Translations under genes and position numbers: made by a program
The notes under the pieces: model-generated
Databases searched by the model: none
Told to the model about the DNA's origin: nothing
Seen by the model: the letters and a program-made list of their open reading frames with translations, nothing else
NCBI GenBank assembly: GCA_902798755.1
Contig: CADBYC010000026.1
Location: 1-42,153, forward strand
DNA length: 42,153 bases
From: an uncultured Ruminococcus sp.
GTDB taxonomy: Bacteria; Bacillota; Clostridia; Oscillospirales; Acutalibacteraceae
Direction of reading: 5' to 3'
Shown here: positions 1 to 42,153 of the stretch, in pieces
How the letters are laid out: the number at the start of each line of letters is the position of its first letter
Numbering within the stretch: position 1 is the first letter of the stretch

Positions 1-1149
1 GATCTTGCACAGGGCATTTACTATGTCCGTGCCGTCAACTTTCCGGCAGGAGTTAAGGCAGTTACTAACTCTTGTTTTGCGCTGCCTTACTACTCCGAGG
101 ATGGTTGGACTTTTACCATCGACGCCATTAATCTGGCGGCAAAGGTAGAGGACGAGCAGCCCGAGATCCACAAGGTTATCACCAACTCTACTCGCGGCAA
201 CGAAAACTTTTCCGATGTATCTATCGGCGATACCGTTGATTTTAAAATCACCACTTCCGTTCTCGGCGTAGTCGATGAGATTCCCGAGCATGAGTTTAAG
301 CTGAACTCTTATGTGATCACTGACCTGATGTCCAAGGGACTGACGCTGAATCAGAACAGCTTTGTTGTAACGCTGGTCGACGCGGACAACAAGACGCTTG
401 CTACGCTCGATCCGAAGGACTATACCGTCAATGTTACTGCTGAGGAAGGCAAGGATACCAACTTCACCGTATCTCTGAACAAGGAATACCTCCAGAAGGA
501 TGATTTGTATGCTGCAGAGAATGTAGTCACTACCTATTCCGCTGTTCTGAACAAGTATGCGACCACCAAGATCACCGGTAACCCCAACGAGGCTGTTGAG
601 CTGAAATACACCAACAAGAATGATGTTGAGGGCAAGGTAGAAGGTAACACCGTATATGTCTACACCTTCAAGGTTCAGGTCAACAAGGTCGACGAGAAGG
701 GCAATCCGCTGAGCGGCGCTGACTTCTCCGTTTACAAGACCGAAGATGACGCAAAAGAAGAAAAGAACGCTCTTGCGTCCGGCACTTCCGACAATGACGG
801 CGTAGTAGTATTCCGTAATGCGGATAACACAGAAATGCTCCTTGAGAGCGGCACCTATTATGTAAAAGAAACCAAAGCTCCGAGCGGCTTCAACAAGTAT
901 ACCGACGTCATTCCCATTGAGATCAAGGTCACTTACGGCGATACGCTGACGAACGGTACCTATATCGTATCCGCTCCGGAGCTCGGTCTGACAAGTGTTG
1001 ATGTCAAGAACTCCAAGACCGTACTGCCGCAGACAGGCGGTAACGGCAACATCATCGCTTATTCCATCGCATTCATCTTATTAGCCGCAGGCGGTACTGT
1101 CTTCTTCATCAGCAGACGTAAGAAGAAGTCCAGCAATAAGGCGGCGTAA
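1..1149 (+). CDS. LPXTG-anchored fimbrial (pilin) subunit, 5' end missing
   Basis: The reading frame is open from base 1, so the gene starts upstream of the window; the first in-window ATG (313) is internal. Visible: a region resembling an isopeptide-forming fimbrial D2 domain (about the first 210 residues), then a SpaA/Cna-B-like domain beginning near VNKVDEKGNPLSGADFSVYK and ending with an E-box-like YYVKETKAPSGF. The C-terminus is a cell-wall sorting signal: LPQTGG, a hydrophobic stretch and a basic tail (RRKKK). In this family, class C sortases join subunits through a lysine, and an E-box Glu helps form an internal Lys-Asn isopeptide bond. Two sortase genes follow directly, supporting a pilus operon. 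Backbone versus minor pilin cannot be decided without the N-terminus. Confidence 0.88.
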   Translation, partial: DLAQGIYYVRAVNFPAGVKAVTNSCFALPYYSEDGWTFTIDAINLAAKVEDEQPEIHKVITNSTRGNENFSDVSIGDTVDFKITTSVLGVVDEIPEHEFKLNSYVITDLMSKGLTLNQNSFVVTLVDADNKTLATLDPKDYTVNVTAEEGKDTNFTVSLNKEYLQKDDLYAAENVVTTYSAVLNKYATTKITGNPNEAVELKYTNKNDVEGKVEGNTVYVYTFKVQVNKVDEKGNPLSGADFSVYKTEDDAKEEKNALASGTSDNDGVVVFRNADNTEMLLESGTYYVKETKAPSGFNKYTDVIPIEIKVTYGDTLTNGTYIVSAPELGLTSVDVKNSKTVLPQTGGNGNIIAYSIAFILLAAGGTVFFISRRKKKSSNKAA

Positions 1150-1179
1150 TCGTTCTCCTTTTCCGTGGACGGTGACGAT

Positions 1180-2013
1180 ATGAAAAACAAAGTATTACCG
1201 ATTATCTCAATGATCATCCTGATTGCTGCCGTGGGCTTCTTTTTCTATCCGACGGTATCCGTATGGATCAACCAGATGTTATCGGATAGCGCTATCACAC
1301 AGTATAACAATACGGTGGATACCCTGTCACAGACCGAAAGATCAGAGCAACTCGCAGAGGCGAGGAAGTATAACCGTGAGGTGTCAAACGTGTTTTCGGA
1401 CAGCTTTGACGCGGACTCTTTCATGACTGACGAACGGTATAACAGCATCTTGAATGTGACAGGCGACGGTCAGATCGGGACGGTGAGTATTCCGTCAATC
1501 GACTGCCATCTTCCCATCTTTCACGGCAACAGTAAAGAAACGCTGACCAAAGGTGCCGTTCATATGGCATTCACCTCTTTTCCCGTCGGCGGCGAATCAT
1601 CCCACTCTGTAATCTCCGCTCATACGGCATATCCGGGAAAGCGTTTCTTCGACAGGTTGACAGAGGTGAAGGTTGGCGATCGTTTTTCCGTCACCGTCCT
1701 TGGAGCAACACTCAACTACAAAGTTGTGGATATAAAGGTTGTTCTGCCCTCTGAAACTCAGTATTTCGAGGTGCAGAAAGGAAGAGATTTAGTCACGCTC
1801 GTTACCTGTACGCCGTACTCGGTGAATACGCACCGACTCTTGGTGACGGGCGAGCGTGACAACTCGCCGACTGATATGATTGAAGCAGTACCCGAAACAA
1901 AACAATTCAATGTGAATCTTTCGTTGGTTTGGGGCGCGGTACCAATCGCAGCGGCAATCATATTTGTAACGGTTATCCTGATACGGAAACGGAGGAAACG
2001 CCATGAAACGTAA
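1180..2013 (+). CDS. Class C-type pilus sortase
   Basis: 277 aa from ATG 1180; an in-frame GTG at 1165 is possible but has no ribosome binding site, and that of ATG 1180 is also weak. It has an N-terminal membrane segment (about residues 5-30), a sortase domain with catalytic His148 (SAHTAY), Cys210 (TLVTC) and Arg219 (NTHRLL), and a second membrane helix near the C-terminus followed by RKRRKRH. The two-anchor layout is typical of class C sortases, which polymerise pilins outside the membrane. It follows the LPQTG pilin by 30 bp and overlaps the next sortase by 11 bp, so all three genes are probably co-transcribed. The substrate is inferred to be the upstream pilin. Confidence 0.9.
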   Translation: MKNKVLPIISMIILIAAVGFFFYPTVSVWINQMLSDSAITQYNNTVDTLSQTERSEQLAEARKYNREVSNVFSDSFDADSFMTDERYNSILNVTGDGQIGTVSIPSIDCHLPIFHGNSKETLTKGAVHMAFTSFPVGGESSHSVISAHTAYPGKRFFDRLTEVKVGDRFSVTVLGATLNYKVVDIKVVLPSETQYFEVQKGRDLVTLVTCTPYSVNTHRLLVTGERDNSPTDMIEAVPETKQFNVNLSLVWGAVPIAAAIIFVTVILIRKRRKRHET

Positions 2014-2773
2014 GGTATGTGCCGTTATTTCCGTCATCCTGATTATAGCGAGCCTCGTTGTATTTGCATATCCTGATATCAGCAAAACAGAGAACCAGAA
2101 AAAGAACAATGAAATCACCGAACGGTTCGATCATGTTGCTGATGATGTGCAGGACGGCAGCCGTGAAGAGGCGGAAGAAAACGGTGAAGTCAATGAGGAC
2201 GGTTATCTGATTGACGACAACGGCGTTATTATCTCCGAATATCCTGTGGTATATCAGGCGGATATCGACAGGCTCTATGCCGACAGCATAGCTTATAACG
2301 AGCGTTTGAAAGAGCATCAGGATATGGAGCATACCGATTTTGCTGATGAAGCGCTGGATCTGGCTGACTACGGAATATATGATAGCGTTTACGGCTATAT
2401 CGCCGCTCCGTCGATCGATCTGAACGCGCCGATCTACTTAGGCGCAAGTGAGAACCATATGGCTTGGGGAGCGGCACACATGATGAATACCTCGCTCCCG
2501 ACAGGTGGCGAGAGCACCAATGTCGCCTTAGCCGGTCACACCGGTTATTTCGGCAGGATCGTATTCGATAATATTCCTTATCTCGATGAGGGTGACAATG
2601 TGAGTATCACGACCTATTTCAGTACGTTGAATTATCGCGTTATTTCTAAAAAGGAAATATCATCAACCGAAACCAACGATATCTATGTTGATAAAGGCAA
2701 AGACCTGCTCACACTGCTCACCTGCGCAAGTATGGGAAAAACACGCTATCAGGTAACGTGCGAGAGAGTATAA
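2003..2773 (+). CDS. Second sortase of the pilus operon
   Basis: 256 aa, with its start inside the end of the preceding sortase gene. One N-terminal membrane segment (about residues 4-24), an acidic/coiled linker (30-110), then the sortase beta-barrel with His179 (LAGHTGY), Cys241 (LLTLLTC) and Arg248 (KTRYQVTCERV). Unlike its neighbour it ends at the catalytic core with no C-terminal membrane helix, so it may do a different step, such as attaching the finished pilus to the wall or adding a minor subunit. That division of labour is inferred from other two-sortase pilus operons. A strong terminator follows within 10 bp. Confidence 0.88.
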   Translation: MKRKVCAVISVILIIASLVVFAYPDISKTENQKKNNEITERFDHVADDVQDGSREEAEENGEVNEDGYLIDDNGVIISEYPVVYQADIDRLYADSIAYNERLKEHQDMEHTDFADEALDLADYGIYDSVYGYIAAPSIDLNAPIYLGASENHMAWGAAHMMNTSLPTGGESTNVALAGHTGYFGRIVFDNIPYLDEGDNVSITTYFSTLNYRVISKKEISSTETNDIYVDKGKDLLTLLTCASMGKTRYQVTCERV

Positions 2774-2778
2774 AAGTG

Positions 2779-2813
2779 GGGTGCTGATCAATCCAAATCA
2801 GCACCCTGTTTTT
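2779..2813 (+). terminator. Intrinsic terminator of the pilin-sortase operon
   Basis: A perfect 10-bp inverted repeat (GGGTGCTGAT, 2779-2788, with ATCAGCACCC, 2797-2806) with an 8-nt loop is followed by TGTTTTT. It lies just after the second sortase stop. Confidence 0.85.
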
Positions 2814-2832
2814 GAATATTGGAGGAAACAAA

Positions 2833-2937
2833 ATGTTAGGTTTTTTTATAGGCCTCTTTGTCGGAGGCTTTATTGGAGTTACCGTAATGTGCCTTATGGC
2901 GGTCGCCGGTGATTCAGACAAACATAATCATCATTAA
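2833..2937 (+). CDS. DUF3789-like 34-aa membrane protein
   Basis: The ORF has a clear GGAGG ribosome binding site at 2821-2825. The product begins MLGFFIGLFVGGFIGV, continues into one hydrophobic helix and ends in a short charged, His-rich tail (DSDKHNHH). The glycine-rich LIGLFVGG helix strongly resembles DUF3789 proteins, tiny membrane proteins of unknown function carried by Firmicute conjugative and mobilisable elements. Its place between a terminator and a serine recombinase module fits that association. The family assignment is from memory of the motif. Confidence 0.7.
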   Translation: MLGFFIGLFVGGFIGVTVMCLMAVAGDSDKHNHH

Positions 2938-2962
2938 TATCTAAGGAAGGAGTGAACAGGAG

Positions 2963-3217
2963 GTGGTTTTACAAAATACTGCAACATTGAATCAATCACC
3001 CATATATAACATGATAGACAACACAGCACGAAAAACTGAAAAAGACTCAGCGGATATTCGCTGCTTTTGCAAAAAACACGCTGCCGAGTATATTAACTCA
3101 GGCAGCTACATTTTAAAAACGCTCAACTATGGACGAGCTATACTTGATAAGTGTGATAAATGTGATCGCTTAGGATTTGATTTTATTCTAACAAAGAAAA
3201 AAGATGATTGCCGATGA
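2963..3217 (+). CDS. Small Cys-motif protein of the mobile element
   Basis: 84 aa from GTG 2963; ATG 3011 (MIDNTARK) is an alternative start that would leave a 68-residue core. Upstream SD-like runs exist (around 2944-2953 and 2959-2966), so the start is uncertain. I do not recognise a named family. It contains CFCKKH and, later, CDKCDRLGF, a pair of Cys doublets that could form a zinc-binding knuckle. Small proteins of this general kind sit next to recombinase genes in Firmicute integrative elements, which fits the DUF3789-like gene before it and the recombinase after it. Function unknown. Confidence 0.6.
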   Translation: MVLQNTATLNQSPIYNMIDNTARKTEKDSADIRCFCKKHAAEYINSGSYILKTLNYGRAILDKCDKCDRLGFDFILTKKKDDCR

Positions 3218-3266
3218 CCAAGTGTGCGAATAGCAAAATCGCATCATTGTCAGGTCGTCGTTTTTT
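3212..3266 (+). terminator. Probable intrinsic terminator in the mobile-element block
   Basis: CGATGACC (3212-3219) can pair with GGTCGTCG (3253-3260), with one G-T pair, and an internal TGCGA/TCGCA stem lies in between; TTTTTT follows. The left arm overlaps the stop codon of the preceding ORF. Confidence 0.6.
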
Positions 3267-3290
3267 ATATATAACAAAGGAGAGCTTGAT

Positions 3291-3449
3291 ATGAAAGCTA
3301 TTACTGATATTTCAGAAAACATGAGATTATTTGCGGCTTTGAAGCTGATCGAAGATATGTATCATCACGGAAAGATAAAAAAACACGTTTTTCGGAATAT
3401 TCTGAACGAGTATGCAGACTGTGTCGATATTAGTCAATTCCAGCAGTAA
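3291..3449 (+). CDS. Small helical protein upstream of the recombinase
   Basis: 52 aa starting MKAITDISENMRLFAALK, preceded by AAAGGAGA (3276-3283). No signal peptide or membrane segment. The sequence is short, charged and probably helical (LKLIEDMYHHGKIKKHVFRNILNEY). It lies 28 bp upstream of the serine recombinase and is likely co-transcribed with it. Similar-sized proteins occupy this position in related elements, where they could be excision accessories or regulators; that role is inference. I do not recognise the family. Confidence 0.6.
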   Translation: MKAITDISENMRLFAALKLIEDMYHHGKIKKHVFRNILNEYADCVDISQFQQ

Positions 3450-3477
3450 AAGCCCTCTTTTCAAAGGAGTGAAGTAG

Positions 3478-5232
3478 ATGTACGGATACTATACAAACAG
3501 ATTGAACGAAAGCAGGAAAGCTGCGATCTACGCGCGTGTATCCACCGAACACGAAGAACAACTATCCGCTCTGGAAAATCAGAAGGACTGGTATAAGCCG
3601 ATCCTTGAACAGCATCCGGAATGGGACATTGTAGAGATGTACGTTGATGAAGGCGTTACCGGCACCTCAGCTAAAAAGAGAAAGAACTTTATGAGAATGA
3701 TTGCCGATGCAGAGCGAGGAAAGTTCGATCTGATTCTGACTCGTGAGGTATCCAGATTTGCCAGAAACACCGTCGATACATTGCAGTACACCCGCAGTCT
3801 GAAAGCCAAGGGAGTAGAAGTATATTTCATCAACGACAACATCAAAACCTTTGACGGTGACGGAGAGCTGAGGCTGACGATCATGGCGACGCTCGCCCAG
3901 GATGAAAGTCGAAAGACATCAATCCGTGTAAAAGCCGGACAGCAGACCTCTATGGAAAACGGAGTGTATTACGGGAACGGCAGCATTCTGGGCTATGATA
4001 GAGTCGGTAAAAAAATGGTGATTAACCCGGAACAAGCAAAAACAGTTCGTATGATTTATGATTGGTATCTAGCAGGAGAAGGGATTCGCTCGATACAGTT
4101 TAAACTGGAGCAGTCAGGTAGATTGACCGCTATGGGAAAAACCACTTGGCATATGACAAATATTTCCAAAATATTGAAAAATACATTTTACTGTGGTATC
4201 ATTACCTATCATAAGCAGTGGACGCCCGACTATCTGGAACAGAAAAAAATCAACAATCACGGCGAAATTGAATATACCGTTGTTCAAGGAACGCACGAGC
4301 CGATTGTAACTGTTGAGGAATTTGAAACAGTACAAAAGATTTTTAAGAAGCACCAGAGGGAGCATCCTGAGTCCGGAGCCGGTCAAAGAAGAGAATACGG
4401 TAATAGAAAACCGATAGATATCTGGACAGAGCTGCTCATATGTGAGTGCGGTCATCATTTCAACCGACGTATTTGGCATCGTGAGAGCAATTATAATCTG
4501 TATAGCTATCAGTGCTATGGATCGATCAAGACAGGAACGGTGAGAACGAGAATTAACAAAGGTATGTCGACTGAGGGAATCTGTCGGGTTCCGATGTTTC
4601 CGAGTTGGAAACTGGAGATGATGGCAAAGCATATTTTTCAGGAGTTTTCAAATGAAACCGAGCCAATTGTAGATCTCGCGCTTTCTATTCTTGATAAGCA
4701 CATAGATGATAAGGAAAAACAGGTAGATAATACCGATCTAATCCGACAATATAATGATGAGCAAGAAAAGCTGCAAAAGCGCCTTGATAATCTGATAGAA
4801 ATGCGTGCTGATGGAGAGATCACAAAAGAGATATTCCAAACAAAATCATCTGAAATCAAAAGCAGAATTCAATTGATTGATGATGAGTTAACTCAGCTCG
4901 GATCTGAAGAAGAGAAAAAGCAAAGTGATTACACCCACGAAGAAAAAATTTCCTTGTTGAAATACCACTTGTTACAAACGGTCTATCCGGGTGATGGAAA
5001 GAAAGTATCCGAGGGAGTATTACGAGCGTTTGTATCGAAAATTGTGGCACACGAAGACACTTTGGACTGGTATCTTCGATTCCGACCCGATGACAATACG
5101 ACGACCGGTGAACCGCAAAAGATTGCCGAATTTACCTTCACATTGGAGAACGCAAAAGAGTATCTTTATTCCTTTTCCCCGCAGCGGCGCGTCCTGAAGT
5201 GGAGCAACATAAAAGCGACAGTGTATATTTGA
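3478..5232 (+). CDS. Large serine recombinase (integrase/excisionase)
   Basis: 584 aa, RBS AAAGGAG then ATG 3478. The N-terminal resolvase/invertase catalytic domain (about residues 14-165) contains YARVST with nucleophile Ser22, and REVSRFARN. A Recombinase DNA-binding domain follows (about 170-290, GYDRVGKKMVINPEQAKTV), then a zinc-ribbon-like region (ICECGHHF and YQCYG near 325-350) and a charged coiled coil (about 390-490). This is the layout of TnpX/TndX-type large serine recombinases that excise and insert integrative elements through a circular intermediate. It appears intact. It is the last gene of the accessory block and so may mark one end of the element; no attachment core could be identified. 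Confidence 0.93.
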   Translation: MYGYYTNRLNESRKAAIYARVSTEHEEQLSALENQKDWYKPILEQHPEWDIVEMYVDEGVTGTSAKKRKNFMRMIADAERGKFDLILTREVSRFARNTVDTLQYTRSLKAKGVEVYFINDNIKTFDGDGELRLTIMATLAQDESRKTSIRVKAGQQTSMENGVYYGNGSILGYDRVGKKMVINPEQAKTVRMIYDWYLAGEGIRSIQFKLEQSGRLTAMGKTTWHMTNISKILKNTFYCGIITYHKQWTPDYLEQKKINNHGEIEYTVVQGTHEPIVTVEEFETVQKIFKKHQREHPESGAGQRREYGNRKPIDIWTELLICECGHHFNRRIWHRESNYNLYSYQCYGSIKTGTVRTRINKGMSTEGICRVPMFPSWKLEMMAKHIFQEFSNETEPIVDLALSILDKHIDDKEKQVDNTDLIRQYNDEQEKLQKRLDNLIEMRADGEITKEIFQTKSSEIKSRIQLIDDELTQLGSEEEKKQSDYTHEEKISLLKYHLLQTVYPGDGKKVSEGVLRAFVSKIVAHEDTLDWYLRFRPDDNTTTGEPQKIAEFTFTLENAKEYLYSFSPQRRVLKWSNIKATVYI

Positions 5233-5314
5233 TGATAGACCCCATAAAAATGTCTCAAAGTCAAAAAACCGCATGGGAATCGCAAAAAACAGCGCTTTGT
5301 TATTCCCTCTTTAG

Positions 5315-5350
5315 TTACTTGCAGGACAGGCTGCTATCAGCAACAAGTAA
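5315..5350. repeat. Short inverted repeat downstream of the recombinase
   Basis: TTACTTG (5315-5321) and CAAGTAA (5344-5350) are a perfect inverted repeat around a smaller GCTG/CAGC hairpin. It lies about 80 bp past the recombinase stop, where an element end would be expected. A link to an attachment site is only a suggestion. Confidence 0.35.
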
Positions 5351-5362
5351 GAGTTGACAGAC

Positions 5363-5404
5363 ATCGGTTGAGATTGCCACAGCCTTTTCAGGCTTCGCAA
5401 TGAC
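5363..5404 (+). repeat. Dispersed palindromic repeat, copy 1 (ATTGC...GCAAT type)
   Basis: The element begins ATCGGTTGAGATTGCCAC and ends GCAATGAC, with an AGCC/GGCT hairpin inside an ATTGC/GCAAT stem. An inverted copy with the same outer sequence but a different central loop lies at 20840-20879. It resembles the short palindromic repeats scattered in many bacterial genomes. Confidence 0.7.
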
Positions 5405-5432
5405 AATTGATTATCGGTTAACTGAATAACAG

Positions 5433-5465
5433 AAGCGCTGTAACTTCGGTTGCAGCGCTTTTTTG
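5433..5465 (+). terminator. Intrinsic terminator with UUCG tetraloop
   Basis: A 12-bp stem (AAGCGCTGTAAC with GTTGCAGCGCTT, one wobble pair) is closed by TTCG and followed by TTTTT. It isolates the recombinase region from the sigma factor operon. The 305 bases between the recombinase and the sigma operon hold only this, the hairpin at 5315, the repeat at 5363 and the promoter region at 5500. Confidence 0.85.
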
Positions 5466-5499
5466 TGCTCAAAAATAGTGAAAATCAAGTATTTTTCAT

Positions 5500-5505
5500 T
5501 ATAAT
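5500..5505 (+). promoter_or_regulatory. Candidate -10 box upstream of the sigma factor operon
   Basis: TATAAT lies 54 bp before the sigma factor start, in an AT-rich stretch. No good -35 hexamer sits 16-18 bp upstream. TGAAAC at 5505-5510 could instead be an ECF-type -35 for autoregulation, but its -10 is not clear. Confidence 0.35.
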
Positions 5506-5558
5506 GAAACCAAAACGCGGTCTCAACTGTATTACTAATGAAGGAGGGAGATAAAGCG

Positions 5559-6047
5559 ATGGCGGATCGTACCTTTGCGGGGTTGAGCTATGATGCGGTA
5601 CTGCAGAAATATGCCGATACGGTCGCGGGCGTATGCGTGATGCGCCTGCAGAATTGGGCTGACGCCGAGGACTGCTTTCAGAACACCTTTATCAAGCTCT
5701 TTCAAAAGTCTCCCGACTTCCAATCAGAATCCCATCTGAAAGCATGGCTCATTCGCGTCGCCATCAATGAGTGCCGCAATTATCTAACCAAGAACCGCCG
5801 CTTTCTCTCCCTCGATCATTTGGAACGCGAGCCGATCGCTTGGCAGGACAACGAACGCGACGTATCGTGGGCGATGATGCGGCTCGAGCCAAAGTACCGC
5901 GAGGTGCTGTACCTGCATTACTGCGAGCGGTACAAGGTGGACGAGATCGCGCAGATACTCAAAAAGAACCCCAATACCGTGAAAACATTGCTCAAACGCG
6001 GCAGGGAAAAGCTCAGACTGATCTACGGAGGTGACGAGGATGAATAG
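5559..6047 (+). CDS. ECF-family RNA polymerase sigma factor (module 1)
   Basis: 162 aa from ATG 5559, chosen because AAGGAGGGAG (5541-5550) is well placed; the in-frame ATG at 5538 lies before that site. Region 2 is visible (residues about 12-75, DAEDCFQNTFIKLF and HLKAWLIRVAINECRNYL), as is a region 4 helix-turn-helix (about 105-155, LEPKYREVLYLHY, VDEIAQILKKNPNTVKTLLKRGREKL). There is no region 1 or 3, as in ECF factors. The stop overlaps the next gene by 8 bp, and that gene encodes a single-pass membrane protein fitting an anti-sigma factor. Its targets are unknown; the dockerin gene at 6928 is a candidate. Confidence 0.9.
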   Translation: MADRTFAGLSYDAVLQKYADTVAGVCVMRLQNWADAEDCFQNTFIKLFQKSPDFQSESHLKAWLIRVAINECRNYLTKNRRFLSLDHLEREPIAWQDNERDVSWAMMRLEPKYREVLYLHYCERYKVDEIAQILKKNPNTVKTLLKRGREKLRLIYGGDEDE

Positions 6048-6867
6048 GCTGAATTTCGACAGCGCGAATAATATCAAAGCGCCCCGGGAATGGCTGGAGA
6101 AAGCCGCCCTTATCCCCGAAACTCCTGTCAAAAAGCGCGCTTTTGGGCTGTATCGCGTCGCCGCGGCGGCAAGCATCGTGTTGGTGAGCGTGATCGGCGT
6201 GATGATGCTCGCGCTGTTCGGCAACAACAGCGCGCCTGTATCGATCCGATCTTCCGCGACTGAACCGACGACGTTTGTAGCGGGAACAGACGGAGATCAT
6301 ATGGATATTTCGCCGACGATAAGCGCTTCTATGCTGTTCCCGACAGACGGTCGGATCGTCCCGACTGATGAACACCGTCAGCCGATGACGGAAGTGAAGG
6401 CTTCGCCGACTGCTTCGACAGAGAAAAAGAGAGCTTCCGCGACCGAACCGACCGAAAGCATTCGCCCGACACAAAAGCCCGTAAAAGCTACTGAGGGCGT
6501 CTCAGATCAGACGCAAGAAGTGATCGCGCCGACAGAAGCCTATATCCCGCCGAACCCTACAGAGCCGCAGCAGCCGACTACAGAATATCACGGCGAAGTT
6601 ATCATGAGTGATATCAGCTTTACCGCGACTTTTCCCGCGTCACTGATCGAAGAAGGCGAGCCGATCTACTGCAAATATTGGACGAGTGGTTATACTTCTC
6701 CCTCTGCCGAATCTGATGAAAAGGCACAGTATACCGTGATGGCTGACGGAATGGTGTTCGCCGTGTACGAACCGAATATCGATATAGCGGAAGAAGATAT
6801 GATAACCTATGAGTATCTATTTTATCAAAACGGAAAGGTGCTCGCGCGAGGCACACAGACCGTGTAA
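6040..6867 (+). CDS. Single-pass anti-sigma-like membrane protein with extracellular Thr/Pro stalk
   Basis: 275 aa from ATG 6040, with CGGAGGTG just upstream; it overlaps the sigma gene by 8 bp. The layout is a cytosolic segment of about 38 residues, one membrane helix (about 39-60), a long Thr/Pro/Glu-rich region with repeated ATEPT-like units (65-185), and a C-terminal domain of about 85 residues that looks beta-rich (ISFTATFPASLIEEGEPIYC onward). The N-terminus has no obvious zinc motif (HxxxCxxC). Position and topology fit a transmembrane anti-sigma factor that holds the ECF factor and senses something outside. A paralogous layout occurs at 19284-20057. The sensing role is inferred. Confidence 0.7.
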   Translation: MNRLNFDSANNIKAPREWLEKAALIPETPVKKRAFGLYRVAAAASIVLVSVIGVMMLALFGNNSAPVSIRSSATEPTTFVAGTDGDHMDISPTISASMLFPTDGRIVPTDEHRQPMTEVKASPTASTEKKRASATEPTESIRPTQKPVKATEGVSDQTQEVIAPTEAYIPPNPTEPQQPTTEYHGEVIMSDISFTATFPASLIEEGEPIYCKYWTSGYTSPSAESDEKAQYTVMADGMVFAVYEPNIDIAEEDMITYEYLFYQNGKVLARGTQTV

Positions 6868-6927
6868 CGCTCTTTCTATGATAAAGACAGTGAAAAACGA
6901 TTTATAGTACGATAAGGAGGAATTACC

Positions 6928-7923
6928 ATGAAAAAAGCAGTTGCATTATGCTTAGCATTGATCTTGCTGTTAAGCTGCAGTGTTGTTGCGGTATCGGCTG
7001 AAAGTGACGAGGGCTATTTGAAGAAGCTGACACCTGCCTTGATCAAAGAGATCAATGACCCTACCGACGTCATGATCGAGGTGTTTATCTTTTTGAAGAA
7101 TTGCCCTGAGGCGCAGCACGTTGAGGAGATCATCAGTCAGAAATATACATGGACGAATCAGCAGGAGCATCTGATGTATTACCGCAAGGAGATGTCAGAG
7201 ATCATCGGCGCATATGTGCAGAAGTTTGTCGATGACAACGCTGATTTGATGAAGGTAATCTGTCAGACCGATGCAGCTGAGTTTGTTATCGCGGAAGTAT
7301 CGAAGGATAATGTTCCCAAGCTGGCACAGCTGGAGATCGTAAAGAATATGGATACGTATGGCTCATACAGTACGCCTACGGCGATCTCTGAAATGATCGT
7401 TCCCGCCGCGAATGAACGCTATTATGACCCCCGCCATCCCATCACCGCGAGGGATATCGATCTCAGAGATTATTATCAATTCCGTGATTCAGACGCTTAT
7501 GCCGTTCACTTTTATGTGCGGAATTTGTGCTATATCGAAGTTATGATCGAGGAGCGCATCGGCGACTGGCTGCTCGAATGTTCCCACCCCGAGCCGTTCC
7601 TCTTTGTGAACGATCATCTGTACGGCTTCAAAGAAGCATACGAAGCGGGACTTATGACGGACGATATGCTCGAAGAACTCGCCGTTTCTTCTTTTAAGGG
7701 CGATTATGTTCTGCCGCTTTTGACTCGCTACATCAAAGGTGATGCGGATGGCAGCGGTGATGTGGATATCATCGACGCGACTTGTGTCCAGCGGCATGAG
7801 GCGGGGGTCACTACCACCTCTTTCTTTAAGCTGCTTGCGGACGTAAATGATGATAGCGAGGCTGACATAGTTGACGCGACCCTGATTCAGAGAAGTGAAG
7901 CAGGATTGTATACCATTAAATAA
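6928..7923 (+). CDS. Secreted protein with C-terminal type I dockerin
   Basis: 331 aa with AAGGAGGAA before ATG 6928. A signal peptide is clear (about residues 1-24, ending VVAVSA). Residues about 28-140 form a domain I do not recognise firmly; its VMIEVFIFLKN strand and helix pattern recalls an I9-like inhibitor/propeptide fold. The rest up to 265 is unassigned. Residues about 270-331 are a dockerin: GDADGSGDVDIIDATCVQR and a second, more degenerate repeat ADVNDDSEADIVDATLIQR, calcium-loop plus helix units. Dockerins bind cohesins, so the protein may join a surface or extracellular complex; no cohesin is encoded here. It may belong to the preceding sigma module. Confidence 0.8.
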   Translation: MKKAVALCLALILLLSCSVVAVSAESDEGYLKKLTPALIKEINDPTDVMIEVFIFLKNCPEAQHVEEIISQKYTWTNQQEHLMYYRKEMSEIIGAYVQKFVDDNADLMKVICQTDAAEFVIAEVSKDNVPKLAQLEIVKNMDTYGSYSTPTAISEMIVPAANERYYDPRHPITARDIDLRDYYQFRDSDAYAVHFYVRNLCYIEVMIEERIGDWLLECSHPEPFLFVNDHLYGFKEAYEAGLMTDDMLEELAVSSFKGDYVLPLLTRYIKGDADGSGDVDIIDATCVQRHEAGVTTTSFFKLLADVNDDSEADIVDATLIQRSEAGLYTIK

Positions 7924-7946
7924 ACCCCATCTCACCCCTTTTCATG

Positions 7947-7974
7947 GCGCTGCGGCTTCGGCTGCGGCGCTTTT
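7947..7974 (+). terminator. Intrinsic terminator after the dockerin gene (UUCG loop)
   Basis: GCGCTGCGGC pairs with GCTGCGGCGC (two wobble pairs) around a TTCG loop, followed by TTTT. It separates the sigma/dockerin module from the aromatic operon. Confidence 0.75.
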
Positions 7975-8006
7975 CTCTAACCTGTCAGAAAAATAACGAA
8001 TAGTTA

Positions 8007-8035
8007 TTGACTTTTGCGCTTTAATGTGTTATCAT
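8007..8035 (+). promoter_or_regulatory. Promoter of the aromatic amino acid operon
   Basis: TTGACT (8007-8012), a 17-bp spacer and TATCAT (8030-8035) match a housekeeping sigma promoter. Transcription would start about 25 bp upstream of the leader peptide. Confidence 0.75.
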
Positions 8036-8066
8036 ATCCGCAGTGCCGAGGAAAGGAGTTATGGTG

Positions 8067-8162
8067 ATGACTGTTCTGACAACTGAAAAAACCAATAACT
8101 ACTTTTCCTTTACTTTCGCGCGCTTTTATGCGGGCTTTTATTGCTTTGCAAAAAATGAGTAA
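8067..8162 (+). CDS. Phe/Tyr-rich leader peptide of the aromatic operon
   Basis: 31 aa from ATG 8067, 8 bp after AAGGAG (8053-8058); ATG 8061 would add two residues but is too close to that site. Near the C-terminus, 9 of 16 residues are aromatic (YFSFTFARFYAGFYCF: six Phe, three Tyr, no Trp). A hairpin at 8200-8227 follows and the first structural gene is pheA. This is the classic arrangement for transcription attenuation by ribosome stalling when charged tRNA-Phe or tRNA-Tyr is scarce. The peptide itself has no expected function after synthesis. Confidence 0.85.
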   Translation: MTVLTTEKTNNYFSFTFARFYAGFYCFAKNE

Positions 8163-8199
8163 GCTGCTCGAAATGGTACAGGTGCTTTAGAGGAAAGTA

Positions 8200-8237
8200 A
8201 GCGGTTCTGTTTTCGGGCAGAGCCGCTGTTCTATTTA
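8200..8237 (+). promoter_or_regulatory. Candidate attenuator hairpin of the aromatic operon
   Basis: AGCGGTTCTG (8200-8209) pairs with CAGAGCCGCT (8218-8227), 10 bp with one wobble and an 8-nt loop; GTTCTATTTA follows. The T-tract is imperfect. The short complementary pieces AAGC (8161), GCTT (8183) and AAGC (8199) could give exclusive alternative pairings after the leader stop codon, as attenuation needs. This was read by eye, not folded. Confidence 0.6.
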
Positions 8238-8278
8238 TAATGGATATTGAATGCTGAAAAAGAAAGAATGAAGAATGT

Positions 8279-8338
8279 TAGGCGGGTTTCGCCTACACCC
8301 GATAATCAAGCGGTACGTCGCAAGCGCCGTACCCTACA
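8279..8338. repeat. Hairpin-rich spacer before pheA
   Basis: TAGGCG/CGCCTA (8279-8295) forms one hairpin and GGTAC/GTACC (around 8312-8333) forms another. It looks like a small palindromic repeat inserted between the attenuator and pheA. No second copy was seen in the window. Confidence 0.4.
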
Positions 8339-8371
8339 ATAAATGTATGATATATTTCGGAAGGTGATAGT

Positions 8372-9475
8372 ATGGACAAGCTACAGGACGCGCGCGCGAA
8401 GATCAATGAGATCGATAAACAAATGGCTGAGCTGTTTGAGAGCCGTATGCAGGCGGCGAAGACGATCGCCGAGTATAAAAAAGAACGCGGCTTGCAGATC
8501 TATGACGCTAAGCGAGAGCAGGCAGTGATCGAGAAAAACGCGGCATATATCAATGATTACGATATCCGCTCTTACTATGTGCGATTTTTGCAGGACGAGA
8601 TGGCGATCTCCAAGCAATATCAGGAGCACATCATCAGTGGCGTGAAGATCGCCTACAGCGGGATCGAGGGCGCGTATGCCAACATCGCCGCGAAGAAAAT
8701 CTTCCCTTACGGCAGACTGCTGTCCTACCGCGACTTCCGTGCCGCATATGAAGCGGTGGAGCGCGGCGACTGTGACTGCGCCGTTCTGCCGATCGAGAAC
8801 AGCTACGCCGGCGAGGTCGGACAGGTCATGGACATGATGTTCCAGGGCTCGCTGTATGTCAACGGTATCTATACGTTGCGGATTGCTCACCATCTGTTAG
8901 GTTTGCCCGGTGCGGGTATCAAGGATATCAAGACGGTCGTCAGCCACCCGCAGGCGCTGGCGCAGTGCGCGGAGTATATCCGCGAGCGCGGCTTTGAGAC
9001 CGTCGAATACGCCAACACCGCTAAGGCGGCGAAGGCGGTCAAGGACGGCTCTGACAAGAGTATGGCGGCGATCGCTTCACGGGAGACCGCAAGGCTGTAC
9101 GGCTTAGAGACCCTCGACCACGACATCAACGAAAGCGCGATGAATTCCACCAGATTCGCGGTGTTCTCGCGCGTGGAGAATAAGCAGGTGAACACAGTGG
9201 GCGACAGCCGCTTCATGCTGATGTTCACCGTCAAGAATGAGGCTGGCGCTTTGGCGCAGGCGCTGAATGTGCTGAGCAGTTACGGCTTCAACATGCGCGC
9301 GCTGCGGTCTCGCCCGATGAAGGATCTCGCGTGGGAGTATTACTTCTATATAGAGGCAGAGGGCGACGAGACGGGTCAGAACGGCTCCGATATGCTCCGC
9401 CATCTTTCGCTTCACTGCGATATGCTCAAGGTGGTCGGACGTTATTCCGACGAAGTGATTTTAAAGGACGATTAA
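8372..9475 (+). CDS. pheA: Bifunctional chorismate mutase / prephenate dehydratase
   Basis: 367 aa; GGAAGGTGATAGT precedes ATG 8372. Residues about 1-85 are an AroQ-type helical chorismate mutase (INEIDKQMAELFESRMQAAKTIAEYKK), which turns chorismate into prephenate. Residues about 92-270 are prephenate dehydratase, with the conserved NSTRFAVF, making phenylpyruvate. Residues about 283-355 are an ACT domain (FMLMFTVKNEAGALAQALNVL), normally the phenylalanine feedback site. It is the first structural gene after the Phe/Tyr leader. The fused mutase also feeds TyrA, encoded later in the operon. Length is normal for the P-protein family. Confidence 0.96.
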   Translation: MDKLQDARAKINEIDKQMAELFESRMQAAKTIAEYKKERGLQIYDAKREQAVIEKNAAYINDYDIRSYYVRFLQDEMAISKQYQEHIISGVKIAYSGIEGAYANIAAKKIFPYGRLLSYRDFRAAYEAVERGDCDCAVLPIENSYAGEVGQVMDMMFQGSLYVNGIYTLRIAHHLLGLPGAGIKDIKTVVSHPQALAQCAEYIRERGFETVEYANTAKAAKAVKDGSDKSMAAIASRETARLYGLETLDHDINESAMNSTRFAVFSRVENKQVNTVGDSRFMLMFTVKNEAGALAQALNVLSSYGFNMRALRSRPMKDLAWEYYFYIEAEGDETGQNGSDMLRHLSLHCDMLKVVGRYSDEVILKDD

Positions 9476-9476
9476 G

Positions 9477-10481
9477 ATGAGTGTTTTACATTTAGATTTA
9501 GGCGCGGACAGCTACGATATTGTGATCGAGCGCGACTCTCTGCGAAAGGTGGGAGAGTATCTTGACCTCGGCCGCAAGGTGCTGGTGCTGACGGACGACG
9601 GCGTACCTGCTGAGTATGCCAAAACCGTCGCACGGCAGGCAAAGGACGGTTTTGTCTTTACCGTTCCGCAGGGCGAGGACAGCAAGAGCATCCCGCAGTT
9701 CGGCGAGATACTGTCCGAAATGCTCCGACGCGGTTTTTCGCGCAAGGACGCGGTCGTCGCGGTCGGCGGTGGGGTGGTCGGCGATCTGGCGGGCTTTGTC
9801 GCTTCCGCTTATATGCGCGGGATCGATTTCTACAATATCCCGACGACGGTGCTCAGTCAGGTGGACTCGTCCATCGGCGGCAAGACGGCGGTGAACCTCG
9901 ACGGCATCAAAAATATCGTCGGGGCGTTTTACCAGCCGAAGAAGGTGCTGGTCGATCTCGACCTGCTCGATACGCTGGACGAGCGGTTGATCAGCGAGGG
10001 CTTGGCGGAAGCCTTGAAAATGGGGTTGACGTCAGATGAAATTCTGTTCGAATTATTCGAAAAAGGAAATATAAAAGATAATATGGACGAGATCATCTAC
10101 CGTTCGCTGATGGTGAAAAAGACCGTCGTCGAGCAGGATGAGCGTGAACAGGGGCTCAGGAAGATACTCAACTTCGGCCACACGATCGGTCACGGGATCG
10201 AGAGCTGCGGCGGGCTGTATCACGGCGAATGCGTCGCGGTCGGCATGATACCGATGGTCAGCGAAGCGATCCGACCGAGACTGATCAAGATACTGGAGGG
10301 TCTGCGCCTACCGATTTCGGTTGAAGCGGAGGCTGGCAAGATCTTTGAAGCCATGAAGCATGATAAGAAGTCCGCGGGCGATAGGGTGACGGTGGTGACT
10401 GTCCCGAAGCCCGGACAGTTTGAAATGAAAGAAATTTCTTTTGAAGAAATATATCCCTTGATCAAAACCATCACGAGGTAA
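9477..10481 (+). CDS. aroB: 3-dehydroquinate synthase
   Basis: 334 aa, starting 1 bp after the pheA stop (TAAGATG). It converts DAHP to 3-dehydroquinate, step 2 of the shikimate pathway, using NAD+ and a divalent metal. Family motifs: AVGGGVVGDLAGFVASAYMR, PTTVLSQVDSSIGGKT, and metal ligands in GLAEALKMG and NFGHTIGHGIE. No obvious Shine-Dalgarno precedes it, so it probably relies on translational coupling with pheA. Confidence 0.96.
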   Translation: MSVLHLDLGADSYDIVIERDSLRKVGEYLDLGRKVLVLTDDGVPAEYAKTVARQAKDGFVFTVPQGEDSKSIPQFGEILSEMLRRGFSRKDAVVAVGGGVVGDLAGFVASAYMRGIDFYNIPTTVLSQVDSSIGGKTAVNLDGIKNIVGAFYQPKKVLVDLDLLDTLDERLISEGLAEALKMGLTSDEILFELFEKGNIKDNMDEIIYRSLMVKKTVVEQDEREQGLRKILNFGHTIGHGIESCGGLYHGECVAVGMIPMVSEAIRPRLIKILEGLRLPISVEAEAGKIFEAMKHDKKSAGDRVTVVTVPKPGQFEMKEISFEEIYPLIKTITR

Positions 10482-10483
10482 AG

Positions 10484-11581
10484 ATGAAAAATACATTTGG
10501 CAACAGCATTTCCCTGACACTGTTCGGTGAGAGCCACGGCGCGTATATCGGCGCGGTGCTCGACGGACTGACGCCGGGTATCAGCATCAATGAAGCTTTT
10601 ATCCGTTCACAGCTCGACAAGCGCCGCCCTGTCGGGAAAATCGGTACAGCGCGGCATGAAGCGGATGAATTTCAGATCGTCAGTGGCGCTTTTGAAGGAA
10701 AGACGACAGGAACGCCTTTGACGATCCTGATCCCGAACACCGCTCAGCACAGCAAGGATTACTCCGCGACCCGCTCTTTGGCGCGTCCCGGTCACGCGGA
10801 TTATACAGCCTACGCAAAGTACCACGGATATGAGGATTATCGCGGCGGCGGTCATTTTTCAGGCAGAGTCACTGCGGCTTTGGTAGCGGCGGGAGCGATC
10901 CTGATCTCCGCTTTACAGGAGAAAGGGATCGTCATCGCTACGCATATCCGCTCCTGCGCGGGGATCGCGGACGGTGAATTCGGCGATATCAAAGCGGATA
11001 TCAAGAAGCTGAATGAGCTGGATTTCGCTGTACTTGATAATGAAAAAGGCGAAGCAATGAAAAAAGCGATCGAAGCGGCTGCCGCAGAGGGCGACAGCGT
11101 CGGCGGCGTATTGGAGACCGCTGTGCTCGGAGTGTCCGCTGGCGTGGGCGAGCCGTGGTTCGATACGGTCGAAGGCGTGCTGAGTCACGCGCTGTTCTCC
11201 GTGCCCGCTGTCAAGGGGGTAGAATTCGGCGACGCGTTCAGCATGGTGAACGGCAAGGGCTCTGACTATAATGACAACTTCTATATTTCTGAAAAGGAAA
11301 TAAAAACAACAACCAATCATAACGGCGGTATCAACGGCGGTATCACAAACGGTATGCCGATAATGTTTCGTTGTGCCGTCAAGCCGACGCCGTCGATCTT
11401 CAAGGCGCAGGACACGGTCGATTTTATGAAGAAAGAAAATTCTGTATTAGAATTAAAAGGCAGACATGACCCCGCTGTTATCCACCGCGCGAGAGTGGTG
11501 GTCGACAGCGTAACGGCGCTCGCGCTGGCAGATCTATTAGCGCTGAGATACGGGACAGATTATTTAGCCTCCCTTTCCTAA
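10484..11581 (+). CDS. aroC: Chorismate synthase
   Basis: 365 aa, starting 2 bp after aroB. It converts EPSP to chorismate with reduced FMN. Motifs: GNSISLTLFGESHG at the N-terminus, RPGHADYTAYAKY, YRGGGHFSGR and, near the end, HDPAVIHRARVV. It is intact and of family length. The last four codons and the stop lie inside a palindromic element (11566-11651), so the natural C-terminus has been replaced by element sequence (ASLS). Confidence 0.96.
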   Translation: MKNTFGNSISLTLFGESHGAYIGAVLDGLTPGISINEAFIRSQLDKRRPVGKIGTARHEADEFQIVSGAFEGKTTGTPLTILIPNTAQHSKDYSATRSLARPGHADYTAYAKYHGYEDYRGGGHFSGRVTAALVAAGAILISALQEKGIVIATHIRSCAGIADGEFGDIKADIKKLNELDFAVLDNEKGEAMKKAIEAAAAEGDSVGGVLETAVLGVSAGVGEPWFDTVEGVLSHALFSVPAVKGVEFGDAFSMVNGKGSDYNDNFYISEKEIKTTTNHNGGINGGITNGMPIMFRCAVKPTPSIFKAQDTVDFMKKENSVLELKGRHDPAVIHRARVVVDSVTALALADLLALRYGTDYLASLS

Positions 11582-11651
11582 GGGAGGTGCCCGATAGGGC
11601 GGAGGGTTGCAACCCCCGGTCGCTTTACGACAGCCTCTTGGAAAAAGGCGT
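11566..11651. repeat. Palindromic element pair A/A' between aroC and aroE-aroK
   Basis: Hairpin 1: CCTCCCTT-TCCT-AAGGGAGG (11568-11587). Hairpin 2: GCCC-GATA-GGGC (11589-11600). Then GGAGGGTTGC, which runs into a diverged inverted half (GCAACCCC, a GTCG/CGAC hairpin, GCCT...AGGC) ending near 11651. The same plan is seen at 39209-39332, and as a single copy at 36839-36887. Its left end lies inside aroC. Confidence 0.75.
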
Positions 11652-11668
11652 TTACGAAAGGGAATCAT

Positions 11669-12901
11669 ATGGAATACGGACTGATAGGGGAGAAGCTGCC
11701 GCACAGCTTCTCCAAAGAGATACATGAAAAATTAGGATATTATCAATATTCTCTTGAAGAATTAAAAAGAGAAGAATTGAAGGATTTTATTCTCCAAAAG
11801 AATTTTAAAGGGATCAATGTGACGATTCCGTATAAGCAGGACGTCATTCCGCTGTTGGACGAGGTCGACCCCGACGCGCTGGCGATCGGCGCGGTGAATA
11901 CCGTCGTCAACCGTGACGGCGTGCTGTATGGTTACAATACCGATTTCGGCGGCATGAAAGCGCTGATCGAGCGCGCGGGCGTTATCATCAAGTACAAGAA
12001 GGTGCTGATCCTCGGCACGGGCGGTACTTCATTGACGGCGCGTGCAGTATGTGAGCGTATGGGTGCAAAGGAGATCTTGCGCGTCAGCCGCAGAGAGAGC
12101 GACGGCGCAGTCACCTATGAGCAGGCGTATGCCAATCACTGCGACGCGGACGTCATCATCAACGCGACCCCCTGCGGAATGTTCCCGAATATTTTTGACA
12201 GTCCGATCGAGCTTGACAGATTCCCGAAGCTCAGCGGCGTGATCGACGTGATCTATAATCCGCTTTGCACAGAGTTGGTGCTTTCGGCGAAAGAGCGCGG
12301 ACTGGATACCGAAGGCGGGCTGTATATGCTGGTCGCACAGGCGATATTGGCGGCGGAAAAGTTTCTTGATACCGAGATGGACGTCGTCGAGGTGACAAAC
12401 AAGATATATGACGAGATATATTTCGATAAAAGAAATATCGTGCTGAGCGGTATGCCTGCTTCAGGCAAGTCGACGGTCGGTAAGATTGTCGCAAAACAGC
12501 TCGGTAGAGATTTAATCGACACCGACCGACTGGTCGTCGAGCGCGAGGGAGATATCCCGACCATCTTCCGAGAAAAAGGGGAGAGATACTTCCGTGATTT
12601 GGAGAGCACGGTCATCAAAGAGGTATCCGCTCTGAGCGGCAAGGTGATTTCTCTCGGCGGCGGCGCGATCATGCGGAAGGAAAACGTCAGGTCGTTACAG
12701 CACAACGGCGCGATCTTCTTCATCGACCGTTCACCCGAGTATCTCGTCCCGACAGGGGACAGACCGCTCGCGGATAAAAAGGAGAAGATCATGCGCCTGT
12801 ACAACAAGCGCATCGATACCTATATGAGCACCGCCGACTTCATCATTGACGGCGACTGCGACCCCGAGGACGTTGCGGATTCTATTATAAATGGTGATTG
12901 A
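11669..12901 (+). CDS. aroE-aroK: Fused shikimate dehydrogenase - shikimate kinase
   Basis: 410 aa, RBS GAAAGGGA before ATG 11669. Residues about 1-245 are shikimate dehydrogenase: SFSKEIHEKLG substrate motif, catalytic Lys56 (NVTIPYKQ) and Asp92 (YNTDFGG), NADP-binding ILGTGGTS. Residues about 255-410 are shikimate kinase: P-loop GMPASGKST (261-269), DTD at 284-286, GGG at 330-332 and GDRPL around 363-367. It covers steps 4 and 5, dehydroshikimate to shikimate 3-phosphate. The two domains join with no frameshift and a linker of about 10 residues. The stop just precedes the aroQ start. Usually these are separate genes. Confidence 0.95.
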   Translation: MEYGLIGEKLPHSFSKEIHEKLGYYQYSLEELKREELKDFILQKNFKGINVTIPYKQDVIPLLDEVDPDALAIGAVNTVVNRDGVLYGYNTDFGGMKALIERAGVIIKYKKVLILGTGGTSLTARAVCERMGAKEILRVSRRESDGAVTYEQAYANHCDADVIINATPCGMFPNIFDSPIELDRFPKLSGVIDVIYNPLCTELVLSAKERGLDTEGGLYMLVAQAILAAEKFLDTEMDVVEVTNKIYDEIYFDKRNIVLSGMPASGKSTVGKIVAKQLGRDLIDTDRLVVEREGDIPTIFREKGERYFRDLESTVIKEVSALSGKVISLGGGAIMRKENVRSLQHNGAIFFIDRSPEYLVPTGDRPLADKKEKIMRLYNKRIDTYMSTADFIIDGDCDPEDVADSIINGD

Positions 12902-12902
12902 T

Positions 12903-13337
12903 ATGAAAATACTTGTCATCAACGGACCAAACCTGAATATGCTGGGTATCCGCGAGCCGGATATTTACGGCGGGACGACCTATGCCGATTTGTGTCAGAT
13001 GATCGAACAGCACGCGCAGAAGATCGGCGCAGAGGTCGAGCTGTACCAGAGCAATCATGAGGGCGATCTGGTCGATAAAATACAAAAAGCCTATGGGAAT
13101 ATCGACGGTATCGTGATCAACCCCGGCGCGTATACCCACACGAGCGTTGCGATATTGGACGCGTTGAAAGCTGTTGCAATCCCCGCGGTGGAGGTGCATA
13201 TCTCTGAGGTGGATAAGCGCGAGGAGTTCCGTCAGATCAGCTATGTGAGATTGGCGTGCTTTGCGACAATCACGGGACACGGCGTGAACGGGTATCTCGA
13301 AGCGATGGAGTTGATCAGGGAGCGCTATGAGAGTTGA
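12903..13337 (+). CDS. aroQ: Type II 3-dehydroquinate dehydratase
   Basis: 144 aa from ATG 12903, which gives the usual family N-terminus MKILVINGPNLNMLG; an in-frame ATG at 12891 lies inside the end of aroE-aroK. It dehydrates 3-dehydroquinate to 3-dehydroshikimate, step 3. Visible: GPNLNMLG, the flexible loop after it (REPDIYGGTT, active-site Tyr), QSNHEGDLVD, NPGAYTHTSVAILDAL and VEVHISEVDKREEFR. The family is a dodecamer. The stop overlaps the aroA start by 11 bp. Confidence 0.95.
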   Translation: MKILVINGPNLNMLGIREPDIYGGTTYADLCQMIEQHAQKIGAEVELYQSNHEGDLVDKIQKAYGNIDGIVINPGAYTHTSVAILDALKAVAIPAVEVHISEVDKREEFRQISYVRLACFATITGHGVNGYLEAMELIRERYES

Positions 13338-14541
13338 GATAAGGCCGTCAAAGGCGAAAGGTACAGTGACCGCGCCGCCTAGCAAGAGCATGGCGCACCG
13401 ACTGCTCATTTGCGCGGGATTGTCTGAGGGCGAGAGCGTTGTCCGTAATCTTGCGTACTCTGAGGACGTCAAGGCGACGATCGCCTGCCTGCAAGCGCTC
13501 GGCGCTGCAATCAGGCTCGACGGCGATACTGCCTTTGTGAAAGGCGCGCATGTGACTGAGCCAATCGGCAGCTCTGCTGTTCTTCCGTGCAATGAATGCG
13601 GCAGTACCCTGCGATTTTTTACTCCGATCTGCATGCTCAGCGGAGAGGAGCGCACCTTGCGGGGCAGTGAATACCTGATGACTCGTCCGATGGTTGTGTA
13701 TGAGGAGATCGCTGTAAAGCAGGATATCCGTTTTGAGAAAAGCGCCGACAGCATTACCGTACAGGGAAAACTGAAAAGCGGCGTGTATGAGGTAGCGGGC
13801 AATATCAGCTCCCAGTTTATCTCGGGGTTATTGTTTGCGCTTCCTTTGCTCGACGGCGACAGTGAGATCAAAATACTGCCCCCTGTCGAGAGCAAGCCGT
13901 ATATCGATATGACGGTCGCCGCCCTGAGAGAGTTCGGGATCATGATCGAGAATGACGATAATGTCTATAAGATAAAGGGCGGTCAGCGATACGCTCCGAC
14001 TGATGTGACAGTAGAGGGCGATTGCTCGAACGCGGCATTCTTTGAAGCGTTGAATTACACAGGCTCAAATGTCACGGTAGAGGGTCTGAGAGAGGATTCC
14101 TTACAAGGCGACAGGATATATAAAATTCTTTTTAAGAAAATAAAAAACGGTGACAGTCCGATCGATATTGCGGATTGTCCCGATTTAGGCCCGATACTCT
14201 TCGCGGTCGCGGCGTTATGCGGCGGCGCGAGATTCATCGGTACACGCCGATTGAAGATCAAAGAGAGCGACAGAGCAGCTGCAATGCGGCAGGAGCTTTC
14301 GAAGCTCGGTATCTCGATCGACGTAGGGGAGAACGAGGTCGCGGTCCATGGCGGAAGATTACACGCTCCGACCGAACCGCTCGACGGTCACGGCGATCAC
14401 CGTATCGTGATGGCGCTGTCGGTACTGCTGACGGTGACAGGCGGCGTGATCGAGGGCGCGCAGGCGGTGAACAAGAGCTTCCCCGACTTTTTTGACAGAC
14501 TCACAGATTTAGGAGTGAAATTGCATTATGGAATGGATTAG
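13327..14541 (+). CDS. aroA: 3-phosphoshikimate 1-carboxyvinyltransferase (EPSP synthase)
   Basis: 404 aa, overlapping aroQ by 11 bp. It joins PEP to shikimate 3-phosphate, step 6. Motifs: PPSKSMAHRLLICAGL near the N-terminus, NECGSTLRFFTPI, ISSQFISGLLFALPL, GDCSNAAFFEAL, KIKESDRAAAM and DHRIVMALSVL. Slightly shorter than E. coli AroA but all landmarks are present. The sequence around residues 88-96 is NECGSTLRF instead of the common NAGTAMRP-type motif, so glyphosate sensitivity cannot be judged here. The stop overlaps tyrA by 14 bp. Confidence 0.95.
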   Translation: MRVEIRPSKAKGTVTAPPSKSMAHRLLICAGLSEGESVVRNLAYSEDVKATIACLQALGAAIRLDGDTAFVKGAHVTEPIGSSAVLPCNECGSTLRFFTPICMLSGEERTLRGSEYLMTRPMVVYEEIAVKQDIRFEKSADSITVQGKLKSGVYEVAGNISSQFISGLLFALPLLDGDSEIKILPPVESKPYIDMTVAALREFGIMIENDDNVYKIKGGQRYAPTDVTVEGDCSNAAFFEALNYTGSNVTVEGLREDSLQGDRIYKILFKKIKNGDSPIDIADCPDLGPILFAVAALCGGARFIGTRRLKIKESDRAAAMRQELSKLGISIDVGENEVAVHGGRLHAPTEPLDGHGDHRIVMALSVLLTVTGGVIEGAQAVNKSFPDFFDRLTDLGVKLHYGMD

Positions 14542-15391
14542 TCATTCAAGAATATTGATCGTCGGTTTAGGTTTGATCGGCGGCAGCTACGCCAGAGCGC
14601 TCAAGCGCCTCGGCTACCATGTGACCGCAATCGAGAAGCGACAGGAGGCGATCGACTACGCGCTCGAGAATCACATCATCGACGATGGGTCTACAGAGGT
14701 CGATAAGGAAATCGTCGGCTCCGCGGACGCGGTCATCTTCGGCTTGTATCCGCAGGTGTTCAAGGAATGGATCGCGCAGTATCAGGATTATTTCAAAGAG
14801 GGCGCGATGATCACCGACGTCACGGGCGTCAAGAGCTGTATCGTCTATGATATCCAGAGTATGCTCAGGGACGACGTAGAGTTCATCGCCTCCCACCCGA
14901 TGGCGGGTCGTGAAGTCTACGGTGTAGAGAATTCGGACGATTCGATCTTCCGCGGCGCGAACTTCATTATTGTTCCCACAGAGAAAAATACAGCGGAGGC
15001 GATCCGCTGGATCGGCGGCTTGGGACGGATATTGGGCTTCTCCCGTATCTCGGTGCTTTCTCCCGAAGAGCACGACGAGATGATCGGCTATCTGTCACAG
15101 CTGACCCACTGTATCGCGGTATCGCTGATGACCTGCTCCGACAATGAGCATCTGGTCGATTACACAGGCGACAGCTTCCGTGATCTGACCCGTATCGCGA
15201 ACATCAACGACCTGATGTGGAGCGAGCTGTTTATGCTCAACCGCGAACCGCTCCTTAAATATATGGATATATTCCTCGATGAATTCGCGTCCCTGCGCGA
15301 TATGATCCGTGACGGCAGGGTGGACGAGCTGAGAGCGAAAATGAGATTGAGTACCAAGAGAAGAGCTTATTTCAATAAAAAGCCCTCGTGA
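14528..15391 (+). CDS. tyrA: Prephenate dehydrogenase
   Basis: 287 aa, overlapping aroA by 14 bp. It oxidatively decarboxylates prephenate to 4-hydroxyphenylpyruvate, the tyrosine branch. The N-terminal Rossmann domain has ILIVGLGLIGGSYARAL; the substrate domain has TDVTGVKSCIV, ASHPMAGRE and LTHCIAVSLM. There is no C-terminal ACT domain and no fused mutase, so the mutase activity must come from PheA in the same operon and feedback by tyrosine is not obvious from the sequence. A short AGCCCT/AGGGCT hairpin (15381-15401) overlaps its stop. Confidence 0.95.
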   Translation: MEWISHSRILIVGLGLIGGSYARALKRLGYHVTAIEKRQEAIDYALENHIIDDGSTEVDKEIVGSADAVIFGLYPQVFKEWIAQYQDYFKEGAMITDVTGVKSCIVYDIQSMLRDDVEFIASHPMAGREVYGVENSDDSIFRGANFIIVPTEKNTAEAIRWIGGLGRILGFSRISVLSPEEHDEMIGYLSQLTHCIAVSLMTCSDNEHLVDYTGDSFRDLTRIANINDLMWSELFMLNREPLLKYMDIFLDEFASLRDMIRDGRVDELRAKMRLSTKRRAYFNKKPS

Positions 15392-15415
15392 TCGCAGGGC
15401 TGTAAAGGAAGGTGT

Positions 15416-16456
15416 ATGATCATGAACATGAATATGGAATTTGAGCGCAAGCTGACGATCCCGATGGAGGTCAAGAAGATGTACCCCCTCGACAACAATC
15501 TCAGACAGATCGTCGAAGAGCGTGAGAAGCAGGCGCAGGCGATCTTTTCGGGCAAAGACGACAGGATCGTGCTGATCATCGGTCCCTGCTCCGCCGACAG
15601 AGAGGACAGTGTGCTCGATTATATCAGCCGTCTGAGAAAGGTACAGGATAAGGTAGAGGACAAGATCTTCATTATCCCGCGCATCTATACCAACAAGCCC
15701 CGCACGACGGGCGCGGGGTACAAGGGCATGCTCCACCAGCCCGATCCCGAGAAAAAGCCCGATATGTTCAAGGGCATCGTCGCGATCCGTTCCATGCATA
15801 TCCGCGCCCTGCGCGAGACGGGCTTCTCCTGCGCGGACGAGATGCTCTATCCCGAGAATCACCGTTATCTCGACGATATCCTCTGCTATGTCGCGATCGG
15901 CGCGCGCTCTGTTGAGAACCAACAGCACCGCTTAGTCGCGTCGGGGTTGGATATCCCTGTCGGCATGAAGAATCCGACGGGCGGCGATCTGTCTGTCATG
16001 ATGAACTCCATCACCGCTGCTCAGCACGGTCACACCTTCATCTATCGCGGGTGGGAGGTACAGTCGCACGGCAATCCCTACGCCCACGCGATCCTGCGTG
16101 GTTACATGAACAAGCACGGCGAGAGCCTGCCGAACTATCACTATGAGGATATGACCCATCTGCTCAGGCTCTACGCTTCGGGTATGTTCAAAAATCCCGC
16201 CTGTATCATCGACACCAATCACTCGAATTCGGGCAAGAATCCCTTTGAGCAGACCCGTATCGTCAAAGAGGTCATGGCGGCGCGCCGCTATAACAAGGAG
16301 CTCGAGCGCATGGTCAAGGGCTTCATGATCGAGAGCTACATCGAGGATGGTAATCAGGCGATCGACGGCGGCTGTTACGGTAAGTCTATCACCGACCCGT
16401 GCCTTGGCTGGGAAAAGACCGAACGGCTGATCCTTGACCTCGCCGATATGGTGTAA
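15416..16456 (+). CDS. aroF: Class I DAHP synthase (AroF/G/H type)
   Basis: 346 aa; AAGGAAGG (15404-15411) favours ATG 15416, though nearby in-frame ATGs at 15422 and 15428 are possible. It condenses PEP and erythrose-4-phosphate, the committing step. Motifs: IIGPCSADRE, PRIYTNKPRTTGAGYKG, GMKNPTGGDLSVMMNS, IDTNHSNSGKNP and MIESYIEDGNQ. It has the E. coli-like class I alpha fold and no fused chorismate mutase. It is the last gene of the operon although it catalyses the first step. Allosteric specificity (Phe, Tyr or Trp) cannot be read with confidence. Confidence 0.95.
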   Translation: MIMNMNMEFERKLTIPMEVKKMYPLDNNLRQIVEEREKQAQAIFSGKDDRIVLIIGPCSADREDSVLDYISRLRKVQDKVEDKIFIIPRIYTNKPRTTGAGYKGMLHQPDPEKKPDMFKGIVAIRSMHIRALRETGFSCADEMLYPENHRYLDDILCYVAIGARSVENQQHRLVASGLDIPVGMKNPTGGDLSVMMNSITAAQHGHTFIYRGWEVQSHGNPYAHAILRGYMNKHGESLPNYHYEDMTHLLRLYASGMFKNPACIIDTNHSNSGKNPFEQTRIVKEVMAARRYNKELERMVKGFMIESYIEDGNQAIDGGCYGKSITDPCLGWEKTERLILDLADMV

Positions 16457-16476
16457 TTGAATATCAAATAAAAAGT

Positions 16477-16512
16477 AACCCCGCACGGAACAGAAAAGTT
16501 CTGTGCGGGGTT
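16477..16512. terminator. Bidirectional terminator between convergent operons
   Basis: A 15-bp stem (AACCCCGCACGGAAC with GTTCTGTGCGGGGTT, one wobble) encloses AGAAAA. On the minus strand it is followed by ACTTTTTATTT, on the plus strand by GTTCTGTT. It ends both the aromatic operon and the minus-strand gene that follows. Confidence 0.85.
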
Positions 16513-16525
16513 GTTCTGTTATGGA

Positions 16526-19201
16526 TTATGATTCTTTAAACTCGATGTTTTCGCATGATAGGGATACTCCGTCATCTTTGATGTCGTAAACATAGATCAT
16601 CCATTCAGTATCCTCGGGATATTCGCTGAGGTCAAAAGTATATTCTCTTTCAGTTAAAACATCTGAGTCGATCGCGTACTCTCCGTCTTGGGATATGATA
16701 TTGACCTCGTACAAATACGAACTATAGTTAGCGGTCGACCATGTCAGGGAATATCTCCTGTTATCGAGCTTTTTCGTTTTCAGATTTGTCGGCCGGGCGG
16801 GAGGTGATATCCACTGATCCCCTTCCTCTGTGATCTCATTGCCGCTGCTGTCTATGCCGGCGATATAGAGCACATAATCCTGATTCGGCTGAAAGAAGTC
16901 CGCTTGCAGCAGAGCCGGCGTATCAGGAACTTGGAAGGTTCCCTTATAGTCGCCGTCAATGATCACATGGATATAGAATTGTTTGATCCCGAATTTGTTA
17001 TCGGTTTTAAGTTGGACAAATGCCGTGTTGTCACCGTTGTACACGAAGTATTCCAATTCGGGCAGACAGTCAGCTTTTTTATATGTATATGACCAGCCGG
17101 AGGTATTGTACCAACTCAAAAAATTACCGTCTTCATCCACTTTGCGCACTGTGTAGGTATAGGTCTTGCCGGGCTCAACGTCGGTATCGCGAAAGACGCT
17201 GTTATCCTGCGTGTCGAGCTCGGCGATACGCTTCCAGCCTGTGGAGGTCTTGCGGTAGATGCGAGCGAGCGATTTGATTGCGTCTACTACGATTTCAATA
17301 CCGTCCATGCGGGTGTTGAAGTGGTCTATGGCAGGGGTTTCCAACAGATAGAACCTGGTTCCGTTCGCGTCGTAGTCGCTCATAAACCGCGTGCCGTCGC
17401 TGCTGACGCACCGCACAGTATAGGTATACCAATGCTTTGCGCTGACGTCGGTGTCGACATAGCTTGTGCCGCTTACGTCAGCCATACGAGTCCAACCTTT
17501 ACTGCCTTTGTAATATACGCGGTATTTTTCCGCTCCCTTAACGGGATTCCAGGTGATCTCTACGCCGCCCGAAACTGCCTCGCATTTGGTGATCTTCGGC
17601 GTTGGATAATAGGTATAGCTCCATCCCTCTGAGTTGAAGTCAGAGGTAAATTCGCTCAGGTCGGCATTGATGCATCTTACCGTGTATCGGTATGACGAGC
17701 CTGTTTTGACGTCGGTATCAACAAAGACACCGTTTGTCGTTTCGCCCATATTGACCCAGTTGTCGTTGCGGTTCCTATAATAAACGCGGTATTTCTCTGC
17801 GCCCTCTACCGTGCCGATATGAATCTCTACACCTTCAGAGGTGCTTTTGAAGTCCGTGATCTGCGGGGTTGCGTGCTGCCACGGAGACGGCTCTGTCGCT
17901 TCGGTAGCCGCTTGTGTCTCAGCTTCGGTAGGAGCAGGCTCGGTCGGTACGGGTTCGGTCGGCTGATCTTTATGCGGATAGGGCGTCCAGTTCGGGATGC
18001 GATACGGAAGATACGCCAGAAAACGCTGGATTGCGGTCGCGTCGGTGATGTTGCGCTCGCCGTCCTGATCAAAGTCGGAGAAGTATTTGATCGCGTTCTC
18101 CGACATCTCGCCGTAGTGCGTATTCTGATCTTCGGTCGGATAATAGATCATCCCCGCTTGACAGCGCTGGATCAAGGTTGCGTCGGTGATGGATAAGGTG
18201 TTATCATCATCCATATCGCCGATCAGCCTGCCCACGCCGATATCCGTCCATACGCGCTCGAGCTCGCTAAGCTCATACAGCGCGTGCGACGATATGTCAT
18301 AGAAGCAGTCGTCCTTGACGCTGTAGACGCCGATCCCGAAAGCAAACGGCTGATAACTGTCCTCGATATTCATGACGCGGTTGCCGAACTCGTAGTAACG
18401 CGGCGAGGTATACCGCGAACTTGTCTGTTTTTCTGTCGCGGCTTTGACGATCGCCCAGTCAACTTCGCCGTTTCCATCGATATGCTCATAGATTTCGTCG
18501 TATTCTTCCAGCGCGTATTCATTAAGGTGATATTGACTGAACAGCTTCTCTCTGTATTTGTACTCCTTCTGTGCTTCATCGGGAGTAGCGGGAGCGTCAG
18601 GGTCGGGCAGAATTCGCCAATCCGAAAGCCAGACGACGACGTCGCCGTCTTGTCTGCCGTTCTCATGCAGCTCATTGCCCTCTGTATCAATGACCTGCAG
18701 TATTTTATGATCGTCGACTTTTGCTAAAAAATCATAGGATTTTTCGACTTTCATGACGACATTGAAAATCGGGAAGCCGTGCCGCACACCTTCCTCTCTG
18801 GGTAAGGGTTTGGAGGAGCCGTTTGCCATTTTGAACGCGTCCATCGCGTCGAGATAATCGTCGAGGGTATATCCGTCCTTGAGCGTATAGGTGTAGGTGA
18901 CAACGGTATCGTCCACCGTATAGCTTACGTCATATATACTGCCGTATTCCTCAGAAGCGAGCGGGAAAACAAAGCCCCTGTCCTCATATCCCGGGTAATT
19001 TGATGCAATCCGGATAAAATCGGCGTCATAGTCAAACTGCGCTTTGATCGTTTTCGGCAGACCTACCATGATCATATCGAGCTGATAAAGGAAGTAGTAA
19101 GGCGGCTGGAGGCTCTCTGCGGCTGACGCGCCTGTGACCGTACAGGACAGCAGGATACAAAACGCCATGATGAGGGAAAGGATCGATAGTGCTCTTTTCA
19201 T
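16526..19201 (-). CDS. Large secreted protein with internal dockerin and fibronectin III-like repeats
   Basis: 891 aa from the ATG at 19201, chosen because GAGGAG precedes it and the promoter -10 box covers the ATG at 19231. Signal peptide (about residues 1-27). Residues 30-325 are unassigned. A dockerin lies internally at about 330-400 (DMDDDNTLSITDATLIQR and DFDQDGERNITDATAIQR), followed by a Pro/Thr/Glu linker. Then come at least three FnIII-like repeats of about 90-100 residues with the recurring EKYRVYY...DTDV...YTYTVR pattern, and further beta-sandwich-like domains to the end. No enzyme motif seen. Probably a scaffolded or surface adhesin-like protein; role unknown. It has its own promoter and lies downstream of the second sigma/anti-sigma pair. 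Confidence 0.82.
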   Translation of the reverse strand: MKRALSILSLIMAFCILLSCTVTGASAAESLQPPYYFLYQLDMIMVGLPKTIKAQFDYDADFIRIASNYPGYEDRGFVFPLASEEYGSIYDVSYTVDDTVVTYTYTLKDGYTLDDYLDAMDAFKMANGSSKPLPREEGVRHGFPIFNVVMKVEKSYDFLAKVDDHKILQVIDTEGNELHENGRQDGDVVVWLSDWRILPDPDAPATPDEAQKEYKYREKLFSQYHLNEYALEEYDEIYEHIDGNGEVDWAIVKAATEKQTSSRYTSPRYYEFGNRVMNIEDSYQPFAFGIGVYSVKDDCFYDISSHALYELSELERVWTDIGVGRLIGDMDDDNTLSITDATLIQRCQAGMIYYPTEDQNTHYGEMSENAIKYFSDFDQDGERNITDATAIQRFLAYLPYRIPNWTPYPHKDQPTEPVPTEPAPTEAETQAATEATEPSPWQHATPQITDFKSTSEGVEIHIGTVEGAEKYRVYYRNRNDNWVNMGETTNGVFVDTDVKTGSSYRYTVRCINADLSEFTSDFNSEGWSYTYYPTPKITKCEAVSGGVEITWNPVKGAEKYRVYYKGSKGWTRMADVSGTSYVDTDVSAKHWYTYTVRCVSSDGTRFMSDYDANGTRFYLLETPAIDHFNTRMDGIEIVVDAIKSLARIYRKTSTGWKRIAELDTQDNSVFRDTDVEPGKTYTYTVRKVDEDGNFLSWYNTSGWSYTYKKADCLPELEYFVYNGDNTAFVQLKTDNKFGIKQFYIHVIIDGDYKGTFQVPDTPALLQADFFQPNQDYVLYIAGIDSSGNEITEEGDQWISPPARPTNLKTKKLDNRRYSLTWSTANYSSYLYEVNIISQDGEYAIDSDVLTEREYTFDLSEYPEDTEWMIYVYDIKDDGVSLSCENIEFKES

Positions 19202-19229
19202 TTCATTCTCCTCTTTTCTGTTTGTTTTC

Positions 19230-19258
19230 ATTATAAAAGCATTCCTTTATATTTGCAA
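19230..19258 (-). promoter_or_regulatory. Promoter of the dockerin/FnIII gene
   Basis: On the minus strand, TTGCAA (19253-19258), a 17-bp spacer and TATAAT (19230-19235) form a strong housekeeping promoter in the 82 bp between the anti-sigma-like gene and the dockerin gene. The gene can thus be expressed apart from the sigma operon. Confidence 0.75.
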
Positions 19259-19283
19259 TTGTTTTATACAGATTTTTCGATCT

Positions 19284-20057
19284 TTACCACCATATCGGCG
19301 CCTGACCGATGATTTCGCCGTCGGAGTTGTACAGATAGACCATTTGATCCGATTTCGGTTGATCGATCCACGACGGAATGGGCGGGTCCAGCTTGGGCGG
19401 CTGTATCTTGTAATACCTGCCGAATTTGGTTTCGATATAGTACAGGTGATCGTCGGAGAACGCCTCGGGATCGTCGATCTGAGAGAGCCCCGTTGGAGCA
19501 AGCGCAATGAACAGCTTGCCGTCGGAACAAAGCTGAGAGGAATCGACCTCGGGCAGAGGATCCGATTCGGTCGCAGGCTGGTCGGCAGCGGACTGCGTAG
19601 GAACGACGGTAGGCGTGACAGGAGCGTCGGTGGGTGCGGGCGTATGCTCGTCTGGGGCGGAGGCCTCAGCGGTGTTGCTTGTTTCAGAATAGCTGATCGG
19701 CGCTTCTGTGCTTTCTGGTGCTTGTGCTTTTTCGGTCGCATTTATATGCTTTTCTGTCGCGGCGGAGGTTTCGCGTACCGCTTTTGCTTCCGTCGGCTGT
19801 TCAGCCTGTGTCGCGGTGACGGTCGGGACAATAGGGGAGGGGCTGACGGGCGGCTCGAATTTGACGATATTGCCGAAGTACGCGGCGCTTGCCGCGCCTG
19901 CCAGCACAACGCTCGCGGCGATGGCGGCATAGCGCATCTTTGCCTGTGAGGATACAGTTTTTGCTGCGCGCAGCTTTGCCGCCGCCAAAGCCGCTTCGAT
20001 CGCGCTTTCGGATACGTGTATTTGATCGATCGCTAATGTGTAGACATTTGTTTTCAT
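19284..20057 (-). CDS. Single-pass anti-sigma-like membrane protein (module 2)
   Basis: 257 aa, with AAAGGAGTCC before its ATG, 15 bp after the sigma gene stop. It has a cytosolic part of about 40 residues, one membrane helix (about 41-62, YAAIAASVVLAGAASAAYFG), a long Thr/Pro/Ala/Glu-rich stalk (70-165), and a C-terminal region of about 90 residues ending in MVYLYNSDGEIIGQ. The plan matches the 6040-6867 protein, including the strand-turn-strand ending, although overall identity looks low. Likely an anti-sigma factor with an extracellular sensor; the binding activity is inferred from gene order and topology. Confidence 0.68.
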   Translation of the reverse strand: MKTNVYTLAIDQIHVSESAIEAALAAAKLRAAKTVSSQAKMRYAAIAASVVLAGAASAAYFGNIVKFEPPVSPSPIVPTVTATQAEQPTEAKAVRETSAATEKHINATEKAQAPESTEAPISYSETSNTAEASAPDEHTPAPTDAPVTPTVVPTQSAADQPATESDPLPEVDSSQLCSDGKLFIALAPTGLSQIDDPEAFSDDHLYYIETKFGRYYKIQPPKLDPPIPSWIDQPKSDQMVYLYNSDGEIIGQAPIWW

Positions 20058-20072
20058 AGCGGACTCCTTTCG

Positions 20073-20552
20073 TTATTCTGCTTCTGTCAGCAGTTTTTTG
20101 AGCTGATCTCTCGCGCGCCGCAATCCCGATTTGACGGTGTTGACGTTCATGCGCAGGAGTTGCGCGATCTCGCTGACAGTGTACTCTTCATAATAATATA
20201 GGTAAATGATGTTTCTGTAGCTTTCCGACAGGCTCTGCAATTCCGCCATGATCTCAGGGGGCTTTTCCGCTTTGAGTTCCTCGTAATCGTCGATGCTCTT
20301 GCGGTTCCTTCGCCAAAAAGAACGGCTCAGATCACGGCATTTGTTGATCGTGACGCGGATCAGCCAGCTTTTGAGGTGCTCTTCCTCCTCGGGGAGCTTC
20401 TTCGTGAGCAGGACCAAGCAGACCTCCTGCAGGATATCGTCCGCGTCGGCGGGATCGTCAAGATTATGCAGAGCGACGCGGTAGATCATATCCGCGTATC
20501 GTCGGAAGACGGCTTCAGCCTTTTCGGTACCGATTTTCTGACCCACTTCCAT
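20073..20552 (-). CDS. ECF-family RNA polymerase sigma factor (module 2)
   Basis: 159 aa, AAGGAG before ATG. Region 2 (about residues 14-80: YADMIYRVALHNLDDPADADDILQEV, HLKSWLIRVTINKCRDL) and region 4 (about 105-155: LSESYRNIIYLYYYEEYTVSEIAQLLRMNVNTVKSGLRRARDQLKK split by short gaps) are clear. It is followed by the anti-sigma-like gene and, beyond a separate promoter, by the dockerin/FnIII gene. It is a clear relative of the 5559 sigma factor (shared KAWLIRV/KSWLIRV, EIAQ-L and NTVK motifs). Targets unknown. Confidence 0.9.
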   Translation of the reverse strand: MEVGQKIGTEKAEAVFRRYADMIYRVALHNLDDPADADDILQEVCLVLLTKKLPEEEEHLKSWLIRVTINKCRDLSRSFWRRNRKSIDDYEELKAEKPPEIMAELQSLSESYRNIIYLYYYEEYTVSEIAQLLRMNVNTVKSGLRRARDQLKKLLTEAE

Positions 20553-20651
20553 GCTCCTTGTTTTCTGAAGTTTATAAACAGATAATATACTGTCACCCTT
20601 AATACGAATGGGAACGGCGCTTTGGGTGCATTGGTTGGAAAATATTTTATC

Positions 20652-20787
20652 TAATACTAATCCTTGATAAAAAGATTTAATCAGATATTAGTGATATATT
20701 TCGGATAGCGCGACGGGAGACGCAGACAGGCTGGCGCCTGTCAAGAGCGCAATAGATGATAAAGGTTTTTATTAAGGATTAGTATTA
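20652..20787. mobile_element. 136-bp element with 22-bp terminal inverted repeats (MITE-like)
   Basis: TAATACTAATCCTTGATAAA and two more A (20652-20673) is inverted at 20766-20787 with one mismatch. The interior holds a GACAGGC/GCCTGTC hairpin (around 20727-20744) and no ORF. TA at both outer ends would fit target duplication by an IS630/mariner-type transposase, but that is inference. The 492 bases between the sigma gene and the lysis cassette hold this, the repeat at 20840 and the terminator at 20987. Confidence 0.6.
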
Positions 20788-20839
20788 TCATAGCATGATG
20801 TGATAAAGGGTACAACAGAAAATAGATTTATTCAAAAAA

Positions 20840-20879
20840 GTCATTGCGAGGGCTTTAGCCCGTGGCAATCTCAACCGAT
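20840..20879 (-). repeat. Dispersed palindromic repeat, copy 2
   Basis: GTCATTGCGAGGG...GTGGCAATCTCAACCGAT is the reverse complement of the 5363-5404 repeat over both outer parts, with a GGGCT/AGCCC loop stem instead of AGCC/GGCT. Confidence 0.7.
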
Positions 20880-20986
20880 AAAAAAGCGTTAAATACCCGC
20901 CTGAGCATAGAGAGAGTAAAGTGTCCGGCGGACGTTTTAGCGCTTGCATCTGGGAAGTTCATGGAAATAATTGACGTTTTTTCGGG

Positions 20987-21015
20987 AAGTTGCATAGTTT
21001 TATGCAACTTTTTTT
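20987..21015 (+). terminator. Strong intrinsic terminator just upstream of the lysis cassette
   Basis: AAGTTGCATA (20987-20996) pairs perfectly with TATGCAACTT (21001-21010) around GTTT, followed by TTTTT. It is only about 20 bp upstream of the ribosome binding site of the baseplate-like gene. Confidence 0.8.
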
Positions 21016-21044
21016 CTTATCTCGGCATAGGTGGAGGTGATTAT

Positions 21045-22115
21045 TTGATTACTATCCAAAACGGGAAATTATTGATCCCTGACAACGATCGTTTTGTCGG
21101 ATTCGCAGGCGACAATGCGGTCAACGTAAAAGAGTTTGTATTGATGAATGAGGTCGATACAAGCAGTGACTACACGCTTTGTCTGCGCTTTGACGACGAT
21201 ACCGTGCGTACTGTCCCGCTCACAGCGTCAGCCGACGGCGGCAATACGGTGCTGACATGGGAGATCTCTCAGGAGCACATCTACGCCTCGGGTATCGTTC
21301 AGGCACAGGTGAAGATCGCCGACAGCGACGGCGTTATCGAGCATACCACCAAGGACTTTTTCCTCATCGGTTCTGCGGTGGAGCTCGACGAATACGGCGG
21401 CGAAGAGGAATATGTCACACCCTCACAGATGATGAATAGTATACAACAGGCGCTGCAGACGGTGACAATGACCTCTCCTTATGTCGACGAGGATGGCTAC
21501 TGGTGTATCTATGATACGCAGGCGGGCGAATATGTCCGCACCCCGTATCACGTCAACGGCATCGCGCCCGACAGCGCCATGAGCGACAGCAGTGACAACA
21601 CCGTCTCCAATGCGACCATCAAGCGGTATGTGGATACGAAGGCGACCGACTGCAATACCTTCTCCACCGCTTACACGGATATGAAAAATTCCGATAAGGT
21701 ATCCACTACGCGTAAGATCGCGCAGATGCCGTTATCCTCGGATATATCTGCTGCTGATTTGATGGCTGCGCTTCTTCCTCTGTCATACAGAACGAATATC
21801 ACGCCCAACAACAGCGGTACCCGTGGACAGCTCGGTATCGGATTAGTCGGCGAGGTATATTTCTGCAACGCTGACGACCACTGGGTGCACCTCGCGGCGT
21901 ATGAGGATCTGTATGAGAAGATGAACCTGATCGCCGAGGTGAGCAGTGACGAGGTCGATCAGGTCGAGGACGGCAATATGTTCTTTTATAACGGGACGCT
22001 GTATGTGAAGTTCGACGGCGCTGATATCGCGGTCGCGAAAGCTAACGACGTCTACACCAAGGCGCAGATCGATTCGATGATCGGAGACGTAGAGACCCTC
22101 CTTGCCGCGATTTAA
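21045..22115 (+). CDS. Phage baseplate/tail-like protein (BppU-like N-terminus)
   Basis: 356 aa from TTG 21045, chosen because GGAGGTGA (21032-21039) is ideally spaced; upstream codons in the same frame run through a terminator and a repeat. The N-terminal 110 residues (ITIQNGKLLIPDNDRFVGF, then alternating beta strands) resemble the BppU baseplate upper protein N-domain of Firmicute phages. The middle and C-terminal part is Ser/Thr/Asp-rich and ends in VYTKAQIDSMIGDVETLLA, a tail found on many phage tail or fibre proteins just before lysis genes. Holin and endolysin genes follow. No other phage structural genes are present. Confidence 0.7.
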   Translation: MITIQNGKLLIPDNDRFVGFAGDNAVNVKEFVLMNEVDTSSDYTLCLRFDDDTVRTVPLTASADGGNTVLTWEISQEHIYASGIVQAQVKIADSDGVIEHTTKDFFLIGSAVELDEYGGEEEYVTPSQMMNSIQQALQTVTMTSPYVDEDGYWCIYDTQAGEYVRTPYHVNGIAPDSAMSDSSDNTVSNATIKRYVDTKATDCNTFSTAYTDMKNSDKVSTTRKIAQMPLSSDISAADLMAALLPLSYRTNITPNNSGTRGQLGIGLVGEVYFCNADDHWVHLAAYEDLYEKMNLIAEVSSDEVDQVEDGNMFFYNGTLYVKFDGADIAVAKANDVYTKAQIDSMIGDVETLLAAI

Positions 22116-22137
22116 AGGAAAAGGAGGATGTGACTGT

Positions 22138-22347
22138 ATGCGAAAAGAACAACTGAAAAACTGGTTCAAGGCGGCTCTGATCAGAGCGCTGAGAACCTTC
22201 GCGCAGACTGCCGCGGCGACCATCGGAGCGGCGGCGCTGATCTCTGACGTGAGCTGGGTGCAGGTGCTGTCAGCCTCCGCTCTCGCCGCTGTGCTGTCGC
22301 TTCTGATGAGCGTCGGCGGTCTGCCGGAAGTGAAGGAAGGCGAATAA
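22138..22347 (+). CDS. Holin (phage r1t-type)
   Basis: 69 aa from ATG 22138, with AAAAGGAGG at about 22119-22127. It has two predicted membrane helices (about residues 18-36 and 40-58) and a short charged tail (LPEVKEGE). The WFKAALIRALRTFAQTAAATIG and DVSWVQVLSASALAAVLSLL segments are typical of the r1t holin family. Such holins permeabilise the membrane to release the endolysin. It ends directly before the endolysin start (TAAATG). Confidence 0.85.
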   Translation: MRKEQLKNWFKAALIRALRTFAQTAAATIGAAALISDVSWVQVLSASALAAVLSLLMSVGGLPEVKEGE

Positions 22348-23283
22348 ATGGCAGTAAGCGCGGATAAGATCCTCAGTATTGCCTGTGCCCAGATCGGCAC
22401 GAAGGCGACCAATATCAAGAAGTGCAAATATAACACCTGGTATTACGGTACGGTGGTATCGGGCAGCGGCTATGACTGGTGCGAGACCTTTGTGCAGTGG
22501 GTGTTCCATGAGGCGGGTGCCTCCTCTCTGCTGTATACCAAAACCGCCAACTGCGGTTATGCCGCAAAGGCGTTTCAGGATCACGGCAGACTGGTGACGT
22601 CGGGCTTCAGACGCGGCGACGTCGTATTCTTCCACTGGACGAACGAGCGCTCCACCTTAGTCCCCGGCACCTATGTCAGCGACCATGTCGGCATCATCGA
22701 AAGCGTGAACGGAGACAATACGATCACGACGATCGAGGGCAACACGGGCTCGTCATCCAACGGCGAGGTCATGCGCCGCGTGCGCTCGCTCTCTGTCGTG
22801 TCGTGCGCGGGCAGACCCGCTTACGGAGATGCTCCCGATACTTCGGGCTATCCCGAAGTAACCTATCGTGTGCGCTCCGGCGGCAGATGGCTGCCGTATG
22901 TCACCGATCTGAGAGATTACGCGGGCGTGACGGGAGAAGCGATCACCGACGTTGCGGTGAAGGTTTCCGAAGGCTCTGTCAGATACAGAGTCCACGTTAA
23001 GGACGGCGGTTGGCTGCAGTATGTGACGGGCTGTGATATCTCGGACGACCGCAACGGCTACGCGGGCGACAGAAGACCGATCGACGCGATCGAGATTTAT
23101 TATGACACTCCCGAATCGGTCAGAAGAAAGTACGGCTTTCTCAAAGCCAAGTACCGCGTCGCTCCCATCGGCAACTATTACTATGACTGGCAGTATGACG
23201 ATGAAACGTCGTCGGGTCAGGACGGTTACGCGGGAAAATTCGGCAGAAAGCTCGATTGGCTCCAGATAACGCTGTCTGACTAA
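22348..23283 (+). CDS. CHAP-domain endolysin with C-terminal wall-binding repeats
   Basis: 311 aa, starting at the holin stop. Residues about 5-155 form a CHAP peptidoglycan hydrolase: catalytic Cys45 (YDWCETFVQW) and His113 (SDHVGIIESV). No signal peptide, as expected for an enzyme released through a holin. Residues about 170-311 hold repeats (VTYRVRSGGRWLPYVTDL; VRYRVHVKDGGWLQYVTG...IDAIEIYYDTP; and a third with YRVAPIGNYYYDWQYDD...LDWLQITL). The G-W and IDAIEI pattern resembles ChW or related wall-binding repeats. It closes the three-gene cassette and a terminator follows. Confidence 0.88.
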   Translation: MAVSADKILSIACAQIGTKATNIKKCKYNTWYYGTVVSGSGYDWCETFVQWVFHEAGASSLLYTKTANCGYAAKAFQDHGRLVTSGFRRGDVVFFHWTNERSTLVPGTYVSDHVGIIESVNGDNTITTIEGNTGSSSNGEVMRRVRSLSVVSCAGRPAYGDAPDTSGYPEVTYRVRSGGRWLPYVTDLRDYAGVTGEAITDVAVKVSEGSVRYRVHVKDGGWLQYVTGCDISDDRNGYAGDRRPIDAIEIYYDTPESVRRKYGFLKAKYRVAPIGNYYYDWQYDDETSSGQDGYAGKFGRKLDWLQITLSD

Positions 23284-23295
23284 CTTAAGATGTGT

Positions 23296-23337
23296 AAGCG
23301 GTATATCGTGCATTTTGTACGATATGCCGCTTTTCTG
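23296..23337 (+). terminator. Terminator of the lysis cassette
   Basis: AAGCGGTATATCGT (23296-23309) pairs with ACGATATGCCGCTT (23319-23332), one wobble, followed by TTCTGTTTG. Confidence 0.8.
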
Positions 23338-23405
23338 TTTGTCGGATATTCACAAAGAATGAGGGAAATCGAAATGAAAACAGTTGATTAATTCGAAGAA
23401 ATCTA

Positions 23406-23435
23406 TTGACAAACTCCCTTAGGTGATGGTATGAT
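23406..23435 (+). promoter_or_regulatory. Promoter of the small anchored peptide gene
   Basis: TTGACA (23406-23411), an 18-bp spacer and TATGAT (23430-23435), 42 bp upstream of the start codon. Confidence 0.75.
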
Positions 23436-23477
23436 ATAGCTAACATTGAGTTACTATATTTCATGGAGATGATTACG

Positions 23478-23714
23478 ATGAAAAAGTTATTCTGTATCGC
23501 AGTTGTAGTATTAATGCTTTGCTCTTTCGTTCTGTCAACCGCTGCTTTGAGCAGTCCTCAGGAAACAGAACATCCCACCACTCCTTCCGCTACCACTTCC
23601 GGTAATCCCGACAAGACCTCTCCCAAGACCGGCGACCCCACTCTGATGATCCTCGGTCTGGCGGCTCTCGGCATCGGCGCAGGCGCTGTAGCGGTGAAGA
23701 AGATCAAAGAATAA
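23478..23714 (+). CDS. Tiny secreted peptide with LPXTG-like sorting signal
   Basis: 78 aa from ATG 23478; GGAG at 23465-23468 is well placed, so the in-frame ATG at 23463 is less likely. Signal peptide (about residues 1-23), a Pro/Thr/Ser-rich segment of about 25 residues, then SPKTGD, a hydrophobic helix (LMILGLAALGIGAGAVAV) and KKIKE. SPKTGD is a plausible variant of LPXTG. After signal removal and sorting only about 30 residues would remain on the wall. The gene has its own promoter and terminator, so it is a real unit. Function unknown. Confidence 0.75.
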   Translation: MKKLFCIAVVVLMLCSFVLSTAALSSPQETEHPTTPSATTSGNPDKTSPKTGDPTLMILGLAALGIGAGAVAVKKIKE

Positions 23715-23729
23715 ACAATTGCTGATTCG

Positions 23730-23758
23730 GCGGCAGCCTTTACGGTTGCCGCTTTTTT
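23730..23758 (+). terminator. Terminator of the small anchored peptide gene
   Basis: GCGGCAGCC pairs with GGTTGCCGC (one wobble) around TTTAC, followed by TTTTTT. Confidence 0.85.
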
Positions 23759-23815
23759 CTTTGCTCTTTTTCATAATATCGCTTAACGGGGATGGGGAAG
23801 AAATACCCCCATCAT

Positions 23816-23836
23816 GCAGGAGAAATCTCCCGCTTT
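23816..23836. other. Terminator-like hairpin in the upstream region of transporter 1
   Basis: GCAGGAGA and TCTCCCGC form a stem with one A-C mismatch, followed by TTTTTT. Another stem GATGGGG/CCCCATC lies at 23791-23813. These could be a second terminator or leader structures. Confidence 0.4.
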
Positions 23837-23840
23837 TTTC

Positions 23841-23854
23841 TTAATGATCATTAA
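23841..23854. promoter_or_regulatory. Perfect 14-bp palindrome upstream of transporter 1
   Basis: TTAATGATCATTAA is a perfect dyad about 70 bp upstream of the promoter. It may be a regulator site; the binding protein is unknown. Confidence 0.3.
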
Positions 23855-23924
23855 AAAACAATACGGTCGTTATTTATCACATTACCATAACAGAGTGAAA
23901 ATGGTAATTTGTGCAAGTTGGGTA

Positions 23925-23953
23925 TTGACTTTAACGTGCTAATACGATAAAAT
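23925..23953 (+). promoter_or_regulatory. Promoter of amino acid transporter operon 1
   Basis: TTGACT (23925-23930), 17-bp spacer, TAAAAT (23948-23953). The GGAGG ribosome binding site of the binding-protein gene follows at about 24003. Confidence 0.75.
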
Positions 23954-24014
23954 AATTGACGTTGTACTGTCGACGGGCGTCGGCAGGATCATTAATGATT
24001 ATGGAGGAAATATC

Positions 24015-24842
24015 ATGAAGAAGATTATTGCTTTGGCTTTGGCTCTGCTGATGGTCGGCGCTGTACTGGTTGCTTGCGGCGGTTCTCAGACCACTACCGC
24101 AGACGCTACAAAAGATTCCGCACCGACTGCCGCAAAGGGCTCCGATCTCGAGGCTGTACAGGCTAAGGGTAAGCTGATCGTCGGTATCACCGACTTTGAG
24201 CCGATGGATTATCAGGACGAGAGCGGCAAATGGATCGGCTTCGACGCTGATATGGCTGCGGCTTTCGCTGAGAGCCTCGGCGTAAAGGCTGAGTTCGTTG
24301 AGATCGACTGGGACAACAAGGTCCTCGAGCTTGACGGCGGTACCATCGACTGCGTATGGAACGGTATGACCCTGACCGATGAGGTCACTTCCGCAATGTC
24401 CTGCTCCGATCCTTACTGCAACAACGCTCAGGTCGTTGTCGTCAACAAGAACGTCGCTGACAAGTATGCTCAGGCTGACGCTTGCAAGGAGCTGAACTTC
24501 GCTGTTGAGAGCGGTTCCGCAGGTCAGGAACAGGCTACTGCTTACGGCTTCAAGTTCACCGAGGTCAAGGATCAGGCTACCGCGCTGATGGAGGTTGCTT
24601 CCGGCGCTTGTGACGCCGCGATCATCGATTCCCTGATGGCTGCCGCTATGGTAGGCGAGGGCACCGGTTATGAGCAGCTTACCTACACTGCTTCCCTCAA
24701 CTCCGAGGAGTACGGCGTAGGCTTCCGCAAGGGCTCCGATCTGACCGCTAAGCTCAACGAGTTCTTCGCTGCGGCTAAGGCTGACGGCTCTATGGAGAAG
24801 GTAGCTGAGACCTACAAGGTCCAGGCTGCGCTGATCAAATAA
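24015..24842 (+). CDS. Amino acid ABC transporter, substrate-binding lipoprotein 1
   Basis: 275 aa. Lipoprotein signal with lipobox LVAC (Cys21), then a short Thr/Ala-rich tether and a family 3 solute-binding domain (LIVGITDFEPMDYQDESGKWIGFDADMA broken into strands; WNGMTLTDEV). This family binds polar amino acids outside the membrane and delivers them to a permease. Codon use is strongly biased towards a few codons, as in highly expressed genes. A permease and an ATPase of the same transporter follow. The exact substrate cannot be read; the ligand pocket (Glu/Asp for the amino group) looks standard. Confidence 0.92.
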   Translation: MKKIIALALALLMVGAVLVACGGSQTTTADATKDSAPTAAKGSDLEAVQAKGKLIVGITDFEPMDYQDESGKWIGFDADMAAAFAESLGVKAEFVEIDWDNKVLELDGGTIDCVWNGMTLTDEVTSAMSCSDPYCNNAQVVVVNKNVADKYAQADACKELNFAVESGSAGQEQATAYGFKFTEVKDQATALMEVASGACDAAIIDSLMAAAMVGEGTGYEQLTYTASLNSEEYGVGFRKGSDLTAKLNEFFAAAKADGSMEKVAETYKVQAALIK

Positions 24843-24867
24843 TCAGATCATTATAAAGATATTTTCG

Positions 24868-24900
24868 AAAGACAGAGGGCGCTACCGCTCTCTGTCTTTT
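24868..24900 (+). terminator. Intercistronic hairpin after binding protein 1
   Basis: A 14-bp stem (24868-24881 with 24886-24899, one wobble, CTAC loop) ends in TTTT. It is probably a leaky terminator or mRNA 3'-end stabiliser that lets the binding protein be made in excess over the membrane parts. Confidence 0.6.
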
Positions 24901-24910
24901 GGGGATTACA

Positions 24911-24967
24911 GGGATATGTCATAAGTATAATACGGCTGAGATTTTCGTTGTATTTATGACATATCCC
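24911..24967. repeat. Perfect 14-bp inverted repeat between binding protein 1 and permease 1
   Basis: GGGATATGTCATAA (24911-24924) and TTATGACATATCCC (24954-24967) are exact inverted copies with a 29-nt loop. It could be an mRNA processing or stability structure, or an operator. Confidence 0.6.
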
Positions 24968-24996
24968 CCGAAAAGTAATTTGCAAGAGGTTTATCT

Positions 24997-25686
24997 ATGA
25001 ACGGATTTATGGAACAGTTTCCTATCGTATTTCAGGCGCTGAATGTGGGCTTTTTACAGACGCTCAAGCTGTTTGGCGTGACCCTGCTCGGCGCGCTGCC
25101 GCTGGGACTTTTGATCTCCTTCGGCTCTATGAGCAAGTTTAAGCCCTTGTCGGGTCTGATCCGCACCATCGTATGGATCGTCCGCGGTACGCCGCTGATG
25201 CTCCAGCTTCTGATCATCTTCTATTTTCCGGGTCTTGTATTCGGTCAGCAGTTGTGGGGCGGCGGAGAGAACGGCAGATTCTTTGCCTCCGCGATCGCTT
25301 TCATTCTCAACTACGCCTGCTATTTCTCTGAGATCTACCGCGGCGGTATCCAAGGCGTTCCGCACGGACAGCAGGAGGCGGGTCTGGTGCTCGGTCTCTC
25401 CAGAAGCCAGATCTTCTTCAAGATCACCCTTTTGCAGATGATCAAGCGTATCGTGCCTCCCATGTCCAACGAGATCATCACACTCGTCAAGGATACCTCC
25501 CTCGCGCGTATCATTGCGCTGCAGGAGGTCATCTGGGCAGGTCAGGCGTTTATGAAAGGCTCTCAGGGCATCTCCGGCGCGATCTGGCCGCTGTTCTTTA
25601 CAGGTGCTTACTATCTTGCTTTCTCAGGTATCCTGACTCTGCTGTTTGGCTGGATCGAGAAAAAGCTGAGTTATTTTAAGGCGTAA
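24997..25686 (+). CDS. Amino acid ABC transporter permease 1
   Basis: 229 aa, AAGAGG ribosome binding site. It is a HisM/GlnP-type inner membrane permease with about five membrane helices. The coupling loop that docks the ATPase is visible as ...GGIQGVPHGQQEAGLVLGLSR (EAA motif). The start motif MNGFMEQFPIVFQALNVGFLQTLKL matches the family. It works with the binding protein upstream and the ATPase 12 bp downstream. Confidence 0.93.
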   Translation: MNGFMEQFPIVFQALNVGFLQTLKLFGVTLLGALPLGLLISFGSMSKFKPLSGLIRTIVWIVRGTPLMLQLLIIFYFPGLVFGQQLWGGGENGRFFASAIAFILNYACYFSEIYRGGIQGVPHGQQEAGLVLGLSRSQIFFKITLLQMIKRIVPPMSNEIITLVKDTSLARIIALQEVIWAGQAFMKGSQGISGAIWPLFFTGAYYLAFSGILTLLFGWIEKKLSYFKA

Positions 25687-25698
25687 GGAGGCAGCGTT

Positions 25699-26442
25699 AT
25701 GGCTATATTGGAAGTCAAGAATATTTGTAAGAGCTTCGGCCGCAACCACGTGCTCCGCGGTATCGACTTTACCCTGGATAAGGGCGAGGTCCTCTCGATC
25801 ATCGGTTCTTCGGGATCGGGCAAAACAACCCTGCTCAGATGTCTGAACTCGCTGGAATTTGCCGACGAGGGTCAGATCATCGTCAACGGTGAGGCGATTT
25901 TTGACGCGTCGATCAATAAGCGTCCGTCCGAGAAGGAGCTGCAGCAAAAGCGCCTGCATTTCGGACTGGTGTTCCAGAACTTCAACCTCTTCCCGCAGTA
26001 CAGCGTGCTCGAGAATCTGACTCTCGCGCCGAGACTGCTGACGAAGGACAGCAAGGAAGAGATCGAAAGCTATGCCCTTGAGCTGATCGAAAGCGTGGGC
26101 TTGAAAGAGAAGGTCAACAGCTACCCCTGTGAGCTTTCGGGCGGACAGCAGCAGCGTGTGGCGATCGCCAGAGCACTCGCGATGAAGCCGAATATCCTCT
26201 GCTTTGACGAGCCGACCTCGGCGCTCGACCCCGAGCTGACGGGCGAGGTACTGAAGGTCATCCGCTCGCTTGCGGACAAAAAGATGACGATGATCATCGT
26301 CACCCACGAGATGACCTTCGCGCACGACGTTTCCGACAAGATCATCTTCATGGACGGCGGCGTGATCGCCGAGCAGGGCTCTCCCGAGATCCTCGAGCAT
26401 CCGAAGAGCGAACGTCTGCAGGCGTTCCTGACGTCGTTTTGA
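25699..26442 (+). CDS. Amino acid ABC transporter ATP-binding protein 1
   Basis: 247 aa, TAAGGAGG before ATG. Polar amino acid ABC ATPase (HisP/GlnQ type). Walker [11 protein letters not shown]-loop FQNFNLF, signature LSGGQQQR, Walker [16 protein letters not shown]-loop IVTHEM. It has no extra regulatory domain. Last gene of transporter operon 1; no strong terminator was seen between it and the next promoter. Confidence 0.95.
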
Positions 26443-26443
26443 T

Positions 26444-26472
26444 GCATATAATCCTGCATAAATGCATAAGAC
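26444..26472. promoter_or_regulatory. Clustered TGCAT-type half-sites before transporter 2
   Basis: TGCATA, TGCATAAATGCATA and similar AT-rich half-sites lie within 30 bp after the stop of ATPase 1. They recall ARG-box-like half-sites but do not match a consensus closely. Low confidence. Confidence 0.25.
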
Positions 26473-26557
26473 GGTATTAAAATGTCCATATTTCGGACTT
26501 GTGAAAATCCGCTTCTTGTTCATTTGTATAAAAATGGCATAGTTATGCGAAATAGCC

Positions 26558-26586
26558 TTGCTAAAAAATACAAATTGTTGTATATT
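26558..26586 (+). promoter_or_regulatory. Promoter with overlapping dyad, transporter operon 2
   Basis: TTGCTA (26558-26563), 17-bp spacer, TATATT (26581-26586). A dyad ATACAA-N4-TTGTAT (26568-26583) lies in the spacer and enters the -10 box, where a repressor would block polymerase. Confidence 0.6.
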
Positions 26587-26635
26587 GAGTAAGGTTTGAA
26601 ATAATCAATTTTTTCAACGAAATGAGGTAAATGAA

Positions 26636-27433
26636 ATGAAAAAGATTTTAGCTATCGTTCTGGCTGTCGCGATGATCGCTTCCGTTGCGATGCTCGCAGG
26701 CTGCGGCCAGTCCAAGCAGAATGACGCTGCGGCTACCGCTGACAGCGCGAAAGAGACCCTGACCATGGCTACCAACGCTTACTTCCCGCCCTATGAGTAC
26801 TATGAGGGTGACAAGATCATCGGTATCGACGCTGAGGTCGCTCAGGCGATCGCTGACAAGCTCGGCATGGAGCTCAAGATCGTTGACATCGAGTTCGATT
26901 CCATCATCACCGGCGTACAGACCGGCAAGTACGACATGGGTATGGCGGGTATGACCGTTACCGATGAGAGAAAGCAGTCTGTTGACTTCTCCGACAGCTA
27001 CGCTACCGGTATCCAGAGCGTTATCGTTCCCGAGAACAGCCCCATCACTTCCGTAGACGATATTCTCGCTGAGGGCGCAACCTACAAGGTCGGCGTACAG
27101 CTCTCAACCACCGGCGACATCTATATCTCCGATGACCTCGGCGACGCTGCCGCTGAGCGCGTCACCCAGTTCCAGACCGGTAACGACGCTGTTGCCGCTC
27201 TGTCCTCCGGTAAGGTCGACGCTGTCATCATCGACAACGAGCCCGCAAAGAGCTATGTTGCGGCTTCTACCGGTCTGAAGATCCTCGACACCGAGTATGT
27301 TTCCGAGGATTACGCGATCTGCTTCGCCAAGGACAACACCGCGCTCAAGGACAAGGTCAACGGCGCTCTCAAGGAGCTCATCGCTGACGGCACCGTCAAG
27401 GGCATTGTCGACAAGTACATCTCTGCAAAATAA
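26636..27433 (+). CDS. Amino acid ABC transporter, substrate-binding lipoprotein 2
   Basis: 265 aa, GAGGTAAATGAA before ATG. Lipobox LAGC (Cys23), Ala-rich tether, then a family 3 solute-binding domain: TLTMATNAYFPPYEYYEGDKIIG, GMAGMTVTDERKQSVDFSDSY, and DAVIIDNEPAKSYV. It is closer to arginine/cystine/general polar amino acid binders than to binding protein 1 (MTVTDERK motif), but the ligand is not certain. Highly biased codon use. Permease and ATPase genes follow. Confidence 0.93.
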   Translation: MKKILAIVLAVAMIASVAMLAGCGQSKQNDAAATADSAKETLTMATNAYFPPYEYYEGDKIIGIDAEVAQAIADKLGMELKIVDIEFDSIITGVQTGKYDMGMAGMTVTDERKQSVDFSDSYATGIQSVIVPENSPITSVDDILAEGATYKVGVQLSTTGDIYISDDLGDAAAERVTQFQTGNDAVAALSSGKVDAVIIDNEPAKSYVAASTGLKILDTEYVSEDYAICFAKDNTALKDKVNGALKELIADGTVKGIVDKYISAK

Positions 27434-27453
27434 TCAATATGATTTGACCGACT

Positions 27454-27480
27454 CAGGGCGGATTCTTCCGCCCTGTTTCT
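27454..27480 (+). terminator. Intercistronic hairpin after binding protein 2
   Basis: CAGGGCGGA/TCCGCCCTG, a perfect 9-bp stem with TTCT loop, followed by TTTCT. It sits in the same place as the hairpins in transporter operon 1. Confidence 0.7.
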
Positions 27481-27505
27481 GTGTATCTTGGGAAATGGTT
27501 TTAGA

Positions 27506-28360
27506 ATGAAAAAGAAAAGAATTATCGCTTTTATCGTCTGCGCCGTGCTGCTGATCGGCACCATGATGTGCTTCTGTCTGTCGGCAGGCGCCGCAGAGAC
27601 CGCCTCTTCGGGCGGTGAACAGGTCAGCGGCACATGGTTCGATGATATCGCCGCTCAGTTCAAGCTGAATTTCATCGAAAAGGATCGCTGGAAGTCGATG
27701 CTCGGCGGTCTGGGCAATACCTTGAAGATCACCTTCTTTGCCGCGCTTCTCGGTGTGGCGATCGGTATCGTCATTGCCGCCGTCCGCACGACCTATGACA
27801 ACAACAAAGAGAATATGAAACACAGCAAGAGCGTCGGCTACTATGTGCTCGGATTTTTCAACGCAATCAGTAAGATCTATTTGACCGTGATCCGCGGCAC
27901 ACCTGTCGTCGTACAGCTGTTGATCATCTACTTCATCATCTTCGCTTCATCCACCAACGATATCATGATCGCGACCCTCGCCTTCGGTATCAACTCGGGC
28001 GCGTACGTCGCCGAGATCCTGCGCGGCGGTATCATGTCCATCGACAAGGGACAGTTCGAGGCAGGTCGTTCGATCGGCTTCAACTACGTCCAGACGATGT
28101 ATTACATCATCATTCCGCAGGTGTTGAAGAACGTGCTTCCCACCCTGCTCAATGAGTTCATCGCACTGCTCAAGGAGACCTCTGTCGCGGGCTACGTCGG
28201 CGTTATGGATCTGACCCGCGCGGGCAACGCTATCCGCGGCGCGACCTTCTCCGCGTTTATGCCGCTGATCGCGGTCGCGCTGATTTATCTGGCGATCGTC
28301 CTCATTTTGACGAAGATCGTCGGTGTGATTGAAAGGAGGCTGCGTAAGAGTGAGCGATAA
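27506..28360 (+). CDS. Amino acid ABC transporter permease 2 with N-terminal signal-like extension
   Basis: 284 aa from ATG 27506; a TTG at 27488 is in frame but less likely. The first 30 residues look like a signal peptide (KKKR, hydrophobic core, ending AGAAE), followed by about 30 polar residues and then a HisM-type permease of about five helices ([29 protein letters not shown]-like; EAA loop [19 protein letters not shown]). Permease 1 has no such extension. A linker around residues 90-115 is also longer than usual. The ATPase gene overlaps its end by 11 bp. Confidence 0.9.
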
Positions 28361-29093
28361 TGTACTGATCAAGGTCAACGACCTGAAAAAGCATTTCCGC
28401 GAGGGCACCATTCACGCGCTTGACGGCGTGGATATGGAGATCAGCCGCGGCGAAGTCATCGTTATCATCGGACCCTCGGGCTCGGGTAAGTCCACCTTCC
28501 TGCGTTCGCTGAATCTTCTGGAGCTTCCGACCTCGGGCGAGATCATCTTTGACGGCGAGGATATCAACGCCCCTCACGTCAATATCAATAAGCACCGCCA
28601 GAAGATGGGCATGGTGTTCCAGCACTTCAACCTTTTCCCGAATATGACCGTCCTGCGCAATATGACCCTCGGTCCGCAGAAGCTGCTGCATAAATCCAAG
28701 GAAGAAGCCGAGAAGAAGGCGCGCGAGCTGCTTGAGCGCGTCGGTCTGACCGACAGAGCGGACGCCTATCCCTCCCAGCTCTCGGGCGGACAGAAGCAGC
28801 GTATCGCCATCGTGCGCGCGCTGTGCATGGAGCCTGATGTCATGCTCTTTGACGAGCCTACCTCCGCGCTCGACCCCGAGATGGTCGGTGAGGTACTGGA
28901 CGTTATGAAGGAGCTTGCGAGAGAGGGCATGACCATGGTGGTCGTTACCCATGAGATGGGCTTTGCCCGCGAGGTGGGTTCCCGCGTCGTCTTTATGGAC
29001 GGCGGCAAGATCATCGAGGAGGGCACTCCCGAGCAGATTTTTGACGCTCCGCAGAGCGACCGACTCCAAAACTTCCTCGCAAAGGTTCTGTAA
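28350..29093 (+). CDS. Amino acid ABC transporter ATP-binding protein 2
   Basis: 247 aa from GTG 28350, since AAAGGAGG (28332-28339) precedes it; the in-frame TTG at 28329 lies before that site. Walker [17 protein letters not shown], signature LSGGQKQR, Walker [16 protein letters not shown]-loop VVTHEM. Energises the permease of operon 2. It overlaps the permease gene, showing translational coupling. Confidence 0.95.
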
Positions 29094-29106
29094 TGATCAA
29101 AACTTC

Positions 29107-29141
29107 AGCCCGCGGACGCTTCGCGGGCTTGATTTATTTTT
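29107..29141 (+). terminator. Terminator of transporter operon 2
   Basis: AGCCCGCG (29107-29114) and CGCGGGCT (29122-29129) form a perfect stem with a 7-nt loop, followed by a T-rich tail. The tail also carries the -35 box of the next promoter. Confidence 0.75.
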
Positions 29142-29157
29142 TCGGTTATGATATACT
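29129..29157 (+). promoter_or_regulatory. Promoter of the XRE regulator gene
   Basis: TTGATT (29129-29134), 17-bp spacer, TATACT (29152-29157). Confidence 0.65.
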
Positions 29158-29201
29158 AACCATTGTATGTGAAAGAAGTTAACGAAATTTGGAGATAGAT
29201 A

Positions 29202-29798
29202 ATGGATGATTTAAAGAAAGTCGTAGCGGGAAATATCATCAAGCTGCGAACCTCGATGAATCTGACACAGGCACAGCTCGGCGAAAAGCTCAACTACTCT
29301 GACAAGAGTATCTCAAAGTGGGAGAGAGGCGAGTCGGTGCCCGATGTCTTTGTGCTGAAAACGATCGCGGATATGGCGGGCGTTACGGTGGATTATATCA
29401 TCACGCCGCACGATCCCGACGAAGAAGTGCAGATCGAAGCAAAGGGGCCTCGGGACAGCCGTCGCTTCATCACGCTGACGGTGCTCGCGGGTATCTGGGC
29501 GCTGGCGGTGCTTGTGTTTGTTGTGCTTTGGCTGTGCGGGATCTTCAACTGGCTGGTATTCATCTACGCGATCCCCGTTTCGCTGATCACCCTGCTGGTG
29601 CTCAACTCTGTCTGGGGCGACCGAAGATGGAATCTGTATATCATATCGGGTCTTGTATGGGGCATCATCTGCTCCATCTATCTGACCGCGATCAAGTTCA
29701 ATTGGTGGCAGCTCTTCCTTTTGGGTATCCCCGCGCAGATCATCATCATCTTTGCGTTCTCCATCAGGAGAAGGCCGAAAAAAACAGTAAATAACTGA
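29202..29798 (+). CDS. XRE-family regulator with C-terminal membrane domain
   Basis: 198 aa. Residues about 8-65 form a Cro/CI-type helix-turn-helix (IIKLRTSMNLTQAQLGEKLNY, SISKWERGESVPDVFVLKTIAD). After a charged linker (about 70-88) there are about four hydrophobic helices (90-190) and a basic C-terminus. This HTH-plus-membrane design is common in Firmicutes and suggests a membrane-held regulator that may sense membrane or envelope state. The target is unknown; it is monocistronic with its own promoter and terminator. Confidence 0.85.
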   Translation: MDDLKKVVAGNIIKLRTSMNLTQAQLGEKLNYSDKSISKWERGESVPDVFVLKTIADMAGVTVDYIITPHDPDEEVQIEAKGPRDSRRFITLTVLAGIWALAVLVFVVLWLCGIFNWLVFIYAIPVSLITLLVLNSVWGDRRWNLYIISGLVWGIICSIYLTAIKFNWWQLFLLGIPAQIIIIFAFSIRRRPKKTVNN

Positions 29799-29808
29799 GT
29801 TTCTACTG

Positions 29809-29848
29809 AGAGTAGAGCCGCCGCCGCGGCGCTCTACTCTTTTCTTTT
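29809..29848 (+). terminator. Terminator of the XRE regulator gene
   Basis: AGAGTAGAGC (29809-29818) and GCTCTACTCT (29831-29840) form a perfect 10-bp stem around a GC-rich loop, followed by TTTCTTTTT. Confidence 0.85.
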
Positions 29849-29900
29849 TGCCCGTAGAATGGCGCAGGGGAACAGTAGATTGAATATAGATCGGAATAGA

Positions 29901-29928
29901 TTGCAATTTGACGGCGACGGGGTAAAAT
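29901..29928 (+). promoter_or_regulatory. Promoter of the degV-hlyIII pair
   Basis: TTGCAA (29901-29906), 16-bp spacer, TAAAAT (29923-29928). Confidence 0.55.
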
Positions 29929-29969
29929 GGTAAGTATGAAGCTATACCCGCATTGAAGGAGTGTTTACT

Positions 29970-30860
29970 ATGAGTTATATTATCAGTACATGTACTACCG
30001 CCGATATGACAAAGGAGATGTTTGAAAAGCTCGACGTCCGCTATATCGGTTTCCATTTTGTCGTCAACGGCAAGAGTTATACCGACGATCTGTATAACGA
30101 AATGAGCGCGAAGGAATTCTACGGACATATCCGCAACGGCGCGGATACCTCGACCTCACAGGTATCTGTCGGCGAATATGTCGACTACTTCCGCGAGCTG
30201 CTCGAAGAGGGCAAGGATATCCTGCATGCCTGCCTGTCCTCGGGTATCTCCAACACCGTCCAGAGCGCGAACGCCGCAGCTGAGATGCTGAAGGCGGAGT
30301 ACCCCGACAGAAAGATCTATATCGTCGATTCTCTCTGCGCATCCTCGGGCGCGGGTCTGTACATGACCCTGCTTTCTCAGAAACGCGCCGAGGGCATGGA
30401 TATCGACTCGCTGTATCAGTGGGCGCTGGAGAACCGCCAGCAGGTACAGCACTGGTTCTGCTCTACCGACCTGACATACTACATCAAGGGCGGCAGAGTG
30501 TCCAAGGTCAGCGGAATCTTAGGCGGTATCTTCGAGATCTGCCCCCTGCTGTGCGTCAGCCCCGAGGGTAAATTAAAGGTCATCTCCAAGATCCGCACCA
30601 AGAAGAAGGTCCTGACCGCTTTGGTCGATAAGATGGAGCAGTACGCTGTCGGCGGCAAGAGTTACAACGGCTTGTGCTATATCTCCAACTCCGACTGTCT
30701 TGAGGACGCGGAATTTGTCCGCGATGAGGTCCTCAGACGCTTTAAGAACGTCAAGGAGGTCCCGATCTTTGATATCGGCACCACCATCGGCTGTCATACC
30801 GGCACCGGTACCGTCGCGCTGTTCTTTACGAGCAACGACGAGAGAGAGGACGAGCGATGA
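29970..30860 (+). CDS. DegV family fatty-acid-binding protein
   Basis: 296 aa from ATG 29970, since GAAGGAG (29955-29961) precedes it; the GTG at 29961 lies within that site. DegV proteins bind fatty acids and feed the FakA/FakB kinase system. Visible: N-terminal STCTTADMTKEM, TSQVSVGEYVDYF, the conserved HACLSSGISNTVQSANAA, YIVDSLCASSGAGL and YYIKGGRVSKVSGILG. No fakA gene is in the window. The stop overlaps the start of the next gene (ATGA). Confidence 0.92.
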   Translation: MSYIISTCTTADMTKEMFEKLDVRYIGFHFVVNGKSYTDDLYNEMSAKEFYGHIRNGADTSTSQVSVGEYVDYFRELLEEGKDILHACLSSGISNTVQSANAAAEMLKAEYPDRKIYIVDSLCASSGAGLYMTLLSQKRAEGMDIDSLYQWALENRQQVQHWFCSTDLTYYIKGGRVSKVSGILGGIFEICPLLCVSPEGKLKVISKIRTKKKVLTALVDKMEQYAVGGKSYNGLCYISNSDCLEDAEFVRDEVLRRFKNVKEVPIFDIGTTIGCHTGTGTVALFFTSNDEREDER

Positions 30861-31561
30861 ACGCCGCTCAGGCGCTGTCCGGTGACCTCAAGGCTGAGAG
30901 AAGGAAATACAAGACCCAACTGCCCGACTATACCCGCGGCGAGGAGATCACCAACATGATCACTCATATCCTCGGCGCGCTGTTCGCGGTAGCGGCGATC
31001 CCGATATTGGTCGTGACCGCGGCAAACCATCACAATCCGTGGGCGATCGTGTCCGGCTCGATCTACGGCGCGACCCTGTTGATCATGTTCACGGTGTCGA
31101 GTATCTATCACGGCTTGCCTGTCGGCAACGCAAAGCGCGTCATGCGCGTGATCGATCACTGCGACATCTATTTCCTGATCGCGGGCACGTACACGCCGAT
31201 TCTTTTGACGGCGATACGGCCGCTCAATCCCGAGATGGCGTGGTCGATCTTCGGTGTGGAATGGGCGCTGACCGCGATCGCTGTCACGCTGAACGCGATC
31301 GATCTCAAGCGCTTTGAGAAGGTCTCCATGGTCTGCTACATCGGTATGGGCTGGTGCGTGATCGCGGTCGTCAAGCTCACGATCGAGGCGATGACCCTGC
31401 CGGGCTTTCTGCTCCTGCTCTTTGGCGGGATCGCGTACACGATCGGTGCGGTGCTGTACGGCTTGGGCAAAAAGATGCGTTATATGCACTCTCTCTTCCA
31501 TGTCTTTGTCATCATCGGAAGCGTATTACAGTTCTTTGCCATCTTGCTTTACGTCATATGA
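30857..31561 (+). CDS. Hemolysin III / PAQR family membrane protein
   Basis: 234 aa with about seven membrane helices. Family marks: RGEEITNMITHILGA at the N-terminus, SSIYHGL, HCDIYFLIAGTYTPI and a C-terminal SLFHVFVIIGSVLQF, where the conserved His and Asp residues probably bind zinc. The name comes from a Bacillus cereus hemolysin; in most bacteria the function is unsettled, probably lipid or membrane related. Translationally coupled to degV, which also handles lipids. Confidence 0.92.
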   Translation: MNAAQALSGDLKAERRKYKTQLPDYTRGEEITNMITHILGALFAVAAIPILVVTAANHHNPWAIVSGSIYGATLLIMFTVSSIYHGLPVGNAKRVMRVIDHCDIYFLIAGTYTPILLTAIRPLNPEMAWSIFGVEWALTAIAVTLNAIDLKRFEKVSMVCYIGMGWCVIAVVKLTIEAMTLPGFLLLLFGGIAYTIGAVLYGLGKKMRYMHSLFHVFVIIGSVLQFFAILLYVI

Positions 31562-31578
31562 ATAGTTGTATGTAAAAT

Positions 31579-31608
31579 CAGCTCCTCCGTTTCGGGGGAG
31601 CTGTTGTC
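31579..31608 (+). terminator. Probable terminator after the hemolysin III gene
   Basis: CAGCTCCTCC and GGGGGAGCTG form a stem with GTTTC loop and one wobble, but the T-tract (TTGT) is weak. Confidence 0.5.
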
Positions 31609-31660
31609 ATATGTATCTGTAATTTATCATATCCATATACAAAATATAGGATGTGATGGA

Positions 31661-32305
31661 ATGTACAGATTTGCTTCATTTATCGTGGTGTTTTTGCTGT
31701 TGGCGAGCACGATCACGGCGATCTCCGCCGCGATGTATATCGAGCCTGAGCCGCCGACATTAACACAGGAATCAACAGAAGCGGCAGTGGCAATGACTGA
31801 GCCGCCGACGGAAGAACCGACAAAGCCGATCCCTACGCTGGCGCAGGTGGACGAACATACGGGGGATAACGCGGACTATACGCCGAGGGTCAGCCCTCCC
31901 GATAAGGAGAACCCCTGCTATTATTCCTCAGAGAATATCTTTTACGCTTCCGATTACGGTATGCCCAACTGTACCTGTTACGCGTGGGGCAGAGCCTATG
32001 AGCTCAACGGAGAAAAGCCCGAGCTCTCTCCCTATGACGCGTGTACCTGGTATCCGTACAACGCCGAGAACGGTATCTATGATTACGGTGACGAGCCGAA
32101 ACAGGGCGCGATCGCCTGCTGGGCATACGCCGACGGCGGTTCTGGTCATGTGGCGGTGGTAGAGGACGTTGACGACGATTCGGTGCTGTTGTCCAACTCC
32201 GCCTACAGCGGCGACGAGTTCTACATGGACACCGTCCCTGTCAACGATCCCTCCGCAGGACGGGATAACTGGATATTCCAGGGCTATATCTATGTGAACC
32301 AATGA
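31661..32305 (+). CDS. Secreted or membrane-anchored CHAP-domain protein
   Basis: 214 aa from ATG 31661; a longer frame starts at 31604 but would put the signal sequence inside. An N-terminal hydrophobic segment (about residues 3-24) acts as signal or anchor, followed by a Thr/Pro/Glu linker (26-60). Residues about 85-214 are a CHAP domain with candidate nucleophile Cys106 (NCTCYAWGRAYE; Cys104 is adjacent) and His163 (SGHVAVVEDV). Such proteins usually cut peptidoglycan during growth or separation. It is monocistronic. Confidence 0.83.
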   Translation: MYRFASFIVVFLLLASTITAISAAMYIEPEPPTLTQESTEAAVAMTEPPTEEPTKPIPTLAQVDEHTGDNADYTPRVSPPDKENPCYYSSENIFYASDYGMPNCTCYAWGRAYELNGEKPELSPYDACTWYPYNAENGIYDYGDEPKQGAIACWAYADGGSGHVAVVEDVDDDSVLLSNSAYSGDEFYMDTVPVNDPSAGRDNWIFQGYIYVNQ

Positions 32306-32306
32306 A

Positions 32307-32338
32307 AAAGAGCTATCCTCAGCGGGATAGCTCTTTGT
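32307..32338. terminator. Bidirectional terminator between CHAP and papain-like genes
   Basis: AAAGAGCTATCC (32307-32318) and GGATAGCTCTTT (32325-32336) form a perfect 12-bp stem between two convergent genes, with A-rich and T-rich flanks. Confidence 0.8.
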
Positions 32339-32348
32339 ATATGCTTGA

Positions 32349-33986
32349 TCAATATTTTATATTTGCCAGCGCTCTCTGCATCAAGGTGCAGTCAGTAACA
32401 TCCGTTACACCGTCGTTGTTGTAGTCGGAGAAGCGCAATTCCGTTTCATCTAAATCATAGATTTTCGCGAGATATCGCGCGGCATAGGTGACGTCGATGA
32501 TGGTGAAGCTTCCGTCGCGGTCAACGTCGCCCGCTTTTTCGTCGCTGGTGCAGAGCGCTTTGATGACGAAGGTGCCGCCAATGGCGTCGTCCATTTTATT
32601 TTTATAAAAATCCATCAGATCCGTCGCCGTGGTATTGTAACCGATCAGATAGCTCTGACCGTATTCGGATTCGGGAGTGAACAGAGGTTTGCCGCCCGAG
32701 GTGAGCCATTCGTCAACGCCGATGTTGATGTCGGTATTGCCGTTTTTCTCGATCGTGATACCGATCGCTCCCTTTTTCTGAGGAGCGTTGAAGCCGTAGC
32801 AGTCAGCAGAGATATATCCCTGATGTTCGATTGTTCCTTTTGCAAGCAACATCCACTGAGAGGAATCGGAAACAGGTACGCCGCTTTCGGATACGGGAAT
32901 GTAATATACGGAGTAGGACGAGCCCTCGGAGGTGGATTCAAAGACGACCTTGTCGATGTTGTGATAACCGTCCGAGAAGTCGAATACATTCGCGTAGGTC
33001 ATCTTTGTCTGGTTGGGGCGTATCTGCTGAACGTAGTTGAATTCGTAGGTCGCGCCGAAAACTTCATTCTGTTGAATCTTCACGTTTGCGTTCATCGGAG
33101 AGACTCCTGTGATCGCGTAGCGCGGACCGAAACGGGAGTCAAAAAGGTGAACGTCCTCATAAGAGATCCAGAAGTAGCCGCCGCTGCCCCAGCCGCTGCC
33201 CCAGCTGTTTTTGCACAGCCATGCGCCGGGAGAAGAGGGACGGTGACCGCTGACAAAGTTCGCGGCCGCGTAACTGTCATCCCAGCCGACGATCTCGATC
33301 GCGTGACCGTTGAGCTGATTGGTCGCAAGGGAGTTGCCGTCATAGCAGTAAGATGCGGTATCGGCGTTGAGATATGAGCCGTCATAATGGAAGTTGCCGA
33401 TGACGCCGCCGTACTGATAAACAGCGGCTTTGACGGTATCGCGGTCGTCAACGTCCAGATAGATAACGGAGCTGACCGCCTGATAGGGATAGAGGCTATC
33501 CATCGTTTTGAAATCATCGACGGTTTTGCTTTCGTCAAAAAGCGCGTTGTCGATACAGCCGAAGGATGTCAGATATCCCAGCGCGATATAAGGGTATCCT
33601 GCCACGTCATAGGTACGCTGCCAGCCCTTTCCGTCACTGCGGGTAGTGCCCCAGTAGTTCATGTGCATGGTAGAAAGGTGAAATGACGGCAGTTTATTTT
33701 TGAGCAGCAACGATTCGAGCGTAGCGGTCGAGCTGTAAGCCCAGCAGGTATTGTATCGCTGTTGACGAACAGGTGTAGTATATCCCAGCTCAGCGGAGCT
33801 GTACGCGCTCGGGAGCGGTTCGTCCGCTTCCAATGTACCGCCGACCTCAGCATAATCCGCGGCGACGATCGCCGCGTCTACCTGCGCGCCTGTCTCGGCG
33901 GTCTCGATCTCAGCCGCTCCCGCGGAGATCGCCGCGGAAGTGATCATTATACCGCTGAGGAACAGCGCGAGTATTTTTCGTATCAA
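32349..33986 (-). CDS. Secreted C1-family (papain-like) peptidase with dockerin
   Basis: 545 aa from a TTG start with GGAGGA upstream. Signal peptide (about residues 1-25). The peptidase domain (about 60-295) has the oxyanion Gln75/76 and Cys81 (VRQQRYNTCWAYSS), His228 (NGHAIEIVGWDD) and Asn260 (CKNSWGSGWGSGG), so the triad is complete. Residues about 300-470 look like the lectin-like beta domain that often follows this peptidase type. Residues about 485-545 are a dockerin (GDVDRDGSFTIIDVTYAARY and SDYNNDGVTDVTDCTLMQR). It would cut proteins outside the cell, possibly as part of a cohesin-organised complex. Confidence 0.9.
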   Translation of the reverse strand: MIRKILALFLSGIMITSAAISAGAAEIETAETGAQVDAAIVAADYAEVGGTLEADEPLPSAYSSAELGYTTPVRQQRYNTCWAYSSTATLESLLLKNKLPSFHLSTMHMNYWGTTRSDGKGWQRTYDVAGYPYIALGYLTSFGCIDNALFDESKTVDDFKTMDSLYPYQAVSSVIYLDVDDRDTVKAAVYQYGGVIGNFHYDGSYLNADTASYCYDGNSLATNQLNGHAIEIVGWDDSYAAANFVSGHRPSSPGAWLCKNSWGSGWGSGGYFWISYEDVHLFDSRFGPRYAITGVSPMNANVKIQQNEVFGATYEFNYVQQIRPNQTKMTYANVFDFSDGYHNIDKVVFESTSEGSSYSVYYIPVSESGVPVSDSSQWMLLAKGTIEHQGYISADCYGFNAPQKKGAIGITIEKNGNTDINIGVDEWLTSGGKPLFTPESEYGQSYLIGYNTTATDLMDFYKNKMDDAIGGTFVIKALCTSDEKAGDVDRDGSFTIIDVTYAARYLAKIYDLDETELRFSDYNNDGVTDVTDCTLMQRALANIKY

Positions 33987-34115
33987 GTGGATTCCTCCGT
34001 TCAGAGATAGATTTTCGCTTGTATCATATCACATATTTATACATCATAATGTTAACACATTTTTTACTGAATGTAAATAAATACTTTGCGCATAATAAAG
34101 GAAAAAGCGAAGGGA

Positions 34116-35009
34116 TTGACACAAACGGAACGCAGGACAGACCTCGCGGTAGAAGAACGCGAGCTATTGGGAGAAGATATCAAGGGGGTACGGTACAGCA
34201 AGGAGGAAATCGAGGGCTTGCCCATCGAACGGCTCCATATCGGGACACAGCGCGCGGGTCAATTGCTCAAAAAGCCCGTCGGCACCTATATCACCGTAGA
34301 GCTACCGCCGCTGACGGACAGCATCCGCGATACCGACAGCCGTGTCAAGGCGCTGTCGGAGGAGATACGCCGCCTGCTCCCCGTAAACGGATTGGTGCTG
34401 ATCGCGGGACTGGGCAACGTGGAGATCACACCCGACGCCTTGGGACCGAAGGCGGCTTCTAAGGTACTCGCGACCCGCCATATACAGGGGGAGATCGCCC
34501 GTTCTACGGGGCTCGATAAGCTGCGGGCGGTAGCGGTCGTGAACACAGGCGTGACGGGTCAGACGGGGATCGAGACGGGCGAGCTGTTACAAGGCGTCAT
34601 CAAGAATATCCGACCCTCGGCGGTGATCGCGGTGGACGCGCTCGCTTCCCGACGGCTCGAACGGCTGGGCTGTACCGTGCAGATCTCCGATACGGGTATC
34701 GCTCCCGGCGCGGGAGTCGGCAACAGGCGGATCAGGATCGATCAGGACACGATGGGCGTCCCTGTGATCGCCGTCGGGGTGCCGACGGTCGTGGACGCGC
34801 TTACGCTCGCGTTCGATCTGCTCGATATCAGCGACGAAAAAGAGGGCAGAGAGCTGTCCGACGCCGTCTCTCCGCAAGGCAGGAGCATGGTCGTCACGCC
34901 GAAGGAGATCGATCTGCTGATCGATCGCGCCGCGCACCTGATCTCGCTCGCCATCAATATGGCGCTGCAAACAGATATCGACACAGAGGACTTGTTGGAT
35001 CTGCTGTAA
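34116..35009 (+). CDS. gpr: Spore germination protease GPR
   Basis: 297 aa from TTG 34116; TTG 34086 would add ten residues. Neither has an ideal ribosome binding site (AAGGA at 34098), so the start is uncertain. GPR is the A25 aspartic-type endopeptidase that degrades small acid-soluble proteins when spores germinate. Visible: ERRTDLAVEE near the N-terminus, LIAGLGNVEITPDALGPKA, NTGVTGQTGIE and DALASRRLERLG. The N-terminal propeptide is probably short. spoIIP follows, the same order as in Bacillus subtilis. It shows that the organism can probably form spores. Confidence 0.93.
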   Translation: MTQTERRTDLAVEERELLGEDIKGVRYSKEEIEGLPIERLHIGTQRAGQLLKKPVGTYITVELPPLTDSIRDTDSRVKALSEEIRRLLPVNGLVLIAGLGNVEITPDALGPKAASKVLATRHIQGEIARSTGLDKLRAVAVVNTGVTGQTGIETGELLQGVIKNIRPSAVIAVDALASRRLERLGCTVQISDTGIAPGAGVGNRRIRIDQDTMGVPVIAVGVPTVVDALTLAFDLLDISDEKEGRELSDAVSPQGRSMVVTPKEIDLLIDRAAHLISLAINMALQTDIDTEDLLDLL

Positions 35010-35076
35010 CCATAAAGCCGTCATATCTTTTTGTCGGCGCGCATATGCTGTACCAATACGTGCAAAAGGTGAGAGA

Positions 35077-36141
35077 ATGAAGAAGCAGTATTGGAAAACA
35101 GCAGTTACCATCGTTATGCTGACGCTGATCATGGCGGTATGCCTGAGTATGGCGGTCTATCGCGCGGCGTCCTGTATGGCTCTCTCGGATGAAGCGGCGC
35201 TGCTCTCGGGCAAGCTGAGCTTTGTCAACGGAAACGCGCGAAATGTTTCCCGTGAAACATTTGCTGACGAAAAGCCGACAGAGCAAAGCGTGACAAGACC
35301 GCTTTCGGAAACGCCGACCGCACCTGTCGAAACAGCCGAAAAGCCGCAGGATATTTCTTACAGCGGCGACACATATCCTGTCAAGGCGCTCAAGATCAGC
35401 AACGGCAACATGAGCTATGATAATATCCTGATCCGCAATACGACGGACGTCGATCTGGACGTCGAGTCGCTCTTGTCGGCGGACCTGCCCTTTTCTCTTG
35501 AAGATAATCACGAGGTACAGGTGCTTGTTTATCATACCCATACCTGTGAGCGGTATCTGACGGAGGATAACGGCGAGTATTATGAGGACTACTATCCGCG
35601 TTCGACCGACGGTGACTTGGGCGTTGTCGCGGTAGGGGAGAAGCTCGTCGAGACCCTCAAAGAGCACGGTATCGGCGCGGTGCATGATACCACGCTCCAT
35701 GACTATCCGTCCTATGAGGGCTCCTACGCCCGATCATGGGAGACCATCTGCGCATATAAGGAAAAGTATCCGTCCATCAAGGTGACCATCGACCTGCACC
35801 GCGACTCGATGACGACCGACGAGGGCGTGAAGTATAAGCCGACCTTCGAGCATGATGGCGACAAAGCGGCTCAGATCATGATCATGGCGGGGTGTGACAG
35901 CGACGGCGGGTTCGACTTCTGGGACGAGAACCTGATCTTTGCTATGCAATTGCAGAAGAAATGCGAGGATATGTTCCCCGATATGACCCGACCGCTGAAC
36001 TTCGGCGAGTACACCTACAACATGAATTTCAACAACGGCTCGCTTCTGATCGAGGTGGGCACCGACGTCAATACGGTGGAGGAAGCGGCTCGGTCAGGCG
36101 GGTATCTTGCCGACGCGCTGGCAGCTTTACTTCGTCCATAG
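35077..36141 (+). CDS. spoIIP: Stage II sporulation protein P
   Basis: 354 aa, AAGGTGAGAGA before ATG. N-terminal membrane segment (about residues 7-30), a linker, then the SpoIIP amidase/endopeptidase domain (about 145-350) with zinc ligands in VYHTHTCERY and IDLHRDS, and a C-terminal LLIEVGTDVNTVEEA. SpoIIP works with SpoIIM and SpoIID to thin septal peptidoglycan before engulfment. Neither partner is in the window. Confidence 0.93.
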   Translation: MKKQYWKTAVTIVMLTLIMAVCLSMAVYRAASCMALSDEAALLSGKLSFVNGNARNVSRETFADEKPTEQSVTRPLSETPTAPVETAEKPQDISYSGDTYPVKALKISNGNMSYDNILIRNTTDVDLDVESLLSADLPFSLEDNHEVQVLVYHTHTCERYLTEDNGEYYEDYYPRSTDGDLGVVAVGEKLVETLKEHGIGAVHDTTLHDYPSYEGSYARSWETICAYKEKYPSIKVTIDLHRDSMTTDEGVKYKPTFEHDGDKAAQIMIMAGCDSDGGFDFWDENLIFAMQLQKKCEDMFPDMTRPLNFGEYTYNMNFNNGSLLIEVGTDVNTVEEAARSGGYLADALAALLRP

Positions 36142-36215
36142 AATTATCATTATTCATAGTCAAAAGAAAATGGAACGCGGATTCCCCGCAGATTAGGCAT
36201 AATGTCGAATTCATC

Positions 36216-36245
36216 GCCCCGGTCTTGCAAAAAGCCCGGGGCTTT
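36216..36245 (+). terminator. Weak terminator-like stem after spoIIP
   Basis: GCCCCGG (36216-36222) and CCGGGGC (36236-36242) can pair, followed by TTTGC. It overlaps the promoter described next. Confidence 0.45.
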
Positions 36246-36253
36246 GCTATAAT
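36225..36253 (+). promoter_or_regulatory. Promoter of the Gln-rich membrane protein gene, with palindromic spacer
   Basis: TTGCAA (36225-36230), 17-bp spacer, TATAAT (36248-36253), with TGC just before the -10 (extended -10). The spacer contains AAAGCCC-G-GGGCTTT, which could be an operator. Confidence 0.65.
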
Positions 36254-36301
36254 ATGACACGATAAAACAGACTCAACCGATCATGATTTTCGAGGTTTTG
36301 T

Positions 36302-36838
36302 ATGAAGCGTCATCTGTTAAACAGGTTCATATCTTTCATGCTGATATTGTGCGTGATTTCTGCCTTTGGCGCGGTGACTGTCTACGCTGAGCCTGCACAG
36401 GAGCAAGGACAGAATCAACAGCAGGGTCAGGGACAGAATAATGAAGTCATTCCTGATACATCGCAGGAAGGAGCGCAGAATCAGCCCGAAGCGCAGGAAC
36501 AGCAGGAAACACCTCAGGATCAACAGCAGGAGACCCCGCAGGAACAACAGGAAACTCCTCAGGAACAGCCTCAGCCGCAGGAAAACGAGTGGTACGATTA
36601 TATCTACAGCTACGACGAGGACGCGGTCTCTTCTTATGTAGAACCCGAGCATCTCGGCGAACTGCCCGAGGTATCCTCTCAGCAGGTGGTAGAAGCGACC
36701 GCCGTACCGATGCCTACGGTAGCGGTATCCGACGCGTCGATGCTCTCCGGCATCGTGATGTGGCTGTGTGTTGTTTTAGGTATCGCGGTCGTGGTCGGCG
36801 TGCTGGTGTCCAAGCGTACCCGCCGCCGCGGAGCATAA
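36302..36838 (+). CDS. Gln/Glu/Pro-rich secreted protein with C-terminal membrane helix
   Basis: 178 aa, GAGGT before ATG. Signal peptide (about residues 1-29), then about 65 residues rich in Gln, Glu and Pro with several short repeats of the QQETPQ type, a Tyr/Asp-rich patch (EWYDYIYSYDEDAV), and a C-terminal membrane helix (about 148-168) with KRTRRRGA. The end looks like a sorting signal tail but no LPXTG-like motif is present, so it is probably held by its own helix. I do not recognise a family. It has its own promoter and ends where a palindromic element starts. Confidence 0.7.
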   Translation: MKRHLLNRFISFMLILCVISAFGAVTVYAEPAQEQGQNQQQGQGQNNEVIPDTSQEGAQNQPEAQEQQETPQDQQQETPQEQQETPQEQPQPQENEWYDYIYSYDEDAVSSYVEPEHLGELPEVSSQQVVEATAVPMPTVAVSDASMLSGIVMWLCVVLGIAVVVGVLVSKRTRRRGA

Positions 36839-36887
36839 AGGCTCCCTTTCCTAAGGGAGCTGTCACCTTCAGGTGACTGAGGGTTTA
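36839..36887. repeat. Palindromic element copy B
   Basis: Hairpin 1 GCTCCCTT-TCCT-AAGGGAGC (36841-36860), hairpin 2 GTCACC-TTCA-GGTGAC (36862-36877), tail TGAGGGTTTA. Same plan as A and C/D with compensating base changes in the stems. Confidence 0.75.
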
Positions 36888-36912
36888 TTCAAACAGAGCG
36901 GAGCGACCACTG

Positions 36913-37881
36913 ATGAAAATAGGAACAATCGAATTAGAGGGTCATGCCGCTTTAGCGCCGATGGCGGGCGTTGCCGACAGGGCAATGCGCGAGCTGTGTA
37001 TGGAATTCGGCGCGGGTTACTGCGTGAGCGAAATGGTCAGCTCCAAGGGTATCGCTTACAACTCAAAGAAAAGCGCTGAGCTGATGGAAATCTCCGATAC
37101 CGAACGCCCCTGCGCGGTGCAGATCTTCGGCACTGAGCCGGACACAATGGCGGACGCGGCGCGGTTCGCTCTGCGATACCGTCCCGAGGTCATCGATATC
37201 AATATGGGCTGTCCCGCTCCCAAGATCGCGGGCAGCGGTTCGGGAGCCGCTCTGATGCGCAATCCTGCGTTATGCGGCAGGATCGTACAAGCTGTCAGCC
37301 GCGCGGTGGATATTCCCGTGATGGTGAAGATCCGCGCGGGCTTTGACAAGGATCACCTCAACGCCGTCGAGGTCGCAAAAATCGCCGAGCAAAACGGCGC
37401 GCAGGCAGTGACCGTCCACGGCAGAACAAAGGAGCAGTTCTACGCTCCGCCTGTCGATTACGATATCATTCGAGAAGTCAAAAAGGCACTGTCGATCCCT
37501 GTGATCGGCAACGGCGATATCGTCGGCGCAAAGTCGGCGCAGTTTGTGATGGAATATACAGGCTGTGATTATCTGATGGTCGGCCGCGGCGCGCTGGGCA
37601 ATCCGTGGGTGTTTCGTGAAATTAATGAATATTTCGATAAAGGAATTATAATTGATCCCCCGACATTGGATGAAAAATGCGATATCTTACTGCGGCATAT
37701 CAAGTCCGCGGTAGAATATAAAGGCGAGTATGTCGGTATGCGCGAAGCCCGCAAGCACACCGCCTATTATCTCAAAGGCTTCAAGAACGCCGCTAAGCTG
37801 AGGAATCTCGCGTTCTCGATGGAAACGCTGTCAGACCTCGAAGAGTTGATCGGCGAGATCAGGAAAAGCAATTGCAAGTGA
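36913..37881 (+). CDS. dusB: tRNA-dihydrouridine synthase B
   Basis: 322 aa. FMN-dependent reductase that makes dihydrouridine in tRNA. Motifs: LAPMAGVADRAMREL, active-site Cys100 in DINMGCPAPKIAGSGSGAAL, VKIRAGFD, TVHGRTKEQFY, GNGDI and MVGRGALGNPWVF. Full length. The ribosome binding site is a modest GGAG. It lies just after repeat copy B and 66 bp upstream of glyA. Confidence 0.95.
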   Translation: MKIGTIELEGHAALAPMAGVADRAMRELCMEFGAGYCVSEMVSSKGIAYNSKKSAELMEISDTERPCAVQIFGTEPDTMADAARFALRYRPEVIDINMGCPAPKIAGSGSGAALMRNPALCGRIVQAVSRAVDIPVMVKIRAGFDKDHLNAVEVAKIAEQNGAQAVTVHGRTKEQFYAPPVDYDIIREVKKALSIPVIGNGDIVGAKSAQFVMEYTGCDYLMVGRGALGNPWVFREINEYFDKGIIIDPPTLDEKCDILLRHIKSAVEYKGEYVGMREARKHTAYYLKGFKNAAKLRNLAFSMETLSDLEELIGEIRKSNCK

Positions 37882-37947
37882 TTGCGTTGATATAAATGGC
37901 AATAAATGGAAGAAACCCGTATATGAAAAACTATTTGGAGGTACAAA

Positions 37948-39201
37948 ATGTACAAGGACTTAATGGATTCTATCGGATTTGTCAAGAACTATGATGAAGA
38001 GATCGGTGAGGCGATGGATAAGGAGCTTACCCGTCAGCGCCAAAACCTTGAGCTGATTGCCAGCGAGAACATCGTTTCTCCCGCGGTGATGGCGGCGATG
38101 GGTTCCGTACTCACCAACAAGTATGCCGAGGGTTATCCCTCCAAGCGTTACTACGGCGGCTGCTTCGCTGTTGATATCGCGGAGGATATCGCTCGTCAGC
38201 GCGCCTGCGAGCTGTTCGGCGCCGAGCATGCGAACGTCCAGCCCCACTCGGGCTCTCAGGCAAACCAGACCGTCTACTTCGCTATGCTCGAGCCCGGCGA
38301 CACCGTCATGGGTATGAGCCTTTCCGAAGGCGGCCACCTGACCCACGGTTCACCCGTCAACCTCAGCGGCAAGTACTTCAACTTTGTCAGCTACGGCGTT
38401 GACCCCGTGACCCATCTGATCGATTATGATAAGGTACTCGAGATCGCCAAGGAATGCAAGCCGAAGATGATCGTCTGCGGCGCCTCCGCTTATCCCCGCA
38501 CGATCGACTTCAAGAAGTTCCGCGATATCTGCGACGAGGTCGGCGCTCTGCTGATGGTCGATATGGCGCACATCGCGGGCCTGGTAGCGGGCGGTCAGCA
38601 CGAGAACCCCGTACCGTACTCCGATTTTGTCACCACCACTACTCATAAGACACTCCGCGGACCCCGCGGCGGTATGATCCTGTGCAAGGAGAAACACGCC
38701 AAGGCGATCGACAAGGCGCTGTTCCCCGGTATGCAGGGCGGCCCTCTGATGCACATCATCGCCGCGAAGGCAGTTTGCTTCAAGGAAGCGATGCAGCCTG
38801 AGTTCAAGGAATACGCCGAGCAGATCGTCAAGAACTGCAAGGCGCTGGCTGACGGTCTGGTGGGGCGCGGTCACAAGCTCGTATCCGGCGGCACCGACAA
38901 CCACGTCATGCTGATGGATCTGCGCGAGGACGGCGTGACCGGTAAGGAACTCGAGCACAACCTCGACGAAGTACACATCACCGTCAACAAGAATACCATC
39001 CCCGGTGAGCCGCTCTCTCCGTTCGTCACCTCCGGTATCCGTATCGGTACCGCGGCGGTCACCACCCGCGGGCTCAAGGAAGAGGATATGGACGTCATCG
39101 CCGAGTGCATCAGCCTCGTCATCAAGGACTTCGAGGGCAACAAGGAGACCGTCAACGCAAAGGTCGCGGCTCTGTGTGAGAAGTACCCGCTGTACGAGTA
39201 A
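37948..39201 (+). CDS. glyA: Serine hydroxymethyltransferase
   Basis: 417 aa, TTGGAGGTAC before ATG. PLP enzyme interconverting serine and glycine and making 5,10-methylene-tetrahydrofolate. Motifs: [59 protein letters not shown], and PLP lysine in [14 protein letters not shown] (about residue 230). Codon use suggests high expression. The 66 bp upstream show no recognised riboswitch. Confidence 0.97.
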
Positions 39202-39208
39202 GAAAATG

Positions 39209-39332
39209 AAAGGCCCCCTTTCCTAAGGGGGCTGTCGCGTCAGCGACTGGGGGTTGCTTCTTCTTTTCTTTGGCAACCCTCCGTCACTGACACAAGTGTC
39301 AGTGCCACCTCCCTTAGGAAAGGGAGGCTTTT
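39209..39332. mobile_element. Palindromic element pair C/D, MITE-like, about 120 bp
   Basis: Two head-to-head copies. C: GCCCCCTT-TCCT-AAGGGGGC (39213-39232), GTCGC-GTCA-GCGAC (39234-39247), GGGGGTTGC. D, inverted: GCAACCC, a CACTGACAC/GTGTCAGTG hairpin (39285-39304), CCTCCCTT-AGGA-AAGGGAGG (39308-39327). The outer ends form a terminal inverted repeat of about 20 bp (AAAGG...TTTCCTAAGG). No ORF. It fills the glyA-rarA gap and may also act as a terminator. Confidence 0.75.
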
Positions 39333-39351
39333 ACATTCCGGAGGAAAAACC

Positions 39352-40617
39352 ATGAACACACCGCTTGCCGACAGACTGCGTCCCGAATCGCTCGATGATA
39401 TCGTCGGTCAAAGAGAGCTCTTAGCTCCCGGACGACCGCTGAGAAAGATCATCGAAAGCGGCAATATCCCCAACTTAATATTTTACGGTCCGTCGGGAGT
39501 GGGTAAGACGACTCTCGCGTCTTATATCGCGCGGATCACGAACCGCAGCTTCAAAAAGCTCAACGGCACCACCGCTTCGACCGCCGATATCAAGGACATC
39601 GTGTCGTCACTGAACACCTTTGAGGGGCTGAACGGCGTGCTGCTGTATCTCGATGAGATCCAGTATCTCAACAAAAAGCAGCAGCAGACTCTGCTCGAGT
39701 TCATCGAGAACGGCTCCATCACCCTGATCGCCTCTACAACGGAGAATCCGTATTTCTACATCTATAACGCGATCCTCTCTCGCTCGACGGTTTTCGAATT
39801 CCGTCCCGTAGAGCCTGAAGAAGTTAAGAGAGCCATTGACCGCGCGATCCGCGTATTGAGCGAGGAAAAGGGGAAAGCGATCGACTTTTCCGATGAAGCG
39901 AAGGCGCATATCTGCTCCGCATGCGGCGGCGACGTGAGAAAGTCGCTCAACGCTGTCGAGCTTTGCGTGCTGGCAGGGGACGAGGGAGAGTTCATCAAGG
40001 TTGATGAAGAATTGGCGAAATCCCTGACCCAGCGTTCGGGCGCGCGCTATGACCGCGACGGCGATTCGCATTACGACGTGATCTCCGCGTATCAGAAGAG
40101 CATGCGCGGGTCGGACGTAGACGCGGCGTTGTTCTATCTGGCGCGTCTGGTGGAGGCGGGAGATTTGATCTCCGCGTGCCGCAGACTGGTCGTGTGCGCG
40201 TGCGAGGACGTGGGGCTTGCTTATCCTCAGATCATTCCGATCGTTAAATCTTGCGTGGATATCGCGATGCAGGTCGGCTTTCCCGAGGCGCGGATCCCGC
40301 TTGCCGACGCGGTGATCATGGTGTGCTTAGCGCCCAAGTCCAATTCGGGCGTGAACGCGATCTCCGCCGCACAGGAGGACGTGAGGAAGGGTCTCGGTCA
40401 AGTCGTTCCGCGACAATTGCAGAACGTCCATGCCGACGGCGAGGAACGCGACGTCAAGGGTCAGCACTATCTCTATCCCCACAGCTATCCGAACCACTGG
40501 ATCGAACAGCAGTATCTGCCCGATGATCTTGTTGGTCATACCTACTACGATTTCGGAGACAATAAGACTGAACAGGCGTACAAAGCGTACTGGGAGCGTA
40601 TCAAAAAGACTGATTGA
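39352..40617 (+). CDS. rarA: Replication-associated recombination protein A (AAA+ ATPase)
   Basis: 421 aa, CCGGAGGAAAAACC before ATG. RarA/MgsA acts at stalled replication forks. Visible: PLADRLRPESLDDIVGQ, Walker A GPSGVGKTT (about 45-53), Walker B VLLYLDEIQ, sensor 1 IASTTENPYF, SRSTVFEFRP, sensor 2 GGDVRKSLNA, and the C-terminal MgsA domain (HYDVISAYQKSMRGSDVDAAL, RRLVVCACEDVGLAYP). Full length. Confidence 0.95.
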   Translation: MNTPLADRLRPESLDDIVGQRELLAPGRPLRKIIESGNIPNLIFYGPSGVGKTTLASYIARITNRSFKKLNGTTASTADIKDIVSSLNTFEGLNGVLLYLDEIQYLNKKQQQTLLEFIENGSITLIASTTENPYFYIYNAILSRSTVFEFRPVEPEEVKRAIDRAIRVLSEEKGKAIDFSDEAKAHICSACGGDVRKSLNAVELCVLAGDEGEFIKVDEELAKSLTQRSGARYDRDGDSHYDVISAYQKSMRGSDVDAALFYLARLVEAGDLISACRRLVVCACEDVGLAYPQIIPIVKSCVDIAMQVGFPEARIPLADAVIMVCLAPKSNSGVNAISAAQEDVRKGLGQVVPRQLQNVHADGEERDVKGQHYLYPHSYPNHWIEQQYLPDDLVGHTYYDFGDNKTEQAYKAYWERIKKTD

Positions 40618-40678
40618 CAGTTTTGTGCATATATCGCATGAATGGCGCTTTGTGTTTGTGCAATAAAAACAGAAGAGT

Positions 40679-40718
40679 TACCCGTGGCAAACTTTCGGGC
40701 TTGCTGCGGGTATTGTTT
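40679..40718 (+). terminator. Probable terminator after rarA
   Basis: TACCCG (40679-40684) pairs with CGGGTA (40707-40712), with GCAA/TTGC pairing inside, then TTGTTTTG. Stem is interrupted, so strength is moderate. Confidence 0.5.
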
Positions 40719-40876
40719 TGCCTGTTTTATAGTGCATATTCACTAAAAAGCACCCGAAAATTTGTACAAGATAAAGAAAAGCATTATTCTGAATCAGAAA
40801 ATAAAAATTGACATATTTATGTATAATTATCAGTAACTAGGATTAGTTAGATTAACATGAAAAGGAGGGAACTATC

Positions 40877-42153
40877 ATGAGAGCAACAGGTAAACAGACG
40901 AAGCGGGCTGTCTCGCTGATTCTGTGTCTGGCGCTGCTTATCTCGATGCTGGCGTTTGCGTTGACCGTTCGCGCGGAAGAAGTAAACGACCTGACCGATA
41001 CCGGCGCCGATACCTATTATCTGTGGGGTGAGAACAGCAATTCTCCGAATTTCAACGGGACTACCCCGACAGGTACCTTTACTTATGATAGCTCAAAAGG
41101 CTACTATTACTATGACCTTAGCGGGTCAAGCGGCGATTACTGCTTTGTGGTTTCGAAGATCTCGAATTCCGCGAATTCCGCAGTCAAGACGCCTGCTGTG
41201 CAAAAGATCGCCAGCGCAGGTTCCTACTACCTGTCCTCGGGTAACTACCACGGCTTCAACTGTCTCCATCTGTGGAATCCGAGCGGCGACACCATCCGTA
41301 TCAGCTTCACTTCCGAAACAGCGGGTCTTACTGCTGTGAAGGCGGGCAGCGAAGCTCCCACCCAGGCGCCCACCACAGCGCCTAAGCCCACCACACCTCA
41401 GCCCACTCAGGGCGGCAGCACTACTCCGACGACTACTCAGCCGACCACTCCCAAGCCCACTCAGGGCGGTTCCACCACAGACAAGAGCTATATCTACTGT
41501 GAGAACGAGGCGGGCTGGTCATCGGTCACCGCGTATCTGTGGAACAGCTCGAGCGATTCTAACAAAGCTTGGCCGGGCGCCGCAATGACCAACATCGGTG
41601 GTAACGTCTGGCGTTATGAGCTGTCGAAGAGTTACAAGAACATCATCTTCAGTAACAACGGTCAGTCTCAGACGACCGACCTCACCTATCCCGGTGACGG
41701 CTACATCTGGAACAACAAGACCAATTCGTGGAGCATCTACGATACCTCTCCCTTGCAGGTGTCTTCCTTTGCGACCGATCTGGAGGCGCCTCAGTACAAC
41801 GGCGTAGGCATCACCCTTTCGGCAGAAGCCGAGGGAGAGGGAACAGTCTACTACAAGTTCTCTGTCACCAACGGAAGCAGCACGACTGTTCTGTCCGATT
41901 TCAGTACCGCTAATAAGGCTCTGTGGACTCCTCAGACGGCAGGCACCTATACGCTGACCTATGATTTCAAGGACGCGAAGGGCAACACCAACCAGCGTAC
42001 CAAGAGCTATGTGATCGAGGACGGCAGCACTGTTGTCGCTCCTTATATCAAGACCGTCACCCCGAACGGCGGCGACATCCAGAACAATTCAAATGTTCAG
42101 ATCAAGGTCACGGCAGGCGGCGGTAACACCGGCACCAACCTGCTCTTTTATAA
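40877..42153 (+). CDS. Secreted starch-binding (CBM26-like) multidomain protein, 3' end missing
   Basis: 425 complete codons are visible; the frame runs off the window end. AAAGGAGGG (40861-40869) precedes ATG 40877. Signal peptide (about residues 1-33). Residues about 45-155 are an unassigned aromatic-rich beta domain (TYYLWGENSNSPNFNG). A Pro/Thr linker with repeated PTTPKPTQGGST-like units follows (160-200). Residues about 202-285 resemble CBM26 starch-binding modules (YLWNSSSDSNKAWPGAAM, IIFSNNGQSQTTDL). Residues about 292-385 form another beta domain (VYYKFSVTNG, TYTLTYDFKDAKGN), like triple-Tyr type domains. It probably binds starch at or outside the cell; an enzyme or anchor could lie in the missing part. 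Confidence 0.82.
   Translation, partial: MRATGKQTKRAVSLILCLALLISMLAFALTVRAEEVNDLTDTGADTYYLWGENSNSPNFNGTTPTGTFTYDSSKGYYYYDLSGSSGDYCFVVSKISNSANSAVKTPAVQKIASAGSYYLSSGNYHGFNCLHLWNPSGDTIRISFTSETAGLTAVKAGSEAPTQAPTTAPKPTTPQPTQGGSTTPTTTQPTTPKPTQGGSTTDKSYIYCENEAGWSSVTAYLWNSSSDSNKAWPGAAMTNIGGNVWRYELSKSYKNIIFSNNGQSQTTDLTYPGDGYIWNNKTNSWSIYDTSPLQVSSFATDLEAPQYNGVGITLSAEAEGEGTVYYKFSVTNGSSTTVLSDFSTANKALWTPQTAGTYTLTYDFKDAKGNTNQRTKSYVIEDGSTVVAPYIKTVTPNGGDIQNNSNVQIKVTAGGGNTGTNLLFY

Follow-up and report, generated by a model that had tools for sequence, protein, structure and literature searches.

The aromatic operon and its leader

The window (the whole stretch of DNA that was analysed, 42,153 nucleotides from an uncultured Ruminococcus sp.) carries on its forward strand a run of eight aromatic biosynthesis genes, preceded by a promoter, a short open reading frame (ORF) crowded with Phe and Tyr codons, and a terminator hairpin. 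The features are as follows.

8007..8035, + strand: promoter, with -35 box TTGACT, 17-nt spacer, extended TG and -10 box TATCAT
8053..8058, + strand: Shine-Dalgarno (SD) sequence AAGGAG, 8 nt 5' of the ATG at 8067
8067..8162, + strand: leader ORF of 31 codons, MTVLTTEKTNNYFSFTFARFYAGFYCFAKNE, with stop codon TAA at 8160-8162
8100..8147, + strand: control codons YFSFTFARFYAGFYCF, 9 Phe/Tyr in 16 codons
8118..8135, + strand: nearly invariant codons for ARFYAG, with a predicted local hairpin GCGCGC-UUUUAU-GCGGGC
8166..8181, + strand: region 2, 5' strand of the putative antiterminator, GCUCG...ACAG, at the leader stop, from duplex test and covariation
8207..8218, + strand: region 3, 3' strand of the putative antiterminator, CUGUUUUCGGGC, from duplex test and covariation
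8200..8227, + strand: terminator hairpin AGCGGUUCUG-UUUUCGGG-CAGAGCCGCU, 12 pairs in the scan
8228..8239, + strand: interrupted U-rich tract GTTCTATTTATA, read from the sequence
8372..9475, + strand: pheA (chorismate mutase-prephenate dehydratase), by NCBIfam, the dehydratase part below the curated cut-off
9477..10481, + strand: aroB, by NCBIfam
10484..11581, + strand: aroC, by NCBIfam
11669..12901, + strand: aroE-aroK fusion, by NCBIfam, both parts below the curated cut-offs
12891..13337, + strand: aroQ (type II dehydroquinase), by NCBIfam
13327..14541, + strand: aroA, by NCBIfam
14528..15391, + strand: tyrA (prephenate dehydrogenase), NCBIfam matches below cut-off
15416..16456, + strand: aroF-type DAHP synthase, by NCBIfam
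16477..16512, + strand: terminator-like hairpin after aroF, by eye

A first-pass annotation of this DNA had reported the promoter, the 31-codon ORF with its SD, the nine Phe/Tyr codons in 16, the hairpin and pheA, and all of them lie where it had placed them; the eight downstream genes that it listed, DAHP synthase, aroABC and tyrA included, were recovered by NCBIfam, some below cut-offs. The operon genes overlap or are 1-24 nt apart, except for one gap of 87 nt. The 410-aa product of 11669-12901 joins a shikimate dehydrogenase domain to a shikimate kinase domain. The flanking genes (6928-7923 and 16526-19231) gave no NCBIfam match, and they contain repeats which, by eye, we take to be dockerin-like.

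The run of control codons is unique among the 50607 stop-free 16-codon windows in the six frames of the whole window, and 40 first-order Markov random sequences as long as the window contained none. An alternative in-frame ATG at 8061 lies just 2 nt from the SD. The leader RNA (8040-8240) is more stable than each of 200 dinucleotide shuffles (z -3.17), and directly 3' of the hairpin stands GTTCTATTTATAA, an interrupted stretch with 6 T in 9 nt when the last T of the stem is included. A scan of the stretch between hairpin and pheA returned no promoter-like site. The same stretch holds, at 8307-8342, a REP-like palindromic repeat (GCGGTACGTCGCAAGCGCCGTACC...), which matches 18 further places of the same genome at E<=0.001.

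Conservation among close relatives

A DNA search with positions 8000-8245 recovered the leader in 16 of 100 sampled genomes of the genus, own genome included, with pheA directly 3' in 15 of them and the contig of the remaining one (G067) coming to an end. All 16 leaders carry 6-10 aromatic codons in 16, so that the aromatic codon run, whose lack of conservation in relatives was to have counted against attenuation, turned out to be conserved. A pheA similar to that of the window (E<=1e-90) is present in 20 of the 100 genomes, and four of these gave no leader match. In G004 the contig starts just 122 nt upstream of pheA. In G026 and G097, whose pheA is 57% identical, the 700 nt upstream contain no such leader; in its place, a palindrome, GGTTAACAnTGTTAACC, lies just 5' of pheA after promoter-like sequence (L016, L198), and it is possibly a repressor site. 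In G081 (L199) the promoter is kept and the leader ORF is lost, with a short GC hairpin and a T run remaining, a loss that may be an artefact, since it is seen in one assembly.

A pattern scan of named genomes, built on the terminator, returned 34 stretches. Thirty contain a leader, followed by pheA in 29 cases and by a contig end in one (L069), and the other four (L068, L073, L077, L078) were set aside as chance matches. Most of the 30 records carry the name uncultured Ruminococcus, Clostridiales or Clostridia, and sample names from ruminant gut are frequent among them. Both searches, pooled and freed of duplicates, gave the main set of 31 leaders. As for the genes that follow, aroB comes next after pheA in 21 of 23 related loci (L135 has aroF instead, and L085 ends inside pheA). 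The longer relatives keep the order aroB-aroC-aroEK-aroQ-aroA-tyrA, except for L082 and L101, where aroA follows aroC, and only L081 of the 23 extends to aroF in the order of the window.

The terminator hairpin is present in 31 of 31 main leaders, a count that is partly selection, since the pattern scan demanded the terminator arms; the invariance of the terminator is thus partly built in. At least 6 T in 9 nt (last stem T counted) follow the hairpin in all 30 measurable leaders, and in 16 of these 30 the tract begins with TTTTTT, unlike the interrupted one of the window. When leaders from further relatives are considered as well, SD-like motifs of 4-6 nt precede the chosen start in 38 of 38, the start codons having been chosen using these very motifs. 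The N-terminus and the C-terminus of the peptide vary among leaders.

A degenerate promoter pattern matched the 16 leader-bearing genomes of the genus, from which it had been built, with at most one mismatch; at the same threshold, only G081 (0 mismatches) and G010 (1 mismatch) matched among the other 84. The promoter spacer TTTTGCGCTTTAATGTG (8012-8035) is conserved with the -10 box in the 16 source genomes and is rare elsewhere. Because of this joint conservation, a DNA-binding regulator or a special promoter recognition may also act at the promoter of the aromatic operon.

The predicted antiterminator pairing

The stretch from the leader stop to the terminator contains the sequence GCUCGAA..GUAACAG, which can pair with CUGUUUUCGGGC, that is, with a region 3 made up of the end of the 5' arm of the terminator, its loop and the first base of its 3' arm. 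Pairing of region 2 with region 3 (2:3) and closure of the terminator are thus mutually exclusive. When a single segment rule, independent of the MAFFT alignment, was applied to all 38 leaders, the 2:3 duplex scored better than 500 dinucleotide-shuffled controls (p<0.05) in 28 of the 31 main leaders and in 30 of all 38. Segments trimmed close to the stop codon were rejected, since they lack region 2 in those leaders whose stop falls within it; with them, 23 of 38 leaders gave p<0.05.

The two strands change together. The 24 leaders whose terminator has CGGGC carry GCUCG (22) or GCCCG (2) in region 2, whereas the seven with CGGAC carry GUCCG (6) or GUCCU (1), so that the 5-mer combinations (region 2/region 3, in DNA letters) are GCTCG/CGGGC 22, GTCCG/CGGAC 6, GCCCG/CGGGC 2 and GTCCT/CGGAC 1. 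A pheA tree covering 30 of the 31 leaders calls for two or more changes in the G/A class of region 3. This covariation is not built in, since the pattern, which supplied part of the loci, fixed the terminator arms but put no constraint on the G/A position or on any of region 2.

The alignment used for pair counts comprised the 31 leaders (30 distinct rows over the aligned stretch), and in it MAFFT shifts region 2 of L082, L091 and L101 by two columns; these rows were retained, which lowers the covariation counts. The 2:3 cells are paired in 91.3% of cases, against at most 59.8% in slid controls (33-60%), and the covariation score of 0.168, against 0.143 in shuffled data, was reached by 0 of 500 shuffles. 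Two of the five covariation measures do not exceed shuffles: pairs with changes on both sides number 2, which 159 of 500 shuffles reach, and further pair types number 10, which 429 of 500 reach. The paired percentage itself barely exceeds the shuffled one (91.3 against 90.1). Swapping the classes, region 2 of the CGGGC class binds region 3 of the CGGAC class with -8.7 instead of -14.5 kcal/mol, whereas the reverse swap changes the energy little (-13.4 against -13.9 kcal/mol). The first-pass annotation had proposed folding the leader in search of exclusive alternative structures, and these are found, 2:3 pairing against terminator, both in the folding and in the covariation. The conserved 2:3 pairing also gives exact bases that can be tested.

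Position of the ribosome

The effect of a ribosome was approached with a masking model, where the RNA is removed as far as 13 nt beyond the point at which the A-site codon begins. When the codon before Ala-Gly occupies the A site, the mean 2:3 probability is 0.95 (above 0.5 in 31 of 31 leaders), whereas with the ribosome at the stop codon it falls to 0.00 (below 0.1 in 31 of 31). In this simple model, then, a ribosome at the stop codon masks region 2 and a stalled one does not, in all 31 leaders. For the leader of the window, each aromatic codon taken as a stall site gives a modelled 2:3 probability of 0.99. Region 2 starts before the stop codon in eight leaders (L046, L051-L054, L070, L081, L087) and 1-5 nt past it in the other 23. 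In ribosome-free RNA the folding model gives a mean 2:3 probability of 0.58, and therefore untranslated RNA may read through.

The 1:2 pause hairpin belongs to the trp attenuator and is absent from some others. Here the textbook 1:2 pairing would join the leader codons GCGGGC to GCUCG, and the folding model lends it no support, with a mean probability of 0.02 with region 3 present and 0.02 before region 3 is made.

The leader core and the amino acids that may be sensed

All 38 leaders share a core consisting of [AV]R, two mostly aromatic residues, and AG or GG. It is exactly ARFYAG in 21 of them, the others having VRFFAG, ARFFAG, VRYFAG or single variants such as ARYFGG and VRLFGG. Among 15 genomes of the genus, the core codons are GCG in 15 of 15, TTT in 15 of 15 at two positions, CGC in 14 and GGC in 14. 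As a control, only 3 of 74 columns of pheA with an invariant A, R, G, F or Y use one codon in all 15 genomes. Since the core codons are far more conserved than those of pheA, the RNA itself is probably under constraint at this site. Folding predicts a local hairpin inside the leader ORF for some of the leaders. The paired cells of the hairpin around ARFYAG (70 of 78) equal the shuffle mean, with no covariation beyond chance, so that this conserved hairpin is a prediction.

In the same 15 genomes, F and Y exchange at core positions -1 (F/Y 10/5), +3 (Y/F 11/4) and +6 (F/Y 13/2), the third codon base remaining unchanged, and variation is also seen at the sixth codon preceding the core. Because the two residues exchange at the same positions, we infer that either serves, and hence that both Phe and Tyr would be sensed. 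Trp occurs in 7 of the 38 leaders and is absent from that of the window.

Firmicute amino-acid operons are commonly expected to be under T-box control. Nine T-box matches lie in the genome of the window, of which four exceed the cut-off and none is at the aromatic leader. Among the eight T-box loci examined, one over the cut-off (L063) precedes the phenylalanyl-tRNA synthetase gene pheS, one below it (L064) a trpE-like gene with anthranilate synthase I domains, and another below it (L067) a PLP-enzyme gene read as trpB-like. The L064 match agrees with the earlier suggestion that tryptophan is not sensed by the leader. A single genome would thus place T-boxes before pheS and the trpE-like gene, and a leader peptide before the Phe/Tyr pathway.

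Proposed mechanism and alternatives

The locus combines a predicted leader ORF, which has a start signal and a run of Phe/Tyr codons, with an intrinsic terminator between leader and first gene (its U-tract interrupted in the window) and an exclusive antiterminator, and it is very probably a ribosome-mediated, trp-type transcription attenuator of the aromatic operon. RNA polymerase would make the leader with a ribosome trailing behind. With ample Phe-tRNA and Tyr-tRNA, the ribosome would reach the UAA at 8160-8162 and cover region 2, so that the terminator at 8200-8227 forms and transcription ends before pheA. If either tRNA is short, the ribosome would stall at one of these nine aromatic codons, leaving region 2 (8166-8181) to pair with region 3 (8207-8218); the terminator could then not close, and the whole pheA-aroBC-aroEK-aroQ-aroA-tyrA-aroF operon would be transcribed. 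In this model the operon would be regulated by Phe/Tyr supply. From the ORF and its conservation, the competing pairings with their covariation and the place of the stop codon, all of them observed, we infer that tRNA is sensed, that the terminator is read through and that all eight genes are under this control.

The core shared by all 38 leaders, 21 of them with exactly ARFYAG, goes beyond what codon counting needs, and could mark a nascent arrest peptide that stalls on free Phe/Tyr or another signal rather than on an empty tRNA. We regard this as unlikely. Conservation extends from the residues to their codons, which implicates the RNA; several positions take either F or Y, the codon six places ahead of the core varies, and the position of the stop codon suits attenuation of the tRNA type. 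That an RNA-binding protein or a metabolite controls the terminator, the leader ORF being a by-product, appears highly unlikely: the conserved promoter spacer does suggest that another regulator may act on the operon, and some of the leaders have a predicted local hairpin, but no Rfam family lies at the site at gathering score, the T-box matches of this genome lie elsewhere, and the aromatic codons persist in a peptide whose N-terminal part drifts.

The leader might also be a translated small protein, with the hairpin merely ending a separate short transcript. Even though SD-like motifs precede all 38 leaders (with starts chosen by means of them), the peptide is variable at both ends, the scan between hairpin and pheA returned no promoter-like site, and the covariation of regions 2 and 3 would be left unexplained, which makes this reading barely credible next to the trp-type attenuator.

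Relation to known attenuators

Enterobacterial trpL and pheL have end-product codons in a leader ORF, an intrinsic terminator, a competing antiterminator and a stop codon placed for blocking. The present leader resembles them in its end-product codons, terminator and antiterminator, and in the way a ribosome finishing at the stop would block the latter. It differs in that it would govern the shikimate pathway and the Phe and Tyr branches together, in that region 3 is mostly terminator loop, and in that a 1:2 hairpin is unsupported.

At the leader site no Rfam family matches at its gathering score, and a lax search (E up to 10) gave three unrelated matches, all below their own cut-offs. The T-box family (RF00230) has no match in the window, and the leu-phe leader (RF01743) none in this genome at E<=0.001, a search in which the Lactococcus lactis control was found. 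The latter family, given in PMC2864571 as the Leu/phe leader of L. lactis, is likewise a candidate leader and stands before amino-acid genes of a Firmicute. According to PMC2965389, His leader peptides of hisS/hisZ have been proposed in bacilli, and no leader-peptide attenuation had been shown outside Proteobacteria and Actinobacteria, ermC aside; PMC1262725 deals with Actinobacteria. A Leu-rich attenuator peptide of Staphylococcus aureus ilvD appears in PMC5794164. The hisS/hisZ and ilvD leaders share with ours a proposed peptide attenuation in Firmicutes, for amino acids other than Phe and Tyr, and the ilvD antiterminator described there pairs with the U-tail, whereas here it would pair with the terminator loop. 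PMC8632094 presents the uORFC-13-1 motif before aroF in Acholeplasma (24 representatives, at least one Phe codon), which by its description also places a short Phe-codon uORF and a terminator 5' of an aromatic pathway gene, the first gene and the taxon being different.

Since leader-peptide attenuators are already in print for Firmicutes, the mechanism is of a known kind; the new points, as far as the literature searched goes, are the family, the group of its hosts and how broad the operon is. The earlier remark that such control is little described in Firmicutes has to be qualified for attenuators of other amino acids (PMC2965389, PMC5794164, PMC2864571) and for a Phe-codon uORF before aroF in Acholeplasma (PMC8632094). 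No title or abstract opening in the literature searched names this leader, which, with subscription journals thinly covered, is weak evidence.

A possible wider family in order and class

A covariance model of the family matched 84 of 295 genomes of the order. Of 18 matching genomes inspected besides our own, seven have a convincing leader and one (G390) a doubtful one, and many weak matches look like plain terminators. In other families of the order, the leader precedes pheA in G304 and G373, and in G303 it is followed by a DUF554 gene, then pheA and aroB. In G052, G138, G200 and G213 it stands before proteins with Pfam ABC_sub_bind; that of G138 matches NCBIfam TrpX below the cut-off and has permease-like and ATPase genes next to it. 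Across the class, 7 of 391 genomes matched, and our own, G432 and G629 are convincing, whereas the leaders of G501, G474, G423 and G688 did not convince on inspection. G629 has the leader before an ABC_sub_bind protein, and G432 (L200, L207) carries a tandem pair of aromatic leader-terminator units 5' of the gene for a PaaK-like aryl-CoA ligase, this ligase match being below the NCBIfam cut-off.

Among seven far relatives of the order, 2:3 pairing reached p<0.05 in two, with L133 printed as 0.050. The kinship of mechanism with the far relatives, G432 and G629 included, would thus rest mainly on leader, terminator and model score. We tentatively suggest, with the balance leaning slightly to the contrary, that one aromatic attenuator family, with an ARFYAG-like core and a terminator-loop antiterminator, runs an aromatic regulon across Clostridia, comprising Phe/Tyr/shikimate synthesis, TrpX-like ABC uptake and PaaK-like aryl-acid salvage, once as tandem switches, beside T-boxes before pheS and the trpE-like gene. 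For uncultured bacteria of gut and rumen, a model of the family could aid the annotation of aromatic regulation.

At 31 other pheA loci of the order, no core-bearing short ORF was found in up to 450 nt upstream, L013 having just 122 nt there. Phe/Tyr-rich ORFs of another kind, lacking the ARFYAG core, do lie 5' of pheA in L018, L163, L164, L181, L183 and L186, with CYYYFYFTEAMDCCV and NRFYYYSYTDCLCAKSA as examples.
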